Below are positions 1-64,000 of a stretch of DNA of 64,000 nucleotides, piece after piece; the stretch's first letter is position 1, and each line of letters opens with the position of its first letter. The translations under genes and the position numbers were made by a program. The notes beneath the pieces were generated by a model that made no database searches, was not told the origin of the DNA, and saw nothing but the letters and a program-made list of their open reading frames with translations. The DNA is from Cyanobium sp. NIES-981. Lineage in GTDB: Bacteria; Cyanobacteriota; Cyanobacteriia; PCC-6307; Cyanobiaceae. The stretch is from positions 434,001 to 498,000 of the forward strand of contig NZ_LT578417.1 of the NCBI RefSeq assembly GCF_900088535.1. Direction: 5' to 3'.

Positions 1-77
1 CGGTGCGGGCCACTAGGTGCTGTTGCTCTTGCCAAAGCCGGTTCTCTCCAGTTCAGTGGGTCCGACGGGAGAGCGTG

Positions 78-281
78 ATGGAGATGCCCCCAGCCCCAGC
101 CTCCTGGCGCCACCGCGGCTGCCATGTGGATCTGGCCGCCGACTCCCCACACCACACCCTGTTCCGTGTCACCCATGCCAGTGGCGTGTCCCTCGGTGAG
201 GCTGCCAACCTGGAGGAGGCGCGCCTGTTGATCGACCGGGAACTGCCCCTGCTGCGCCAGCGGCTGGCGGCCACGGCCTGA
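78..281 (+). CDS. small hypothetical protein (67 aa)
   Basis: A 67-residue protein that I do not recognise. The frame is open further upstream, but the ATG at 78 is preferred because the upstream residues are cysteine- and arginine-rich and look non-coding. The second half, after the segment VTHASGVSLGEAANLEEA, has the balanced composition of a real small globular protein with a C-terminal helix. It has no signal peptide or membrane segment. It precedes another hypothetical gene on the same strand by 43 bases. It could be a lineage-specific picocyanobacterial protein; a spurious frame cannot be excluded. Confidence 0.45.
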   Translation: MEMPPAPASWRHRGCHVDLAADSPHHTLFRVTHASGVSLGEAANLEEARLLIDRELPLLRQRLAATA

Positions 282-324
282 ATCGCCACGGCCTGACTCC
301 CTACGGCCTCCAGAGCCCCGGCCC

Positions 325-843
325 ATGATTCCCACCCTCTCCGAACGGCTGCGCGCCCGCCGCATGGAGCCCTACTGGCGGGCCCACCCGCCCGCACCCT
401 GGCAGGTGGCGCTGGACGTGCCCTTCGCCCTCCAGCCGCGGCCGGCGTCCCCTTCCCCTGCCGCCGCCCCTGTCATCGAGCACCCGGATCAGGCTCCGCC
501 TGACGTCCACCTGCCTGTGGCCGCCCCGGAGCCGGCCGCCCCGCAGCCCGCTGTGCCGCAGCCCGCTGTCAGCGCCGGGGCCCCACCCACCCGGGAGCTG
601 CTGCTCCTGCTGCTCGCGGCGGTGCTCTGTCTGCTGGATGGCTGGCGGGCCCTGCGGCGGATCCTGCGGGCTTCACCCCTCGCCACGCCCCACCGGCCGC
701 CGCCGCCGCTGCGCCGGCCCGGGCGGGCGCGGCACCCGGGGGCCGGGCCCGTCAGTGCCTCCGTAGCGTCAGCCGCAGCCGCCGGTACCGCCCCGTGTCT
801 GCCGATCCCCACCCCCAGCCCGGCGGGTTCGCCCATGGGCTGA
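325..843 (+). CDS. hypothetical single-pass membrane protein, Pro/Ala-rich
   Basis: An uncharacterised 172-residue protein. Residues 1-35 are basic and aromatic, residues 36-90 are rich in proline and alanine and include a tandem PQPAV repeat encoded by two 15-base units at 541-570, and residues about 91-108 (RELLLLLLAAVLCLLDGW) form one hydrophobic helix followed by arginines, which suggests a membrane anchor. The last 50 residues are low complexity and overlap the start of the next gene (795) in another frame, so either the true end is functionally unimportant or the downstream gene starts later. No family assignment is possible. Confidence is limited by the biased composition. Confidence 0.4.
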   Translation: MIPTLSERLRARRMEPYWRAHPPAPWQVALDVPFALQPRPASPSPAAAPVIEHPDQAPPDVHLPVAAPEPAAPQPAVPQPAVSAGAPPTRELLLLLLAAVLCLLDGWRALRRILRASPLATPHRPPPPLRRPGRARHPGAGPVSASVASAAAAGTAPCLPIPTPSPAGSPMG

Positions 844-1838
844 GCCACGACGACTGGCAGCGCATCGGAGCGGCCCTCCGCTACCTGGGGCGGGATCTGC
901 ACCACCGCTCCTACGCCGTCACGTCCGAGCGCCGGGAGCTGCTCTGGCAGGAGATGGACGCCTGCCTCCATCTGGCTGAGAGACTCGAGCGGCAGCACGA
1001 ACCCGTACTGCTGCGCGCCACACCCGGCTCACGCCCGTGCACGCTGGTGACCGGTGCCTCCAGCGGCATCGGAGCCGCCCTGGCCCGGGCCCTCGCGAGC
1101 GAGGCCGGGCGCAACGGCGTTCCCTTGGTGCTGGTGGCCCGCCGGCTCGATCGCCTCGAGACCCTGGCGGAGGAGCTGCGCGGTGCCAATGGCGTGGAGG
1201 TGCTCTGCCTCTGCAGCGATCTGGCGGAACCCGAGGCCGCCTGGCGGCTGCTGGAGCAGTTGCTGCAGAGGGATCTCACGGTGCACACCCTGGTGAACAA
1301 TGCCGGCTTCGGGCTCGGGGGGGCGTTCCACCAGGTGCCCTGGGGCCGGGTGGAGGCCATGCTCCAGCTGATGGTGAGCACCTGTGCCGCCCTCTGCCAT
1401 GGCGTGCTGCCCGCGATGCGGAGTGCCGGAGGCGGCCGGATCATCAACGTGGCCTCGCTGGCCGGACTGGTTCCAGGCCTTCCCGGCAGTGCGCTCTACG
1501 GCGCCTCCAAGGCCTTTCTGATCCGCTTCTCGCAGTCGCTGGCCCTGGAGAACCGGGAGAGCGGCGTGCGGGTGATCGCCCTGTGCCCCGGCTATGTCCA
1601 CACCGAGTTCCACGCCGTGCTGGGGGTGGAGGAGCGGATGCGCCGCAACCTGCCCGGGGCGATGTGGATGCAGGCCGACGATCTGGCCCGTCGCACCCTG
1701 GCCGCCCTGGATGGCCGCCGCACGGTGGTGGTGCCGGGCCTGCTGAACCAGCTGATCGCCGGCCTCACCCGCTGGCTGCCGGAGGGGCCGGCGGGCCGCC
1801 TGACCACGGCGTTCTCCCGCCGCTATCGCCGGCGCTGA
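795..1838 (+). CDS. SDR-family NAD(P)-dependent oxidoreductase with N-terminal extension
   Basis: A short-chain dehydrogenase/reductase of 347 residues. The cofactor motif TGASSGIG is at residues 86-93, the structural NNAG motif near 167, and the catalytic YGASK near 235-239 preceded by the expected serine about 13 residues earlier. The C-terminal part (VRVIALCPGYVHTEF) is typical of the classical family, but the substrate is unknown. Classical SDRs start about six residues before the glycine motif. Here about 80 residues precede it, including a plausible helical segment (residues 17-68). The GTG start at 795 overlaps the previous reading frame by 49 bases; a later start is possible but would lose the helical segment. 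Confidence 0.8.
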   Translation: MSADPHPQPGGFAHGLSHDDWQRIGAALRYLGRDLHHRSYAVTSERRELLWQEMDACLHLAERLERQHEPVLLRATPGSRPCTLVTGASSGIGAALARALASEAGRNGVPLVLVARRLDRLETLAEELRGANGVEVLCLCSDLAEPEAAWRLLEQLLQRDLTVHTLVNNAGFGLGGAFHQVPWGRVEAMLQLMVSTCAALCHGVLPAMRSAGGGRIINVASLAGLVPGLPGSALYGASKAFLIRFSQSLALENRESGVRVIALCPGYVHTEFHAVLGVEERMRRNLPGAMWMQADDLARRTLAALDGRRTVVVPGLLNQLIAGLTRWLPEGPAGRLTTAFSRRYRRR

Positions 1839-1842
1839 CGGG

Positions 1843-2514
1843 GTGGGCCAACATGCCATCCAGCCCTGTGTGTTGCCCGTGTCGCCGTTCCCCCCGCTCC
1901 TCCGCTCCCCCCTGGTGGCCGCTGCCACCGCCGCGGCTGGCCTGGCTTTCGCGCTCGGCCTGCCGGCCCCGGCCGGGGCGATGCCGGCCCCGCAGGTCGG
2001 GGAACCCGGCGTGGCGCGCCTCAGCGGTGAGGCGGTGTACGGCTTCAGCTGCGTGGTGGACGGCGGCCGCTACTGGATCGGCCTCGGTCTGATCCCCCGC
2101 CCCACCTACAGCGTGGTGGTGAATCCGATGGCGGTGCCTCCCCTGGCGGGCTCCGGGCTGGCCCCGGTGGCGGAACTCACCGGCGCGGTGGGGACCGGCA
2201 CGGTGGCGCACCGCTGCACCTCGATCGCCACGCGGCTCACCAATCTGGCGCTGGCCACGGGCACCACGTCGCCGCTGGGAATCCTCACCCTCACCCAGTT
2301 CCTGCAGGCCGGGGTGGTGGCCGGTCAGCCCGTGATCGCCATCGGCCAGCTGGCCCTGCCGGATGTGCTGGCCACCCTGCCGCTCGGCAGCGACCCCCAC
2401 CAGGCCCTGGCCCGGGTCACCGAACGGATCCGGCGGGTGTCCACCGGCCCCGCCATCGCCGAGGTGCTCCTGCGCGAGGGGCTGGTGGAATTCGTGGAGG
2501 TGCCGATGGATTGA
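1843..2514 (+). CDS. secreted hypothetical protein
   Basis: A 223-residue protein with an N-terminal hydrophobic stretch (residues about 20-42) ending in a PAGAM signal-peptidase-like site, so it is probably periplasmic or lipid-free exported. The mature part carries a YGFSCVVDGGRYWIG segment with one cysteine and a second cysteine at HRCTS that could pair. I do not recognise the family. It starts at GTG 1843, four bases after the SDR gene stops, so the two are probably cotranscribed. It converges on the CPBP protease gene, with 16 bases between the two stops. Confidence 0.6.
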   Translation: MGQHAIQPCVLPVSPFPPLLRSPLVAAATAAAGLAFALGLPAPAGAMPAPQVGEPGVARLSGEAVYGFSCVVDGGRYWIGLGLIPRPTYSVVVNPMAVPPLAGSGLAPVAELTGAVGTGTVAHRCTSIATRLTNLALATGTTSPLGILTLTQFLQAGVVAGQPVIAIGQLALPDVLATLPLGSDPHQALARVTERIRRVSTGPAIAEVLLREGLVEFVEVPMD

Positions 2515-2530
2515 CGGGGCGGAGCCTCGC

Positions 2531-4951
2531 TCACAGCGCCCGGCGGCCCCCCAGGGGCTCCAGCCAGATCAGCACCGCCAGCCAGTGGAGCCCCGCCGCC
2601 GACCAGAGCGAACCGGTGAGGCCGTACTCCAGCACACAGGCGGCGCCCAGCAGGGTGCACTGCACCAGAAAGCAGGGATCGCGGAACACCGCCCGCCCGC
2701 GGGGGTACCAGAACTGTGCCGCCACCGGGTGGTACAGCACGAACAGGCCCACGCTCAGGGCGCCCCAGGCCGCCATCGAGGCCGGGCTCACCCCCTCGAG
2801 CGGGTGGGGCAGCAGCAGCACCCGGAAGAGCAGCTCCTCACCGATGGCCGGCATCAGCAGCAGGGCCAGTCCGTGGCGCAGCACCACCGGCCACGGGCGC
2901 CACTGCCAGGGTCCGTGCAGGAACCCGCTGCGGAACCCCAGCGCCAGCGCCAGCGCCCCATACACCGCCAGCACCAGCACCGATTGCAGCAGGGGCGGCC
3001 CGAGCACCGGAGGGAAGAGGGCATCGATCAGCCGCTGCAGCAGGGTGCCCACCACCGGCAGCCGGCCCAGCACGGTGGTGGGGGCCAGCGGAGCCAGGGA
3101 GGGATCCGCGCCGGGAATCTGGTTGGTGCGCAGGATCCACAGCGGCAGTCCGGCCCGCAGGAACACCGTGGCCATGCCGTCGTGGGCCCGCCGCGGCAGC
3201 ATCGATCGCCAGCTCAGCAGCACCGCCGCAAGCCGCTGGCTGCTCACGAACCGTTCACCCATCGGCGTGGCCTGGTCCCGCCCGGTGCCGGCGCTCAGGG
3301 TCACCGCCGCGTTGTGGCGCCAGTCGGCGCGCACCATGCCGAAGGGGGTGAGCAGGGCATCGAGGCCCTCGGCCAGGCGCTGCAGACGGGTGTCGGCCCC
3401 GAAGGACCCCCGCCGCCGCTGCTGCCGCAGCCCGTCGAGGGCGATCCAGAGGGCCTGGCTGGAATCCTGCACACAGGAGGTGGCCGGAGTGACCAGGGCC
3501 ACGCCGCTGCCGTCGCCGCTGCGGTAGCGGGCGCTCAGGATCTCCGCCTGCAGGGCCAGGGCGTCGAGCAGGGAGCCTTCCAGGGGCACCAGCAGATCGG
3601 AGAGGGGACGGGTGCCCACCCAGCCCCGCTGCAGGCTGCCGGCGTAGGCACTCCAGTCCTGGCTGCCGGCCACGATGCCGTTGGGGTTGTTGGCGTAGAT
3701 CTGGTGGTAGCGCAGGGTGAGCTCCGGCTCGCCGCTGAGGGGATCGCGCACCACCTCGGCCTCGCCGAAGGCGAAGTGCCCGGTCACGGTCCAGCCCGGC
3801 GTCGGCTCCCCCTCCGCTCCGCCGATGCCGCCGAACAGGTGCACGAGCAGGGCCCGCTGTCCCACCCTGGTGAGGGGCAGTCCCGCGCCACCGTCCGGCA
3901 CCAGGGCCGTGCTCCACAGGCTGCCCCTCTGCAGGGCCTCGGCCGACCAGTTGTCCCGGTTGATGGCCCCCAGCCCCGCCGCAGTGCCCCGCACCACCCG
4001 GTCCGGATTCAGGCGGGTGAGCGCCCGCGGCTGCAGCGCCTGCACCGTGAACACGCCATCGGCGGCGGGAGCTCCGAAGATCCGCCAGCCTTCGGCATTC
4101 AGCGGCGAGGAGGGCAGGCCGGCCGGATCGAGCATCACCCGCCCGAAGCGGTCGGGCGGCAGCCGGGGGATGCGGATCGTCTCCTCCGGGCCGACAAAGC
4201 CGTGCCGTCCGGCGTCGTAGTGGCGCACCCGCCACAGCTGCGGCTCGCCGCTCGCTTCGGCTGCGCCCAGCACCGTGACCAGGCCCATCCAGCGGCCGGT
4301 GGTCTGCACCGGGGGACGGCGGATCCGCAGGCCGTCGCCGTCGCTGCTCACCCCCTCGAGCCGCACGGTCATGTCGTCGCGGGGGCGGGCTCCGGCCAGC
4401 GACTGCAGCGGTCCCACCGCCAGCCGCCCGTCCAGCCTGCTTGGCACCACATTGGCGGCGGCGGCGGCCTCCCGGGCCGCCTGCCCCAGGCGCACCGGCG
4501 TGGTCACCGTGTCCACCAGGTTCCGCAGGCGGGGCAGTTCCGCCCAGGTGAGCCGCACTCTGCGGCCGATCAGGGCCTCCTGACCCGCAGGGGCCTGTTC
4601 CACGTCCACCCACACCCAGTCGCCCGGGGTGCGCACGGTTTCGGCCACCGTGGGCAGGATCAGCCGGCCGATCCAGCTGGCGTGGGGCCGGTAGAGCGCC
4701 GGATCCGGCCGCTGATCGAGGGGGTAGGAGGCCGGCTGGCTGAAGGGAGAGCGGCTCGCCAGCTCCTCGCTGCTCTGGGGCAGTGGCCGGGTGGGTGTGC
4801 CGCGGGGCAGCGCCAGGCCCGTGCTCAGCCCCTCCTCCAGCCCCTGCGCCACACCCTGGGGCAGAGCCTGCGTCAGCAGCAGCAGCAGGGCCAGGGCACC
4901 CGCCAGCAGACTGCTGCGGCGCCGCTGGAACCAGGAGGCCCTCGCCCTCAC
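2531..4951 (-). CDS. CPBP-family intramembrane protease with large N-terminal domain
   Basis: An 806-residue membrane protein. The C-terminal 200 residues carry several hydrophobic helices and the CPBP (CAAX protease and bacteriocin-processing) signature GEELLFR near residue 704, followed by a second histidine-containing helix (LFVLYHPVAAQ). Known family members are glutamate-type intramembrane proteases. Residues about 10-28 are a signal anchor. Between them lie roughly 600 residues that I cannot assign and that are probably exported. The GTG start at 4951 is chosen because it overlaps the sbcC stop as GTGA, an arrangement typical of translational coupling; the frame is open far upstream inside sbcC, but that part is sbcC shadow. 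Usual CPBP proteins are 200-300 residues, so this one is exceptionally long. Confidence 0.75.
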   Translation of the reverse strand: MRARASWFQRRRSSLLAGALALLLLLTQALPQGVAQGLEEGLSTGLALPRGTPTRPLPQSSEELASRSPFSQPASYPLDQRPDPALYRPHASWIGRLILPTVAETVRTPGDWVWVDVEQAPAGQEALIGRRVRLTWAELPRLRNLVDTVTTPVRLGQAAREAAAAANVVPSRLDGRLAVGPLQSLAGARPRDDMTVRLEGVSSDGDGLRIRRPPVQTTGRWMGLVTVLGAAEASGEPQLWRVRHYDAGRHGFVGPEETIRIPRLPPDRFGRVMLDPAGLPSSPLNAEGWRIFGAPAADGVFTVQALQPRALTRLNPDRVVRGTAAGLGAINRDNWSAEALQRGSLWSTALVPDGGAGLPLTRVGQRALLVHLFGGIGGAEGEPTPGWTVTGHFAFGEAEVVRDPLSGEPELTLRYHQIYANNPNGIVAGSQDWSAYAGSLQRGWVGTRPLSDLLVPLEGSLLDALALQAEILSARYRSGDGSGVALVTPATSCVQDSSQALWIALDGLRQQRRRGSFGADTRLQRLAEGLDALLTPFGMVRADWRHNAAVTLSAGTGRDQATPMGERFVSSQRLAAVLLSWRSMLPRRAHDGMATVFLRAGLPLWILRTNQIPGADPSLAPLAPTTVLGRLPVVGTLLQRLIDALFPPVLGPPLLQSVLVLAVYGALALALGFRSGFLHGPWQWRPWPVVLRHGLALLLMPAIGEELLFRVLLLPHPLEGVSPASMAAWGALSVGLFVLYHPVAAQFWYPRGRAVFRDPCFLVQCTLLGAACVLEYGLTGSLWSAAGLHWLAVLIWLEPLGGRRAL

Positions 4952-7900
4952 GCGGCCTCCAGGGTGCCCACCACCACCCGCGATCCCCGCTCGCTGGCCA
5001 CCACCTCGAGACCGGTGCGGATCCGCTCGCGCAGCGCCGCCACATGGCTGATCAGGCCGATCATGCGACCGCCCTCCCGCAGGCGGTCCAGCTCGTCCAT
5101 GGCCAGGTGCAGGCTGTCGGGATCGAGGCTGCCGAAGCCCTCGTCGATGAACAACGCCTCCAGCACCACGCCGCCGCTGTGGGCCTGCACCGTATCCGCC
5201 ACCCCCAGGGCCAGGGCGAGGGAGGCCTGGAAGGTTTCGCCTCCCGAGAGGCTCGACACCTCCCGCTCCTCGCCGGTGTAGGCATCCAGCACCCGCAGGC
5301 CCAGCCCCGCCTTGCTGCCGCGGCGCTGGCCCGAGCCGTCCGAGAGGCGCAGCTCGTAGCGACCGGCCGTCATCTGGCTGAGGCGCTGGTTGGCGTAGCC
5401 GCAGATCTCCTCCAGGTAGGCCGAGAGCACCCAGCGCTGCAGCGAGATGTGGGGATCGCTCTGCCCCAGGCAGCGGGCGGCCACGCCCTGCACCAGATCG
5501 GCCTGCCGCTGCTGGGCGGCCAGTGCCGCTGCACCCGATCCGTGGCGTTCGATCAGCCCGGTGATCGCCGTGAGGGCGGTTTCGGCGCGGGTGAAGCGGG
5601 CCAGAGCGTCGCGACGGGCCGCATCCGCCGCCGCGAGCAGGGTCTCGGCGGCCGGCAGATCCGGCCGCTTCTCCGGCAGCTCCTGGCCGGCCAGCTCGGC
5701 CAGGACGCCCTGGGCCAGGGCCTGATCCGCCGTGTACTGCTGCAGGGTGCGGCTCCAGCCCAGCCGCTCGGCTTCGGGGACCAGCGCCTGCAGCAGCGCC
5801 TGGGGATCGCTGAACCCCGCGCCGGCCAGATCGCCGGCCAGACGGCGCTGCGCCTCCGCCTCGCGGCTGAGGGCGAGGGCGCGCTCCCGGGCGGCGTCGA
5901 TCAGGCTCTCGAGGGAGCGCATCAGGCCCTGGATCCGCTGGAGCAACGCGGCAGGGTCGTGGTCTCCCCCCAGCCCGGCATGGATCCGCCGGGTCAGGTC
6001 GGCCAGGCCCTTTTCCTGCTGCGCCAGCCCCTGGCGACAGCTGATCAGTTCGTTCTCCCGCTGCTGCAGCCTCTCCCGGTAGTGCTGCAGCCGCTGCTCC
6101 GCCTGCTGCCGTTCGGCCTCCAGGGCGTCCAGGGCGCCGGCCTGCCTGCGGGCCGCCTCCAGCGCGGCGACGGCCCTGGCCGCTTCGGCCTTCGCGGCCG
6201 CGAGCGTAGTCATCCCGCCCGCCTGAAGCTGGCCCTCCAGCGCCTCCAGCTGGGCCTGCACACGTGCCTGGGCGGAGCGGGCGGCCACCAGGACCCGGCC
6301 GGTTTCCTCCAGCTGGCGTTCGGCCGCTGCCATGGCCGTGTCGGCCACCGCATCGGCAGCCTCTGGCGCCGGCTGGGGATGGTGCCGCGACCCACACACC
6401 GGGCACGGCTCGCCCGCCTGGAGATCCGCGGCCAGCCGGGCCGCCATCCCCTGCAGCTGGCGTTCGCGCAGATCCAGCTGGTGGCCCCTGGCCTGCTGCT
6501 GGGCGGCCTCGGCCGCCAGCACCGCCGCGCTGGCCTTCTGCAGCTGCCGGTCCGCCTCCTGCCGCTGCTGGAGGGCCGTGGTGAGGCGAGCGGCCTGCCC
6601 AGCGGCCAGCTCCAGGCCATGGAGCCCGTCACGGGCGCTGCGGGCCTGCAGCAGGGGCTGCTGCAGGCCATCGAGCCGCGCCTGTTCCTGGGCCAGCAGC
6701 GCCTGGCCGCGGGCGATGCGGTCGGTGGCTTCTTGACGGGCCTGCTGGGCCTGCTCCACCTCCCGCTGCGCCTGCCGCCGCTCCGCGGCGAGCGTGAGCA
6801 GCTGTTCCAGTTCTCCCTGCCGCACGGCCAGAGCGTTCAGCGCTGCGGTGAGCTGCGGGGGTTCGGGCAGCTCCAGCGGGCTGAGCGCCATCACCGCATC
6901 GGGGGCCTGCGAGGCGGCATCCCGCAGGCGCCGCAGCCGCTCCAGCTGCTGGCCGCACCGGGCCTCCGCCTCCTCCCGTCGCTGGCGGGCCTCGGCTTCG
7001 GACAGCACGCTGGAGCGCAGCGTCTCGGCCCGTTCCGCCAGCGCCAGCCGCGCCTGGAGCGCGGCCATGGCCCCATGCTGCTGGGTCAGCTCCTGCAGCC
7101 GTGCCTGGGCGCGGTGGCGGCGGTCCCAGAGCTCGGCCCAGCCCCGGAGCTCGGCCAGGCCCGCCTGGGCCTGCAGAAACCGTGCCTCGGCCCGATCCAG
7201 GCTCAGGGCGGCCTCGCGCTCCAAGGCCCCCATCGCACCCTGCACCGTGGGGAGATGCTCGGGGAGGAGCTCGAAAGGCAGCTCCGTTGACGGCTCCTCG
7301 GCGGCCTGCCGCTCCCGCTGCCAGGGTTCCCAGGCTGCGGCGATCTGCTCCAGCAGGTGGCGCTGCTGCCGCTGCCGCTCCCGCAGCCCCTCCTCGGCCG
7401 TCTTGGCCTGTCCCGCCAGCCAGCCCATGGCCCGTTCATAGAGCGAAGTGTCGAACAGGGTCTTGAGCAGGGCCTCCCGGTCTTCGTCCCGGGCGCGCAG
7501 CACCTCGGCGAAGCGCCCCTGGGGCAGGAGGATCACCTGGCGGAACTGGGCGGCATCGAGGCCCACCAGCCGCGCCACCTCCCGCCCCACCTCCTGCACG
7601 CCGGAGGCCAGCGGCTGCGGCTCCCCGCCCTGCAGCCGCCACAGAGCGGCCTTGGCCCCCTTGCTGGTGGTGCCCTGGCCCCGACTCTTCGCCACCTCGC
7701 AGGCGGCTTGGCGTTCCACCCGCCAGCGGCCGCCCGCCGCCGAGAACTCCAGGCTCACCTGCGGCAGGGACTGGGGCGGGGCGTGATCGGAGCGCAGCCC
7801 CTTGAGGCTGCGTTCGCCACTCACCTCGCCGTAGAGCGCGAAGCAGAGGGCATCGAGCAGGTAGGTCTTGCCGGCACCGGTGCTGCCGTGGATCAGGAAC

Positions 7901-7989
7901 AGGCCGTCGCGGCAGAGGGTGTCGAAGCAGATCGTCACCGGGTCCGCGTAGGGACCGAAGGCTTCCATCTCCAGCAGGTGGGGGCGCAT
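4948..7989 (-). CDS. sbcC: exonuclease subunit SbcC (Rad50-like ATPase)
   Basis: A 1013-residue SMC/Rad50-type ATPase that partners SbcD to cleave DNA hairpins and blocked ends. The N-terminal P-loop GSTGAGKT lies near residue 35. Long coiled coils rich in Q, E, A and R flank a zinc hook CPVC near residue 528. The C-terminal lobe has the ABC signature LSGGE and Walker B (LFIDEGFGSLD). Length matches the family. The ATG at 7989 begins MRPHLLEMEAFGPY, the conserved start of SbcC proteins; extra in-frame codons upstream overlap sbcD and are rejected. It lies 13 bases downstream of sbcD and overlaps the CPBP gene by four bases, so the three form an operon. Confidence 0.95.
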   Translation of the reverse strand: MRPHLLEMEAFGPYADPVTICFDTLCRDGLFLIHGSTGAGKTYLLDALCFALYGEVSGERSLKGLRSDHAPPQSLPQVSLEFSAAGGRWRVERQAACEVAKSRGQGTTSKGAKAALWRLQGGEPQPLASGVQEVGREVARLVGLDAAQFRQVILLPQGRFAEVLRARDEDREALLKTLFDTSLYERAMGWLAGQAKTAEEGLRERQRQQRHLLEQIAAAWEPWQRERQAAEEPSTELPFELLPEHLPTVQGAMGALEREAALSLDRAEARFLQAQAGLAELRGWAELWDRRHRAQARLQELTQQHGAMAALQARLALAERAETLRSSVLSEAEARQRREEAEARCGQQLERLRRLRDAASQAPDAVMALSPLELPEPPQLTAALNALAVRQGELEQLLTLAAERRQAQREVEQAQQARQEATDRIARGQALLAQEQARLDGLQQPLLQARSARDGLHGLELAAGQAARLTTALQQRQEADRQLQKASAAVLAAEAAQQQARGHQLDLRERQLQGMAARLAADLQAGEPCPVCGSRHHPQPAPEAADAVADTAMAAAERQLEETGRVLVAARSAQARVQAQLEALEGQLQAGGMTTLAAAKAEAARAVAALEAARRQAGALDALEAERQQAEQRLQHYRERLQQRENELISCRQGLAQQEKGLADLTRRIHAGLGGDHDPAALLQRIQGLMRSLESLIDAARERALALSREAEAQRRLAGDLAGAGFSDPQALLQALVPEAERLGWSRTLQQYTADQALAQGVLAELAGQELPEKRPDLPAAETLLAAADAARRDALARFTRAETALTAITGLIERHGSGAAALAAQQRQADLVQGVAARCLGQSDPHISLQRWVLSAYLEEICGYANQRLSQMTAGRYELRLSDGSGQRRGSKAGLGLRVLDAYTGEEREVSSLSGGETFQASLALALGVADTVQAHSGGVVLEALFIDEGFGSLDPDSLHLAMDELDRLREGGRMIGLISHVAALRERIRTGLEVVASERGSRVVVGTLEAA

Positions 7990-8002
7990 GGTTCGCTTTG
8001 CT

Positions 8003-9205
8003 TCAGTCCGCCCGCCGGCCGGCGGCGGCCAGGGCCTGCTGCAGCAACCGCGCTTCCTCCGGCCGGGGCGGCCGGCCCTGCTGATCGGCGAAGAAGGCGA
8101 GCAACCGCTGCTCGGGCCCCTGGGCGCTGCGGATCCGCTGGCTGCGTTCGCTCGGTCCGACGGCGTCGCCTTCGGGCCGGCGGTGCCGCAGTTCCACCAC
8201 ATGGGGAAAGCGCTGCCGCAGGCGGGCCATCGCCTGGGGTGGCAGCAGCGGGTCGGTGAGCTCGGCCCGCACCCAGGCGCCCCTGGCGTCCTCGAGCCGG
8301 GGATCGGCCAGCAGGGCTTCCAGCTCCCCGCTGAGGCTGCGCAGCGCGCGGCCGACCCCCAGGGGCACCACCTCCACCCGGGGCGTTCCCTCCTCCGCCA
8401 GCTCCACCAGCCGCACCGACTTCACGTGATGCTGCTCGGAGAAGGAGTAGGCCAGGGGGGTGCCGCTGTAGGCGAGGCGGGGGCCGTCCAGCTGCTGGGA
8501 GCCGTGCAGATGGCCGAGGGCCACGTAGTCGAAGCCGGCGAAGGCGCCCACGGGCACGGCCTCGGCGTTGCCCACCGAGAGGTCCCGTTCCGATTCCGAG
8601 CTGCTGCCGCCGGCCACGAAGGCATGGGCCACCAGCACCGAGCGGGTGCCGGCCCGCCGCGCCAGATCGGCCCGGATCCGCTCCACCGCCAGGGCGGTGA
8701 CCTCCGGATGGCGCAGGCGCTGACCCTCGGCCTCCGGCTTCCCCAGCCTCAGCAGTTCGGGGCCGTCCAGGAGGGGTTCCAGGTAGGGGAGGGGGTACAC
8801 CGCCACGGGCTGCCCCCCCTGCCGGGGTGTCACCAGCACCGGTTGATCGGACCGCTGCCAGCGGCCCCGGATCGTCACGTCCAGGGCCGACAGGAGCTCG
8901 TCGTACACCGACACGCGCACATGGGAGTCGTGGTTGCCGGCGATCGCCACCACGGCCGCTCCGCCCTGCCGCAGCCGGGCCACGGTGTCGGTGAACAGCC
9001 GCACCGCCTCGGCCGGCGGGATGGCCCGGTCGTAGAGGTCACCGGCGATCACCACCAGGTCCACGGCCGCCTCGCGGCTGAGCTCCACCAGGCGATCCAT
9101 GGCCTCCGCCTGATGGCTCAGGAGGTCATGGCCGTGGAAGCTGCGGCCCAGGTGCCAGTCGGAGGTGTGCAGCAGTCGCACCAGGGGCCCATCGCTGCCC
9201 GTCAT
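8003..9205 (-). CDS. sbcD: exonuclease subunit SbcD (Mre11-like nuclease)
   Basis: A 400-residue calcineurin-like phosphoesterase, the nuclease subunit of SbcCD. The metal-binding motifs occur in order: DWHLGR near residue 16, GDLYDR near 55, GNHDSH near 90 and GHLHG near 228. The first gene of the sbcD-sbcC-CPBP operon, it starts at ATG 9205. The C-terminal capping region is shorter in similarity but of normal length. SbcCD acts in the cytoplasm on palindromes and stalled forks, which is relevant in a genome with many inverted repeats. Its start is 65 bases from the divergent PfkB kinase start. Confidence 0.93.
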   Translation of the reverse strand: MTGSDGPLVRLLHTSDWHLGRSFHGHDLLSHQAEAMDRLVELSREAAVDLVVIAGDLYDRAIPPAEAVRLFTDTVARLRQGGAAVVAIAGNHDSHVRVSVYDELLSALDVTIRGRWQRSDQPVLVTPRQGGQPVAVYPLPYLEPLLDGPELLRLGKPEAEGQRLRHPEVTALAVERIRADLARRAGTRSVLVAHAFVAGGSSSESERDLSVGNAEAVPVGAFAGFDYVALGHLHGSQQLDGPRLAYSGTPLAYSFSEQHHVKSVRLVELAEEGTPRVEVVPLGVGRALRSLSGELEALLADPRLEDARGAWVRAELTDPLLPPQAMARLRQRFPHVVELRHRRPEGDAVGPSERSQRIRSAQGPEQRLLAFFADQQGRPPRPEEARLLQQALAAAGRRAD

Positions 9206-9231
9206 TGTGGGAGGGCAGCCGCTGTTCAGGT

Positions 9232-9267
9232 CGGCTCCCAGCCCGGCTCCCAGCCCGGCTCCCAGCG
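9232..9267. repeat. 12-base tandem repeat, three copies
   Basis: Three head-to-tail copies of CGGCTCCCAGCC (the last differs at one base) lie between the divergent starts of sbcD and the PfkB gene, immediately upstream of the kinase ATG. Read in the kinase frame they would add a PARL-type peptide repeat if translation began at GTG 9205. Confidence 0.8.
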
Positions 9268-9270
9268 CCC

Positions 9271-10173
9271 ATGGCCTCCAGCCTCTCCCCCTGCCCCCTG
9301 GCGGCGCTGCCGCCCCTGCCCCCTCTGCAGCTGGGGGTGGTGGGCCATGTGGAGGTGGTCACCTTCCTGGAGGTCGACCATCTGCCCACGGCCGGCGAGA
9401 TCCTCTCCTGCGCTGCCGCCCTCGATCTCCCCGCCGGTGGCGGCGCCGTGGTGGCGGTGCAGCTGGCCCGTCTCACCGGCCGCCCGGTGCCGTTCTTCAC
9501 TGCCCTGGGCCGGGACGCCACCGGCGAGCGGGCCGCCGCGGAGCTGGAGGCGCTCGGCCTGGAGCTGCACGTGGCCTGGCGCGAGCAGCCCACCCGCCGG
9601 GGCATCACCTACAGCGACCGCAGCGGCGAACGCACCATCACGGTGATCGGCGAGCGCCTCAACCCCGCGGCCGCCGATCCCCTGCCCTGGCACCGGCTCG
9701 GCAGCTGGGATGGCGTGTTCGTGACCGCCGCCGATGCACCTGCCCTGCGGCGCTGCCGTTCGGCGCGGGTGCTGGCGGCCACGCCAAGGCTGCGGTTGCC
9801 GGTGCTGCAGCAGGCCGGAGTGCGGCTCGATGCCCTGGTCGGCAGTGGACTCGATCCGGCCGAGCAGCTGCCGCCGGAGGCGCTGCAGCCTCCACCGCGG
9901 CTGCGCATCGCCACCGCCGGCGGCGACGGGGGCGAGGCCTGGCCCCTCGGCCGCTTCGAGGCTCCGGCACGGCAGCGCCCCGTGCGCGATGCCTACGGGG
10001 CCGGCGATTCCTTCGCCGCTGGGGTCACGGCCGGCCTGGCTGCCGGTTGGACCGACGCGATGGCCATCAGCCTCGGCTGCCATTGCGGCAATGCCTGTCT
10101 GGATGGGCACGGTCCGTACGCCACCCAGCTGCGCCGCACGGCTGCCGGGGCACTCTCAGGGCAGGGCGACTAG
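9271..10173 (+). CDS. PfkB/ribokinase-family sugar kinase
   Basis: A 300-residue ATP-dependent carbohydrate or nucleoside kinase. The C-terminal PfkB signature DAYGAGDSFAAG lies near residues 240-251 and supplies the catalytic aspartate and the anion hole. An N-terminal glycine-rich region (LPAGGGAVVAVQLARLTGRP) fits the first family signature. The substrate cannot be told from sequence. The frame is open back to GTG 9205, but that part is a 12-base tandem repeat overlapping the sbcD start, so ATG 9271 is preferred. The 3' end overlaps the convergent EamA gene by 18 bases. Confidence 0.85.
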   Translation: MASSLSPCPLAALPPLPPLQLGVVGHVEVVTFLEVDHLPTAGEILSCAAALDLPAGGGAVVAVQLARLTGRPVPFFTALGRDATGERAAAELEALGLELHVAWREQPTRRGITYSDRSGERTITVIGERLNPAAADPLPWHRLGSWDGVFVTAADAPALRRCRSARVLAATPRLRLPVLQQAGVRLDALVGSGLDPAEQLPPEALQPPPRLRIATAGGDGGEAWPLGRFEAPARQRPVRDAYGAGDSFAAGVTAGLAAGWTDAMAISLGCHCGNACLDGHGPYATQLRRTAAGALSGQGD

Positions 10174-10604
10174 GACGCCCCCGAGGGCGATCAGGGCCAC
10201 CCCCAGCCAGCTGCGCCAGCCCAGCTGCTCGCCCAGCACGAGCACCCCCAGCAGGGCCACCAGCACCACGCTCAACTTGTCGATCGGCGCCACCCGGGCC
10301 ACCGGCCCCAGCTGCAGGGCACGGAAGTAACAGAGCCAGGAGGCGGCCGTGGCCAGCCCCGAGAGGGCCAAGGCCAGCAGGCTGGCCCGCGGCAGGCTGC
10401 CCAGCGCCAGCCCCTGGAGCTGGCCGCTGGCCGCCAGCACCACCGCCAGGCAGAGCACCACCACGAGGGTGCGCAGAAAGGTGGCCACATCGGGCTGCAG
10501 CCCCTGCAGCCCCAGCTTGGCGAACAGGGAGGTGAGGGCGGCACTCACGGCGGCGAGGCCGGCCCAGACCTGCCAGCTCTGCAGCAGCCCGGAGGCGCCC
10601 GGGC

Positions 10605-10608
<4 letters not shown>
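10156..10608 (-). CDS. half-size EamA-domain (DMT) transporter
   Basis: A 150-residue integral membrane protein with about five hydrophobic helices and a single EamA domain; the C-terminal pair [20 protein letters not shown] is the hallmark loop (GExL) of the drug/metabolite transporter superfamily. Full transporters have two such domains, so this one would act as a dimer. The substrate is unknown. The start ATG 10608 overlaps the leuS stop as ATGA, which indicates coupling to leuS translation; the frame upstream of it is leuS shadow. It converges on the PfkB gene. Confidence 0.82.
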
Positions 10609-13268
<2,660 letters not shown>

Positions 13269-13292
13269 CAGCTGATGGTGCCACAGGCCCGT

Positions 13293-13544
13293 TCAGGTGA
13301 GGCTGCGGATCACCGCCACCTGCTCCCGGTTGATCAGCATCAGGGGAAGGTCGGCCGCCGGATCCTCTCCGGGGTGCAGGCCGATGCAGTACACATCCTG
13401 CCAGCGGATCACCCCTTCGAGCTCGGTGCCGCCCCCGATCAGGATCGCCACCGGTTGCTTGCGGCGGATCAGGTCCTGAACATGGCGCACGCTCGGCTGC
13501 GACGTGTCCAGCGAGATGGGCCGGCGCTCGAGAAAGCTCTGCAT
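13293..13544 (-). CDS. hfq: cyanobacterial Hfq-like Sm protein
   Basis: An 83-residue Sm-fold protein. The Sm1-like segment PSVRHVQDLIRRKQPVAI, followed by GGTELEGVIRWQDVYCIGL, matches the divergent Hfq of cyanobacteria, which forms hexamers but binds RNA poorly and in Synechocystis works in type IV pilus assembly and motility (known for the family, not shown here). Linkage to dapF in head-to-head orientation is also the typical cyanobacterial arrangement and strengthens the call. Only 32 bases separate its ATG (13544) from the dapF GTG. The C-terminal half is slightly longer than in the shortest homologues. Confidence 0.88.
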   Translation of the reverse strand: MQSFLERRPISLDTSQPSVRHVQDLIRRKQPVAILIGGGTELEGVIRWQDVYCIGLHPGEDPAADLPLMLINREQVAVIRSLT

Positions 13545-13549
13545 AGGAT
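13544..13549 (+). promoter_or_regulatory. putative -10 box of dapF
   Basis: TAGGAT lies 27 bases before the dapF GTG, the same spacing as TAGnnT boxes ahead of other genes here. Its first base is the first base of the divergent hfq start codon, so promoter occupancy and hfq initiation could interfere. No clear -35 element is visible. Confidence 0.45.
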
Positions 13550-13576
13550 CGGCAGCAGGCTGAGAGATGTTCCATC

Positions 13577-14719
13577 GTGCTGCAGTACAGCAAATATCAA
13601 GGTCTGGGGAATGATTTCCTGATGCTTGATGGCCGGGAAGCCTCCAGCAGCGACGACTGCTTCGATCTCACCCCCGGACGCATCCAGCGGCTGTGTGACC
13701 GCCGGTTCGGCATCGGCGCCGACGGGGTGATCGTGGCTGCCCCGCCCCGGGAAGGCGGCGAGCTGCGCATGCGCATCTTCAACGCCGACGGCAGCGAGCC
13801 GGAGATGTGCGGCAACGGCATCCGCTGTCTGGCCCGCTTCCTGGCGGACAGCGATGGGGATCTGCCCGGCCGGCGCTGGCAGATCGAGACCCTGGCCGGC
13901 CGCATCGTGCCGGAACTCCAGAGCGACGGCACGGTGCGCGTGGACATGGGGCCGCCCTTCCTGGACCCTGCCGCTGTGCCCACCACCCTGGAGCCGGGCG
14001 AGGCGGGCATCCCCCAGGGCACCCTCGAGGCCGACGGGGAGAGCTTCAGGGTGGGAGCCGCGGGCATGGGCAATCCCCATGTGGTGATCCCCGTGTCGGA
14101 TCTGGAGGCGGTGGACCTGGAGCGCTTCGGGGCCGCCCTGGAAGTGCATCCCGCCTTTCCGGCCCGCACCAATGTGCATTTCGTGCAGGTGCTGTCTCCC
14201 GACCACCTGGTGATGCGGGTGTGGGAACGGGGGGCCGGCCCGACCCTGGCCTGCGGCACCGGCGCCTGCGCCACCCTGGTGGTGTGCCATGCCCTGGGCC
14301 TGGCGGAGCGATCCGCTCGGGTGGACCTCCCCGGCGGTCCCCTGCAGATCGCCTGGGAGCCCGCCGACGGCCACGTGTGGATGACCGGGCCTGCTGAGGC
14401 CGTGTTCGATGCCGTCATCGCCCCTTCCCTGTGGGATCCCGAGGGCCCCGAAGCGCCGGACGCGGAGGTCCTCCAAGCGGTGGACGCACCGGCGAACGCC
14501 GAGCAGCGCGTCTCCGAGGGGGTGGCCGGTGTGGACTGCGCCACGGCCTGCGTGCGGGGCTGCATCCGCCCCGACGACTGCCCTTCCGCCGCTGCCCGTG
14601 CCCGCGTGGAGGCGCTGCTCAGCTCCAGCTCCCTCGACGATCTGGTCAACCTCGCCACCAACTCGCTGGAGAACCGCATCCGTTCCCGTGCCGAGCGGCC
14701 TTCCAGCCTCGGTGGCTGA
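13577..14719 (+). CDS. dapF: diaminopimelate epimerase with cysteine-bearing C-terminal extension
   Basis: A 380-residue protein whose first 282 residues are DapF, which interconverts LL- and meso-diaminopimelate in lysine and peptidoglycan synthesis. The first catalytic cysteine lies in EMCGNGIRC near residue 77 and the second in LACGTGACAT near residue 228; NADGSEPEMCGNG is the family signature. Usual DapF proteins end near residue 280. Here about 98 extra residues follow, with cysteines at 321, 325, 329 and 335 (C-x3-C-x3-C-x5-C) and then a charged helix (SLDDLVNLATNSLENR). The start is GTG 13577. The stop overlaps the cysteine desulfurase GTG by eight bases, so the genes are coupled. Confidence 0.93.
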   Translation: MLQYSKYQGLGNDFLMLDGREASSSDDCFDLTPGRIQRLCDRRFGIGADGVIVAAPPREGGELRMRIFNADGSEPEMCGNGIRCLARFLADSDGDLPGRRWQIETLAGRIVPELQSDGTVRVDMGPPFLDPAAVPTTLEPGEAGIPQGTLEADGESFRVGAAGMGNPHVVIPVSDLEAVDLERFGAALEVHPAFPARTNVHFVQVLSPDHLVMRVWERGAGPTLACGTGACATLVVCHALGLAERSARVDLPGGPLQIAWEPADGHVWMTGPAEAVFDAVIAPSLWDPEGPEAPDAEVLQAVDAPANAEQRVSEGVAGVDCATACVRGCIRPDDCPSAAARARVEALLSSSSLDDLVNLATNSLENRIRSRAERPSSLGG

Positions 14720-15968
14720 ACAGCGCCGGGCGGCCGTGCCCAGCGCCCTTCCTCTCTACCTCGATGCCTGTGCCACGGCGCCCCCGGCTCCCGAGGTGCT
14801 CGACGTCATGGCGGCGGTGCAGCGGGAGGCCTGGGCCAATCCCTCCAGCCTGCATGGCTTCGGCCTCCAGGCCGCCGAAGCCCTCGAACGGGCACGACGG
14901 CTTGCGGCACGCTGCCTCGGCTGTGATCCCGCCGCTCTGGTGTTCACCTCGGGTGGCACCGAAGCGATTCACACCGCGCTCCTGGGTGCGGCGGCGCTGC
15001 TGCCGGTGGGCCGGCTGCTGATCACGGCGGTGGAGCACCCCGCCACCCTGGCGGCGGCGGCGGTGCTGGCCCAGCGCGGCTGGCGGATCGTCGAGGCGCC
15101 GGTGGACACAGCGGGACTGCTGGATCTGGAGAGCTTCGAGGCCCTGCTGGCGCCTCCCACCCGTCTCGTCTCGGTGATCTGGGGCCAGAGTGAGGTGGGC
15201 ACGGTTCAGCCCCTCCAGGCGATCGGCTCCCTCTGCCGCCGGGCCGGGGTGATCCTGCATGTGGATGCGGTGCAGGTGGTCGGGCATCGGCCCGTGGCCT
15301 TCGATGAGCTGCCGGTGGATCTGCTCAGCTGTGCGGCCCACAAGCTCCAGGGCCCCCGCGGCGTGGGGGCCCTGCTGGTGCGGCCGGGGTTGCCGTTCGC
15401 GCCGCTTCTGCCCGGCGGTGGCCAGGAGGGCGGCCGCCGTGGCGGCACCGAGCCCGTGGCCCTGGTCGCCGGCTTCGCTGCGGCTCTGGAGCTGGCGGTG
15501 GAGCGTCTGCGGGACCGGGGCGGCGAGGATCCCCTGGGGCCGCTGCGGGACAGCCTGCTGCGCCAGCTGCTGCAGCGTCCCGGCCTGCGGCTGAGCGGCG
15601 TGGATCCTCTCGGCTCACCGGGCCAGCGCCTGCCCCACCACATCAGCCTCCTGGTCAGCGACCGGCATGGCCGGCCCCTGTCCGGCCGCCGACTGGTGCA
15701 GGCCCTCTGGCGCCAGGGCGTAGCCATCAGCAGCGGATCCGCCTGCAGCAGCGGCGTGGGTGCCGCCACCGGCGGCGCCGCGCCCAGCGCGGTGCTCACC
15801 GCCATGGGATACCCACGGGAGGAGGCCGCCAGCGGGATACGGCTGAGCCTCGGGCCCTGGCTCGAGCCAGCGGCGCTGGGGGGCGTGGCCGGCCTCCTCG
15901 AGCGTGCCATGGACGATCTCGAGGCCGGGGCGGTGGCAACGGCTCAGCCGGACCAGGCCGCTGGGTAG
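14712..15968 (+). CDS. cysteine desulfurase (class V aminotransferase)
   Basis: A 418-residue PLP enzyme that takes sulfur from cysteine for iron-sulfur clusters or thio-cofactors. The PLP lysine is in CAAHKLQGPRG near residue 210, the cofactor-contacting aspartate in HVDAVQ, and the substrate cysteine in SGSACSSG near residue 345. The motif around it is the NifS/IscS (group I) type. The GTG start at 14712 overlaps the end of dapF; a second GTG at 14733 would shorten it slightly. The coupling to dapF, whose extension carries a cysteine cluster, is worth noting. It could be IscS, but other paralogues exist in cyanobacteria, so no symbol is given. Confidence 0.9.
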   Translation: MAEQRRAAVPSALPLYLDACATAPPAPEVLDVMAAVQREAWANPSSLHGFGLQAAEALERARRLAARCLGCDPAALVFTSGGTEAIHTALLGAAALLPVGRLLITAVEHPATLAAAAVLAQRGWRIVEAPVDTAGLLDLESFEALLAPPTRLVSVIWGQSEVGTVQPLQAIGSLCRRAGVILHVDAVQVVGHRPVAFDELPVDLLSCAAHKLQGPRGVGALLVRPGLPFAPLLPGGGQEGGRRGGTEPVALVAGFAAALELAVERLRDRGGEDPLGPLRDSLLRQLLQRPGLRLSGVDPLGSPGQRLPHHISLLVSDRHGRPLSGRRLVQALWRQGVAISSGSACSSGVGAATGGAAPSAVLTAMGYPREEAASGIRLSLGPWLEPAALGGVAGLLERAMDDLEAGAVATAQPDQAAG

Positions 15969-15971
15969 GGT
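15966..15971 (+). promoter_or_regulatory. putative -10 box TAGGGT before DUF1995 gene
   Basis: TAGGGT ends 22 bases before ATG 15994, and its TAG is also the stop codon of the cysteine desulfurase (15966-15968). It is part of the recurrent TAGnnT pattern. Confidence 0.45.
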
Positions 15972-15993
15972 CGGGCCTTCCCAAGGGAACGCC

Positions 15994-16686
15994 ATGCTCC
16001 CCGCCGATCTGCGCCGTGCCGAGGCCGAAGCACTCACGGCGATCCAGGCTGCCCTGGGCTCCGGCGACAGGGGCCTGTGGACGGCGGAATTCCGCTTCGA
16101 GGGGCTGCGGATCCTGCCGCTGGCGCTGCGGCTGCTGGAGGCGTTGCGTCCATCCCGCCCCGAGGTGCGGATGCTCCTGCCGGACGCCGGTGCCACGGCC
16201 CTGGCCAAGCGCGATGCCCCGGATTCGGCGCCGCTGCTGGGCAGCCTGCGGGACCAGATGCGGTTGCAGCAGGCCGATGGCGGCAGCCAGGGCCTGCTGG
16301 TGCTGGTGGGTCCCACCCCTGCCGACTACGACGCGGTGGAACAGGTGTGTGCCCTCCACCGCGGCCTGGTGCTGATGCTGAACGGCAGCCTGGAAGACGC
16401 CGCCGTGGGCATCGGCAGTGTCGCCCGGGAGCGCCGCCGTGGCTTCCTGGCCGACTGGCAGAGCGCCTATGCCCTGATCCCTCTGGCGGAGGGAGCCCTG
16501 CGCCGCGCCTATCCGGAACCCTGGCAGTTCTACCGCCGCGATCCTGACGGCCACCGCTTCGTGGCCGATTTCGAGCAGAAGCCGGATGGGGAACAGCGGG
16601 CGGCCGCCCTGGCCGGTGAGGCAGGGCCGGGCCTGGCCGGCAATCTGCAGGCGATCGATGCCTTCCTCGAGGGCCTGCGCAACTGA
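15994..16686 (+). CDS. DUF1995 family protein
   Basis: A 230-residue soluble protein resembling DUF1995, a family shared by cyanobacteria and plant plastids with no firmly assigned function; LPADLRRAEAEALTAIQAAL at the start and the FRFEGLRILPLALRLLEAL segment are typical. In the middle, LLVLVGPTPADYDAVEQV and the RGLVLMLNGSLEDAAVGIG segment fit an alpha/beta fold. No signal peptide is seen. It begins at ATG 15994, 25 bases after the cysteine desulfurase, with its own probable promoter. Confidence 0.75.
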   Translation: MLPADLRRAEAEALTAIQAALGSGDRGLWTAEFRFEGLRILPLALRLLEALRPSRPEVRMLLPDAGATALAKRDAPDSAPLLGSLRDQMRLQQADGGSQGLLVLVGPTPADYDAVEQVCALHRGLVLMLNGSLEDAAVGIGSVARERRRGFLADWQSAYALIPLAEGALRRAYPEPWQFYRRDPDGHRFVADFEQKPDGEQRAAALAGEAGPGLAGNLQAIDAFLEGLRN

Positions 16687-16729
16687 GGCTTCTGTTCAGG
16701 GGTCCATGGTGCGGCCGTGACAACGCCCG

Positions 16730-16735
16730 TACAGT
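16730..16735 (+). promoter_or_regulatory. putative -10 box TACAGT before DUF4330 gene
   Basis: TACAGT ends 22 bases before ATG 16758, matching the spacing of the other TAnnnT boxes in this window. No -35 element is apparent. Confidence 0.35.
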
Positions 16736-16757
16736 GCGGCCGACGTTGCCAGCGCCG

Positions 16758-17288
16758 ATGACCAGCCAGCCCCCTGCCGCCAAGACCCGCCGCTGGAGCC
16801 TGGTGGATGCCGGTGCCCTGGCCGCTGTGCTGCTGGCTGCCGGGGGGGTGGTCTGGAGTCCGAAGCTCTCCAGTGCCGTGGCCCAGGCCACCGGTGGCGT
16901 GGTTCCCGTCACGGTGATGGTGGATGTGCGCGGCATTCCGGTGGCCGATCCCACCGGCCTGATCGAGGCGGCCCGAGCGGAGGGCAAGGTGGCGATCGTG
17001 ATCCGCAACCAGCCCCACGGCAGCGTGGGCATCGAGCGGATCCAGCAGTTGCAGCGCCGGCTGGTGGCCGTGCAGCCCGATGGCTCGGTGGTCACCGCCG
17101 CCGACCCCAGCGGCCGCGACTTCAGCAATCTCGATGCCCGCTTCGTTCTCAAGGCCCAGGGCCGGCGCGCCAGCGGCGGTGTGGTGTTCGGCAACCAGAC
17201 CGTGAAGGTGGGGGCCCCGATCGAGATCGAGGGGGAGGGCTACCGCGTCAACGGCACCGTCACCGGCATCACCGTTCAGGGGAGTTGA
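16758..17288 (+). CDS. DUF4330 family membrane-anchored protein
   Basis: A 176-residue protein with one N-terminal transmembrane helix (residues about 17-34, DAGALAAVLLAAGGVVWSP) and an extracytoplasmic part with repeated beta-hairpin-like segments. The layout fits DUF4330, a cyanobacterial family of unknown function. The start ATG 16758 gives a short basic N-terminus (TSQPPAAKTRRWSL) before the helix. It ends two bases before the ATG of the PBP4-like gene, so the two are likely cotranscribed and both act outside the membrane. Confidence 0.7.
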   Translation: MTSQPPAAKTRRWSLVDAGALAAVLLAAGGVVWSPKLSSAVAQATGGVVPVTVMVDVRGIPVADPTGLIEAARAEGKVAIVIRNQPHGSVGIERIQQLQRRLVAVQPDGSVVTAADPSGRDFSNLDARFVLKAQGRRASGGVVFGNQTVKVGAPIEIEGEGYRVNGTVTGITVQGS

Positions 17289-17290
17289 CC

Positions 17291-18613
17291 ATGCCCATCC
17301 CAGCCTGCCAGCGCCGTCCCGGCGCGCGCCGCATCGGCCTCCTGGCGCTTGTGCCGCTCAGCCTGCCCCTGCTGGACGGAGCGGCACTGGCGCAGCAGCG
17401 CCCGGCGATCACCACGCTGCAACTGGAGCCGGCCCCGCTCGCCAGCCTCCCACCGGCTCCGCCGGCCATCGGCCTGCCCCAGCTGCAGAGTCAGCTGAGC
17501 TGCCCGGCCCTGCAGCAGCGGGTGCAGGCGGTGCTGGGGGCAGAAGCCGGCGTCTGGAGCATCACCATCGCGGATTCCCGCGGCCGGCTGCTGGCGGATG
17601 TGAACGGCATGCGTCCGCGGGTGCCGGCCTCGAACCAGAAGCTGCTCAGCACGGCCTTCGCCCTGGACCGGCTCGGCCCCGACTACCGCCTGGCCACCCG
17701 CCTCTGGCGCCTGCCCGATGGCAGCTACCGCCTCACCGGGGAAGGGGATCCGGATCTGGCCCTGCCGCAGCTGCAGCGGCTCACCAAGCTGGCGCTCGGC
17801 TCCGGTGGCTCCACCGGGGAGCCCAGCGGAGTGGTGCGGCTGCAGATCGCCGAGGAGCCGAAGCAGGCCTGGTGGCCCCAGGGCTGGCATCCCGGCGACC
17901 GCTATTACGCCTACGGCGCGCCGATCACCCGCCTGGCGGTGACGAGCAATGCGATCAACGACGCGGTGATGAATCCGCCCTCGCGGCTGCAGGCCCTGCT
18001 GCAGAAGTCGGTGAGCCAGCAGGGCGGCGCGGTGCAGGTGAGCCTGGTGCCGGCCACCACCCCCCTGCCGCCCGACGCGGTGCTGCTGCACCAGGAGCCC
18101 TCGGCTCCGATGCACAACCTGCTCAGCCTGGCGAACACCGAGAGCCACAACTTCACCGCGGAAGTGCTTATGCGCCAGGCTGCCGACAGCTGGAACCTGG
18201 CACAGGCCCAGCAACGCACCACCCAGTGGCTGGGCCAGCAGGGTCTGCCGATGCAGGGGGTGCGGGTGGCGGACGGCAGCGGGCTCGACCGCGCCAACCG
18301 GCTCACCAGCCGTCTGCTGGCCGCCCTGTTGCTGCGCATGGACCAGCACCCCTACGGCCGCAACTACCTGGCCTCGATGGCGGTGGCGGGCCAGCGGGGC
18401 ACCCTGCGGCGGCTCTACGTGGGCACCCCCCTGCAGGGCCAGTTCTATGGCAAGACCGGCACCCTCACCGGGGTGCGCTCGATCAGCGGCGTGCTGCTCA
18501 CCTCCGCTGGCCCCCGCTACGTGAGTGCCATCAGCAACGGGGCCTATCAGCCCAACACCACGATCGGCCAGGTGCTGCGCCAGGCTCAGCAGACCCAGCT
18601 GTGCCCCGGGTGA
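17291..18613 (+). CDS. dacB: D-alanyl-D-alanine carboxypeptidase/endopeptidase (PBP4/DacB type)
   Basis: A 440-residue exported serine enzyme that trims or cleaves peptidoglycan cross-links. After a signal peptide (residues about 15-33, ending ALAQQ) come the three catalytic motifs of class C penicillin-binding proteins: SNQK near residue 113, SHN (inside NTESHNFTAEV) near 284, and KTG (GKTGTLTGVRS) near 387. The insertion between the first two motifs is shorter than in E. coli PBP4 but present. ATG 17291 is chosen over a TTG two codons upstream because it puts the arginines directly ahead of the hydrophobic core. Confidence 0.9.
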   Translation: MPIPACQRRPGARRIGLLALVPLSLPLLDGAALAQQRPAITTLQLEPAPLASLPPAPPAIGLPQLQSQLSCPALQQRVQAVLGAEAGVWSITIADSRGRLLADVNGMRPRVPASNQKLLSTAFALDRLGPDYRLATRLWRLPDGSYRLTGEGDPDLALPQLQRLTKLALGSGGSTGEPSGVVRLQIAEEPKQAWWPQGWHPGDRYYAYGAPITRLAVTSNAINDAVMNPPSRLQALLQKSVSQQGGAVQVSLVPATTPLPPDAVLLHQEPSAPMHNLLSLANTESHNFTAEVLMRQAADSWNLAQAQQRTTQWLGQQGLPMQGVRVADGSGLDRANRLTSRLLAALLLRMDQHPYGRNYLASMAVAGQRGTLRRLYVGTPLQGQFYGKTGTLTGVRSISGVLLTSAGPRYVSAISNGAYQPNTTIGQVLRQAQQTQLCPG

Positions 18614-18686
18614 GGGCGCGGCTTTTCCTCGCCATCTGGACGCCTTGGCTTCAAGCCCCGGGGTTCAACGAGCGACTCTGATCCCC

Positions 18687-19373
18687 ATGGCTGAACTGCG
18701 GAGTGATCTCTTCTCCAGCGGCCGCGATGTCGCCCGAAACTCCGGGGCGCCCACAGGCTGGGACGTGCTGGGTGATGTCAACACGCAAGCGGGCAAAGAC
18801 ACCGTTGTGGGTGAAAGTGTGGGTGAAGGCTCCCAGGTCCCCCAGAGCCTCAGCCTGGAGGCGATCGGCATCCAGCTCATGCCCGGAAGCCGCCTGGATA
18901 CCGGCAACGGCAAAGACACAGTCACCGGCATCGCTGCTGACTGCGGCATCAGGAACCTCGGAACCCTCGTCACCGGTCGCGCCAAGGATGTGATCACCGG
19001 CGAGGGTGGTCTCCATGGAATCTTCAACGATGGCGTGATCAGCACCGGCCGGGGCCGCGACGTGGTGAATGCGCTCAAGGGCGGATTCAGTGGCCAAGGA
19101 CTGGTCGACCTCGGGACGTCCAACGACACCCTCAAGGGCTTTGGCACGGGTCGCTTCGATGGCGGGGCCGGCAGGAGAGACAGGGTGCTGCTCGGCGAGG
19201 GGACGTATTGGATTGATGCTGCTGGCGGCACGATCTCCTCGGCCGGGGTCGTGATGGCGGTTGCGGGCTTCGAGAAGATCGGCGGCACCAGGAAGGGCAA
19301 GCTTTTCGACTTTGAAACCGGCATCCTCATGGTTGACGACAAAGGGAAGGCCAGCTTTTCAGCCGTGCTGTGA
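18687..19373 (+). CDS. hypothetical protein with degenerate RTX-like repeats
   Basis: A 228-residue acidic protein of unknown function. It contains four or more spaced copies of a G-x-x-(K/R/N)-D-(T/V)-(V/I/L)-x-G-x pattern (for example GNGKDTVTG, GRAKDVITG, GRGRDVVNA, GTSNDTLKG), about 25 residues apart, and then GRFDGGAGRRDRVLLGEG. This is reminiscent of calcium-binding beta-roll (RTX) sequences, in which G-x-D positions bind calcium, but the spacing is much longer than nine residues, so a beta-solenoid is an equally good guess. It has no signal peptide. Base composition is a little less GC-biased than in its neighbours. ATG 18687. Confidence 0.65.
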   Translation: MAELRSDLFSSGRDVARNSGAPTGWDVLGDVNTQAGKDTVVGESVGEGSQVPQSLSLEAIGIQLMPGSRLDTGNGKDTVTGIAADCGIRNLGTLVTGRAKDVITGEGGLHGIFNDGVISTGRGRDVVNALKGGFSGQGLVDLGTSNDTLKGFGTGRFDGGAGRRDRVLLGEGTYWIDAAGGTISSAGVVMAVAGFEKIGGTRKGKLFDFETGILMVDDKGKASFSAVL

Positions 19374-19595
19374 AGCCTGGCCGCCTCCGGCGACGTCAGC
19401 GGCTGCGGCTGCGTCCACCGCTCTGCCCTTCCCCTGCGGGCCTCTCCCTCGCCCTGAGCTTCAGGACGACGATCAGGTCCACGCCGATCGTTCCCTCCCG
19501 CCAGACCAGCGCCGCCGCCTGGTCCATGCGGCTCGTCTGAATCGGCCTCCAGGCCCGGCTCCTGCCTGCCCCTGCCCAGGATCGGAGCTGGGGCG

Positions 19596-21571
<1,976 letters not shown>

Positions 21572-21611
21572 CCCCAGCGTCCGGTTCCGCCCCGCCCGCC
21601 TCCCTGTTGCG

Positions 21612-23615
21612 TTGACGGCCCTTCCCCTGCTGCAGCAACCCGACCGGCTGCGCGAACGGCTCCGCGAGCTGCCCGCGGAGCCCGGCTGCTACCTGATGCG
21701 CGACGCCGCCGACCGCATCCTCTACATCGGCAAGGCGAAGGTGCTGCGCAACCGGGTGCGCAGTTACTTCCAGAGCGGCCGGGGCCACGGCCACAGCCCC
21801 CGCATCGCCCTGATGGTGCGGCAGGTGTGTGAGCTCGAGTTCATCGTCACCGACAGCGAAGCCGAGGCGCTGGCGCTGGAATCCAACCTGATCAAGCACC
21901 ATCAGCCGCACTTCAACGTGCTGCTGAAGGACGACAAGAAGTACCCCTACCTCTGCATCACCTGGAGCGAGGCCTATCCGCGCATCTTCATCACCCGCCG
22001 GCGCCGCTTCCGCTCGCCCCTCGACCGCTTCTACGGCCCCTATGTTGATGTGGGCCTGCTGCGCCGCACCCTGGCGGTGGTGAAGCGGGTGTTCCCGCTG
22101 CGCCAGCGGCCCCAGCCCCTCTACCGCGACCGCACCTGTCTCAACTACGACATCGGCCGCTGCCCCGGGGTGTGTCAGCAGAAGATCAGCTCGGAGGACT
22201 ACCACCGCACCCTGCGCCAGGTGGCGATGGTGTTCCAGGGCCGCAACGAGGAGCTGCTGGAGCTGCTGGGTGCCCAGATGGAGCGCTATGCCGAGCGGCT
22301 CGACTTCGAGAGCGCCGCCCGGGTGCGCGACCAGCTGCAGGGCATCGGCACCCTCACGGCCGACCAGAAGATGAGCACGGGCGACAGCTCGGTGAGCCGC
22401 GATGTGATTGCCCTGGCGGCCGATGAGCGGCTGGCGGCGGTGCAGCTGTTCCAGATGCGGGCTGGCAAGCTGGTGGGGCGCCTCGGCTACATGGCGGAGG
22501 TGCCGGAGCTGCCGGCGGATCAGCAGGACCTGGGCCAGATCCTGCAGCGGGTGGTGGAGGAGCACTACAGCCAGGTGGAGCCTGTGGAGATTCCCCCGGA
22601 GCTGCTGCTGCAGCATCCCCTGCCCCAGCAGGACCTGATCGAGGCCTGGCTGGGCGAGCAGCGGGGCCGCAAGGTGCGGCTGGCGGTGCCGCAGCGGCAG
22701 CAGAAGGCCGAGATGATCGAGCTGGTGGTGCGCAACGCCAGCTACGAGCTGCAGCGGGCCCAGCGGGCCAGTGAGCAGAACCTGCTCGCCACCGAAGACC
22801 TGGCCCAGCTGCTGGAGCTCACCGCCCCACCCCGTCGCATCGAGGGGTACGACATCAGCCACATCCAGGGCAGCGACGCGGTGGCCTCCCAGGTGGTGTT
22901 CGTCGACGGCCTGCCCGCCAAGCAGCACTACCGCAAATACCGGATCCAGAGCAGCTCGATCCGCGCCGGCCATTCCGACGACTTCATGGCCATGGCGGAG
23001 ATCATGCGCCGCCGCTTCCGCCGCTGGGCCCAGGCCAAGGCCGCCGGCGCCGACCTGCGGGAGCTGCGCCGCCAGGCCGGCACCGCCCTCCACACCGAAG
23101 GGCTCAACGACTGGCCCGACCTGGTGATGATCGATGGGGGCAAGGGCCAGCTCTCGGCCGTGATGGAGGCCCTGCGCGAGCTCGATCTGCACGAGGACCT
23201 CGTGGTGTGCTCCCTGGCCAAGCAGCGGGAGGAGGTGTTCGTGCCCGGGGCAGGCCAGCCGCTGGAGAGTGAGCCGGAGCAGCTGGGGGTGCAGCTGCTC
23301 CGGCGGCTGCGGGATGAGGCGCACCGCTTCGCCGTGAGCTTCCACCGCCAGCAGCGGGGTGAGCGGATGAAGCGTTCCCGCCTCTCCGACATCCCCGGCC
23401 TCGGGCCCAAGCGCGTCAAGGATCTGCTGGCCCACTTCCGCTCGATCGATGCGATCCAGCTGGCCAGCCCCGCCCAGATCGCGGAGGCGCCCGGCATGGG
23501 GCCAGCCCTGGCGCGCCAGGTGTGGGACTACTTCCATCCGGACCAGGAGCTTGAGGCTCCGCCCGGCCGCCACTCCGAACGGGAGAATGAACAGCCCCTG
23601 GAGCTGGCCGGTTGA
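21612..23615 (+). CDS. uvrC: excinuclease ABC subunit C
   Basis: A 667-residue nuclease of nucleotide excision repair that makes both incisions around UvrB-bound damage. It has an N-terminal GIY-YIG domain (residues about 20-100, with [19 protein letters not shown]), a UVR segment for UvrB contact near residues 225-245, an RNase H-like 3' half with [12 protein letters not shown] and MIDGGKGQL, and a C-terminal helix-hairpin-helix pair ([26 protein letters not shown]). The start is TTG 21612, since no ATG or GTG lies closer to the conserved region. The stop overlaps the next gene's TTG as TTGA. Confidence 0.96.
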
Positions 23616-23986
23616 CGTTCACCCCACGGCTGGTCAGCACCTGGTGGCGCGCCCGCCGCTCCCTGCTGCTGTGGGGACTGCCCCTGCTGCTGGCGTCGCT
23701 GACCGCGGTGCTGGGGGCGGCCGTGCCTGCCGCCGCCGCTCCAGGCCTCTGCGTGGGCCCCGTGTGCGCCGAGGAGATCACCCGAAGTGCCAAGCACCAC
23801 TGGCAGCTGCGTCTGCGGGTGAACGACCAGCAGGGCCGCCATGAGCGCCTGGTGGTGGACTGCCGCGACGGCCATCTCAGCCCGGCGGCAGGCCCCGTGG
23901 AGCGGGGCTATGCGGCCGCCGTGGCGCGCCGTGCCTGCCGCCTGGCGGGGGAAGCCCCCGCGGTGGCCATGAACCTCCGCCCATGA
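23612..23986 (+). CDS. small secreted hypothetical protein
   Basis: A 124-residue protein with a clear signal peptide: basic residues 6-16, a hydrophobic core [19 protein letters not shown] and an AAAAP cleavage region. The mature part is about 80 residues with cysteines at [16 protein letters not shown] and RRACRL, which could form two disulfides. The TTG start overlaps the uvrC stop and has a GGAG about nine bases upstream. The end overlaps the photolyase ATG by four bases. The family is unknown. Its position as a tightly coupled middle gene between two DNA-repair genes is probably incidental. Confidence 0.65.
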
Positions 23987-25524
23987 CGACCGGACTCTGG
24001 ATTCTTGGGGATCAGCTCCGTGACCGGCAGAGCGCCCTTGCCGCCCACGCCGGCAGCAGGGCCGAGGTGCGGGTGCTGCTGGTGGAAAGCCGCTCGGTGC
24101 TGGCCCAGCGCCGTTTTCATCGCCAGAAGCTGGTGCTGGTGTGGAGCGCGATGCGCCATTTCGCCGCCGAACTTCGCGCTGCCGGCTGGTTGGTCGATTA
24201 CGTCTGCTGCGACACGTTCGAGCAGGCCCTGGGCTCCTGGATCGCCGAGCACGGCATCACCGAACTCCATCTGATGGAGCCGGCCGACCGGCCGTTCCGC
24301 ACCGCCGTGGTGGCCCTGCACGAGCGGCTGCAGCGCGTCTCGCCCTCCACGCCGCGGCTGGTGTGGCACCCCTCCAACGCGTTCCTGTGGAGCCCGGACG
24401 ACTTCGCCGCCTGGGCCGGCCGCTACAAGCAGTTGCGGATGGAGCTCTTCTACCGGGAAGGCCGCCGCCGCTTCGGGGTGCTCCTCGACGCCGATGGCGA
24501 GCCCCTCGGGGGCCAGTGGAACTACGACCAGGCCAACCGCAAGGCTCCCCCGAAGGGACTCCAGGGTCCCGAGCCCCTGTGCTTCATTCCGGATGGCATC
24601 ACCGAGGAGGTGATCGCCGCGGTGGAGGCCATCCCCGCCCTTCCCGGCGAGGCCCGCCCCTTCGCCTGGGCGGTCACCCGGAGCCAGGCCCTGGAGGTGC
24701 TGGAGCACTTCATCTGCACCCGCCTGGATGGCTTCGGTCCATACCAGGACGCCATGGTGGGCGGCCAGCCCACCCTCTGGCATGCGCTGCTGTCGCCCTA
24801 TCTGAACCTGGGCCTGCTGCATCCGCTGGAGGTGATCCGCCGGCTGGAGCAGGCCGGTCTGGAGCGGGGCACCCCCCTGGCCAGCCTGGAGGGGGTGATC
24901 CGTCAGATCCTCGGCTGGCGGGAGTACACCCACGGCCTCTACCACTGGTTCGGCCCCACCTACCCGGCCCGCAACCACTTCCAGCACCACCGCCCGCTGC
25001 CCCCCTGGTTCGAGGCGCTCGGTGGCAGCGGCCTCCACTGTCTGGACACCGTCTTCGCCGAACTGGCGGCCAGCGGCTACGCGCACCACATCCAGCGCCT
25101 GATGCTGCTGGCCAACTACGGCCTGATCGCCGGCCTCGATCCCCAGGCCCTCACCGCCTGGTTCCACCGGATGTTCATCGACGGCCACGACTGGGTGATG
25201 CAGACCAACGTGCTCGGCATGGGCCTGTTCGCCGACGGCGGCCTGCTGGCCAGCAAGCCGTATGCCGCCAGCGGCAATTACATCAACCGGATGAGCACCT
25301 ACTGCAAGGGCTGCCGCTACGACGCGAAGCAGCGCACCGGGCCCGATGCCTGCCCTTTCAATGCCCTTTACTGGGATTTCCTGGCCCGCCACGAGCCGCT
25401 GCTGCGCCGCAATCCCCGCATGGCGCTCGTGATGAAGCAGCTGGAGAAGCTGGCCGCCCCGGAGCTGGAGGCCATCCGCTCCACCGCGGCGCAGCACCTG
25501 GAGGCTGCCGGCGGTGCGAGCTAG
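23983..25524 (+). CDS. iron-sulfur bacterial cryptochrome/photolyase (FeS-BCP, (6-4) photolyase type)
   Basis: A 513-residue flavoprotein of the photolyase-related family. The start [19 protein letters not shown] is typical. Cysteines at 353, 441, 444 and 457 have exactly the spacing of the four 4Fe-4S ligands of Agrobacterium PhrB (350, 438, 441, 454). Family members repair (6-4) photoproducts with light and use FAD, a 6,7-dimethyl-8-ribityllumazine antenna and the cluster. The segment YINRMSTYCKGC and the FAD-binding LGWREYTHGLYHW are intact. ATG 23983 overlaps the preceding stop as ATGA. Clustering with uvrC suggests joint UV-damage repair. A cryptochrome-like signalling role cannot be excluded. 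Confidence 0.93.
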   Translation: MTTGLWILGDQLRDRQSALAAHAGSRAEVRVLLVESRSVLAQRRFHRQKLVLVWSAMRHFAAELRAAGWLVDYVCCDTFEQALGSWIAEHGITELHLMEPADRPFRTAVVALHERLQRVSPSTPRLVWHPSNAFLWSPDDFAAWAGRYKQLRMELFYREGRRRFGVLLDADGEPLGGQWNYDQANRKAPPKGLQGPEPLCFIPDGITEEVIAAVEAIPALPGEARPFAWAVTRSQALEVLEHFICTRLDGFGPYQDAMVGGQPTLWHALLSPYLNLGLLHPLEVIRRLEQAGLERGTPLASLEGVIRQILGWREYTHGLYHWFGPTYPARNHFQHHRPLPPWFEALGGSGLHCLDTVFAELAASGYAHHIQRLMLLANYGLIAGLDPQALTAWFHRMFIDGHDWVMQTNVLGMGLFADGGLLASKPYAASGNYINRMSTYCKGCRYDAKQRTGPDACPFNALYWDFLARHEPLLRRNPRMALVMKQLEKLAAPELEAIRSTAAQHLEAAGGAS

Positions 25525-25536
25525 CGCAGCCCTGAG

Positions 25537-26253
25537 CTAGCGCAGCAGTTCCGGAAAGGTGGCCCGGAAGGTGGCCAGCTTGGGCAGGTCGTGCACCACC
25601 ACATAGGGATGGGCCGGGTTGCGCTGCACGAAATCCTGGTGGTAGGCCTCGGCCGGGAAGAAGCGGTCGCTCGCCTCCACCTGGGTGGCGATCGGTCGGG
25701 GGAACACCCCGGCCCCATCGAGCTGGCGGATGTAGGCGCGGGCCAGGCGCTGGAGCGCCGGATCCGCCGTGAAGATCGCCGAGCGGTACTGCGCTCCCAC
25801 ATCGGGTCCCTGCCGGTTCACCTCGGTGGGGTCGTGGGCCACCGCGAAGAACACCTTCAGCAGTTCGCCGTAGCTCACCTGGCCGGGGTCGTAGGTGATG
25901 CGGATGCCCTCGGCATGGCCGGTGCTGCCGCGGCTCACCTGGTCGTAGGTGGCGGAGCTGGCCGAGCCCCCGGCATAGCCCGTGTCCACCCGCTGCACGC
26001 CCCGGATCTCCTCGAAGATCGCCTCCATCCCCCAGAAGCAGCCGCCGGCCAGCACCGCCACCTGGGCGGGCCCGGCCCTGCGGCCGGGGGCCTGGGCCGG
26101 ATCGGGCAGTTCGGTGGCCTGGGCGGCCCCGATCGGCAGCGGCAGCCGCCGGCCGAGCAGCAACGGCAGCGCCAGCAGTCCCCCCAGCGCCCCCGCCAGG
26201 GGGATCAGCAGATGCCACCGCCTGGGGGGCGGGGCCTGGGGTGGGCGTGCCAT
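25537..26253 (-). CDS. msrA: peptide methionine-S-sulfoxide reductase, membrane-anchored or exported
   Basis: A 238-residue enzyme that reduces the S-epimer of methionine sulfoxide. The catalytic GCFWGME motif puts the active cysteine at residue 72, and GYAGG, HAEGIRITYDP and YHQDF follow in the normal order. Residues 14-34 are a hydrophobic segment after an RRWH pair, so the enzyme is probably exported or anchored in a membrane, unlike cytoplasmic MsrA. No C-terminal recycling cysteine is seen, so resolution must use another thiol. ATG 26253 is preferred; the upstream in-frame codons overlap the next gene on the same strand. Confidence 0.92.
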   Translation of the reverse strand: MARPPQAPPPRRWHLLIPLAGALGGLLALPLLLGRRLPLPIGAAQATELPDPAQAPGRRAGPAQVAVLAGGCFWGMEAIFEEIRGVQRVDTGYAGGSASSATYDQVSRGSTGHAEGIRITYDPGQVSYGELLKVFFAVAHDPTEVNRQGPDVGAQYRSAIFTADPALQRLARAYIRQLDGAGVFPRPIATQVEASDRFFPAEAYHQDFVQRNPAHPYVVVHDLPKLATFRATFPELLR

Positions 26254-26278
26254 GGAGCGACCAGGTTGTCTGAACGTT

Positions 26279-26632
26279 CTACCGGCGAGCCGCCGTGGCG
26301 GATGGGCCGCTGGCACGGGCAGTGCCTCCAGCCAGCCCGGGGACTGGCAGGCATGGCTCGGCGTCATCCAGTTCGGCCTCATCCGGCTCGGCTGCACCCG
26401 GATCAGCCCCGCGCAGATCGTCCACGCAGGTGCTGGAGCAGGCGTGGTCGAGAAGGTCGCAGGCCATCAGGCAGGTGAAGTAGGCATCCACGGCATCCCA
26501 GTGATGGGCGTGCTGCTCACAGCTTTCCGGATGGGAGGCCGTGGCGAGCGTGCAGCGGTAGAGCAGCTCGCGGGCATCGTGGTCCCGCGCCCGTGGCGGG
26601 GCCCGAAGCGGGGTGGCAGTGGGGTGGGTCAT
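26279..26632 (-). CDS. hypothetical cysteine- and histidine-rich small protein
   Basis: A 117-residue protein that I do not recognise. The N-terminal 20 residues are basic, and residues about 24-72 contain six cysteines and several histidines (YRCTLATASHPESCEQHAHH, and later TCLMACDLLDHACSSTC), suggesting metal binding or disulfides. The last 45 residues are acidic, then low complexity. ATG 26632 has a TAAAAT hexamer 53 bases upstream on its strand. The stretch with cysteines looks conserved in character; the tail does not. A spurious frame is possible. Confidence 0.5.
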   Translation of the reverse strand: MTHPTATPLRAPPRARDHDARELLYRCTLATASHPESCEQHAHHWDAVDAYFTCLMACDLLDHACSSTCVDDLRGADPGAAEPDEAELDDAEPCLPVPGLAGGTARASGPSATAARR

Positions 26633-26670
26633 GGCGGGAACTCCTGCGGGGCCGCAACCGGGCCCCTTGC

Positions 26671-26691
26671 GTCTCTGTGAGACTCATTTTA
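26671..26691 (-). promoter_or_regulatory. possible promoter and hairpin upstream of the Cys-rich gene
   Basis: On the minus strand TAAAAT (26691-26686) is a good -10 match 53 bases before ATG 26632. On the plus strand the same site reads as a GTCTC/GAGAC hairpin (26671-26683) running into a short T run, so it could also be a small terminator. The local AT richness is unusual in this window. Confidence 0.35.
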
Positions 26692-26776
26692 AGGCGGTTG
26701 TGTTCGGGTGCACTCCCCCGCAGGGGGATCGTTACCCCATCCCCCATTCCCATCACTGCCCCCCGCCAGGCGGCCC

Positions 26777-27682
26777 TCAGCCCAGCTCCAGGCAGGCCAG
26801 GCCGAACACCTCGTCCAGTCCCACCGCGGGAGGGCGGCCGCGGTACATCCGCAGCATCGTGTCGGTGCGGTGGAACCCCAGGCGCTCCATCAGCCCGTCG
26901 CCCCCGCGGTTGGCGCCGGGCACATCGATCAGCACCACGCCGGGATGGCGGGCCAGCATCCCCCGCAGCAGCCGTTCGGCCAGCGCGGGGTCGTCGGCCA
27001 GCAGCGGACCGATCCGCCAGCCGCTGCCGCGGCGCAGCAGGCAGGGGCGGATGCGGCCGAAGCCATGGCACTGGCCGCCAGCATCGATCAGGGCCAGCAC
27101 CGTGCCGGCCGGATGGCCCAGCCAGTCGGCCAGGAAGTGGGGGCGCGGGCTCGGCTCCCGCTGGGCGTCGTAGGCCTGCACCGCCCGCTGCGGCAGCTGC
27201 TCCCCCTGCACCAGCTCCAGTCCGTCCCGCCCTGGCCCCGCCAGCTCCTCGCCGCTGGCCACCAGCTGCCAGCGCTGGGTGGGGGAGGCCGGCTCGAATC
27301 CCCAGCGGCGGTAGTCCTCCACCCGCCCGAGGGCCGCCTCCAGCCCCACGCAGGGCAGGTCGGCGAGGTGGTCCATGGCGGTCCGCCACAGACTCAGGCC
27401 ATGGCCCCGGCCCCGCTGGGCGGGATCCACCAGGAACATCCCCACGAAGCCGTATTCGGCGTTGTAGCGCACACCGGCGATGCAGCCGATCAGCTGGTGG
27501 TTGAGCTCCTTCACCCACACGCCCTGGCGGTCGGTGTGGCGGTAGATGGCCACATCCCCCTCCCCCGGGCAGAAGCCCTCCGCCCGCGCCCAGGCCACCA
27601 CCTGGGGGATGTCCCTGCGGCTGAGCGTTCGGATCAGACCCTGGCCCGCCACGGCTCCCGATGTCTCGGCCCTGCTGCCCAT
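26777..27682 (-). CDS. GNAT-family N-acetyltransferase, two-domain
   Basis: A 301-residue protein with an N-terminal GNAT fold: the acetyl-CoA loop is in FLVDPAQRGRGHGLSLWRTA (RGRGHG), preceded by YNAEYGFVGM. The second half (residues about 165-290) has the layout of the YitH/HolE C-terminal acetyltransferase-like domain, with FGRIRPCLLRRGSGWRIGPL and VLIDVPGANRGG. The substrate is unknown. ATG 27682 gives the longest form; a start closer to the motif LIRTLSRRDIPQVV would also be possible. It is divergent from the ABC1 kinase gene with 87 bases between starts. Confidence 0.82.
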   Translation of the reverse strand: MGSRAETSGAVAGQGLIRTLSRRDIPQVVAWARAEGFCPGEGDVAIYRHTDRQGVWVKELNHQLIGCIAGVRYNAEYGFVGMFLVDPAQRGRGHGLSLWRTAMDHLADLPCVGLEAALGRVEDYRRWGFEPASPTQRWQLVASGEELAGPGRDGLELVQGEQLPQRAVQAYDAQREPSPRPHFLADWLGHPAGTVLALIDAGGQCHGFGRIRPCLLRRGSGWRIGPLLADDPALAERLLRGMLARHPGVVLIDVPGANRGGDGLMERLGFHRTDTMLRMYRGRPPAVGLDEVFGLACLELG

Positions 27683-27769
27683 GGCGGCCTCCCGGTGATC
27701 CCCAGCTTGGCCTGGTGGCCCCGGCCCCGCCGCGGCGCGTCAGCATGGGCCCCCACGGCCCACCCCCGC

Positions 27770-29410
27770 ATGCTCAGCGGCTCCTCCCGCGCCCTCGAGA
27801 TCGTGCGGGTGGTGTCCCAGCACCAGTGGGATTACCTGTTGAGCCTGCTCAGTGCCCAGCTCGGCACGGCCCGCGCCGCCCAGCCCAGCCTGCCGGCGCC
27901 GGAGGTGCTCTGCCGGGTGCTCACCGAGCTGGGCCCGGTGTTCGTGAAGGTGGGCCAGCTGCTCAGCACCCGGCCCGACCTGCTCCCCCAGGCCTACATC
28001 CGGGCCCTGGCCCGGCTGCAGAGCGACGTGCCGCCCGCCCCCTGGCCCGCGGTGGAGTCGATCCTGCTGCACCAGCTGGACGCCCCGCTGGACCAGGTCT
28101 TCGCCCGCTTCGACACCACGCCGGTGGCGGCGGGCAGCATCGGCCAGGTGCACCGCGCCACCCTGCCCGACGCCACGGCCGTGGCGGTGAAGGTGCTGCG
28201 GCCCGGCATCGACCGGCAGGTGGAGGAGGACGGTCAGCTGCTGCGCCAGATCGCAGCTCTGGCCGCCCAGACGCCCCTCGGGGCCAGCTACGACCTGCCC
28301 GGCCTGGCGGATCAGCTGATCGGCGCCCTCGAGGGTGAGATCGACTTCCGCAGCGAGGCCAGCCACACCGAGCGGCTGGCGGAGGTGCTGCGCCGCTCCA
28401 GCTTCGTGGGCAACGGCAGCCTGCGGGTGCCGGCGGTGTACGCCGAGCTCTCGGGCCCGGCGGTGCTGGTGCTGGAGTGGCTCGACGGCGACCCGATCCT
28501 CAGCGAGGCCGGCCGCGCGGCCCTCCAGGCCTGTCCCGACGGTCTGGAGGGAGCCACCAACAACCTGCTCGGCGCCTTCGTGGAGCAGTTCTTCGTGGAG
28601 GGGTTCTTCGACGCGGATCCCCATCCCGGCAACCTGATGGTGGCGGCCGACGGCACCATCACCCTGCTCGATCTGGGCATGGTGGGCAGCTTCGATCCCC
28701 GCACCCGCACCCTGGTGCTGGATCTGGTGCTGGCCCTGATCAATGAGGATCCGGCCAGGGCCACCGATCTGCTGGTGCAGCTGGCCCCGCCCCTGAAGGC
28801 CACGGCCGACCGCCGCCGGCTGCGGCGCCAGCTCGATCAGCTGATCCGCTCCAACTTCGCCAAGCCGCTGCACGAGCTCAACTTCGCCCGCTTCCTGGCC
28901 GATCTGCTGCAGATCGCCAACCGCGCCGGCCTGCAGGTGCCCGGCAACCTGGGCCTGTTCGTGAAGGCGATCACCAACCTCGAGGGCGTGGGCCGGGATC
29001 TCAATCCCGGCTTCAGCTTCACCGAGGCGATGAAGCCCCTGGTGAGCCGGTTGATGGCGCGGGCCCTGCTGCTGCCCCAGCAGCGGGTGATGCAGTTCGG
29101 CCTCGATCTGCGCACCCTGCTGCTCGACTCCCCCCGCCAGCTGAGCGGGCTGCTGCAGCGCTTCAGTGGCGACGAGCTGGTGTTCACCTTCCAGCTGCAG
29201 GGGCTGGAGCAGCTGCTGGGCAACCTGGATGTGCTCTCGCGCCGCATCGCCCTGGCGATCCTGGTGGCCTCCCTGCTGCTGAGCGCCACGGTGATGGCCA
29301 CCCAGTCGGAGCTGCAACTGCTGCGCCAGGTGAGCCAGGCCCTGTTCGTGGCCGCCAACGTGCTGGGGGTGTGGCTGGTGGTGTCCCTGATGCGCTCCGG
29401 CCGCCGCTAG
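27770..29410 (+). CDS. ABC1/AarF (UbiB) family atypical kinase
   Basis: A 546-residue atypical protein kinase-like ATPase. The KxGQ-type motif appears as FVKVGQLLSTRPDLLP near residues 62-77, the alanine-rich nucleotide loop as VAAGSIGQVHRA, and the catalytic and metal loops as DPHPGNLM and LLDLGMVG. Two C-terminal hydrophobic helices (LAILVASLLLSATVM and ALFVAANVLGVWLVVSL) anchor it in a membrane. UbiB-type proteins act in quinone metabolism, and plant plastid homologues act in prenyl-lipid metabolism; which applies here is not visible. ATG 27770 is chosen; the upstream open frame is antisense to the GNAT gene. Confidence 0.9.
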   Translation: MLSGSSRALEIVRVVSQHQWDYLLSLLSAQLGTARAAQPSLPAPEVLCRVLTELGPVFVKVGQLLSTRPDLLPQAYIRALARLQSDVPPAPWPAVESILLHQLDAPLDQVFARFDTTPVAAGSIGQVHRATLPDATAVAVKVLRPGIDRQVEEDGQLLRQIAALAAQTPLGASYDLPGLADQLIGALEGEIDFRSEASHTERLAEVLRRSSFVGNGSLRVPAVYAELSGPAVLVLEWLDGDPILSEAGRAALQACPDGLEGATNNLLGAFVEQFFVEGFFDADPHPGNLMVAADGTITLLDLGMVGSFDPRTRTLVLDLVLALINEDPARATDLLVQLAPPLKATADRRRLRRQLDQLIRSNFAKPLHELNFARFLADLLQIANRAGLQVPGNLGLFVKAITNLEGVGRDLNPGFSFTEAMKPLVSRLMARALLLPQQRVMQFGLDLRTLLLDSPRQLSGLLQRFSGDELVFTFQLQGLEQLLGNLDVLSRRIALAILVASLLLSATVMATQSELQLLRQVSQALFVAANVLGVWLVVSLMRSGRR

Positions 29411-29473
29411 GCCGCTCCAAGGCCGCCCCTAGGACACCCCGAGGCCATGGACTCGATGGGCCGGCGCGACCCC

Positions 29474-29479
29474 TAGGGT
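29474..29479 (+). promoter_or_regulatory. putative -10 box TAGGGT before channel gene
   Basis: TAGGGT inside CCCTAGGGTC ends 26 bases before ATG 29506, the modal spacing of the boxes seen in this window. Confidence 0.45.
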
Positions 29480-29505
29480 CGCCCCTGCAAGCCGCCGAAG
29501 CCCTG

Positions 29506-30585
29506 ATGCAGAGCCTTCGCTGTCTGGTGCGCTGCACGGTCCCTGTGGCCCTGGCGGCGCTGCTTCTTCCCATGGCCGCCGCGGCCCGGCTGCGGGTGGG
29601 GATCAGCGGCAGCGAGCCCTTCCTGGTGAAACAGCCGGGCGGCATCGGCGGCATCAGCGCCGATGTGTGGCGGGAGGTGGCCAGCGAGCACGGGTTCGCC
29701 TTCGACCTGATCCCTCAGGCCAGCACCCAGGCCAACCTGGACGGCGTGGCCCGCGGTGAGCTCGACCTGGCGATCGGCCCGATCAGCATCACGCCCGAGC
29801 GGCTGGCCCAGGGGGACATCGAGTTCACCCAGCCCTACTTCTTCGGCAAGGTGGGCGTGCTCCTGCCGCTGCGCGATGCCGGTCTCTGGACCCGCATCCG
29901 CCCCTTCTTCGGCATGGCGGCCCTCTCCTCGGTGGGGGTGCTGCTGCTGGCCCTGTTCGTGGTGGGCAACCTGATCTGGCTGGCGGAGCGGCGGCGCAAC
30001 CCGGAGCAGTTTCCACCCGCCTACCTGCACGGGGTGGGCAACGGCATGTGGTTCGCCATCGTGACCCTCACCACGGTGGGCTACGGCGACCGCTCGCCGG
30101 TCACCCGCAGCGGCCGCGTGATCACCGGGGTGTGGATGATCATCACCCTGCTGGCCGTCTCGTCGATCACGGCCGGCCTGGCCTCGGCCTTCACCGTGTC
30201 CCTGGCCCAGGTGCCGGCCGGCGGCATCCGCGACGTGGAGGATCTGCGCCGGCGCCCGGTGGCCGTGGTGGCCGGCACCACCAGCGAGAAGTGGGGCCGG
30301 CGCAGCGGCGCCCGCCTCAGTGCCCAGCCCAGCCTGGAGGCGGCGGTGGACCAGCTGGCCGTGGGGGAGGTGGAGGCGGTGATCTACGACGCACCGGCCC
30401 TGCGCTACCACCTGCGCACCCATCCGGATCTGCCGATGCGGGTGGCCCGCTTCAGCCTGGCCCAGGAGACCTACGGCTTTGTGTTCCCCACCGGCAGTGC
30501 CCTGGAGCGGCCCCTGGACGTGAGCCTGCTGCGGCTGAGCCGCTCGGGCCGGATCGAGGCGATTCAGCAGGCCTGGCTGGACTGA
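29506..30585 (+). CDS. GluR0-like ligand-gated potassium channel
   Basis: A 359-residue membrane receptor that combines a split periplasmic binding domain (residues about 28-130 and 245-355) with a pore module between them. The pore contains helix LLALFVVGNLIWLAE, the potassium selectivity filter TTVGYGD at residues 189-195, and a second helix (VWMIITLLAVSSITAGLAS). This order is that of Synechocystis GluR0, a glutamate-gated potassium channel. A signal peptide covers residues 1-27 (LALAALLLPMAAA-like). The ligand here is unknown; the binding lobe has LRVGISGSEPFLV and the ligand-lobe motif LDLAIGPISITPERL. Start ATG 29506. Confidence 0.9.
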   Translation: MQSLRCLVRCTVPVALAALLLPMAAAARLRVGISGSEPFLVKQPGGIGGISADVWREVASEHGFAFDLIPQASTQANLDGVARGELDLAIGPISITPERLAQGDIEFTQPYFFGKVGVLLPLRDAGLWTRIRPFFGMAALSSVGVLLLALFVVGNLIWLAERRRNPEQFPPAYLHGVGNGMWFAIVTLTTVGYGDRSPVTRSGRVITGVWMIITLLAVSSITAGLASAFTVSLAQVPAGGIRDVEDLRRRPVAVVAGTTSEKWGRRSGARLSAQPSLEAAVDQLAVGEVEAVIYDAPALRYHLRTHPDLPMRVARFSLAQETYGFVFPTGSALERPLDVSLLRLSRSGRIEAIQQAWLD

Positions 30586-30768
30586 CCCTCGCGCACCAGC
30601 TCGGCGGCGGAGGCAGCGGCAACGTCGGGTGGGCTGGTGCGGCTCCAGGTGAGTATTCCTCGCTATTTCGCGCCAACGGTCGTGCTCGCTACCGCCAGGG
30701 CGGAAGCCACGGACGTTGGGTGGAACCAACCACGGCCCCCCTGTGGCCTGCCCTACGGACCTGCGTTC

Positions 30769-31218
30769 ATGACCTCCACCCTCTCCTCGCCAGCCCGGCT
30801 GGGTAACGATGAGCCCCTCGATCCGGCCCGCGCCTTCGTGGCGGTGGCCCTCTCCGCCGTGTCCTGGGACGGCGTGCTGACCATGGCGGGCTCAAGGGCC
30901 CTGCGCCACTCGCTCGACTACCGGCATCCCTACCGCGATTACGCCCCCGAGCAGACCGTGGCCCTGCTGGACGGGCTGATGGCGATCCTGCGGCGCCAGG
31001 GGCCCCAGCACCTGATGGTGATGGCCGCCGAGGCCCTGAGCCCCAACCAACGGGCCACGGCCTATGCGGTGGCGGCCGAGATCATGCGTTCGGACGGTCC
31101 GCTCGAGGACGATGAGCGCAACATCCTCAGCAACCTGGCCGCCACGCTGGACCTCGGGGATGCGGTGACGATCCCGGTGCATTCCGTGATGGACCTGCTG
31201 CACGCCGACCTGAACTGA
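30769..31218 (+). CDS. TerB-like (tellurite resistance TerB family) protein
   Basis: A 149-residue all-helical protein resembling the TerB-like family: FVAVALSAVSWDGVLTMAGS starts the helical bundle and the segment ADEIMRSDGPLEDDERNILSNL is close to the acidic metal-binding repeat (here AAEIMRSDGPLEDDE). TerB proteins bind calcium or act in stress responses elsewhere; the role in cyanobacteria is not known. ATG 30769 is preferred to the upstream GTG at 30637, whose added residues are cysteine- and proline-rich and lack coding character. A perfect 11-bp hairpin follows the stop. Confidence 0.7.
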   Translation: MTSTLSSPARLGNDEPLDPARAFVAVALSAVSWDGVLTMAGSRALRHSLDYRHPYRDYAPEQTVALLDGLMAILRRQGPQHLMVMAAEALSPNQRATAYAVAAEIMRSDGPLEDDERNILSNLAATLDLGDAVTIPVHSVMDLLHADLN

Positions 31219-31229
31219 AATGCCCCACC

Positions 31230-31260
31230 GCGCCAGCCCCCGTTCACCCGGGGCTGGCGC
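31230..31260 (+). terminator. hairpin downstream of TerB-like gene
   Basis: GCGCCAGCCCC and GGGGCTGGCGC form a perfect 11-bp stem around a nine-base loop, 12 bases after the TerB-like stop codon. No T run follows, as is usual for GC-rich cyanobacterial terminators. Confidence 0.6.
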
Positions 31261-31381
31261 GCGCGTGCGGGAACCGTGACCGTGGCCCACTGGCGAGTGG
31301 ATCCGGTACCAGGGGCTACGCCTGAACCTGTCGGATGGTTGTGAAACTTCACGCACTGAGTTTCCAGCGCATTCCACTCCC

Positions 31382-31807
31382 ATGGGCCTTTCCCGCCAGG
31401 TGGAGATCCTGCCGTTCGCCGGCAGTCACTCCGGCCACGCCTACTTCTCCGACCCCCAGCCCTGTGACGAAACCCTGATCGCCGAGATCAGCCCCTGCTC
31501 CGGCGGCGAACTCTTCTGTCACCGCCGCCAGACCGATCAGCTGATGGTGCTGCGCGGCAGCATCGACCTGGTGGTGGTGCAGGACGGCCGCCTCCGCTCC
31601 ATCCCCCTGCGGGAGGACGAGGCCGCCTGGGTGCGCATTCCGCCGGGGGTGCCCCACGGCGCCATCAACCGTGGCCGCACCCCGGCCCTGCTGGTGAATG
31701 CGGTGGTTCGCCATGGCCCCAGTGATGGGCGGGATTACCGGCCCCGGCGGCTGCCGGCCGCGCTGCAGCAGCAGTGGCACGCGCTCACCGGGCGCGCTGC
31801 CGCCTGA
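31382..31807 (+). CDS. cupin-domain protein
   Basis: A 141-residue single-domain cupin. The barrel is seen in LFCHRRQTDQLMVLRGSIDL (first cupin motif, with histidine and a gamma-type glutamine/aspartate in place of the full metal triad) and in VRIPPGVPHGAINRG (second motif with P-G-x-P-H). It is close in shape to sugar 3,5-epimerase-like or WxcM-like cupins, but ligand residues are too few to assign activity. ATG 31382 is preceded by 120 bases with no recognised gene. The next gene follows after 25 bases. Confidence 0.75.
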   Translation: MGLSRQVEILPFAGSHSGHAYFSDPQPCDETLIAEISPCSGGELFCHRRQTDQLMVLRGSIDLVVVQDGRLRSIPLREDEAAWVRIPPGVPHGAINRGRTPALLVNAVVRHGPSDGRDYRPRRLPAALQQQWHALTGRAAA

Positions 31808-31832
31808 GTTCCGGCACCGGCCGGTGGTGAGA

Positions 31833-32834
31833 ATGGGCGCACCCGCGCCGAGATCCTTGCCCCACCGCTTCACCGGTGGCTCCACCGGCCGTCTGCCGTC
31901 CCCGCTCCCCCATCTCCAGATCTCGGCCGTCATTCCCCGTCTGCTGCTGGCCCTGGTGGTGGCCGTGGCCGTGGGCCTGCTGGGCCAGCTGCCCGGCAGC
32001 ACGGCCCCGCCGCCTGAGGCCCCCACCCCGCTCCTGGCCTCCCCCGTGCAGGGGGGGGTGTCCGTGATCGGCGGTGAGGGGGGCAACATCGCCGTGTTCA
32101 CCGGCCCGGAGGGCACCCTGCTGGTGGACAGCAAATTTGCCCGCCTGGCCACGCCGGTCCGCGGGGCGGTGAAGGCCCTGGGGGGCGGCGATCCGGCCTG
32201 GCTGATCAACACCCACTTCCACTTCGACCACACCGACGGCAATGCCGGCTTTGCCCGCAGCGGCGCCCGGATCGTGGCCCACACCAGCGTGCGGCGCCGG
32301 CTGGCCGAGGGTTCCACCATCCCGGCCTTCACCCTGGTGACGCCGCCGGCACCGCCCGAGGCGCTGCCGGTGATCGGCTTCGACAGCTCCCTCCAGCTCC
32401 AGTTCAACGGCGAGACGATCGCCTTGCGCCACCTCCCCTCCGCCCACACCGATGGCGACGTGGTGGTGCAGTTCCGCCAGGCGAACGTGATCCACACCGG
32501 TGATGTGTGGTTCAACGGCATGTATCCCTTCATCGACATCCCCAACGGCGGCACCCTGGCCGGCGCGATCGCCGGGGTGGACCAGGTGCTCGAGCTGGCG
32601 GCCGACGACACCCGCATCATCCCGGGCCATGGCCCTGTGGGCAGCAAGGCCGAGCTGCAGGCCTTCCGCACCATGCTGGCCACGGCTCAGCAGCGGCTCT
32701 CGGCCCTGAAGCAGCAGGGTTTGAGCGTGGAGGCCGTGGTGGCGGCGGCCCCCCTGGCCGATCTGGAGGAGCGCTGGGGCCAGGGCCTGTTCAAGGCCGA
32801 CCGCTGGATCGCGGTGATCTGGGAAGGGATCTGA
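31833..32834 (+). CDS. exported metallo-beta-lactamase-fold hydrolase
   Basis: A protein of up to 333 residues. The metal-binding motif HFHFDH lies at residues 128-133, with further ligands in HTDGDVV, HTGDVWF and PGHGPV, so the di-metal centre is complete. A hydrophobic segment (VIPRLLLALVVAVAVGLLG) serves as signal or anchor, so it acts outside the cytoplasm. The family covers quinoprotein-linked and lactonase-like enzymes; the substrate is unknown. ATG 31833 may overlap a GAGAAT -10-like box (31829-31834), in which case TTG 31857 would be the true start; the mature enzyme is the same. Confidence 0.85.
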   Translation: MGAPAPRSLPHRFTGGSTGRLPSPLPHLQISAVIPRLLLALVVAVAVGLLGQLPGSTAPPPEAPTPLLASPVQGGVSVIGGEGGNIAVFTGPEGTLLVDSKFARLATPVRGAVKALGGGDPAWLINTHFHFDHTDGNAGFARSGARIVAHTSVRRRLAEGSTIPAFTLVTPPAPPEALPVIGFDSSLQLQFNGETIALRHLPSAHTDGDVVVQFRQANVIHTGDVWFNGMYPFIDIPNGGTLAGAIAGVDQVLELAADDTRIIPGHGPVGSKAELQAFRTMLATAQQRLSALKQQGLSVEAVVAAAPLADLEERWGQGLFKADRWIAVIWEGI

Positions 32835-32953
32835 ACCAGGGCTGTGGGGCCCGGCTGGGTGTACCTACCTAATCCCACCGGTTCGGTGGCGGGCGCGACT
32901 GTTCTGCCGGGGTTCCCTCCCCAAGAGTGGAACCCCAGCGGAGGATTCTGGTC

Positions 32954-33316
32954 ATGCTCGACTGCGGCTACCGGAACGAGCGCTCCCACCTGGTGATTCT
33001 GTGCTGCAGCGTGGAGGAGGGGGTGGTGCTGGAACGGGTGATCTTTCCGTTCGAACTGCTCACCTTCCTGGCCCCGCCCGGCGCAGAGGTGCTGATCTAC
33101 GGCCCCTCCGACCAGGAGCCGCTCCTGCTGGAAACCCTCACAGCCGCGAGCCTGCGGCTTGGCTTGGAGCCGGAGGATGACCATCCGCTGCTGCCCGCCA
33201 GCATGGCGGCCATGCTGCAGGACTTCCGCCATCGCTACAGCCGGGAGCCCACGGAGGAGAACCGCCATCGCCTCACCCAGCTGGAGCGGCGCCTCCGCCA
33301 TGGCCTCTCGGCCTAG
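32954..33316 (+). CDS. DUF1830 family protein
   Basis: A 120-residue protein whose first half (MLDCGYRNERSHLVILCC, then ERVIFPFELLTFLAPPGAEV) has the features of DUF1830, a small cyanobacterial family of unknown function. The second half is a charged helical tail (RLTQLERRLRHG). ATG 32954 is preferred to GTG 32927 because GGAGG lies about 10 bases upstream of it and the conserved region begins at that methionine. It converges on the MscS gene, with 36 bases between stops. Confidence 0.78.
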   Translation: MLDCGYRNERSHLVILCCSVEEGVVLERVIFPFELLTFLAPPGAEVLIYGPSDQEPLLLETLTAASLRLGLEPEDDHPLLPASMAAMLQDFRHRYSREPTEENRHRLTQLERRLRHGLSA

Positions 33317-33352
33317 CCGGGGTGAGGCGTTGCCGCTGCATAAGCTGCCGCT

Positions 33353-34294
33353 TCAGCCCTTGCCTTCCCCCTGCTGATCGAGCAGCGACAGGGCCGTGTT
33401 GGGGTAGGAGAGGCCATGCTGGGCGAAGGCCCGCTTGGCCCGCATCAGCAGATCGGTGCGGTAGGTGAATTCGTCGCGGGCATCCATCGGATAGGAGCGC
33501 AGCTTGAACTGCGTGCCCCACGGGTGTTCCTCCATCACCACCTGCACCGGCAGCCGCAGCTGGGTGTACTGGCTGCTGTAGGCCGCTTGGTAGAGGATGT
33601 CCACCACCAGGTCCACATCCACCCGGTGGTCGAAGTACACATCCGTGGACACCTGGGCCTCGAGCTTGCCGCTGTTCGCATTGGCGATCGGATCCGTCCA
33701 CACCAGGTTGTGGGGAATGGTGATCGTGTTGTCGTCCGGGGTCACCAGCTGCAGGCTGCGCAGGCCGTAGCCCACCACCTCGCCGTAGTGCTGGCCGATG
33801 CTCACCCGGTCACCCACCCGGTAGGAGGCCTCGAACAGGGAGACCACCCCGGCGATGATCGAGCTCACGTAGTCCTTGAACGCGAAGCCCAGGGCCACCG
33901 CCAGGGTGCCGGTGACGGCCAGCAGATTGTTCTGGGTGAGGTTGAGGAACTGGTCGAGCAGGTAGGACACCGTGGCGATCAGCACCAGCCCCTTCAGGAA
34001 GGGCACCGACTGCTTGATCAGCAGCCGGTAGCGGCGGGCCACCTGCTCCGACAGCCACACGGTGAGCCGCTCGATCAGGAACACGGCGCCGTAGGCCAGC
34101 AGCACCGCGAAGGCCGCGCTGATCGCCTTGGAGAGGGTGACCTCGGCCAGGATGCGCTGCTGCGCCGATTCGGCCCGGGCCGCCGGGGCCAGCAGCAGGG
34201 GGATCAGCGCAGCCAGCGCCGCCAGAGCGGCCAGCACGCCCGCGGGCGGCACCGCCCCGGGGCCCAGCCTGTGACAAGGGGTTGGGGGCCGCAT
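33353..34294 (-). CDS. MscS-family mechanosensitive ion channel
   Basis: A 313-residue membrane protein. After a probable signal or first helix (residues about 18-42) there are two further helices, then the pore helix and beta-domain motif ALGFAFKDYVSSIIAG with the following RVGDRVSIGQHYGEVVGYG, which is the MscS signature. The vestibule domain (residues about 185-300) is complete. Such channels release osmolytes on hypo-osmotic shock. It is the last of three genes on the minus strand, three bases after an uncharacterised NTPase-like gene and downstream of a patatin-like lipase, so all three may act at the membrane. Confidence 0.93.
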   Translation of the reverse strand: MRPPTPCHRLGPGAVPPAGVLAALAALAALIPLLLAPAARAESAQQRILAEVTLSKAISAAFAVLLAYGAVFLIERLTVWLSEQVARRYRLLIKQSVPFLKGLVLIATVSYLLDQFLNLTQNNLLAVTGTLAVALGFAFKDYVSSIIAGVVSLFEASYRVGDRVSIGQHYGEVVGYGLRSLQLVTPDDNTITIPHNLVWTDPIANANSGKLEAQVSTDVYFDHRVDVDLVVDILYQAAYSSQYTQLRLPVQVVMEEHPWGTQFKLRSYPMDARDEFTYRTDLLMRAKRAFAQHGLSYPNTALSLLDQQGEGKG

Positions 34295-34297
34295 CGC

Positions 34298-35494
34298 TCA
34301 GATCTCGCCGGTGAAGAAGTTGTTGTCTGCCAGCTGCCGCAGCACGCTCGGGTAATGGCAGGCCCGCACCCCCAGCTCCCCCGCCGTGTCCTGAAGCACG
34401 CCCTCGGCCAGGAGCCACTGGATGCGGGGTTGGAGCCGGTGACTGGGCATCCCCAGGCCATAGGCCAGGTGGCTGCGGCGCTGGGAGCCGTGGATCAGCA
34501 GGCTGTGCAGGAGGTAGCGGTCTTCATCGGTGAGGGCCGGCAGCTCCGGCAGAAACGGCCGGGTGGCCACCAGCTCCCCCGGCCCCTCCCCGGTCCCTTC
34601 CTTGGTCGGCCTGCGGCGCAGGCTGGCCAGCCAGAGCTCGGCACCGATCCGGTGGCTGCCCCCTGCCAGATCCGCCAGCAGGTCCCAGTGATCCGCCCTT
34701 TCGGCTTCGCCGTTGCCGCCCCCGTCACCCCCCGGGCCGTCGGCGTCGCTGGGGGGGTCTGGCTGGCCTTCCGCTTCAGGGGAGTCCAGCCCCAGGTCCT
34801 TCACCAGCGGCGCCAGCCACTGCCGCAGGGCCTCGCCATCCAGGGGCGGCAGGGGGGTGGCGTCGGGGAAGTAGGAGCTGAACTGGCTCACATGGTCGAG
34901 GAATTTCCAGGCCCAGCGGTTGCAGCCCAGCAGCCAGAAGCGCTCGCGCTGCTCCAGGATCACCTGCCGCAGCCGCTCGATGCCGCTCCAGCCGTCGATG
35001 CAGCGCAGGAAGCACTGGTCGAGGTTGGGCAGGCTCAGCAGCCGCGGTTCCGTCGACGCCGCCGATCCCAGCGGCGGCATCTCGAGCGCACCGGTGAGCA
35101 TGCGTGGCACCGCCGCCGGGTCGGCCGGCCGGCGGCGGCAGGGCAGGAGGGTGCGGCAGGGGATCTCGCCGTCCTGCCAGTCGGCCAGCACCGCCTCGAT
35201 CACCGGGTCCATGGGCTCCACCGGGCGGCTGAGAACGATCAGCACGTTCGGGGCCTGGGGGTCGGCGCGCCAGGCCTGCACCGCCTCCCGCAGGGCCGCC
35301 CCCACACCACTCTCCAGCGGCGCGGGCACCTCCAGCTCGCCCACCCGCCGCCGCAGCGCCTCGATCTGTCCTGGGGGCAGCGGCTCCAGCGGGTCTTCGC
35401 TGAACCCCGCCTGGCTGCGGCGCCCTGACCACACCTGCAGACACTGCTGCAGATCCCGCAGCAGCGGCACCCTGTCCAGGGCTGGCAGATCCAT
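34298..35494 (-). CDS. NTPase-like protein without P-loop, C-terminal winged-helix-like region
   Basis: A 398-residue soluble protein that I do not recognise. Residues about 80-105 (NVLIVLSRPVEPMDPVIEAV) and about 165-225 resemble the end of an AAA-type core: LRQVILEQRERFWLLGCNRW, then a phenylalanine-rich segment and PLPPLDGEALRQWLAPLV. No Walker A motif is visible. Residues about 225-265 are an acidic glycine linker. The C-terminal 90 residues (EDRYLLHSLLIHGSQRRS onward, ending with FFTGEI) look like a winged helix. It shares the last base of its ATG region with the lipase stop and ends three bases before MscS. Confidence 0.7.
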   Translation of the reverse strand: MDLPALDRVPLLRDLQQCLQVWSGRRSQAGFSEDPLEPLPPGQIEALRRRVGELEVPAPLESGVGAALREAVQAWRADPQAPNVLIVLSRPVEPMDPVIEAVLADWQDGEIPCRTLLPCRRRPADPAAVPRMLTGALEMPPLGSAASTEPRLLSLPNLDQCFLRCIDGWSGIERLRQVILEQRERFWLLGCNRWAWKFLDHVSQFSSYFPDATPLPPLDGEALRQWLAPLVKDLGLDSPEAEGQPDPPSDADGPGGDGGGNGEAERADHWDLLADLAGGSHRIGAELWLASLRRRPTKEGTGEGPGELVATRPFLPELPALTDEDRYLLHSLLIHGSQRRSHLAYGLGMPSHRLQPRIQWLLAEGVLQDTAGELGVRACHYPSVLRQLADNNFFTGEI

Positions 35495-36450
35495 CAGAGC
35501 AGCTCCCGCAGCGCCGGCAGCTGGTCCCGCATCGCCCGGTGCCCCAGCTCGATGATCCGGCCGGCCTGATGGAAATCAAAGATGGCGACGTCCTGCAGGG
35601 GCGGCTCCACCAGCAGATCGGGCACGTGCACCTGCAGTCGACCACGGGTCACCTGCTGCTCCATCACGTTGAGCGACGTGCCGATCACCTCGAAGATGTT
35701 CGGAGCGGGGTCCTCCGCGTCAAGCCACTGGTCCACCTTGTCGTTGAGGGTGTCCTGGAGGCTCTCGAAACGCTGCTGCAGCCGGCGCAGAAAGGTCTCG
35801 CGCCGGTGGCTGGCCTCTGCACTCCGCACCGGTTCCATCGCCTCCTGGCTGTTGGCCTGGCCCACCGCGGAGGGCTGGGCCGATTCCGCCCGCCCGCCGC
35901 TTACGCGCCTGCGGTTCAGGTTCACCGCAAGCACCAGCTCGGCCCCGAGATCGCGGGCCACGTCCACCGGCACCGGATTGACGATGCCGCCATCCCCCAG
36001 GAAGCGGTCCCCATCGCAGAACGGGGTGAAGATGCCCGGCACCGCGATGCTGGCCCGCACCGCATCCACCATGCAGCCGGAGCGCAGCTGCACCTCCTCG
36101 CCGCGGATGAGGTCGGTGGCCACGCAGCAGAACGGGATCGCCGCGTCCTCGATCCGCATCGCCTGCATGTGCTCCGACAGCAGCTCGTACACGCGGTTGC
36201 CGTCGAGCAGGCCGCTGCTGGGGAACACCATGTCGAAGTAGGTGAGCAGGTCGCGCCAGCACAGATCCCGCACGAAATCCTCAAGATCGTCCAGTTCCCC
36301 CGCGCAGTGGATCGCCCCCACAAGGGCGCCGATGCTGGCGCCGGCGATGCCGCTGATCCCGATGCCCTCCTCCTGCAGGGCTCGGATCACGCCGATGTGA
36401 GCCCAACCCCGGGCACCACCGCTGCCGAGGGCCAGTCCAACCTGCTTCAC
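35494..36450 (-). CDS. patatin-like phospholipase
   Basis: A 318-residue lipid acyl hydrolase of the patatin/RssA type. The oxyanion loop GSGGARGWAH spans residues 9-18, the nucleophile serine is residue 39 in GASIG, and the dyad aspartate is residue 153 in GDGG. After residue about 195 there is a linker and a charged helical region. GTG 36450 is chosen because GGAGG sits seven bases upstream and the family motif begins four codons later; the in-frame ATG at 36489 would add unusual residues. It opens the operon with the NTPase-like and MscS genes. Confidence 0.88.
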   Translation of the reverse strand: MKQVGLALGSGGARGWAHIGVIRALQEEGIGISGIAGASIGALVGAIHCAGELDDLEDFVRDLCWRDLLTYFDMVFPSSGLLDGNRVYELLSEHMQAMRIEDAAIPFCCVATDLIRGEEVQLRSGCMVDAVRASIAVPGIFTPFCDGDRFLGDGGIVNPVPVDVARDLGAELVLAVNLNRRRVSGGRAESAQPSAVGQANSQEAMEPVRSAEASHRRETFLRRLQQRFESLQDTLNDKVDQWLDAEDPAPNIFEVIGTSLNVMEQQVTRGRLQVHVPDLLVEPPLQDVAIFDFHQAGRIIELGHRAMRDQLPALRELL

Positions 36451-36511
36451 GCTGCAGCCTCCGTTCACGCCACGGGCTCCTTCCGCCACGGGCCGTTGCG
36501 CTCAGGAAAGC

Positions 36512-36844
36512 CTAGTCCCGATGGCCCGGGGGATCCGGTGGGATCCAGCGCCGCACCACCAGCTGGTGCTCCCCCTGCCGTTCCAGCCGATCCTCGGCCC
36601 CCAGGCAGCGCAGCAGCATCGCCGCCGCCAGGACACCGCCCAGGGTCCACAGGCTCGTCCACACCACCACGGCCATCACCAGGGCCTGCGGCCCCTCCCC
36701 GCCGTGCAGGGCCCTCCACAACACCCACAGGGCGGAGCTCTCTCCGGCGCCCCAGCCCACCAGCCAAGCCGTCAGGAAGCCAGCCACCAGAACGCGACCC
36801 GGCCCGCTCGGCCCTGAACCGGTGGTCCGCTGCCCCATGGGCAT
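36512..36844 (-). CDS. small two-helix membrane protein
   Basis: A 110-residue hypothetical protein with two hydrophobic helices (VLVAGFLTAWLVGWGAGES and VMAVVVWTSLWTLGGVLAAA) and a short basic tail (HQLVVRRWIPP). I do not recognise the family, but the WTLGGV segment followed by LLRCLGAEDRLERQGEHQLV looks like a structured cytoplasmic end. ATG 36844 or 36838 would both place the first helix properly; the longer frame to 36898 is less likely. The stop lies 61 bases upstream of the lipase start, and TAGGCT (36514-36509 on this strand) covers the stop codon and could be the lipase promoter. Confidence 0.5.
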   Translation of the reverse strand: MPMGQRTTGSGPSGPGRVLVAGFLTAWLVGWGAGESSALWVLWRALHGGEGPQALVMAVVVWTSLWTLGGVLAAAMLLRCLGAEDRLERQGEHQLVVRRWIPPDPPGHRD

Positions 36845-37013
36845 CCGCAGGACGGCCCAGAAGCTGCGGTGGGACCACAGAACACCCGGGAGGGCCACGC
36901 ACCCGTTCCAGTGGTGGCCCCGTTGGGCCGCCCCTGCCAGGGTTCGGTTCCCCGGCTACGGAACCCCAGGTCTCCGGGCCCAGAATGGTGGCCTCCGCCC
37001 GTCCGGCCGCGCC

Positions 37014-37277
37014 ATGGCAAGCTCCGACCCCCTCCACCGCGCCGGCCTGCAGCGCCAGGGCCCGCCCTCGGCCCTGGTGGCTCCCGTTCTGGGGCTGGCT
37101 GCCGTCGGAGCCCTGGTGGTGATCCCGCTGGTGCTGATGGCCGCCATCCCCCTGGTGCTGGCCTCCGTGCTGGCGGTGGGCGGTGTCGTTGTGGTCGGTC
37201 TTTCGCTCTGGGCCACCGTCGAAGCCCTGGCGGCCTTCGAGCGCTGGCTGGAAACCGACCGCCGCTTCCAGCGCTAG
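37014..37277 (+). CDS. small two-helix membrane protein
   Basis: An 87-residue hypothetical protein with a hydrophobic region from residue about 21 to 65 (ALVAPVLGLAAVGALVVIPL followed by a second helix with VLAVGGVVVVGLSLWATV) and a charged C-terminus (ERWLETDRRFQR). No family assigned. ATG 37014 is preceded 27 bases upstream by CAGAAT, a weaker version of the usual box. The first of three small genes on the plus strand. Confidence 0.55.
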   Translation: MASSDPLHRAGLQRQGPPSALVAPVLGLAAVGALVVIPLVLMAAIPLVLASVLAVGGVVVVGLSLWATVEALAAFERWLETDRRFQR

Positions 37278-37338
37278 GGCGGCCGAGGCCGCACTCCGGC
37301 GCTAGGGCAGGAGAGCAGCACGTGATTCTCCGAACGCC

Positions 37339-37788
37339 ATGGCCTCCATCGCCCCATCCCTCCAGGCCCTGGTCTCCAGGGCCTTCCCCCGCAGAGCTCC
37401 GCTGCTCCGCCGCCGCCTTCTGCCCGGGGTTGTCATCGGCTCTCTGGGCCTCACCGTCCTGTACTCCGGAGCGGGCCTGGCGCCGGTGCAGGCCCAGGAC
37501 CGGGTGCCGATCGAAGCCGTGCGCGCCATCAACGTGGCCCGCACCTACGCCGTCAGGCTCAACGGTGGCCTGCAGCGCTACCGCCCAGCCCAGTGCATGT
37601 TCGCCACGGCGGCGCCCACCAACCCCTGTCTGCTCCGCCAGGACGACGATGGCTTCCTGTTCCGTTTCGCCGGAGGCCCCCCCGGCTGGGAGGAGCGGGA
37701 TGAGCAGCCCAGCCAGGAAACCGAACTGCGCATCTCTCCCGACGGCCGGGATGTGGAGCGGGTGGTGTACAACGGCCCGTTCCGCTGA
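37339..37788 (+). CDS. secreted hypothetical protein
   Basis: A 149-residue protein with an N-terminal basic region (residues 15-27) and hydrophobic core (PGVVIGSLGLTVLYSGAGL), and a probable cleavage site at VQAQD. The mature part is about 95 residues with cysteines at AQCMFA and NPCLLR that could pair, and ends RVVYNGPFR. Not recognised. ATG 37339 has a TAGGGC 30 bases upstream, a weak match to the usual box. Confidence 0.55.
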   Translation: MASIAPSLQALVSRAFPRRAPLLRRRLLPGVVIGSLGLTVLYSGAGLAPVQAQDRVPIEAVRAINVARTYAVRLNGGLQRYRPAQCMFATAAPTNPCLLRQDDDGFLFRFAGGPPGWEERDEQPSQETELRISPDGRDVERVVYNGPFR

Positions 37789-37853
37789 CCCTCCCACGAC
37801 TTTACCCCCTACGCTCGTGCGTCTTCGGGGCTTGTTCCGGTGCGGGTGACGCG

Positions 37854-38111
37854 ATGACGGGAATCGTGGCAGCTGGCCTGGTTCGTTTCCGGTTGGGTCG
37901 CCGACGCCAGACCGAGGGCGCCGCGGCCGATCGGCTGCGGCGCGTCAGCCGGGAAGATGCGCTTCAGGCCCTGGATCTTGCCCTGATTGCCCAGGCCTAC
38001 CGTGCCGGTGAGGCGGTGTATCTGGGCCGCGGAGATTTCTGGCGCTGGGATCAGGACGGCATCCCGGGCTGGCTGGTGCCCCAGCTCGAGGATCTCGGCT
38101 TCCTGCCCTGA
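37854..38111 (+). CDS. small hypothetical protein (85 aa)
   Basis: An 85-residue basic protein that I do not recognise. The second half (EDALQALDLALIAQAYRAGE followed by FWRWDQDGIPGWLVPQLEDL) looks folded, with three tryptophans. A TACGCT hexamer lies 38 bases before ATG 37854. It has no membrane segment. It converges with the Hli gene, 60 bases between stops. Confidence 0.5.
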   Translation: MTGIVAAGLVRFRLGRRRQTEGAAADRLRRVSREDALQALDLALIAQAYRAGEAVYLGRGDFWRWDQDGIPGWLVPQLEDLGFLP

Positions 38112-38171
38112 ACGCTGCCCCTGGGCGCTGCCCCTTGCACTCCTGCCCCGTGCACAGCCCCCCGGCGGCTT

Positions 38172-38429
38172 TCAGCCCAGGAGCCAGCCCACCATGGCGG
38201 CGAGCTGCCCCAGGATCCCCTTCCCGGTGAGTTCCTCACCCACCACCGCGGCCAGGAAACCGAGCATGGCCGCCCGGCCGTTGAGGCGCTCCACCGCCGC
38301 GAGGGCGGCCGTGTTCCAGGGCCGCTCGCTGGAGAGGCCTTCACCGAAGCGCTCCACGGGCTCGTACAGATAGCCGTCGCCGGAGCTGCCGGCGCCTTGG
38401 CTGGGGCTGGGGGCGGATGTCGGCTTCAT
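38172..38429 (-). CDS. high-light-inducible chlorophyll a/b-binding-like protein
   Basis: An 85-residue single-helix protein of the Hli/LHC family, found in thylakoids and linked to photoprotection and to chlorophyll handling. The chlorophyll-binding helix motif ERLNGRAAMLGFLAAVVGE is complete; the E and N-x-R residues are the expected magnesium and salt-bridge ligands. About 45 residues precede the helix, a long N-terminus for this group. ATG 38429 has a minus-strand TAGGGT ending 22 bases upstream. There are usually several paralogues, so a specific symbol is not given. Confidence 0.92.
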   Translation of the reverse strand: MKPTSAPSPSQGAGSSGDGYLYEPVERFGEGLSSERPWNTAALAAVERLNGRAAMLGFLAAVVGEELTGKGILGQLAAMVGWLLG

Positions 38430-38451
38430 GGCTGGCTGCGCTGCACGGCGA

Positions 38452-38457
38452 ACCCTA
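38452..38457 (-). promoter_or_regulatory. putative -10 box TAGGGT of the Hli gene
   Basis: On the minus strand TCTAGGGTT ends 22 bases before ATG 38429. It is the best example of the box on this strand. Confidence 0.5.
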
Positions 38458-38475
38458 GAGAAGCCCCGCCTGCGC

Positions 38476-38481
38476 TAGGCA
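38476..38481 (+). promoter_or_regulatory. putative -10 box TAGGCA for 38505 gene
   Basis: TAGGCA (followed by T) ends 23 bases before ATG 38505, and lies only 18 bases from the divergent Hli promoter box, so the two promoters overlap. Confidence 0.35.
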
Positions 38482-38504
38482 TGGGTCCACTGCCTTCCCG
38501 TGCC

Positions 38505-38816
38505 ATGGATCCCCTCAGCAAGCGGCAGGTCGTGGCCAGCGGCAGCGCCTGGCTGGCGGCCCTTCTGAACGTGGTGCCGGGCCTGGGCACCGGCTACATC
38601 TACCAGCGCCGCTGGAGGGCCTACTGGATCACCTCGGCGCTGGCCACGCTCTGGTTCGCCCTGGGCATCCTCCAGGGTCAGGACGGGGATCCCACCCTCC
38701 TGCCCGATCAGCTGCAGCGCCAGCAGCTGATCGGCCTGGCGGGGTTCCTGCTGCTGGCCGTGGTCACTGCGGTGGAGGCGGCCCGGGCCAGTCTCCGTGC
38801 TCAGCAGGAGGCCTGA
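38505..38816 (+). CDS. small membrane protein (three helices)
   Basis: A 103-residue protein with hydrophobic helices at about residues 10-28, 38-55 and 73-92 and a GYIYQRRWRAYWITSALATL segment that resembles TM2-like or permease fragments of unknown function. ATG 38505 is preferred over ATG 38481 because the putative promoter covers the latter. It overlaps the convergent DCC gene by 16 bases. Unassigned. Confidence 0.6.
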   Translation: MDPLSKRQVVASGSAWLAALLNVVPGLGTGYIYQRRWRAYWITSALATLWFALGILQGQDGDPTLLPDQLQRQQLIGLAGFLLLAVVTAVEAARASLRAQQEA

Positions 38817-39208
38817 TCCGGGTCGACCGGGAGCCGCCGCCAGGCCAGGGCCGCCCGCCGCGCCAGCAGCAGGAGGGGGTAGAGCTGCTCCGCCCGCCTG
38901 CGCTCCGCCATCAGCGCCTTCAGCACCCGCAGCAGGGCTGCACTGGGCTGCATGCGGGCGCTGATCCAGGCGATGGCGTCTGCGCCGTGCCACACCCGGT
39001 TCCCCTGCACCACCATGGCGCCATCGCGCAGGTGGTAGCCCCGCGCCGCCAGCGCCCGTCTCAGCTCCGTGTCGGCCCGGCCATCGCGGATCTCCAGATC
39101 GGGGATGCCGCCCTTCAGTTCACTGAGAAGGGCGAACTGACGGCAGAACACGCAGCCTCCGTCGAAGACCAGCAGCGGGGCGGGTTGTGGGGCGTCGCCT
39201 GCTGTCAT
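38801..39208 (-). CDS. DCC-family thiol-disulfide oxidoreductase (DUF393)
   Basis: A 135-residue protein with the family signature FDGGCVFC (cysteines 19 and 22, after a DG pair), followed by a charged helical C-terminus. The family is thioredoxin-like and is predicted to have redox activity. The product beginning MTAGDAP (ATG 39208) places the motif at the usual distance from the start; the longer in-frame start overlaps the hemJ region. Redox partner unknown. Divergent from hemJ, 62 bases apart. Confidence 0.85.
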   Translation of the reverse strand: MTAGDAPQPAPLLVFDGGCVFCRQFALLSELKGGIPDLEIRDGRADTELRRALAARGYHLRDGAMVVQGNRVWHGADAIAWISARMQPSAALLRVLKALMAERRRAEQLYPLLLLARRAALAWRRLPVDPDQASC

Positions 39209-39270
39209 CCCGGTCCATCGTGGTCGTCCATCCTGGCCGGGGCAGCCCATCCCCGTTGGGCTTCTAGCCT

Positions 39271-39876
39271 GTGGCCCCCCGCCTGAACACGGTGTTCGCC
39301 TTCAGCTGGCCTGCCGAGGCCTATCTGTGGTTCAAGACGCTGCACATCGTGGGCGTGGTGGTGTGGTTCGCGGGCCTGTTCTACCTGGTGCGCCTGTTCA
39401 TCTACCACCGCGAGGCCGAGGAGCTGGAACCGGCGCTGAAGGTGGCCTTTCAGCACCAGTACAGCCTGATGGAGCGCCGCCTGGCCAACATCATCACCAC
39501 CCCCGGGATGGTGGTGGCCGTGGTGTGCGCCGTGGGCCTGCTGAGCGTGAACCCCGCCTGGCTGCACCAGGGCTGGATGCACGCCAAGCTCGCCTTCGTG
39601 GCGGCGCTGCTGGCCTATCACGCCTTCTGCTACCGCCTGATGGGGCAGCTGCAGCAAGGCCGCTGCGGCTGGAGCGGCCGCCAGCTGCGGGCCCTCAATG
39701 AACTTCCCACCCTGCTGCTGGTGATCGTGGTGATGCTGGTGGTGTTCAAGAACCAGTTCCCCACGGGCGCGGCCACCTGGTTCGTGGTGGCCCTGGTGGT
39801 GTTCATGGCCGCCTCGATCCAGTTCTACGCGCGCTGGCGCCGGCTGCGGGCCGAGCGGCTGGCCGCCGAAGCCTGA
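39271..39876 (+). CDS. hemJ: protoporphyrinogen IX oxidase HemJ
   Basis: A 201-residue inner membrane protein that oxidises protoporphyrinogen IX to protoporphyrin IX in heme and chlorophyll synthesis of most cyanobacteria. The conserved start AYLWFKTLHIVGVVVWFAGL carries histidine 25, and MERRLANIITTPGMVVAV, HAKLAFV and ALNELPTLLLV follow in the usual order. Four to five helices are visible. The GTG at 39271 is used; TAGCCT abuts it directly, so GTG 39289, closer to the conserved start, is a fair alternative. The PHP gene begins five bases after its stop. Confidence 0.93.
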   Translation: MAPRLNTVFAFSWPAEAYLWFKTLHIVGVVVWFAGLFYLVRLFIYHREAEELEPALKVAFQHQYSLMERRLANIITTPGMVVAVVCAVGLLSVNPAWLHQGWMHAKLAFVAALLAYHAFCYRLMGQLQQGRCGWSGRQLRALNELPTLLLVIVVMLVVFKNQFPTGAATWFVVALVVFMAASIQFYARWRRLRAERLAAEA

Positions 39877-39881
39877 GGCCG

Positions 39882-40553
39882 ATGGCCGTCTCCGTCTCCC
39901 CCCGGGCTTCCCATCCCCTGGCCGCCGTGCTGGCGGAGGTGGAACCGGCCAGTTGTCCCACCCGGTTCAACTTCCACTGCCACACGGTCTGCAGCGATGG
40001 CAGCCTCACCCCGGAGGCCCTGGCCCATCAGGCTCTGGCGATCGGTCTCGATCACCTCGCCGTGACCGATCACCACGCCCTGCAGGCCCATGCGCCGATC
40101 GCCGCGGTGTTCGAGGCCGCCTCGGCGTGGGGGCAGGCGGTTCCGACCCTGTGGCGGGGTGTGGAGATCAGCTGTCTGCTGGAGGGGTGTCTGGTGCATG
40201 TGCTGGCCCTCGGTTTCGCAGCGGAGCACCCGTCCCTGGACCCCTACCTGCAGGGCAGGGCCGTGGTGGGGCCGGCCCTGCGGGCCGGGGCGGTGGTGCA
40301 GGCCATCCATGCCGCCGGAGGTCTGGCTCTGCTGGCCCATCCGGCCCGTTACCGCCGCCCCTTCCCCCAGCTGCTGGCGGCGGCCGCCGACCTCGGCTTC
40401 GACGGAGCCGAGGCCTGGTACGACTACGACCTCCAGGCGGTCTGGTCGCCCACGCCGCTGGTGTGCGAGGCGATCGCCAGGGATCTGGAGCAACGTCGCC
40501 TTTTGATGAGTTGTGGTACGGATACCCATGGGGTGAACCTCCGCGGCCGCTAG
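39882..40553 (+). CDS. PHP-domain metal-dependent phosphoesterase
   Basis: A 223-residue protein with the PHP core: HCHTVCSDGSLTPEALAHQA near residues 28-47, VTDHHAL for the second motif, and HPARYRRP plus CGTDTHG toward the end. Members hydrolyse phosphoesters such as 3',5'-nucleotides or histidinol phosphate; the exact substrate here is unknown. Length is slightly shorter than typical 270-residue relatives but all metal motifs are present. Probably cotranscribed with hemJ. The stop TAG is the first part of the promoter box for the next gene. Confidence 0.87.
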   Translation: MAVSVSPRASHPLAAVLAEVEPASCPTRFNFHCHTVCSDGSLTPEALAHQALAIGLDHLAVTDHHALQAHAPIAAVFEAASAWGQAVPTLWRGVEISCLLEGCLVHVLALGFAAEHPSLDPYLQGRAVVGPALRAGAVVQAIHAAGGLALLAHPARYRRPFPQLLAAAADLGFDGAEAWYDYDLQAVWSPTPLVCEAIARDLEQRRLLMSCGTDTHGVNLRGR

Positions 40554-40556
40554 GGT
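40551..40556 (+). promoter_or_regulatory. putative -10 box TAGGGT overlapping a stop codon
   Basis: TAGGGT starts with the TAG stop codon of the PHP gene and ends 27 bases before ATG 40584. The same overlap of box and stop codon is seen at 15966. Confidence 0.45.
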
Positions 40557-40583
40557 TTGCTGACGCTTTCCCCTTGGCCGTCG

Positions 40584-41126
40584 ATGGGTCTGTTTGATCG
40601 CCTGTTCTCCTCCGGCTCCGGCGCCAGCAGCGCCCCCGCCGCCAAGCCCCAGCCCCGCAAGAAGACGGAGGCCGTCTTCCTGGATGCCGATGCCGCCAGC
40701 AGCCTCGGCGATGTGAACCTGATGAAGCGGTCGAACACGATCCGCCACACCTTCCCCGGCACGGCCGACAACCCCGGCAACAAGGAGATGGTGGCCGAGG
40801 TGTCGTCCATGGAGGCCAAGCTCGAGAAGATGTCGGATGGCCTGCCCGGCGCCAGCCGTGGCGAGGCGGATGTGAACCTCACCGGCGGCATCCCCAAGCC
40901 GGTGAAGAAGACCTTTGCCCAGCAGATGTCCCCAGCGCAGCTGGAGCAGCGCAAGCGCGGTTCCGCCCTGGGCGTGAATGTGCCCGGTGGCCCCGCCGCC
41001 CTCAAGAAGGAACAGGAGCAGGCCGCTGCGGGCCAGACCTCCCAGCCCCAGATCACCCAGCAGAGCACCGCCAAGCCCGGGGCCATCGATCCCTTCCGCC
41101 AGATGGTGAAGGAGCTCAACAGCTGA
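40584..41126 (+). CDS. conserved hypothetical, mostly disordered protein
   Basis: A 180-residue protein of unknown function. It starts MGLFDRLFSS, then a segment EAVFLDADAASSLGDVNLMK with a RHTFPGT motif looks like the only well-folded part. The rest is rich in K, P, Q, A and G (for example KKTFAQQMSPAQLEQRKRGS) and probably extended. It has no signal peptide or membrane helix. Its own promoter box overlaps the PHP stop. Its stop codon and that of convergent cobN both lie inside one palindrome. Confidence 0.72.
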   Translation: MGLFDRLFSSGSGASSAPAAKPQPRKKTEAVFLDADAASSLGDVNLMKRSNTIRHTFPGTADNPGNKEMVAEVSSMEAKLEKMSDGLPGASRGEADVNLTGGIPKPVKKTFAQQMSPAQLEQRKRGSALGVNVPGGPAALKKEQEQAAAGQTSQPQITQQSTAKPGAIDPFRQMVKELNS

Positions 41127-41139
41127 GCCGGCGGCTCAG
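41123..41139. terminator. palindrome containing both convergent stop codons
   Basis: CTGAGCCG-G-CGGCTCAG spans the TGA of the plus-strand gene (41124-41126) and the TGA of cobN (41138-41136). Folded, it gives a 6-7 bp stem with a short loop on either strand, so it may be a bidirectional terminator. Confidence 0.5.
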
Positions 41140-44100
41140 GGCTGCTGTTCGATCAGACTTTCGGTGTCGAGCACCAGCTTCTCCAGGTGGCTGATCTGCT
41201 CGGCGCCGGCCCTGCTCCAGAGGCCGCGGTGGTGGGCCTCCAGCAGCCGTTCGCCCATGTCGCGCAGTGCCCATGGGTTGCGACGCTCCAGGAACCCCCG
41301 CACCTCGGGATCAGCCAGCCAGTGTTCCCACACGGCGCCGTAGCTCCAGGCCGGCATGCGGCCGGTGCTGGCGTCGTAGGCGAACAGGTAGTCGAGGGTG
41401 GCGGCCATCTCGAAGCCGCCCTTGTAGCCGTGCTCCTGCATCGCCCGGATCCAGCGGGGGTTGAGCACCCGGCTGCGGAGCACCTTGTCGAACTCCTTCT
41501 CGATCCGGTGCAGCCGCGGCCGGCTGCTGCGGGAGTGGTCGCCGAACCAAAGGGCGGGCCGCCGGCCCTGCAGCCGTTCGGCCGCCGCGCTCAGGCCCCC
41601 CTGGAACTGGTAGTAATCGTCGGAGTCGAGCAGGTCGTGCTCGCGGTTGTCCTGGTTGTGCAGCACCACCTGCACGCTGCGCAGCCGCTGCTCCAGTCCT
41701 GCCCGATCCGCGCGCGCCTCGATGGCGGCTGCGCTTCCTTGGCCGTCGCCGTCGGGGGCGTAGCGCCAGCTGCTCCAGGTCAGGAAGGCCTCGCCCAGAT
41801 CCCGCCGCTCCTCCCACTGGCCGCTGTCGATCAGGCCCTGCAGGCCGGCCCCGTAGGCGCCGGGTGCCGATCCGTAGACGCGGGCGCAGTGCCCTTCCCG
41901 CCGTGCGGCCGCCGCCAGGGGGTTGTCGGCGTCGTCCTCCTCCAGGCCGGCCACCAGGGCGGTGGCCCGGTGCATCCAGCCCACCAGCTGGGGGAAGGCA
42001 TCGCGGAACAGGCCGGAGATGCGCAGGGTCACATCCACCCGGGGCCGGCCCAGCAGGCTGAGCGGGATCAGTTCCAGATCCACCATCCGGCGCGTTGGCC
42101 CATCCCACACCGGCCGCACCCCCAGCAGGGCCAGGGCCTGGGCGATGTCCTCGCCGCCGTTGCGCATCGTGCTGGTGCCCCATACCGAAAGGGCGAGCTG
42201 GCGCAGGTGTTCCCCCTCCTCCTGCAGATGGAGCTCCAGCAGCAGCTCGGCGCTGCGGCGGCCCAGGTCCCAGGCGGCCTCGGTGGGCAGCCCCCGCAGG
42301 TCCACCGCATAGAAATTGCGGCCGGTGGGCAGCAGATCGGGCCGGCCCCGGGTGGGGGCACCGGCGGGGCCGGCGGCGATGCGGCGGCCCTCCAGCCCCC
42401 GCAGGAAGGCCTGCTGTTCCGCCGTACCGCAGCCCAGCAGGCGGGGCACCAGCTGCTGCTGCAGGTGTTGCAGGCTGGCCCGCGTGGCTGGGCCGTGCGC
42501 GCCCGGCTGCATGCCCCCCGGGCTCAGGGCCTGGCGGCAGAGTTGCAGGGCCTGCTGCTCCAGCAGGGCGGCGCCATCGCCCGCCGTGCGCAGCACACCG
42601 GCGGCCAGGTCAGCGCCGGCCTTGAGGCGCTCCCGGTCATGGGCGTCCAGCGGCTGTTCCTCGGCATCACTCCAGGGATCGAAGCCCAGCCCCCGGTCGC
42701 GGGCGAGGGCCTGCGTCAGACCCGCCACCCCGGCCTGGGGTGGCCGGGCCAGGCAGAGCAGCAGTTCCGCCAGCCGCTCGGCCTGCGGCAGGCGGCCGTA
42801 GGTGTGGAGCCCCAGGCGGATCTGGGCCTCCTTGAGCTCGCACAGATAGCCGTCGGCGGCATCCAGGCGGGCATCGAGGTCGGCGTCAACCGCCGCCAGG
42901 GGAAGCTCCAGGGCCTGGAGCCGCTCCCGCAGGGTGCTGCGCAGGCCCTCGGCCCGGGCGCTGCCGAGCTGGCAGGCCTCCCAGTACTCATCGAGCAGCC
43001 CCTCCAGGCGCTGCAGATCTCCGTGCAGACCGGCCCGTCCCAGCGGCGGGGTGAGGTGATCGAGGATCACCGCCTGGCTGCGGCGCTTGGCCTGGGAGCC
43101 CTCGCCGGGGTCGTTCACGATGAAGGGGTAGAGGTGGGGCATGGGCCCCAGGGCCCACTCCGGGTAGCACTGATCCGAGAGGCCCAGACCCTTGCCCGGC
43201 AGCCATTCGAGGTTGCCGTGCTTGCCCACGTGCACCACCACCTGGGCGCCGAAGCTCCGGCGCAGCCACAGGTACTGGGCCAGGTAGGCGTGGGTGGGCG
43301 GCAGATCGGGGCTGTGGTAGCTGAGGCTCGGGTCGCGGTCGTAGCCCCGCTCGGGCTGGATCAGCACCACCAGATGGTTGAACCGCAGGCCCCGGACCGG
43401 GAAGGCCGGCGTTCCGCCACGGCCCGGCACCAGCCCCCCATCCCGCTCGGGCGGCCCCCACACCGCCTCCAGGCGCTGCTGGCCCTCCAGGGGCAGGCTG
43501 GCGTACCAGGCGCGGTAGGTGCCGAGGTCCAGGTGATCCACGGCGGGCCGGTGGCCGCTCTCCGGGTCGTTGGTCTGGCCCGCCAGCAGCAGGGCGATCA
43601 GGGCATCGCCATCGGCCGGGAGCTCTCCCGGCCCCAGGTCGTAGCCGGCCTGCTGCAGCCAGTGCAGCATCAGGGCCGTGGAGGCCGGCGTGTCCAGTCC
43701 GACCCCATTGGCCAGACGGCTGTTGCGCACGGGGTAGTTGGCCAGCACCAGGGCCACGCGCCGCCGCGGGGCCGGCGTGCGCCCCAGCGCCACCCAGCGG
43801 GCCGTGAGCTCCGCGATCCAGTCGAGCCGCTCGGCATCGGGGTCATAGCCCTGCAGCGCCGAGGCGAGGCGATCACTGGCCTGGCGCGTCTGCTTGAAGG
43901 CCCCCACCCGGGTGGTGATGCGCCCATCCAGTTCCGGCAGGGCCACCTGCAGGGTGAGATCGGTGGGGGCCAGGCCGATGCTGCTGGCTTCCCACGCCGT
44001 TCGGGGTTGGCTGCTGCAGAGCAGCTGCAGCACCGGCACATCCAGGGCCTCCCACAGGGGCGCCCCCAGCCCGGCCTCCTCGAACTGCACCGAGGCGAAC

Positions 44101-44867
44101 GAAGTGCTGCAGAGCACCGCCGCCACCCCCTCCCGCCGCAGCAGGTCGGCCACACCCCGCTGCACGGCCGGATCCCGCAGGCCGCTCACCCAGAGCGCCC
44201 GCGGGCACAGCCCCCGGCCCCGCAATGCCCCCAGGGCGGCCTCCATCAGGGCCAGATCGCCGGCCTGCAGCAGGGCGCGGTAGGCGATCACCCCCACCCG
44301 GGGGCCGGGCTCCTGGCGCCAGTCATGGGGGGCCGGATCCGGGAGCGGCTGCACGGCAGGCGGCGGCGCGTCCTCTCCCCGCAGAAGCTGCCCCAGGGCA
44401 GCCAGCGCCGCCCGCACATTGGCGCTGCCGCCCTCCCGCAGGCAGCGGCCCAGGGCCAGGGCCAGGGCCGGATCCGCCGTGCCGCAGCGGGCCAGCACCT
44501 CCTCATCCTCCGGGGTACCGGCCAGCACCACCAGAGCCCGGCCCTCCTGCTGCGCCCACAAGGCCAGCTGATCCAGTCCGTAGCTCCAGTGCCCGCGGCC
44601 CCCGAGCAGCCGCACCACCACCAGCCGGGCCTGCCGCACCGTGGTGACGATGTAGTGGTCGATCACGGCCGGATGGGCCAGGGCGGCCAGGTTGAGGCCC
44701 CGCAACTCCACCTCCAGCAGGCCGGGGTCCTCGCTCAGCACCCGGTCCACGCTCACCAGGTCGGTGTCGGCGCTGGTGAGCAGCAGCACCGGTGCCGGTG
44801 GCTGCTCCACGTAGGCCCCCCTGTCTGCCTGGTCCGATCCCCCCGGTAGTGCCGCCAGCCTGTGCAT
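41136..44867 (-). CDS. cobN: cobaltochelatase subunit CobN
   Basis: A 1243-residue ATP-dependent chelatase subunit that inserts cobalt into hydrogenobyrinate a,c-diamide in aerobic-type cobalamin synthesis; it is homologous to the magnesium chelatase subunit ChlH, so the two must be distinguished. The start region PVLLLTSADTDLVSVDRVL is CobN-like, as are ALVLANYPVRNSRLANGVGLDTPAS and VVHVGKHGNLEWLPGKGLGL. The C-terminal segment (RVLNPRWIRAMQEHGYKGG, DASTGRMPAWSYGAVWEHWL) is also typical of CobN. ATG 44867 is chosen; the further start overlaps the divergent ilvE start. Partner CobS/CobT-like subunits are not in this window. Confidence 0.92.
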   Translation of the reverse strand: MHRLAALPGGSDQADRGAYVEQPPAPVLLLTSADTDLVSVDRVLSEDPGLLEVELRGLNLAALAHPAVIDHYIVTTVRQARLVVVRLLGGRGHWSYGLDQLALWAQQEGRALVVLAGTPEDEEVLARCGTADPALALALGRCLREGGSANVRAALAALGQLLRGEDAPPPAVQPLPDPAPHDWRQEPGPRVGVIAYRALLQAGDLALMEAALGALRGRGLCPRALWVSGLRDPAVQRGVADLLRREGVAAVLCSTSFASVQFEEAGLGAPLWEALDVPVLQLLCSSQPRTAWEASSIGLAPTDLTLQVALPELDGRITTRVGAFKQTRQASDRLASALQGYDPDAERLDWIAELTARWVALGRTPAPRRRVALVLANYPVRNSRLANGVGLDTPASTALMLHWLQQAGYDLGPGELPADGDALIALLLAGQTNDPESGHRPAVDHLDLGTYRAWYASLPLEGQQRLEAVWGPPERDGGLVPGRGGTPAFPVRGLRFNHLVVLIQPERGYDRDPSLSYHSPDLPPTHAYLAQYLWLRRSFGAQVVVHVGKHGNLEWLPGKGLGLSDQCYPEWALGPMPHLYPFIVNDPGEGSQAKRRSQAVILDHLTPPLGRAGLHGDLQRLEGLLDEYWEACQLGSARAEGLRSTLRERLQALELPLAAVDADLDARLDAADGYLCELKEAQIRLGLHTYGRLPQAERLAELLLCLARPPQAGVAGLTQALARDRGLGFDPWSDAEEQPLDAHDRERLKAGADLAAGVLRTAGDGAALLEQQALQLCRQALSPGGMQPGAHGPATRASLQHLQQQLVPRLLGCGTAEQQAFLRGLEGRRIAAGPAGAPTRGRPDLLPTGRNFYAVDLRGLPTEAAWDLGRRSAELLLELHLQEEGEHLRQLALSVWGTSTMRNGGEDIAQALALLGVRPVWDGPTRRMVDLELIPLSLLGRPRVDVTLRISGLFRDAFPQLVGWMHRATALVAGLEEDDADNPLAAAARREGHCARVYGSAPGAYGAGLQGLIDSGQWEERRDLGEAFLTWSSWRYAPDGDGQGSAAAIEARADRAGLEQRLRSVQVVLHNQDNREHDLLDSDDYYQFQGGLSAAAERLQGRRPALWFGDHSRSSRPRLHRIEKEFDKVLRSRVLNPRWIRAMQEHGYKGGFEMAATLDYLFAYDASTGRMPAWSYGAVWEHWLADPEVRGFLERRNPWALRDMGERLLEAHHRGLWSRAGAEQISHLEKLVLDTESLIEQQP

Positions 44868-44934
44868 CCCCCCATCCTGCTGGCTGCAGTGAGAAGATCG
44901 GGGCACGCCAGGCTTCGCCGATTCCCACGCCCCC

Positions 44935-45852
44935 ATGCACCAGTTCCTGCCCTACGCCTGGTTCGATGGCAAGGTCGTGCGCTTCGAGGACGCCACCCTC
45001 TCGGTGGCGACCCATGCCCTGCACTACGGCACCGGCGCTTTCGGGGGCATGCGGGCCCTGCCCAATCCTGCTGACCCCAAGGAGATCCTGCTGTTCCGGG
45101 CCGACCGCCACGCCCGAAGGCTCAGCCAGAGCGCCCGCCTGCTGCTCACCGACCTGCCGGAGGACACCATCCACGCGGCGATCCAGGCCTTCCTGGTGGC
45201 GAACCAGCCCACCTGTCCGGTGTATCTGCGGCCCTTCGTGTACACCAGCGACCTGGGCATCGCCCCGCGCCTGCACAACATCGAGACCAACTTCCTCATC
45301 TACGGCCTCGAACTCGGCGACTACCTCTCGCCGGACGGGGTGAGCTGCCGCATCAGCTCCTGGACCCGCCAGGAAGACCGCTCCCTGCCCCTGCGCGGCA
45401 AGATCAGCGGCGCCTACATCACCAGCTCCCTGGCCAAGACCGAGGCGGTGAAGAGCGGCTTCGAGGAGGCGATCCTGATGAACAGCCGCGGCAAGGTGAG
45501 CGAGGCCAGCGGCATGAATCTCTTCATCGTGCGCGACGGCCAGCTGATCACCCCCGGCGTGGATCAGGACATCCTCGAGGGCATCACCCGGGCCAGCGTG
45601 ATCGAGCTGGCCCGGACCATGGGCCTGGAGGTGATCGAGCGGGCCGTGGACAAGAGCGAGCTGTTCATCGCCGACGAGGTGTTCCTCAGCGGCACCGCCG
45701 CCAAGGTGACGCCGGTGCGCCGGGTGGAGACCACCGACCTGCCGGCGGAGCGTCCCGTGATGGAACGGCTGCGCGAACGCCTCACCCTGATCACGGAAGG
45801 CCGCGATCACGCCTATGACCACTGGGTGACGCGGATCCGCATCGACAGCTGA
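44935..45852 (+). CDS. ilvE: branched-chain amino acid aminotransferase
   Basis: A 305-residue class IV PLP aminotransferase completing leucine, isoleucine and valine synthesis. The start [20 protein letters not shown] and the substrate loop [12 protein letters not shown] are those of IlvE. The PLP lysine is K156 in [18 protein letters not shown], and the C-terminal cofactor segment [13 protein letters not shown] followed by [10 protein letters not shown] is complete. The D-amino acid aminotransferases are related but differ in the N-terminal loop. Start ATG 44935. It probably forms an operon with metH, 10 bases downstream, and is divergent from cobN with a 67-base spacer. Confidence 0.95.
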
Positions 45853-45862
45853 ACCCGCCCCG

Positions 45863-48800
45863 ATGACCACCACCCAGCCCCTCAGCACGCCCACGCCGTC
45901 CAGGCCCGCCCCCGGCCATTCCGGAACCTGTCTCCAACGGGTGGGATTCCTCGAGCGCCTGCACGCGCCCGAGCGCCCGGTGCTGGTGTTCGACGGGGCC
46001 ACGGGCACATCCCTGCAGCAGATGAACCTCACCGCCGAGGACTTCGGTGGTGCCGCCCTGGAGGGCTGCAACGAATACCTGGTGGTCACCCGTCCCGACG
46101 CCGTGCAGGCGGTGCACCGCCAGTTCCTGGAGGTGGGCGCCGATGTGATCGAGACCGACACCTTCGGCGCCACCTCCCTGGTGCTGGCCGAATATGACAT
46201 CGCCGACCAGGCCTTCGCGCTCAACAGGCGGGCCGCCGAGCTGGCCCGGCAGATGGCCGACGCCTACAGCACACCGGAGAAGCCGCGGTTCGTGGCCGGC
46301 TCCATGGGGCCCACCACCAAGCTGCCCACCCTGGGCCATGTGGACTTCGACGCGATGAAGGCCTCCTTCCAGGAGCAGGCCGAGGGGCTGCTGGCCGGCG
46401 ATGTGGACCTCTTCATCGTGGAGACCTGCCAGGACGTGCTGCAGATCAAGGCGGCGCTGCAGGGGATCGAAGCGGCCTTCAGCGCCACCGGCCAGCGCCG
46501 GCCGCTGATGGTGAGCGTGACCATGGAGACCACCGGCACGATGCTGGTGGGCTCGGACATCGCCGCCGTGGTGGCGATCCTGGAGCCGTTCCCGATCGAT
46601 GTGCTCGGCCTCAACTGCGCCACCGGGCCGGAGCAGATGAAGGAGCACATCCGGTATCTGAGCGAGCACAGTCCGTTTGTGGTGAGCTGCATCCCCAATG
46701 CCGGCCTGCCCGAGAACATCGGCGGCGTGGCCCACTACCGGCTCACGCCGCTGGAGATGAAGATGCAGCTGATGCACTTCGTCGAAGATCTCGGCGTGCA
46801 GGTGATCGGCGGCTGCTGCGGCACCACGTCGGCCCACATCGGTGCCCTGGCGGAGTTGGCGGCGGAGCTGGAGCCGGCCCCCCGTCCGGTGCGCACCCCC
46901 GAAACCCGGCAGGCGCGCCCCCTGCTGCAGGTGGAACCTGCGGCAGCCTCGATCTACGGCACCACGCCTTACCACCAGGACAATTCCTTCCTGATCATCG
47001 GCGAGCGGCTCAATGCCAGCGGTTCGAAGAAGGTGCGGGAACTGCTCGCCGAAGACGACTGGGACGGCCTGGTGGCGATTGCACGCGGCCAGGTGAAGGA
47101 GAACGCCCACGTGCTCGATGTGAATGTCGACTACGTCGGGCGCGACGGTGAGCGCGACATGCACGAGCTGGTGAGCCGGCTCGTGACCAACGTGAACCTG
47201 CCGCTGATGCTCGATTCCACCGAGTGGCAGAAGATGGAGGCCGGCCTCAAGGTGGCCGGCGGCAAGTGCATCCTCAACTCCACCAACTACGAAGACGGCG
47301 ACGAGCGCTTCTTCAAGGTGCTGGAGCTGGCCCGGGCCTACGGGGCTGGTGTGGTGGTGGGCACCATCGATGAGGAGGGCATGGCCCGCACGGCGGAGCG
47401 CAAGTTCGCCATCGCCCAGCGCGCCTACCGCGATGCCGTGGAGTTCGGCATCCCGGCCCACGAGATCTTCTACGACCCCCTGGCCCTGCCCATCTCCACC
47501 GGCATCGAGGAAGACCGGGAAAACGGCCTCGCCACGGTGGAGGCGATCCGGCTGATCCGGGAGAATCTGCCGGGGGTCCACGTGGTGCTCGGGGTGAGCA
47601 ATGTGAGCTTCGGCCTCTCACCGGCGGCCCGCATCGTGCTCAATTCGGTGTTCCTGCACGACTGCTGCCAGGCGGGCATGGACGCGGCGATCGTGAGCCC
47701 CGCCAAGATCCTGCCGCTGGCCAAGATCAGCGAGGACCACCAGCAGATCTGCCGGGATCTGATCTACGACCGGCGCCGCTTCGAGAGTGAGCAGCCCGGG
47801 GCCATCTGCACCTATGACCCGCTCACGGCCCTCACCACCCTGTTCGAGGGCGTGAGTGCCAAGGAGGCGCGCGCCTCGGGCCCCTCCCTGGCCGATCTGC
47901 CGGTGGAGGAGCGGCTCAGGCAGCACATCATCGACGGCGAACGCATTGGCCTGGAAACGGCCCTGGAGGAGGCCCTGCAGCGCTATCCGGCCCTGCACAT
48001 CATCAACACCTTCCTGCTGGATGGCATGAAGGTGGTGGGAGAGCTGTTCGGCTCCGGGCAGATGCAGCTGCCCTTCGTGCTGCAGAGCGCCGAAACGATG
48101 AAGGCGGCGGTGGCCAGGCTCGAACCCCACATGGAGCGCGTGGAAGGGGAGAGCAGCAGCAAGGGCAAGTTCCTGATCGCCACCGTGAAGGGCGATGTGC
48201 ACGACATCGGCAAGAATCTCGTGGACATCATCCTCACCAACAACGGCTATGAGGTGATCAACCTCGGCATCAAACAGAGCTGCGAGGCGATCATCGAGGC
48301 CCAGCAGCAGCACCAGGCCGACTGCATCGCCATGAGCGGGCTGCTGGTGAAGTCCACCGCCTTCATGAAGGACAACCTGGAGGCCTTCAACGAGGCCGGC
48401 ATCACGGTGCCGGTGATCCTCGGCGGTGCGGCCCTCACCCCCCGCTTCGTGCACGGCGACTGCCGCGCCGCCTACCGGGGCCAGGTGGTGTACGGCCGTG
48501 ACGCCTTCGCCGACCTGCGCTTCATGGACGCCCTGATGGAGGCCAAGGCCGCCGAGGGCTGGGACGACCTGCAGGGCTTCGTCCACGGCGTCCCCGAGGG
48601 CCTGGAGCTGGGCCAGAGCCGCCCCACGGCCGCCGGCGACGATGACGCCTCCGACCCATCGGTCCCGGCGGACGGGCCGCCGCAGTCGGCCGAACCGCTT
48701 CCGGCCAGCGACCACCGCTCCGAGGCCGTGCCCGAGGAACCGGCGCTGGAGCCGCCCTTCTGGGGCAGCCGGGTGCTCACCGAGGCCGAGATCCCACTGG

Positions 48801-49564
48801 AGGAGGTGTTCACCTACCTCGATCGCAACGCCCTCTTCGCCGGCCAGTGGCAGCTGCGCAAGAGCCAGCAGCAGAGCCGGGAGGCCTATGAGGCGATGCT
48901 GGCCGAGAAGGCCGAGCCCGTGCTGCAGGGGTGGATGCGCCGCTGCCTGGCCGAGGGGCTGCTCACGCCGCGGGTGGCCTACGGCTACTTCCCCTGCGGC
49001 CGCGAGGGCAACGCCGTGGTGGTGTTCGACCCGGAGCGGCGGCAGAAGCCGCTGGGCCGCTTCGTTCTGCCCCGGCAGCGGGCCGGCAACCGCTACTGCA
49101 TCGCCGACTTCTACCGCGACCTGGCCACCGGCGCTGAGGGCGAGCCGCTGCCCACCGATGTGATGCCGATGCAGGCGGTGACCATGGGCGAGCAGGCCAC
49201 CCGCTTCGCCCAACAGCTCTTCGCCGCCGACCAGTACACCGACTACCTCTACTTCCACGGTCTGGCGGTGCAGATGGCCGAGGCCCTGGCCGAATGGACC
49301 CATGCCCGCATCCGGCGGGAACTGGGTTTCGGCGACCAGGAGCCCGCGGCCCTGCGCGATGTGCTGGCCCAGCGCTACCGCGGCAGCCGCTACTCCTTCG
49401 GCTACCCCGCCTGCCCCAACGTGGCCGACTCGCGCCAGCAGCTCACCTGGCTCGGTGCCGAGCGCATCGGCCTGCGGATGGATGCCAGCGACCAGCTGGA
49501 GCCGGAGCAGAGCACCACAGCCCTGGTGGCCCTGCACAGCAAGGCGCGCTACTTCAGCGCCTGA
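45863..49564 (+). CDS. metH: cobalamin-dependent methionine synthase
   Basis: A 1233-residue multidomain enzyme that methylates homocysteine using methyltetrahydrofolate. In order it has a homocysteine-binding domain (the zinc cysteine pair in [10 protein letters not shown] near residue 316), a pterin-binding domain starting [15 protein letters not shown] near residue 377, a cobalamin-binding domain with GDVHDIGKN near residue 777, whose histidine ligates cobalt, and a C-terminal S-adenosylmethionine activation domain. A linker of about 55 residues rich in A, D, P and S (residues about 911-966) joins the last two. Total length equals E. coli MetH. No cobalamin riboswitch fits in the 10-base gap upstream. 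Confidence 0.97.
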
Positions 49565-49595
49565 ATCGGGGGACGGAATCAGGTTCTGCGGGGCC

Positions 49596-49601
49596 TAGCG
49601 T
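49596..49601 (+). promoter_or_regulatory. putative -10 box TAGCGT before DUF4090-like gene
   Basis: TAGCGT ends 25 bases before ATG 49627, in the 62-base gap after metH. Confidence 0.4.
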
Positions 49602-49626
49602 GGTGATCGCTGCCGCCCGGAGCCCC

Positions 49627-49899
49627 ATGGTGATCGCTGGACCTGATGGTGTGGATGCCGCGATCAGAGCCGGTGTGGACCTGGACGGCTCACCGATCCC
49701 GGAGCCCATGCTGGCCCTCTACAACGAGGTGATGGAGCTGGAGAGCCACCGGGCCCGTTCCGGCGTGACCAAATCCATGCGCAACAGGGTGGTGAAGACC
49801 GGATCGAAGCACCTGGACCAGCAGACCCTGGATGCACGCCTGAAGGCCGCGGGCTGGGAGGGCCTCAAGCCCAGGGAGATCGCCTTCTTCTACGGCTGA
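49627..49899 (+). CDS. DUF4090-like small protein
   Basis: A 90-residue protein whose pattern (GPDGVDAAIRAGVDLDGSPI, then PMLALYNEVMELE and RSGVTKSMRNRVVKTGSKHL) I recall as the cyanobacterial family DUF4090, whose function is unknown; recall here is from memory, not a search. It ends EIAFFYG. ATG 49627 has a probable promoter 25 bases upstream, so it need not depend on metH. Convergent with the small acidic gene. The sequence shows no signal peptide and is likely cytoplasmic. Confidence 0.75.
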   Translation: MVIAGPDGVDAAIRAGVDLDGSPIPEPMLALYNEVMELESHRARSGVTKSMRNRVVKTGSKHLDQQTLDARLKAAGWEGLKPREIAFFYG

Positions 49900-49922
49900 G
49901 CCCGGTTCATCTCAGCTGCGTG

Positions 49923-50150
49923 TCAGCTGCACATCTCCTCGAGCGCATCGATCACGTCCTGCTGGAACTCCTCCAGATCGGAGGAGTCGCTCAGATCAAG
50001 GCCCTCGCCGGCGGCGTTCTGGGTGAGCTCCTGGTAGTGAAAGGCTCCTTCCCCGTGGGCCAGGAACTCCACGGCAGACGGTTCACCGCTTTCCTTGTAA
50101 GCATCACAGAGGGCCAGGAAGGCCGCGTCTTCGGTGAATTCCCAGCTCAT
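49923..50150 (-). CDS. small acidic hypothetical protein
   Basis: A 75-residue strongly acidic protein beginning MSWEFTEDAAFLALCDAYKE and ending DVIDALEEMCS. The composition is that of a genuine small helical protein; function unknown. ATG 50150 is preferred over the upstream GTG-type frame because the residues before it are arginine- and proline-rich. Convergent with the DUF4090-like gene; a GCTGAG/CTCAGC inverted repeat (49895-49916) lies between the two stops and might terminate transcription. Confidence 0.6.
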   Translation of the reverse strand: MSWEFTEDAAFLALCDAYKESGEPSAVEFLAHGEGAFHYQELTQNAAGEGLDLSDSSDLEEFQQDVIDALEEMCS

Positions 50151-50279
50151 GGAGGGGTTGGCGCGTCGAACGACGGGTGGAACGCGGTCAACGACCTTTA
50201 ACGCCTCCCCCCCGGATTCCGTCAACCACCTGGGCCAACTTCAGGGGGATGACGCGCAGTCCGTCACATTCGCCAGACT

Positions 50280-50687
50280 GTGGTGGCCGCGCATGTGGAC
50301 GACGTGACCCAGACCAGTCAGGCTCCGACCCAGGCCCTCAACGTGCTGGGTGAGCCCCTGGAATCGTGCAGCTGCGAGCCGCTGACCGGCTGGTTCCGGG
50401 ACGGTACCTGCCGCACCAACGGCGCCGACCTCGGTCGTCACACCGTGTGTTGCGTGGTGAACGAGGCCTTCCTCACCTACAGCCGTGCCCAGGGCAACGA
50501 CCTCAGCACCCCGGCACCCCAGTTCGGGTTCCCCGGGCTCAGGCCCGGCGACCACTGGTGCGTGTGCGCGCCGCGCTGGCTGGAGGCCTACGAAGACGGC
50601 ATGGCCCCACCGGTGCGGCTGCAGGCCACCGAAGCCAGCACCCTGGAGGTGATCCCCCTGGACCTGCTCCGCCAGCACCAGGCCTGA
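50280..50687 (+). CDS. DUF2237 family protein
   Basis: A protein of about 135 residues with the family signature NVLGEPLESCSCEPLTGWFR, then CRTNGADLGRHTVCCVV and FGFPGLRPGDHWCVCAPRW, with five or more conserved cysteines and a histidine. Function is unknown; a metal- or thiol-based role is plausible. The exact start is uncertain: GTG codons at 50280, 50283, 50295 and 50304 are all in frame, and the conserved region starts near residue 21. Not obviously in an operon with its neighbours. Confidence 0.85.
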   Translation: MVAAHVDDVTQTSQAPTQALNVLGEPLESCSCEPLTGWFRDGTCRTNGADLGRHTVCCVVNEAFLTYSRAQGNDLSTPAPQFGFPGLRPGDHWCVCAPRWLEAYEDGMAPPVRLQATEASTLEVIPLDLLRQHQA

Positions 50688-50711
50688 GCCGGATGCCAGC
50701 CCTTGCCGGGC

Positions 50712-51455
50712 CTACCAGGGGATCCTCTCGCCATTCCAGGCCCAGAAGCCGCCGCTCTGCTCGGGTCCCAGGCCCTCGAGCACATCCAGAAGGTGATGGG
50801 CGGCCCGCCCGGGGCTGAACAGACTGCCGGCAGGCACGTTGGCCTGGAACGGTGCCGAGAGGGCCGTGGCCGTGGTGCCGGGATGCAGCAGGCTGACGCA
50901 GGCCAGGGGATAACGGCGGCGCCACTCCAGGGCCAGGGTGCGAAGCAACTGGTTCTGGGCCGCCTTGGCCGCCCGGTAGCTGTACCAGCCCCCCAGGCCG
51001 TTGTCGCCGATGCTGCCCACCCGGGCCGAGAGGCTGGCGAAGTGGAAGGGGCTCTGGCGGGAGAGGGCGGCCTCCAGCGCCTGCGCCAGCAGCACAGGGG
51101 CAAAGGCATTCACGGCGAAACTGCGCTCCAGGGCGCTGCGGCGCAGCTGGGCCAGCCGCTTTTCGGGTTGAAGCTCCGGCCCGTGCAGCAGCCCCACGGT
51201 GTTGATCACCAGCCGCAGAGGGGGCCCCTGGGCCAGCTCACGGCCCAGCCTGTCAAGACTGGTGTCGCAGGTCACATCCAGCCTGAGCCAGCGCACCTCC
51301 TCGCCGGGGGGTGGCTGCCGCCGCGTCGTGGCCACCAGCTCCAGCGCGGGAGCCCGTGTGCTCAGGGCCCGCAGCAGCCCAGCACCGATGCCACCGCTGC
51401 CCACCACTAGGGCCCTTCCCTGCCAGCTGGACAGGGGAGGGTGCGTCGCGGTCAT
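50712..51455 (-). CDS. SDR-family oxidoreductase (CsgA-like)
   Basis: A 247-residue short-chain dehydrogenase. The start region has ALVVGSGGIGAGLLRAL in place of TGxxxGIG, a degenerate dinucleotide motif seen in the divergent SDR group containing CsgA-like proteins. NTVG replaces NNAG, and the active site YSYRAAKAAQNQL retains Y and K. Substrate unknown. ATG 51455 is preferred over an upstream in-frame start. It is divergent from gpsA, with 62 bases between the starts. Compared with the first SDR in this window it lacks the N-terminal extension. Confidence 0.83.
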   Translation of the reverse strand: MTATHPPLSSWQGRALVVGSGGIGAGLLRALSTRAPALELVATTRRQPPPGEEVRWLRLDVTCDTSLDRLGRELAQGPPLRLVINTVGLLHGPELQPEKRLAQLRRSALERSFAVNAFAPVLLAQALEAALSRQSPFHFASLSARVGSIGDNGLGGWYSYRAAKAAQNQLLRTLALEWRRRYPLACVSLLHPGTTATALSAPFQANVPAGSLFSPGRAAHHLLDVLEGLGPEQSGGFWAWNGERIPW

Positions 51456-51517
51456 GGGGGGAGGTTCAGGCGGGGGCATGATGGCAAGGCCGATCCCTGG
51501 TCCGTCCGGTTCCGACC

Positions 51518-52459
51518 ATGCCCCTTCGCATTGCCGTGCTCGGCCGCGGGGCCTGGGGGCAGACGCTGGCGGAGCTGTGGCAGCGCCAGGGCCATACCGT
51601 TCGCAGCTGGTCGCGGCGGGACGGAGCCTCCCCCGATGCCCTGATCCACGGGGTCGACGTGGTGGCCGTCGCCGTCGCCATGGCCGGGGTGGAAAGCCTG
51701 GCCCAGCGTCTGGGTCCGGCCTGGTGCCGCGGAACTCCCCTGCTCAGCTGCACCAAGGGCATCGACCTCGACCTGCTGGCCACCCCCTGCCAGCTCTGGC
51801 GACGCCATCTGCCTGAGGGAATCCCCCTGGTGGTGCTCAGCGGGCCGAATCTGGCCGCCGAACTTCGCCAGGGGCTGCCGGCAGCCAGCGTGCTGGCCAG
51901 CGAGGACGCCGCCGCTGCGCTGCGTCTGCAGCGGGCCCTCAGTGGCAGCAATCTGCGCCTCTACACCAACAGCGACCCCCTGGGCACCGAGGCAGCGGGG
52001 GCCCTGAAGAACGTGATGGCCCTGGCGGCTGGGATCGCCGATGGCCTCGCCCTGGGGGCCAACGCCCGGGCCTCCCTCCTCACCCGCGGCCTGGCGGAGA
52101 TCGGTGTGGTGGTGGAGGGGCTGGGTGGACTGTCCGCCACCCTCTATGGGCTGGCCGGGCTTGGAGATCTGCTGGCCACCGCCACCAGCGAACTGAGTCG
52201 CAACTACCGCTGCGGGCGCCTGCTGGCCCAGGGCCATTCCCCTGCCGAGGCGGAACGCAGCATCGGTGCCACGGTGGAGGGGCTGCGCACCTCCAGGGCC
52301 GCCCTGGTGCTGGCGCAGCGCCATGGCTGGAGGCTGCCGATCTGTGCCCAGGTGGTGGCCCTGCTCGACGGACGTCTCAGCCCCGTGGATGCCGCCTGGG
52401 GCCTGATGGAGAGGGAGCTCAGACCGGAGCAGCACACCCCGCCACTGCCGCAGCCATGA
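51518..52459 (+). CDS. gpsA: NAD(P)H-dependent glycerol-3-phosphate dehydrogenase
   Basis: A 313-residue enzyme reducing dihydroxyacetone phosphate to sn-glycerol 3-phosphate for phospholipid synthesis. The Rossmann motif is GRGAWGQTLAEL near residue 9, followed by SCTKGID (CTKG) near 87 and the catalytic lysine region GALKNVMALAAGIADGL near 166. The late part GLGDLLATATSELSRNYRCG is conserved GpsA sequence. Length is slightly below the usual 330 residues. The start is ATG 51518. Its stop overlaps the first codon of the phzF remnant. Confidence 0.95.
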   Translation: MPLRIAVLGRGAWGQTLAELWQRQGHTVRSWSRRDGASPDALIHGVDVVAVAVAMAGVESLAQRLGPAWCRGTPLLSCTKGIDLDLLATPCQLWRRHLPEGIPLVVLSGPNLAAELRQGLPAASVLASEDAAAALRLQRALSGSNLRLYTNSDPLGTEAAGALKNVMALAAGIADGLALGANARASLLTRGLAEIGVVVEGLGGLSATLYGLAGLGDLLATATSELSRNYRCGRLLAQGHSPAEAERSIGATVEGLRTSRAALVLAQRHGWRLPICAQVVALLDGRLSPVDAAWGLMERELRPEQHTPPLPQP

Positions 52460-53053
52460 ACGTGCCGGCGGTGCGCATCGAAGCGTTCACGGCCCGGCGC
52501 GGCCGGTGGGGCCAGCGCTGATTCACCCCCACCGGTGAGGTGCCCCTCTGCGGCCACGGCACCCTGGCGGCCCTGCTGGACTTCGGGAGTCCCTGCGGCG
52601 TGATCGCTGCCACATTGCTGGGGAGCGGCGGCGGGAAGGCCGGCGCGATTGTGCTGCCCAGCGCGGGGCTCACCCCGCTCCTCTCCACCAGGGCGGCGGG
52701 CCACTGGACATCCCCGCTCGGAGGCTGCGTGGTGCTTCTGCCGGCGGACGCTCCCTTGGCCGCAGCGCCGCTGCCGCCATCAGCTGCGTGTTCTGGCTCC
52801 GGGACCGGGCATCGACGAGGATCCGGTGACCGGGTCGGCCCATGCCCTGGTGGCCCCCAGGTGGCTCCAGCGCTTCAGAAGCACCTGCCTGGCGGGCTGG
52901 CAGTGGTCGCCGCGTCCCGGTGGGATGGTGTGCGAACACGCGGTTTCAGGCATGATCCGCCTGACCGGAACGGGCCATCTGCTGTGGGACGGACATCTGC
53001 ATCTCGACTCCGACGCCCCGACTGGGCCTGGCTGGGATCGCCTCTGGGCCTGA
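52456..53053 (+). pseudogene. decayed PhzF-family isomerase gene
   Basis: Remnant of a PhzF-like isomerase. Three conserved pieces survive: the N-terminal start with an FTARR segment followed by an in-frame TGA (52519-52521), then FTPTGEVPLCGHGTLAALL, and, after a shift to the next frame near 52770-52800, PGIDEDPVTGSAHALVAP and a C-terminal GGMVCEHAVSGMIRLTG. Intact proteins of this family carry about 40 more residues between the first two pieces and many more between the second and third, so internal deletions plus a stop and a frameshift are inferred. The first piece's frame stays open into the SpoIID gene. Confidence 0.85.
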
Positions 53054-53091
53054 GGCTGCGCAGCCCCTTCACCCGTCAGTTCCTGCTGGCC

Positions 53092-54033
53092 ATGCCGATG
53101 GCGCTGGTGGCCGTGGCCACCGGCTTCGCTGCCCAGACCCTGGCCCCCCGCAACCAGGACGCCGTGCAGGGGGCACTGCTCGACACCCTGATGGCCGTGC
53201 CCCCTCCCCCCAGGGACACGGTGGCGGCGGCCGACCAGTTGCGCCATCTGGAAGCCCGGCGGGTCGATCCGGCCTCCGCCCCCCAGGCACCGTCCCTGGG
53301 ACTGGCCGTGCCAGAGGCCGCTGCACCGATCGACCTGGAGATCAGGGTGGCCCTGCTGCGGGCGGGCTCGAGCCCGCGGCTGTCCGCCCAGGGCCCCTGG
53401 CAGCTGCTCACCCGTGACGGCCAGCTGCTGCAGCAGGGGGGGGCCGGAGACCCGGTTGCACTGGCCGGGGGACTGGCGCAGGTGCCGGAAGCCTGGTTGC
53501 AGACCACGGGCCCGGCGCTGCTGGTGGATGGCCAGCCCTATGCCGGCCGGATCCGGCTGATTCAGGAGGGGGGAGCACTGCGCCTGGTCAATCACGTGGG
53601 CCTCGAGACCTACATCAGCTCGGTGGTCGGCGCGGAGATGCCCAGCAGCTGGTCGATGGAGGCCCTGCGTGCCCAGGCGGTGGCAGCCCGCTCCTACGCC
53701 CTGGCCCACATGGCCCGGCCGGCCAACCGCCACTGGCACCTGGGCGACACCACCCGCTGGCAGGCCTACCGCGGCCTCACCAGCGTTTCGGAGCGCACGC
53801 GCCAGGCCACCGTCTCCACGGCCGGGCTGATCCTCAGCTACCAGGGGGCGATCGTGGAGAGTCTCTATGCCGCCAACCGGCAGATCAGCCTGGAGGCCCA
53901 CGGACACCTCGGCGCCAGCATGAGCCAGCACGGAGCCCAGGACCTGGCCCAGCAGGGGTACCGCTACAACCAGATCCTGGGCCAGTACTACCAGGGCGCC
54001 TCCCTGGCGCGGCTCAAGGCCGGTGCGGGCTGA
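53092..54033 (+). CDS. SpoIID/LytB-domain protein
   Basis: A 313-residue protein (start uncertain) with the SpoIID/LytB signature LVNHVGLETYISSVVGAEMP near residues 165-184, and EALRAQAVAARSYALAHM following. Homologues are lytic transglycosylase-like or amidase activators of the cell wall; in cyanobacteria, related proteins are exported. A hydrophobic N-terminus (MALVAVATGFAAQTLA) would be the signal. No good ribosome site is seen; the frame is open through the phzF remnant, so translation may start upstream. ATG 53092 is the best conservative choice. The end overlaps the next gene's GTG by 11 bases. Confidence 0.8.
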   Translation: MPMALVAVATGFAAQTLAPRNQDAVQGALLDTLMAVPPPPRDTVAAADQLRHLEARRVDPASAPQAPSLGLAVPEAAAPIDLEIRVALLRAGSSPRLSAQGPWQLLTRDGQLLQQGGAGDPVALAGGLAQVPEAWLQTTGPALLVDGQPYAGRIRLIQEGGALRLVNHVGLETYISSVVGAEMPSSWSMEALRAQAVAARSYALAHMARPANRHWHLGDTTRWQAYRGLTSVSERTRQATVSTAGLILSYQGAIVESLYAANRQISLEAHGHLGASMSQHGAQDLAQQGYRYNQILGQYYQGASLARLKAGAG

Positions 54034-54850
54034 ACGTCTCTGGCAGGGAGCCCTGGAGCTGTCGGAAGCCGCCCGGGCCAGTGGTGATCTGGTGCCCCTG
54101 CGCACGGAGCTGGTGGACGACCCCAGGCTGCATCCGTTCGTGCTGCGACGGCTCCTGAGCCGTACCCCCAAGCATCTGCGGGGCGGAGGCCCCCGGCCCA
54201 ACCCCTTCCTTCCCTGGGAGCCGGCCCTCGAACTCGAGCGCCTGGGCCGCAGCCACGTGGTGCTGCTCAACAAGTTTCCCGTGCAGCCGGCCCACCTGCT
54301 GCTGATCACCCAGGACTGGCAGCCCCAGACGGGGTGGATCACGGCGGCGGACTGGAGCGCGGTGGCCCACCTCGCCCGCGACACCGGTGGCTTCTGGTTC
54401 TTCAACAGCTGTGCGGCCGCCGGCGCCAGCCAGCCCCATCGCCACCTCCAGCTGTTGCCGCGCCGTGCCGATGAACCGAGCTGTCCGCTGGCGGCACACT
54501 TCCTGCGGGAGATCGCGGGGAACGCCCCCGGCTGGCCCTGGCGGTATGCCATCGCCGCCCGCCGCTCCGCCGACGATCCGCTCGAGCTGGAGCAGCTCTA
54601 CCTGCGCCAGGCCAGGGACCTGGAGCTGGGGGATCCGCGCTCCGACTCCAGGCCCCATCACCCCTACAACCTGCTGTTCGACGACGACTGGTTCATCACC
54701 GTGCGGCGTGAGCAGGAGCACTGTGCCGGCTACAGCGTGAATGCCCTCGGTTTCGGCGGCTACCTGCTGGCCACGGACCGCTCCGACAGCGGCTGGCTCG
54801 AGCGCCATGGCCCCTGGGAGCTGTTGCGTCGCGTGGCCGCACCGCGCTGA
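54023..54850 (+). CDS. ATP adenylyltransferase / Ap4A phosphorylase-like
   Basis: A 275-residue HIT-superfamily protein. The HxHxQ catalytic motif appears in GASQPHRHLQLLPR near residues 135-148, with histidine-rich positions and preceding WFFNSCAAAGASQ. The N-terminal part (NPFLPWEPALELERLG, VVLLNKFPVQPAHLLLITQ) fits the ATP adenylyltransferase (Ap4A phosphorylase) family, which degrades dinucleotide alarmones. The GTG start at 54023 overlaps the SpoIID gene by 11 bases, indicating coupling. No riboswitch. A later start would remove the N-terminal domain. Confidence 0.85.
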   Translation: MRAERLWQGALELSEAARASGDLVPLRTELVDDPRLHPFVLRRLLSRTPKHLRGGGPRPNPFLPWEPALELERLGRSHVVLLNKFPVQPAHLLLITQDWQPQTGWITAADWSAVAHLARDTGGFWFFNSCAAAGASQPHRHLQLLPRRADEPSCPLAAHFLREIAGNAPGWPWRYAIAARRSADDPLELEQLYLRQARDLELGDPRSDSRPHHPYNLLFDDDWFITVRREQEHCAGYSVNALGFGGYLLATDRSDSGWLERHGPWELLRRVAAPR

Positions 54851-54963
54851 GGCTCGGCAGCCGGATCCCGCCTCGATCCGTGCTTCCACCGTTGCGGAAT
54901 GGCCGCCGGATCGGCGTGGCTGGATGGAGAGCTGCCCCAGGGCAACTCCCTACATCTCCTGCT

Positions 54964-55734
54964 ATGGCTCGCCCCATGTCGACCCCCTCCTCCCTTCGCC
55001 CCTCCACTTCCGTTCAGGCCCGCAACCGGCGGGTCGAGCAGTACAGGTCCCTGGTGCGGCCGATCGCTCTCCACTACCACCGTCGCTGCGCCGAACCCCT
55101 GGACGATCTCATCCAGGTGGGTCTGCTCGGCCTGCTGCGGGCCGCTGAGCTCTACCGACCGGCCACCACCACCCCGTTCGAGGCCTTTGCCCGGCCCCAT
55201 GTGCGCGGCGCCCTGCTGCACTACCTGCGGGACGTGGCTCTGCCGATCCGGCTGCCACGGCGGCTGGATGAGCAAAGGCTCCAGCTGGCGCGCCTGCGCA
55301 GCACCTGGCTGGCCAGCCACCATCGGCCTGCCACCGAGCAGGAACTGCGGGACCAGCTGGGCCTTGACCAGGGCCAGTGGACCCTGCTGCAGGCGGCGGA
55401 GCAGCTGGTGCGGGTCCAGTCGCTCGAAGCCTGGCTGGATGACGGCTCCGAGCAGCCCTCCACCGCGCTGGAGCCCCAGGCTTCCGATGCAGGTTCGGCA
55501 GACGGCACGGCCGCCGCTTCGGTCCTGCTGGCCGGGCTTGAAGAGCCCCTGCGGCTGGTGGTGGAGCGGGTGATCCTGGCCGGCTGGAGCTACCGCCGCA
55601 CAGCTGCCTGGCTGCAGGTGAGCCCGATGACGGTGCAGCGCCGCCTGCGCCGTGCCCTGGGGCTGCTGCGTGACTGTCTGGTCAGTCCTGAGCCGGGGTT
55701 ACGTCCCGCTGCATCTGTTGCTCCAGGGTGCTGA
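54964..55734 (+). CDS. group 3-like sigma-70 factor
   Basis: A 256-residue alternative sigma factor. Region 2 is DDLIQVGLLGLLRAAELYRP with the following FEAFARPHVRGALLHYLRD, which fits the group 3 family (SigF/SigB type). Region 3 is near residues 100-150, and region 4 has AAWLQVSPMTVQRRLRRALG as its helix-turn-helix. A linker of about 45 residues rich in A, E, P and S lies before region 4. ATG 54964 is used; ATG 54976 four codons later is an alternative. The end overlaps a convergent small gene by 53 bases. The regulon is unknown. Confidence 0.87.
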   Translation: MARPMSTPSSLRPSTSVQARNRRVEQYRSLVRPIALHYHRRCAEPLDDLIQVGLLGLLRAAELYRPATTTPFEAFARPHVRGALLHYLRDVALPIRLPRRLDEQRLQLARLRSTWLASHHRPATEQELRDQLGLDQGQWTLLQAAEQLVRVQSLEAWLDDGSEQPSTALEPQASDAGSADGTAAASVLLAGLEEPLRLVVERVILAGWSYRRTAAWLQVSPMTVQRRLRRALGLLRDCLVSPEPGLRPAASVAPGC

Positions 55735-55873
55735 TCGCTGCCGTCAGCGCGGCCAGCTGACGCTCCACCCCATCGCGCCAGAAGCGCAGCATGCGCAGCT
55801 TGCGTTCCTGGTACCGGCGGTGGGACGCGTGGCCGCCGTCGGCGTCGGTGCAGCAGCCAAAGGGAGGGAACAT
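55682..55873 (-). CDS. small conserved-looking hypothetical protein
   Basis: A 63-residue protein whose central part HRRYQERKLRMLRFWRDGVE and then AALTAAISTLEQQMQRD is a plausible helical hairpin. The start MFPPFGCC has two cysteines. I recall similar small proteins in picocyanobacteria but cannot verify. ATG 55873 has a minus-strand TAGAAA about 27 bases upstream. Its 3' end overlaps the sigma gene by 53 bases on the opposite strand. Confidence 0.6.
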   Translation of the reverse strand: MFPPFGCCTDADGGHASHRRYQERKLRMLRFWRDGVERQLAALTAAISTLEQQMQRDVTPAQD

Positions 55874-55934
55874 GGGGGGAATCCGACGTCGCTACGTTTC
55901 TAGCGACCCCATTCCCTCCAGCGAGAGGCTGGGG

Positions 55935-55959
55935 CAGCCCAGCCCAGCCCAGCCCAGCC
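55935..55959. repeat. five CAGCC pentamers in tandem
   Basis: Five perfect CAGCC copies, followed by degenerate copies up to 55980. The repeat is in the 319-base gene-free stretch 55874-56192, which otherwise holds a TAGGGT box (56011-56016) but no gene that I can support. Confidence 0.85.
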
Positions 55960-56192
55960 CGCCAGCCCAGGCCAGCCCCTCACCTCACCGTTGAGCACCG
56001 ACGCTTCCGGTAGGGTTGCCCCATCAGGAGATGGGTCTGCTGTTCCGGCATGGTCCCTCGCCACCAGCCCTCGCCTGGTTCCCGGCATCCGGGGGTCCGG
56101 AGGCACCGACGGCCGGCCCTGCTCCGTGCCGATCAGGCCGCTACCCCCCATCGCAGATCCACGCTGCTCAGTTCTTTCACCCCCGAAGAAGT

Positions 56193-57818
56193 TTGAGACC
56201 GTTGGTTGCCTCCCGGCTGTGCCCCTTCACCGCAGGCCTGGTGCCAGTGGCCATCGTCGCCGCCGTGGCCGTGGCGTCCTGTCCGGTGCAGCCGGCCCAG
56301 GCAGCGGTGGCGCTGATGGCGGGTCAGCGGGCGCGCCCCCTCAACGGCACCTTCAACAAGGTGCCGGTGCTCCATTCCAACCAGCCCGAGGAAGTGGAAG
56401 GACCCGGCATCCTGATCACCACCGAGCCGGGCGTGTCCTACGCGGCCGAGGACGGTCGGGCGCTGCGCAATGCCGAATTCACGTTCAACGGTGAATTCGG
56501 CCTGCACATGCACCACAAGTATTTCCCCACCTACCGCAGCCAGATCCGCCCCGGAGAGCGGCGCACCGAACTCACGCTCGGGCTGATCCTGATCAATCCC
56601 GGGCAGCGACCGGTTCAGATCCAGTTCGAGCGAGGAGCGGTGCGCAACAGCTTCGAGGCTCCCTACCTCGCCAACCATCTGATGGGCGTCAAGCCCCTGG
56701 GGGTGCGTCCCTGGAACACCGGTCCTGGGGATGCCACGGCCGTCCAGATGCTGCGAGGCAACCTGGATCGGCGGCTCACTGACCAGATCACCATCCCGCC
56801 GCGCAGCCGGGTGGTGCTGTTCCGCACCCAGCTCCCGGCCCTCGGCATCGCCAATGCCCTGCTGCGCGGGCGGAGCACCGGCCCGTTCCAGATGGCGGTG
56901 GTGGCCGCCAGCAATCCCTACAGCGATGCCGATCTGGTGGCGGTACTCGACCAGCGACGCCTGGCTCCCGGTCGCGTGTATCTCAACCAGGTGGCCGCCA
57001 TCAACAACCGCCGCGTGTTCTCGCGGGTGGGGGGAGTGGCCCTCGGCGACGAGTACACCGCCGCGATCAAGCATGACCTCAACCGGGAGGGTGCCCTGCA
57101 TGTGCCGCTCACCAGCACGGTGCGCCATCACTTCGGCACCAAGGACATCCAGGTGAATCCCCTGGCCAGCCGCATGATCGATTCCTCCCTCGACAACGTC
57201 GGCACCTATGGCGTTCGCTTCGACGTCGATCTGAATCTCTACGGCTCAGGTCCCTACGAGCTGGTGATGAGCCACCCCACCGTGGCGGGGCTGAACCCCT
57301 TCACAGCCTTTCGTGGCTCCATTCAGATCCGCACCGCCGAAGGCCTGCAGGAGGTGCACGTCGGCCTGCGTTCCGGCCAGAGCCTTTCCCTCACCAGCCT
57401 CAATCTGCGGCCGGGCGTCAGCAATCCCGTGCGTGTGAGTGTGGTCTATCCCGCCGACGCCACCCCGGGCCATCTGCTCAGCGTGGTGCCGGCCACCCAG
57501 CTGGCCATGGTCCAGGCCCGGGAGGAGGAGCAGCAACGCCAAGCCGCCGCTGCGGCGGCCCAGCCGGGAGCGGCCCAGCCGGCGGCCCCCCGGCCAGCGG
57601 CCCCCAGACCGGCGCCGGCACCTGCGGCTGCTGCGGCCATGCCGGCAGCGCCGCTGCCCCGCACCCTTCCCCCCACCAACGCCGCCACGCCGGGCCCGGC
57701 GACCCGGGCCCGGCCGCCTGCGCCCACGGCCACACCGGTGAGTCCGGCCCTGCTCGATCGCTATCAGGAGGCTCTCGAGGCGCAGCGGCGTGCCTTGCGC
57801 GAGCTGATGGGGCCTTGA
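56193..57818 (+). CDS. DUF3370-family exported protein
   Basis: A protein of about 541 residues. After a signal peptide (VAIVAAVAVASCPVQPAQAA) the mature start AVALMAGQRARPLNGTFNKV and the segments FNGEFGLHMHHKYFPT and NPYSDADLVAVLDQRRLAPG resemble DUF3370, a cyanobacterial family of secreted or outer-layer proteins of unknown function. A Pro/Ala-rich tail of about 75 residues precedes a short charged end (LDRYQEALEAQRRALRELMG). The start is uncertain: TTG 56193 or TTG 56202 place the signal peptide normally, whereas the frame is open further upstream to an ATG at 56031 that would bury it. A TAGGGT at 56011 fits a long leader. Confidence 0.75.
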   Translation: MRPLVASRLCPFTAGLVPVAIVAAVAVASCPVQPAQAAVALMAGQRARPLNGTFNKVPVLHSNQPEEVEGPGILITTEPGVSYAAEDGRALRNAEFTFNGEFGLHMHHKYFPTYRSQIRPGERRTELTLGLILINPGQRPVQIQFERGAVRNSFEAPYLANHLMGVKPLGVRPWNTGPGDATAVQMLRGNLDRRLTDQITIPPRSRVVLFRTQLPALGIANALLRGRSTGPFQMAVVAASNPYSDADLVAVLDQRRLAPGRVYLNQVAAINNRRVFSRVGGVALGDEYTAAIKHDLNREGALHVPLTSTVRHHFGTKDIQVNPLASRMIDSSLDNVGTYGVRFDVDLNLYGSGPYELVMSHPTVAGLNPFTAFRGSIQIRTAEGLQEVHVGLRSGQSLSLTSLNLRPGVSNPVRVSVVYPADATPGHLLSVVPATQLAMVQAREEEQQRQAAAAAAQPGAAQPAAPRPAAPRPAPAPAAAAAMPAAPLPRTLPPTNAATPGPATRARPPAPTATPVSPALLDRYQEALEAQRRALRELMGP

Positions 57819-57850
57819 GCACGTGACCACGGCGGACCCTTCCTTGAACA

Positions 57851-59068
57851 GTGGCTGAGCAGGAGCAGGACGACCGTCGCCAGATCAGCCTGCGGCTGCC
57901 CGAGGAGCTGATCAGCCGCATCGATGCGCTCAAGGGGGAGTTCGGCTGTCGCAGCCGCGGCGCCATCGTGGAACGGCTGCTGCAGAGCCTGCTGGCGACC
58001 GACGAGGAAGGTCCCAGCGACTGCATCGCGAGCTTCGATCCACAGAGCCTCGATCCACAGAGCCTCGATCCGCAGGGCATCCATTCGCCTGCCCGGGAGG
58101 CAGCGCAGGGCCGGAGTCCGTCGGCCGCTGCGGCGGCGGTGGCACCCTCGGATCCTCCATCCCCCAACGACCCACTCCCCAACGGCCTTTCAACCAACGA
58201 CCCGTCAGCCGAATCGCCGAGCGCTCTGGACAGCGGTTTTGATGAGCGCGGCGCACTCGTGCTGCGCCTGGGCAGCACGGCAGGCGATCTGGTGCTCGAT
58301 GCACCGATGCCGAGCGGAGATGGAGAGCAGGCTCAGTCCGGTGCCGCGACGGCCAGCTCGGCTGATCCGCCGGGCCGTGGGGCCCCCAGCCGCGGCATCG
58401 ATCTGCCGGGCTTCGTGCAACGCCGCACGGACCAGTTGCGCCGCAGTCTTCACCCCACGGCGGCGGAGGCCTCCAGCAGTCTGGAGCCGCTTCCCCAGGT
58501 GCCGGCCGCGAGGATCGCCAGTGCTCTGGCCAAGGCTGAGGCCCACTGGCATGAGCTCTACGGGCAACCGGCCAACCCGGCGGTGCTGGAGGCGGCCATG
58601 CTGTGGATGGCCCAGGACGTGTGGCCCCAGAGTGATCAGAGCGAGGGCCGACCGTTCACCTGGTCGCTGGCCAGCGCCGTGATGCGCCAGCTGACCCCTG
58701 ACTGGCCCGACCTGCCCCCCTCGTTCGGCCGGGTGATGGTGACGGCAGGGGTTCTGGAGGATCCGTTCAGCAGTGCCACGCTTGAGCTTCGGATCCCCAC
58801 CTTGATCCGGCGCTTCGTTCACCGCTTCCGCCGGCGCCGACCAGGTGCCACGTTCCAGACGCTGGAGCACACGATGACCCTTCACGGTGCCCTGAAGCTG
58901 CTGGAGCTTCCCACCGATCCCGGTCAGCGTCTCACCCTGCCGCAGATCCGTGAGGCCTACAGGGAGATGGCCCTGGCCCACCATCCCGATGCCGGCGGCT
59001 CCGAGGAGGCGATGCGCCGCCTCAATGAGGCCTATCAGTTGCTCAAGGAGCTCTACCGCACACCCTGA
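57851..59068 (+). CDS. ribbon-helix-helix / J-domain fusion protein
   Basis: A 405-residue protein. Residues about 12-48 (QISLRLPEELISRIDALKGE, then SRGAIVERLLQSLL) have the pattern of a CopG/Arc-type ribbon-helix-helix. Residues about 55-150 are low complexity and include a repeated DPQSL peptide, encoded by 15-base tandem repeats. A conserved-looking middle, about 185-330, is not assignable. The last 70 residues are a J-domain with HPD at 378-380 (LAHHPDAGG) and helix LNEAYQLLKELY. A DNA-binding-like head joined to an Hsp70 co-chaperone end is unusual. GTG 57851 follows the DUF3370 gene by 32 bases. Confidence 0.8.
   Translation: MAEQEQDDRRQISLRLPEELISRIDALKGEFGCRSRGAIVERLLQSLLATDEEGPSDCIASFDPQSLDPQSLDPQGIHSPAREAAQGRSPSAAAAAVAPSDPPSPNDPLPNGLSTNDPSAESPSALDSGFDERGALVLRLGSTAGDLVLDAPMPSGDGEQAQSGAATASSADPPGRGAPSRGIDLPGFVQRRTDQLRRSLHPTAAEASSSLEPLPQVPAARIASALAKAEAHWHELYGQPANPAVLEAAMLWMAQDVWPQSDQSEGRPFTWSLASAVMRQLTPDWPDLPPSFGRVMVTAGVLEDPFSSATLELRIPTLIRRFVHRFRRRRPGATFQTLEHTMTLHGALKLLELPTDPGQRLTLPQIREAYREMALAHHPDAGGSEEAMRRLNEAYQLLKELYRTP
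58035..58078. repeat. 15-base in-frame tandem repeat inside the RHH-J gene
   Basis: TCGATCCACAGAGCC occurs twice perfectly and a third time with two changes. It encodes repeated DPQSL in the linker, and its multiple of three keeps the frame. Confidence 0.8.
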
Positions 59069-59735
59069 AGCAGGAGACGCCGAACAGGCCTGTCTCACCC
59101 CTGTCGAACAGGACCCTTTCCAGGTCCTGGAAATAGTCCCGGATGAGACCTCTGGGATATCCGAAGGTCTCCCGCCTCCCTTGCGATTGCCGTGTTGTGG
59201 CGCCGTGGAGGGTGTCCGCGCCGCACGGCGGGAAGGGCTGCAATGGGGAGCCCTGCGGGGCAGCAGTGACGCGTCTCAGGGGTCGCGTGCTCGACACTTC
59301 ATAAGACCAGGACTGAGACCGTAACGCGACCAGCAAGACTATGAATTGTTCGCGATTCTGCCCTGCGTTGTTGAGTTCTACCCCCTGGCCGACTGCTCCC
59401 CACGCCCCTTCCAGAGAGCAGGACTGGTGGCCAATCACCTCCGGCCAGGCGTGTCCAAGGGCGTGAACAAGGCCTCAGAGAGGCTGCTGGAACTGGGATG
59501 GGCTCGGCTGCGTACCTGTGTCTGATGCAGATACGCAGCCCCGTCCCGCCGCTGGCGGCCACGGCGGCTCCCTGTTCTGCGGTCCTGGTTTCTCCGGTCC
59601 TGGCGAAGAAGCGTGTCGCCCTCTGCCACAACACCTGGCCGCGGCGCAGGGCCGCTCCACTCACGTCTCTAGAGTCTCATCCAAGACCAGAACCAGGTCT
59701 GATGACGCGACCTGAATGAGACAGTTGCTATGGGG

Positions 59736-59806
59736 TGGCAAACACCCGCCCGCCTGACCAGGCCGGCTTCAGGCGCCGACCAGGAGTCGGGCGGTCAGGG
59801 GTGCCA
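59736..59806. other. candidate branched RNA structure
   Basis: The outer arm TGGCA/TGCCA (with CACC/GGTG stacking inside) encloses CCTGACC/GGTCAGG (59753-59759 with 59793-59799) and a small inner hairpin CCGAC/GTCGG (59776-59790). The length is about 70 bases and each arm is perfect. Strand and expression are unknown. I recognise no known riboswitch, SRP, 6S, tmRNA or tRNA motif in it. Confidence 0.4.
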
Positions 59807-60030
59807 TGCAGTCACGTCGTGAGCTCTCCCTCCGTTCTCAGTTGCGAATCAGAAGTGGACTAGCTGTTGGACTTCGATGAGTCTTCCGGGATCACGCCGT
59901 ATCGGCTCAGTGCGAATTCCGTTGGCGCCGTGGTCTGCCTGCAGGCATTCGAGCCTCACCGCGACCGCTCACATGCCGCCCTGCATCCTCCACGCCGCTG
60001 GATCCCACCCCGGTGCATTGCCATGCCAGA

Positions 60031-60062
60031 ACCCCCAGGCTGGCGATGGCCAGCCTGGGGGT
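60031..60062 (-). terminator. strong hairpin downstream of apcD
   Basis: A perfect 14-bp stem (ACCCCCAGGCTGGC with GCCAGCCTGGGGGT) with a GATG loop begins 26 bases after the apcD stop on the minus strand. No long T run follows. It is the most stable hairpin noticed in the window. Confidence 0.75.
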
Positions 60063-60088
60063 GGAACGGGTGCGTCCGGCGGCGGACT

Positions 60089-60583
60089 TCAGGTGGGGGT
60101 CTGCATCCCCTGGATCAGATAGTCGAAATAGGGTGCGGCCATGGCGGCTTCCTCCGTGCCGAGCAGCGACAGCGCGGCGTCCTTCAGGGTGCGCATCGCT
60201 TCCACCATGCCCGGCATCGGCACGCCGAGGCTGTTGTACATCTCGCGGGCACCCACCAGGCCGATCTGCTGGATCTGTTCGGTGCTGCCGGCGAGCACGC
60301 CGTAGGTGACCAGCCTGAGGTACCAGCTGTAATCGCGCAGGCACTGGCCGCGTTGTTTCTGGCCGTAGGCGTTGCCGCCGGGGGCCACGTACTCCGGCTT
60401 GCGGCTGAACAGCTGCTTGGCTGCCTCATCGACGATTTTCTTCTCGTTGTCGGTGAGCACCCGCACCACGAAGAGGCGTTGGGCACCCCCACTGAGATAG
60501 TCCACCATCGAGCGGAGCTCACCGCCGCTCGGGTAGCGGAGCTGATCATCGGCCTGAAGGATCAGATCCCGAACGACGCTCAT
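60089..60583 (-). CDS. apcD: allophycocyanin alpha-B subunit
   Basis: A 164-residue phycobiliprotein. It begins [20 protein letters not shown], and the bilin-binding cysteine is residue 81 in [12 protein letters not shown]. The N-terminal alpha-type residues, the [11 protein letters not shown] segment and the C-terminal [12 protein letters not shown] match ApcD, the terminal emitter subunit of the phycobilisome core, better than the major ApcA. The usual APC genes apcA, apcB and apcC are not adjacent, as is normal for apcD. It starts at ATG 60583 and is divergent from the rlmD-type gene, with 114 bases between them. Confidence 0.93.
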
Positions 60584-60625
60584 TGCAGCGACCAGACGCA
60601 GGCACGAGTGTATCCACTCTGCAGG

Positions 60626-60649
60626 CTTGTCCTGCGGTAGCCGGACAAG
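60626..60649. promoter_or_regulatory. inverted repeat in the apcD/rlmD spacer
   Basis: CTTGTCC and GGACAAG, separated by ten bases, form a perfect seven-base inverted repeat between the divergent apcD and rlmD-type genes. It could be an operator for either gene or a hairpin in the apcD leader. No partner regulator is evident. Confidence 0.4.
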
Positions 60650-60671
60650 GTGTAACGCCCGTTTGCACGCC

Positions 60672-60677
60672 TAGGGT
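60672..60677 (+). promoter_or_regulatory. putative -10 box TAGGGT for the rlmD-type gene
   Basis: TAGGGT inside CCTAGGGTCAG ends 20 bases before GTG 60698, matching the usual spacing here. Confidence 0.45.
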
Positions 60678-60697
60678 CAGACGGTTGCCAGGAACGT

Positions 60698-62046
60698 GTG
60701 GGAGAACGGGTGGAGATCCGCATCGATGGTCTCTCCCATGACGGACAGGGGGTGGGGCGTCACGACGGCGTGGCCTGCTTCGTGCCCGGCGCCCTGCCCG
60801 GTGAGCGGGTCACCGTCCGGCTGGTGCACCGTGCCCGGCGCCACTGGCTGACAAGCCTGGAGGAGGTGCTCACGGTCTCGCCGGCCCGCCGCCGCCCGCC
60901 CTGCATCCTCGCCGACCACTGCGGCGGGTGCAGCCTCCAGCATCTCGTCGATGCCCAGCAGGCCCACTGGAAGGAGCAGAGGGTGCGGGAGGCCCTCGAG
61001 CGGATCGGCGGGCTGGCGACCCCGGTGGCCGCGGTGATCACGGCGCCTGCCGCCCTGGGCTACCGCAACCGCGCCATCATCCCGCTGGAGCGACGCCCGG
61101 ACGGCCGCCTGCGGGCCGGTTATTACCGGCGCGGCACCCACCGCATCGTCAACATGAGCCGTTGTCCGGTGCTGGATCCGCGCCTGGACGCCCTGATCGC
61201 CCCGCTCAAGGCCGATCTGGACACCAGCGGCTGGCCCGTGGACCGGGAACTGGCCGGCCCGGGCGGACTGCGCCACCTGGCGCTGCGGATCGGCCACCAC
61301 AGCGGGGAGGTGCTGCTCACGCTGGTGAGCAGCCATCCGGACCTCGATCAGCTGCCCCGCTGGGCCGAGCGCTGGCAACAGCGCTGGCCCCAGCTCGTGG
61401 GGGTGACGCTGAATCTGCAACCCCAGCCCACCAACACCCTGCTCGGTGCGGAGACGGAGCTGGTGGCCGGCCGCAGCTGGCTCGCCGAGCGCTTCTGCGG
61501 TCTGGAGCTGCGCATCGCCAGCGACACCTTCTTCCAGGTGAACACGCCCCAGGCCGAGCGGGTCGTCCCGCTGCTGCTGCAGGCGCTGGAGGGCGTCAAC
61601 CCCGGACTGCTGGTGGACGCCTACTGCGGCATCGGCACCTTCAGCCTGCCCCTGGCCCAGGCCGGCTGGCGGGTGCACGGGCTGGAGCGCAACCCCGAGG
61701 CCGTGCGTCTGGCGGCTCTCAACGCGGCGGTGAACGGCCTCGCCGCGGTGGCCAGCTTCGAGGCGGGGGAGGTGGGCACGCTGCTGCCGTCCTGGCTGCC
61801 CCGCTGCCAGGCGCTGTTCCTCGATCCGCCCCGCCGGGGCCTCGATGGGGCGGTCCTGGCGGCCCTGCAGGCGTCCCCCCCCCCCTGCTCCTCTACCTGA
61901 GCTGCGATCCGGCCACCCTGGCCCGCGATCTCGGCCAGCTCTGCCGCTCCTGCGGCTATGGGGTGAGCACGGTGCAGCCGCTGGACTTCTTTCCCCAGAC
62001 CAGCCACGTGGAGACACTGGCAGTGCTGCGGCGCCACGGGGGGTGA
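60698..62046 (+). pseudogene. rlmD: 23S rRNA (uracil-5-)-methyltransferase of the RlmD/TrmA family, frameshifted at poly-C
   Basis: The gene has an N-terminal TRAM-like domain (VEIRIDGLSHDGQGVGRHDG), an iron-sulfur cysteine cluster CGGCSLQHL near residue 75, and the SAM motif [14 protein letters not shown]. The frame is open from GTG 60698 to 61900 (400 residues) but then ends shortly after an 11-base C run (61875-61885). The remaining part, with the catalytic cysteine region [14 protein letters not shown] and the end [14 protein letters not shown], is in another frame to 62046. Twelve or nine Cs would restore the frame. It could be a sequencing error, a slippage site or a true lesion. The exact target within the RlmD, RlmC and TrmA group is not certain. 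Confidence 0.85.
61875..61885 (+). repeat. poly-C run of 11 bases at a frameshift site
   Basis: The longest homopolymer noticed in the window lies exactly where the rlmD-type gene changes frame. One base more or two fewer would restore a continuous reading frame. Confidence 0.9.
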
Positions 62047-62052
62047 CCCCCA

Positions 62053-62100
62053 CAGCGCAACTCAGCAGCGCAACTCAGCAGCGCAACTCAGCAGCGCAAC
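62053..62100. repeat. 13-base tandem repeat spanning the pheT stop
   Basis: CAGCGCAACTCAG occurs three times in full and then as the first nine bases (3.7 units). The pheT stop TGA (62090-62088 on the minus strand) lies in the third full unit, so each unit encodes the last residues and stop of PheT in register. Confidence 0.85.
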
Positions 62101-64000
62101 CGGGCTCCCAGCTGCTGCTCCAGGGCCGCGCGGATGCGGCCGTCCACCGCCTCCAGGTCGCTGTCGGTGAGGGTTCGGGCGGGATCGCGGTAGCGCAGGC
62201 GGAAGGCCTGGCTGCACTCCCCTTCAGCCAGCTGGTCACCCGCATAGCGATCCACCAGCTCCACCTGCTCCAGCAGGGGCTTGCCGGCCTTGCGGATCAC
62301 CTGCAGCAGGTCGGCGGCCCGGGTGTTCGCCGGCACCACCAGGGCCAGATCCCGCTCCGCCGCCGGCACGGTGGGAAAGCTGCGGAAGCTGGGCTGCCAG
62401 CGGTTCGGCCGGGTGGCGGCGGTGAGCAGCGGCGCCAGGTCAAGCTGGAACAGATAGGTGGCGCCGGGAAGGTCCTGGGCTTCGGCGCTGGCGGGATGGA
62501 GCTGGCCGAACCAGCCCGCGGGCCTGCCCTCCACCACCACCTGGCAGCTGCGTCCGGGATGCAGCAGGGCGTGGCCGCTGAGCACCCGGTCCTCGCTGCT
62601 GATCCGGAGCGCGGCCAGCCCCTGCTGGAGCACCCCCCGGGCCGTGAAGTAGTCGGGCAGACGGGGTTTGGCGCTGGTGGTCCAGCGTTCGGAGCGACGC
62701 TCCCCGCAGATCACCCCCACCAGCTGCTGGGTCTGTTCGCCACGCCCATCGAAGACCGCGCCGATCTCGAAGCCCCAGAAGCCGGGTTGGCCGCATTGCA
62801 GGTTGCGCCGCGCCGCCGCCAGCAGCTCGCTGTGCAGCTCGTCGCGCAGATGGCCGTAATCGGCCAGCAGCGGATTGGCCAGGGGCAGCCGGGCCTCCCC
62901 CTCGGGCACGAGCGAGAGATGGCAGAGCTCCTGCAGCCCGGCAGCGCAGAGCGCCTGCCGCAGGCGGCGCTCTGCCTTCTGGGCCGGGTCGAGGCCGCCG
63001 GGCTCGATCGGGTCAGGCAGGTGGCAGGCGAAGTGGTCGTAGCCCACGAGCCGCGCCACTTCCTCGATCAGATCCACCTCGCGCTGCAGGTCCAGGGCCC
63101 GGGCGGGCGGCACCCGCACCAGCCAGCCCTCCCCGCTCTCCTCGAGGGAACAGCCCAGCGCCTCCAGGGTCTGCACGATCCGCCGGTCGTCCAGATCCTC
63201 CGGGCCGTCCTCGCCCAGCACCGGGCCGAGCATGTTGTGCAGGGCGTCGCGGCGCAGCGGCACGGGAGCGGTGGGGCTGCCCGGCCGCTGGTGCACCCAG
63301 CGCCCCTGCACGCGCGCCCCCGCCAGCTCGCCCAGGAGCTGGCAGGCCCGATCGCACGCCGCCAGGGTGGTTTCGGCAGGGAGGCCCTTCTCGAAGCGGC
63401 TGCTGGCTTCGGTGCGCAGCCCCACGCTGCGGGCGGAGCGCCGCACGTCCTGGGCTGCGAACACCGCGGCCTCCAGCCAGAGGCTGCGGGTGTGCTCCTG
63501 CACCGCTTCGCCGCTGCCCCCCATCAGCCCAGCCAGGGCGATGGGCCGGTCCCGGTAGGTCACCACCAGGGCCTCCCCGTCCAGGGGCCGTTCCTCCCCG
63601 TCCAGGGTGGTGAGGCTCTCGCCCTGGCGGCCCTGACGCAGGCCGATCGCCGCGGGGTCGGGGCTGCCCCCCTCCAGGGCCGCCAGCCGGTCGCGATCAA
63701 AGGCATGGAGCGGCTGGCCGGTTTCCAGCATCACCAGATTGGTGATGTCCACCACGTTGTTGATCGGCCGGATGCCGGCCTTCTGCAGCCGCTGCTGCAG
63801 CCAGCGGGGCGAGGGGGCCACGCTGACGCCCTCCAGGGCCGTGAGGCTGAACAGGCCGCCGCGCTCGATGGTCTGGCGATCGGCGGCCGTCACCGCCAGC
63901 GGTTCGCCGCTGCAGCCCGGAGCCGCGGCGGGCAGGGTCGTCTCCAGCCCCAGCAGTGCCGCCACCTCCCTGGCCATGCCCTGCATCGAGAGGCCATCGG
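62088..64000 (-). CDS. pheT: phenylalanyl-tRNA synthetase beta subunit, partial
   Basis: The C-terminal 637 or so codons of PheT; the 5' end lies beyond the window. Present are the B3/B4 editing domain (NNVVDITNLVMLETGQPLHA), the B5 region (VDLIEEVARLVGYDHF), the core beta subunit and the C-terminal ferredoxin-like anticodon-binding domain (SFRSFPTVPAAERDLALVVP). The first visible codons read DGLSMQGMAREVAALLG, which matches the interior of the family, so the ATG at 63986 is not the true start. PheT partners PheS in charging tRNA-Phe. The reading frame ends inside a 13-base tandem repeat. Confidence 0.96.
   Translation of the reverse strand, partial: DGLSMQGMAREVAALLGLETTLPAAAPGCSGEPLAVTAADRQTIERGGLFSLTALEGVSVAPSPRWLQQRLQKAGIRPINNVVDITNLVMLETGQPLHAFDRDRLAALEGGSPDPAAIGLRQGRQGESLTTLDGEERPLDGEALVVTYRDRPIALAGLMGGSGEAVQEHTRSLWLEAAVFAAQDVRRSARSVGLRTEASSRFEKGLPAETTLAACDRACQLLGELAGARVQGRWVHQRPGSPTAPVPLRRDALHNMLGPVLGEDGPEDLDDRRIVQTLEALGCSLEESGEGWLVRVPPARALDLQREVDLIEEVARLVGYDHFACHLPDPIEPGGLDPAQKAERRLRQALCAAGLQELCHLSLVPEGEARLPLANPLLADYGHLRDELHSELLAAARRNLQCGQPGFWGFEIGAVFDGRGEQTQQLVGVICGERRSERWTTSAKPRLPDYFTARGVLQQGLAALRISSEDRVLSGHALLHPGRSCQVVVEGRPAGWFGQLHPASAEAQDLPGATYLFQLDLAPLLTAATRPNRWQPSFRSFPTVPAAERDLALVVPANTRAADLLQVIRKAGKPLLEQVELVDRYAGDQLAEGECSQAFRLRYRDPARTLTDSDLEAVDGRIRAALEQQLGARLRC

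Follow-up and report, generated by a model that had tools for sequence, protein, structure and literature searches.

A ribbon-helix-helix and J-domain fusion protein conserved in picocyanobacteria, with a putative role as a DNA-associated Hsp70 co-chaperone

The RHH-J Gene and Its Product

The window analyzed here is a stretch of 64,000 nucleotides from Cyanobium sp. NIES-981. The ORF list and family searches led to a gene on its forward strand, at position 57851-59068, which starts with GTG and encodes a 405 aa protein, named here RHH-J. It consists of an N-terminal ribbon-helix-helix (RHH) head, a linker, a conserved motif, a helical domain and a C-terminal J-domain. In a Pfam scan of the whole protein RHH_1 and DnaJ were the sole matches, and NCBIfam presented no family covering its full length. 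An in-frame stop (57845-57847) is located just 5' of the ORF, and between the GTG and the RHH there is no other in-frame start. GTG is also the start codon nearest to the RHH in 59 of the 81 RHH-J genes, even within the AT-rich Prochlorococcus, a preference that possibly keeps the protein level low. The RHH lies at the N-terminus in all 81 sequences and is translated, since the nearest start codon sits at a near-constant distance from it. A true start further downstream, which the preliminary description of the locus had pointed out as fatal to the fusion, was excluded by the conserved start position and by the purifying selection on the RHH codons (dN/dS 0.038).

The RHH head occupies residues 10-49 (57878-57997, forward strand) and was delimited by Pfam RHH_1, CopG/NikR profile matches, the predicted model and dN/dS. 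RHH_1 (PF01402) matches residues 12-49 (E-value = 4.2e-5, 23.8 bits against a cut-off of 20.5), while the profile of the head gave weak matches to CopG and NikR. A strand (10-16) is followed by two helices (18-26 and 36-48), and the predicted model (pLDDT 86-94) has the helices in place. The region aligned across all 81 members and, when these were searched one by one, RHH_1 was matched at an E-value of 0.01 by only 42. RHH-J shares the strand-helix-helix head, with a Pfam match over the cut-off, with the CopG/RHH_1 repressors (PF01402). Those are typically short, however, and their fusion to a J-domain is not reported in the sources searched. Alignment with CopG placed the DNA-facing strand residues of RHH-J at positions 11, 13, and 15, where most members have R, S, and D/E (R-S-D and R-S-E being the commonest) and the window protein has Q, S, and R. 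The R-x-R-G turn ahead of the second helix is nearly invariant.

The variable, acidic, low-complexity linker covers residues 50-181 (57998-58393, forward strand) according to alignment, dN/dS and the model, in which its pLDDT is mostly below 50. Its residues 55-180 amount to 126 positions in the window protein and range from 49 to 159 across the family. A repeat search located the in-frame 15-bp tandem repeat already noticed in the linker at 58030-58075 (forward strand, 3.1 copies, 93% matches), which encodes (SLDPQ)n. The recent length change that had been read from it is plausible, since the nearest relative (78% identical to the window RHH-J) has no such repeat array. Alignment also revealed a short linear motif of DExGALVLV type that is conserved within the linker, at residues 129-139 (58235-58267, forward strand). 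Directly after the linker, a conserved amphipathic motif, GIDLPGFVxRRxxxLRRSL, at residues 182-200 (58394-58450, forward strand), was recognized by alignment and dN/dS.

Structure prediction of the middle part of the protein, as had been proposed, gave an all-helical domain at residues 218-331 (58502-58843, forward strand), with pLDDT over 90 in most blocks. Its invariant residues are H232, W233, Y237, E247, W252, W258, F269, W271, E303-D304-P305, R314, P316, R321, and F322. Model and profile searches characterize the domain as lineage-specific; a profile of residues 181-353 gave matches confined to the RHH-J family in 291 genomes of the class and in 244 genomes of the phylum. No solved structure in the PDB was related to it by sequence, and neither the Foldseek matches (best E-value 1.1 in the PDB and 0.55 in viral models) nor the best VIA fold match (Z 4.0, SifA-SKIP complex) can be trusted, although the lack of matches is no proof that the fold is new. 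Pfam TerB was not matched by any of the 81 members at an E-value of 0.01; it was also missing from the fold matches of the domain, an absence that does not exclude TerB. Both the motif at 182-200 and the helical domain had escaped the preliminary description, which was otherwise right on the fusion, the two named domains, the HPD tripeptide and the repeat. Both are constrained almost to the degree seen in the named domains, and they represent the likeliest site for a partner or client.

Alignment further showed that the helical domain ends in a basic helix, residues 308-331 (58772-58843, forward strand), with a net charge of +7 in the window protein and a median of +8 in the family, which could provide an extra contact with nucleic acids. 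The same helix bears on the question of whether the protein works on DNA at all. RHH domains dimerise and bind DNA, and RHH domains that do not bind DNA are uncommon. In RHH-J, DNA binding has to be regarded with caution because the third strand residue, position 15, is acidic (D/E) in 55 of the 81 members, which is unusual for a base contact and sets them apart from the CopG/RHH_1 repressors. The RHH could accordingly be a module for dimerisation or protein interaction only, and RHH-J a dimeric J-protein acting off DNA, for instance at the ribosome or at the membrane through the strongly basic conserved helix, with its possible membrane or RNA contact. We consider this unlikely, given that the first two strand positions mostly retain R and S/Q/T/N, the residues expected there in an RHH protein that binds DNA, and that the R-x-R-G turn has been kept.

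The C-terminal J-domain covers residues 342-403 (58874-59059, forward strand). DnaJ (PF00226) matches residues 362-399 (E-value = 9.3e-7, 29.3 bits against a cut-off of 27.8) and its profile is matched by all 81 members; with both domains above their Pfam cut-offs, the earlier reading of an RHH-like head fused to a J-domain tail holds. The HPD motif (H378-P379-D380, at 58982-58990, forward strand) is found in the sequence where it had been described, at residues 378-380, and is invariant in 81 of 81. HPD J-domains stimulate the DnaK ATPase. The model presents a short J fold of three helices, without helix IV and with nothing C-terminal of it; residues 342-405 match best the Tim16 chain of Tim14/Tim16 (2guz_B, Z 10), while many other J-domains, including that of CbpA and one bound to DnaK, gave a Z of about 7. 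The DnaJ equivalogs of NCBIfam score far under their cut-off, and RHH-J does not have the class A/B arrangement of an N-terminal J-domain, a G/F region and C-terminal substrate domains. Because its J-domain is short, devoid of helix IV and positioned at the C-terminal end, RHH-J was assigned to the class-C (type III) J-proteins and not to DnaJ/CbpA. Tim14/Pam18-Tim16, the closest J fold, likewise have a short C-terminal J-domain but are subunits of the mitochondrial import motor and carry no DNA-binding domain; Tim16 lacks the HPD. DjlA also resembles RHH-J, as a co-chaperone in which a helical domain is followed by a C-terminal J-domain, but it is membrane-anchored and has a TerB domain, and its NCBIfam model matched RHH-J insignificantly (E-value = 0.17).

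Distribution and Selection

A first search, covering 40 related genomes, recovered full-length relatives, reaching as far as small genomes of the Prochlorococcus type. A search with a 20-sequence alignment matched 338 of 400 sampled Cyanobiaceae genomes, and RHH-J is present in 233 of the 251 good-quality ones (Cyanobium, Synechococcus, and Prochlorococcus), making it near-universal in the family. In named genomes 324 relatives were confirmed, the best 80 of which, from Cyanobium, Synechococcus, Prochlorococcus, Vulcanococcus, Aphanothece, and other relatives, were kept; all 80 have the whole architecture in the same domain order. The expected conservation across Synechococcus and Cyanobium was therefore seen, and it reaches Prochlorococcus too. 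The gene was absent from every genome outside Cyanobiaceae in the class- and phylum-level samples. These counts show that the fusion is neither local nor recent. Compared with its nearest relative, the window gene shows strong purifying selection on every domain, with dN/dS values of 0.038 for the RHH, 0.042 for the motif at 182-200, 0.073 for the middle domain and 0.020 for the J-domain, against 0.402 for the linker. The low values of the RHH and J-domain against the 0.40 of the linker argue that their fusion is not due to chance.

A few good, near-complete genomes are missing RHH-J, and it is therefore not universally essential. In one genome lacking it (G052) the locus has closed up, leaving about 750 bp from the Ap4A phosphorylase to the phycobilisome gene. 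Genus g9 (G020, G089, and G116; loci L258, L261, and L262) also has no RHH-J. In the g9 loci checked, DUF3370, sigma factor and SpoIID are absent as well and PhzF adjoins the Ap4A phosphorylase; either the gene was lost or the genus branched off before its origin.

Searches of Pfam, NCBIfam, the PDB and the literature brought up no characterized or named member, in agreement with the preliminary description, and no such fusion is described in the open-licence papers searched. Concerning carriage by phages, the matches in phage records were all partial, and those listed cover the J-domain; an IMG/VR scan gave no match. Phage carriage and a role as a defense system (no match in PADLOC) were both rejected.

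Gene Neighborhood

In Cyanobium and Synechococcus the genes upstream are, in order, PhzF-like, SpoIID-like, Ap4A phosphorylase, sigma factor, and DUF3370, and RHH-J is followed by a phycobilisome gene (reverse), an rRNA methyltransferase and PheT (reverse). Pfam and locus comparison identified the sigma-70-type factor of the window at 54880-55734 and the DUF3370 protein at 56016-57818 (both forward strand), conserved neighbors that are lost in most Prochlorococcus and that we place outside the system; SpoIID, Ap4A phosphorylase, methyltransferase, and PheT are also at their expected places. No RNA or tRNA was found in the RHH-J region. Between RHH-J and the phycobilisome gene, about 1 kb (59069-60088) holds no tRNA, Rfam match or obvious gene, and a gap of similar size occurs in many relatives. 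A frameshift interrupts the rRNA methyltransferase-like gene (60698-61900) at 11 consecutive C residues (61874-61884), and the gene's conserved C-terminus runs on in another frame to 62046; either the gene is broken or the shift reflects slippage or an error of sequencing.

In most Prochlorococcus loci SpoIID, sigma factor, DUF3370, and the phycobilisome gene are gone, with RHH-J still near Ap4A phosphorylase and PheT. Since Prochlorococcus lost those genes and kept RHH-J, the latter is independent of them, and a function as helper of the phycobilisome, of DUF3370 or of the sigma factor is weakened. The same retention weighs on the proposal that RHH-J is a chaperone-sensing transcription factor, itself a client of Hsp70, whose DNA binding as an RHH dimer is altered by free DnaK through the J-domain, so that operator occupancy would report folding stress in an HspR-type feedback. 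Small repressors that regulate their own genes are common among RHH proteins, and in members other than Prochlorococcus RHH-J lies close behind DUF3370. Feedback of a J-protein on a repressor also has a precedent (PMC7074700). Nevertheless, we find this proposal improbable: the neighbors were lost while RHH-J stayed, the middle domain is more strongly constrained than a simple sensor would need, and no convincing shared operator was seen when the sequences upstream of the stand-alone RHH genes presented below were aligned, or when those upstream of RHH-J in Prochlorococcus were inspected.

Stand-Alone RHH Paralogues and Short DnaB Genes

Some Prochlorococcus and Synechococcus genomes also have stand-alone RHH proteins of the RHH-J subfamily, of 53-67 aa in most cases, and their existence is what would be expected of a working RHH module. 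At six of their loci the next gene encodes a protein of 307-312 aa; each of the three proteins scanned consists solely of the C-terminal helicase domain of DnaB, and the remaining three are closely related to them. Short DnaB genes recurred in a survey of 201 genomes, with a recognizable RHH directly ahead in 10 of the 13 loci checked and a decayed one in 1 more. This hints at replication, where RHH-J would recruit DnaK to a DNA-bound complex of an initiator or helicase, much as DnaJ and DnaK act at the lambda origin or on P1 RepA. The link runs through a paralogous domain only and the paired RHH may simply autoregulate its own operon; moreover, RHH-J is missing from the few near-complete genomes noted above, and the helicase operator in cyanobacteria is DciA (PMC5109545). 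Such a role is thus very doubtful, and we attach just as little probability to the fuller version in which RHH-J would serve picocyanobacteria as a nucleoid or replication factor that delivers Hsp70 to the DNA-bound initiator or replicative helicase, the stand-alone RHH beside the DnaB-domain gene of Prochlorococcus being a paralogous form of this module.

The Prochlorococcus-type unit itself comprises a stand-alone RHH gene and, about 80 bp on, the gene of the DnaB C-terminal helicase domain (about 310 aa), which is distinct from full-length DnaB. Units were located at L197 8088-9341, L198 1940-3132, L199 6737-7954, L200 7678-8869, L201 7848-9037, and L202 6821-8022, and further ones in L243, L245, L247, and L249. 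Proteins composed of numerous DUF4116 repeats are encoded right behind the short DnaB gene in L201 (9045-10130), L241 (9581-10903), and L245 (9449-10417). The short DnaB genes of L242 and L248 have no RHH, and a tRNA-Pro lies within about 8 kb of them. PrsW-family protease genes are found near two stand-alone RHH genes (L197 7018-8040 and L204 8896-10479).

Proposed Role of RHH-J

J-proteins decide where Hsp70 works. We propose that RHH-J is a class-C J-protein which sits as a dimer on DNA and directs Hsp70 to a DNA-bound complex, a reading in which belief and doubt are evenly balanced because both DNA binding and DnaK stimulation rest on knowledge of the two domain families. The RHH head would form the dimer seated on DNA, and the long flexible acidic linker would give reach to the rest of the chain. 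The conserved motif and the helical domain might then bind a partner or client, whatever its nature, and the C-terminal HPD J-domain would recruit DnaK (Hsp70) and trigger its ATPase. Hsp70 would thus work locally, on a protein complex bound to DNA at selected sites, and not cell-wide; as envisaged previously, it may also act on the DNA-bound dimer itself. The retention of RHH-J in the streamlined Prochlorococcus, despite the loss of most neighbors, counted in favor of the DNA-anchored co-chaperone. Weighing on the other side are the acidic third strand residue of most members, the failure to find an operator common to the upstream regions, the restriction of single-sequence RHH_1 matches to 42 of the 81 members, and the few good genomes in which RHH-J is missing.

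A DNA-binding J-protein has a precedent in CbpA of E. coli (PMC2955964, PMC4344490), and CbpA of Helicobacter pylori, which acts on the repressor HspR while this is bound to DNA, offers one for the action of a J-protein on such a target (PMC7074700). Like RHH-J, the DnaK co-chaperone CbpA of E. coli unites an HPD J-domain, DNA binding and a dimer in one protein, the latter two being predicted in RHH-J. CbpA, however, has an N-terminal J-domain and no RHH, whereas RHH-J has a C-terminal J-domain, an RHH head and a middle domain with no detected relative. The RHH nucleoid protein CdbA of Myxococcus is functionally tied to the Hsp70-type PilZ-DnaK chaperones (PMC10313047), but these are, unlike RHH-J, separate proteins of a c-di-GMP-linked system with no J-domain fusion.

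RHH-J is a near-universal and so far undescribed protein of picocyanobacteria, including the ocean's tiny Prochlorococcus. Its middle domain is lineage-specific and confidently modeled, and the searches brought up no relative of it, which makes partner, site and structure each directly testable. The analysis suggests that picocyanobacteria aim Hsp70 at DNA sites by means of RHH-J; if this reading is true, Hsp70 would be aimed at DNA in the most abundant photosynthetic cells, which keep few regulators.
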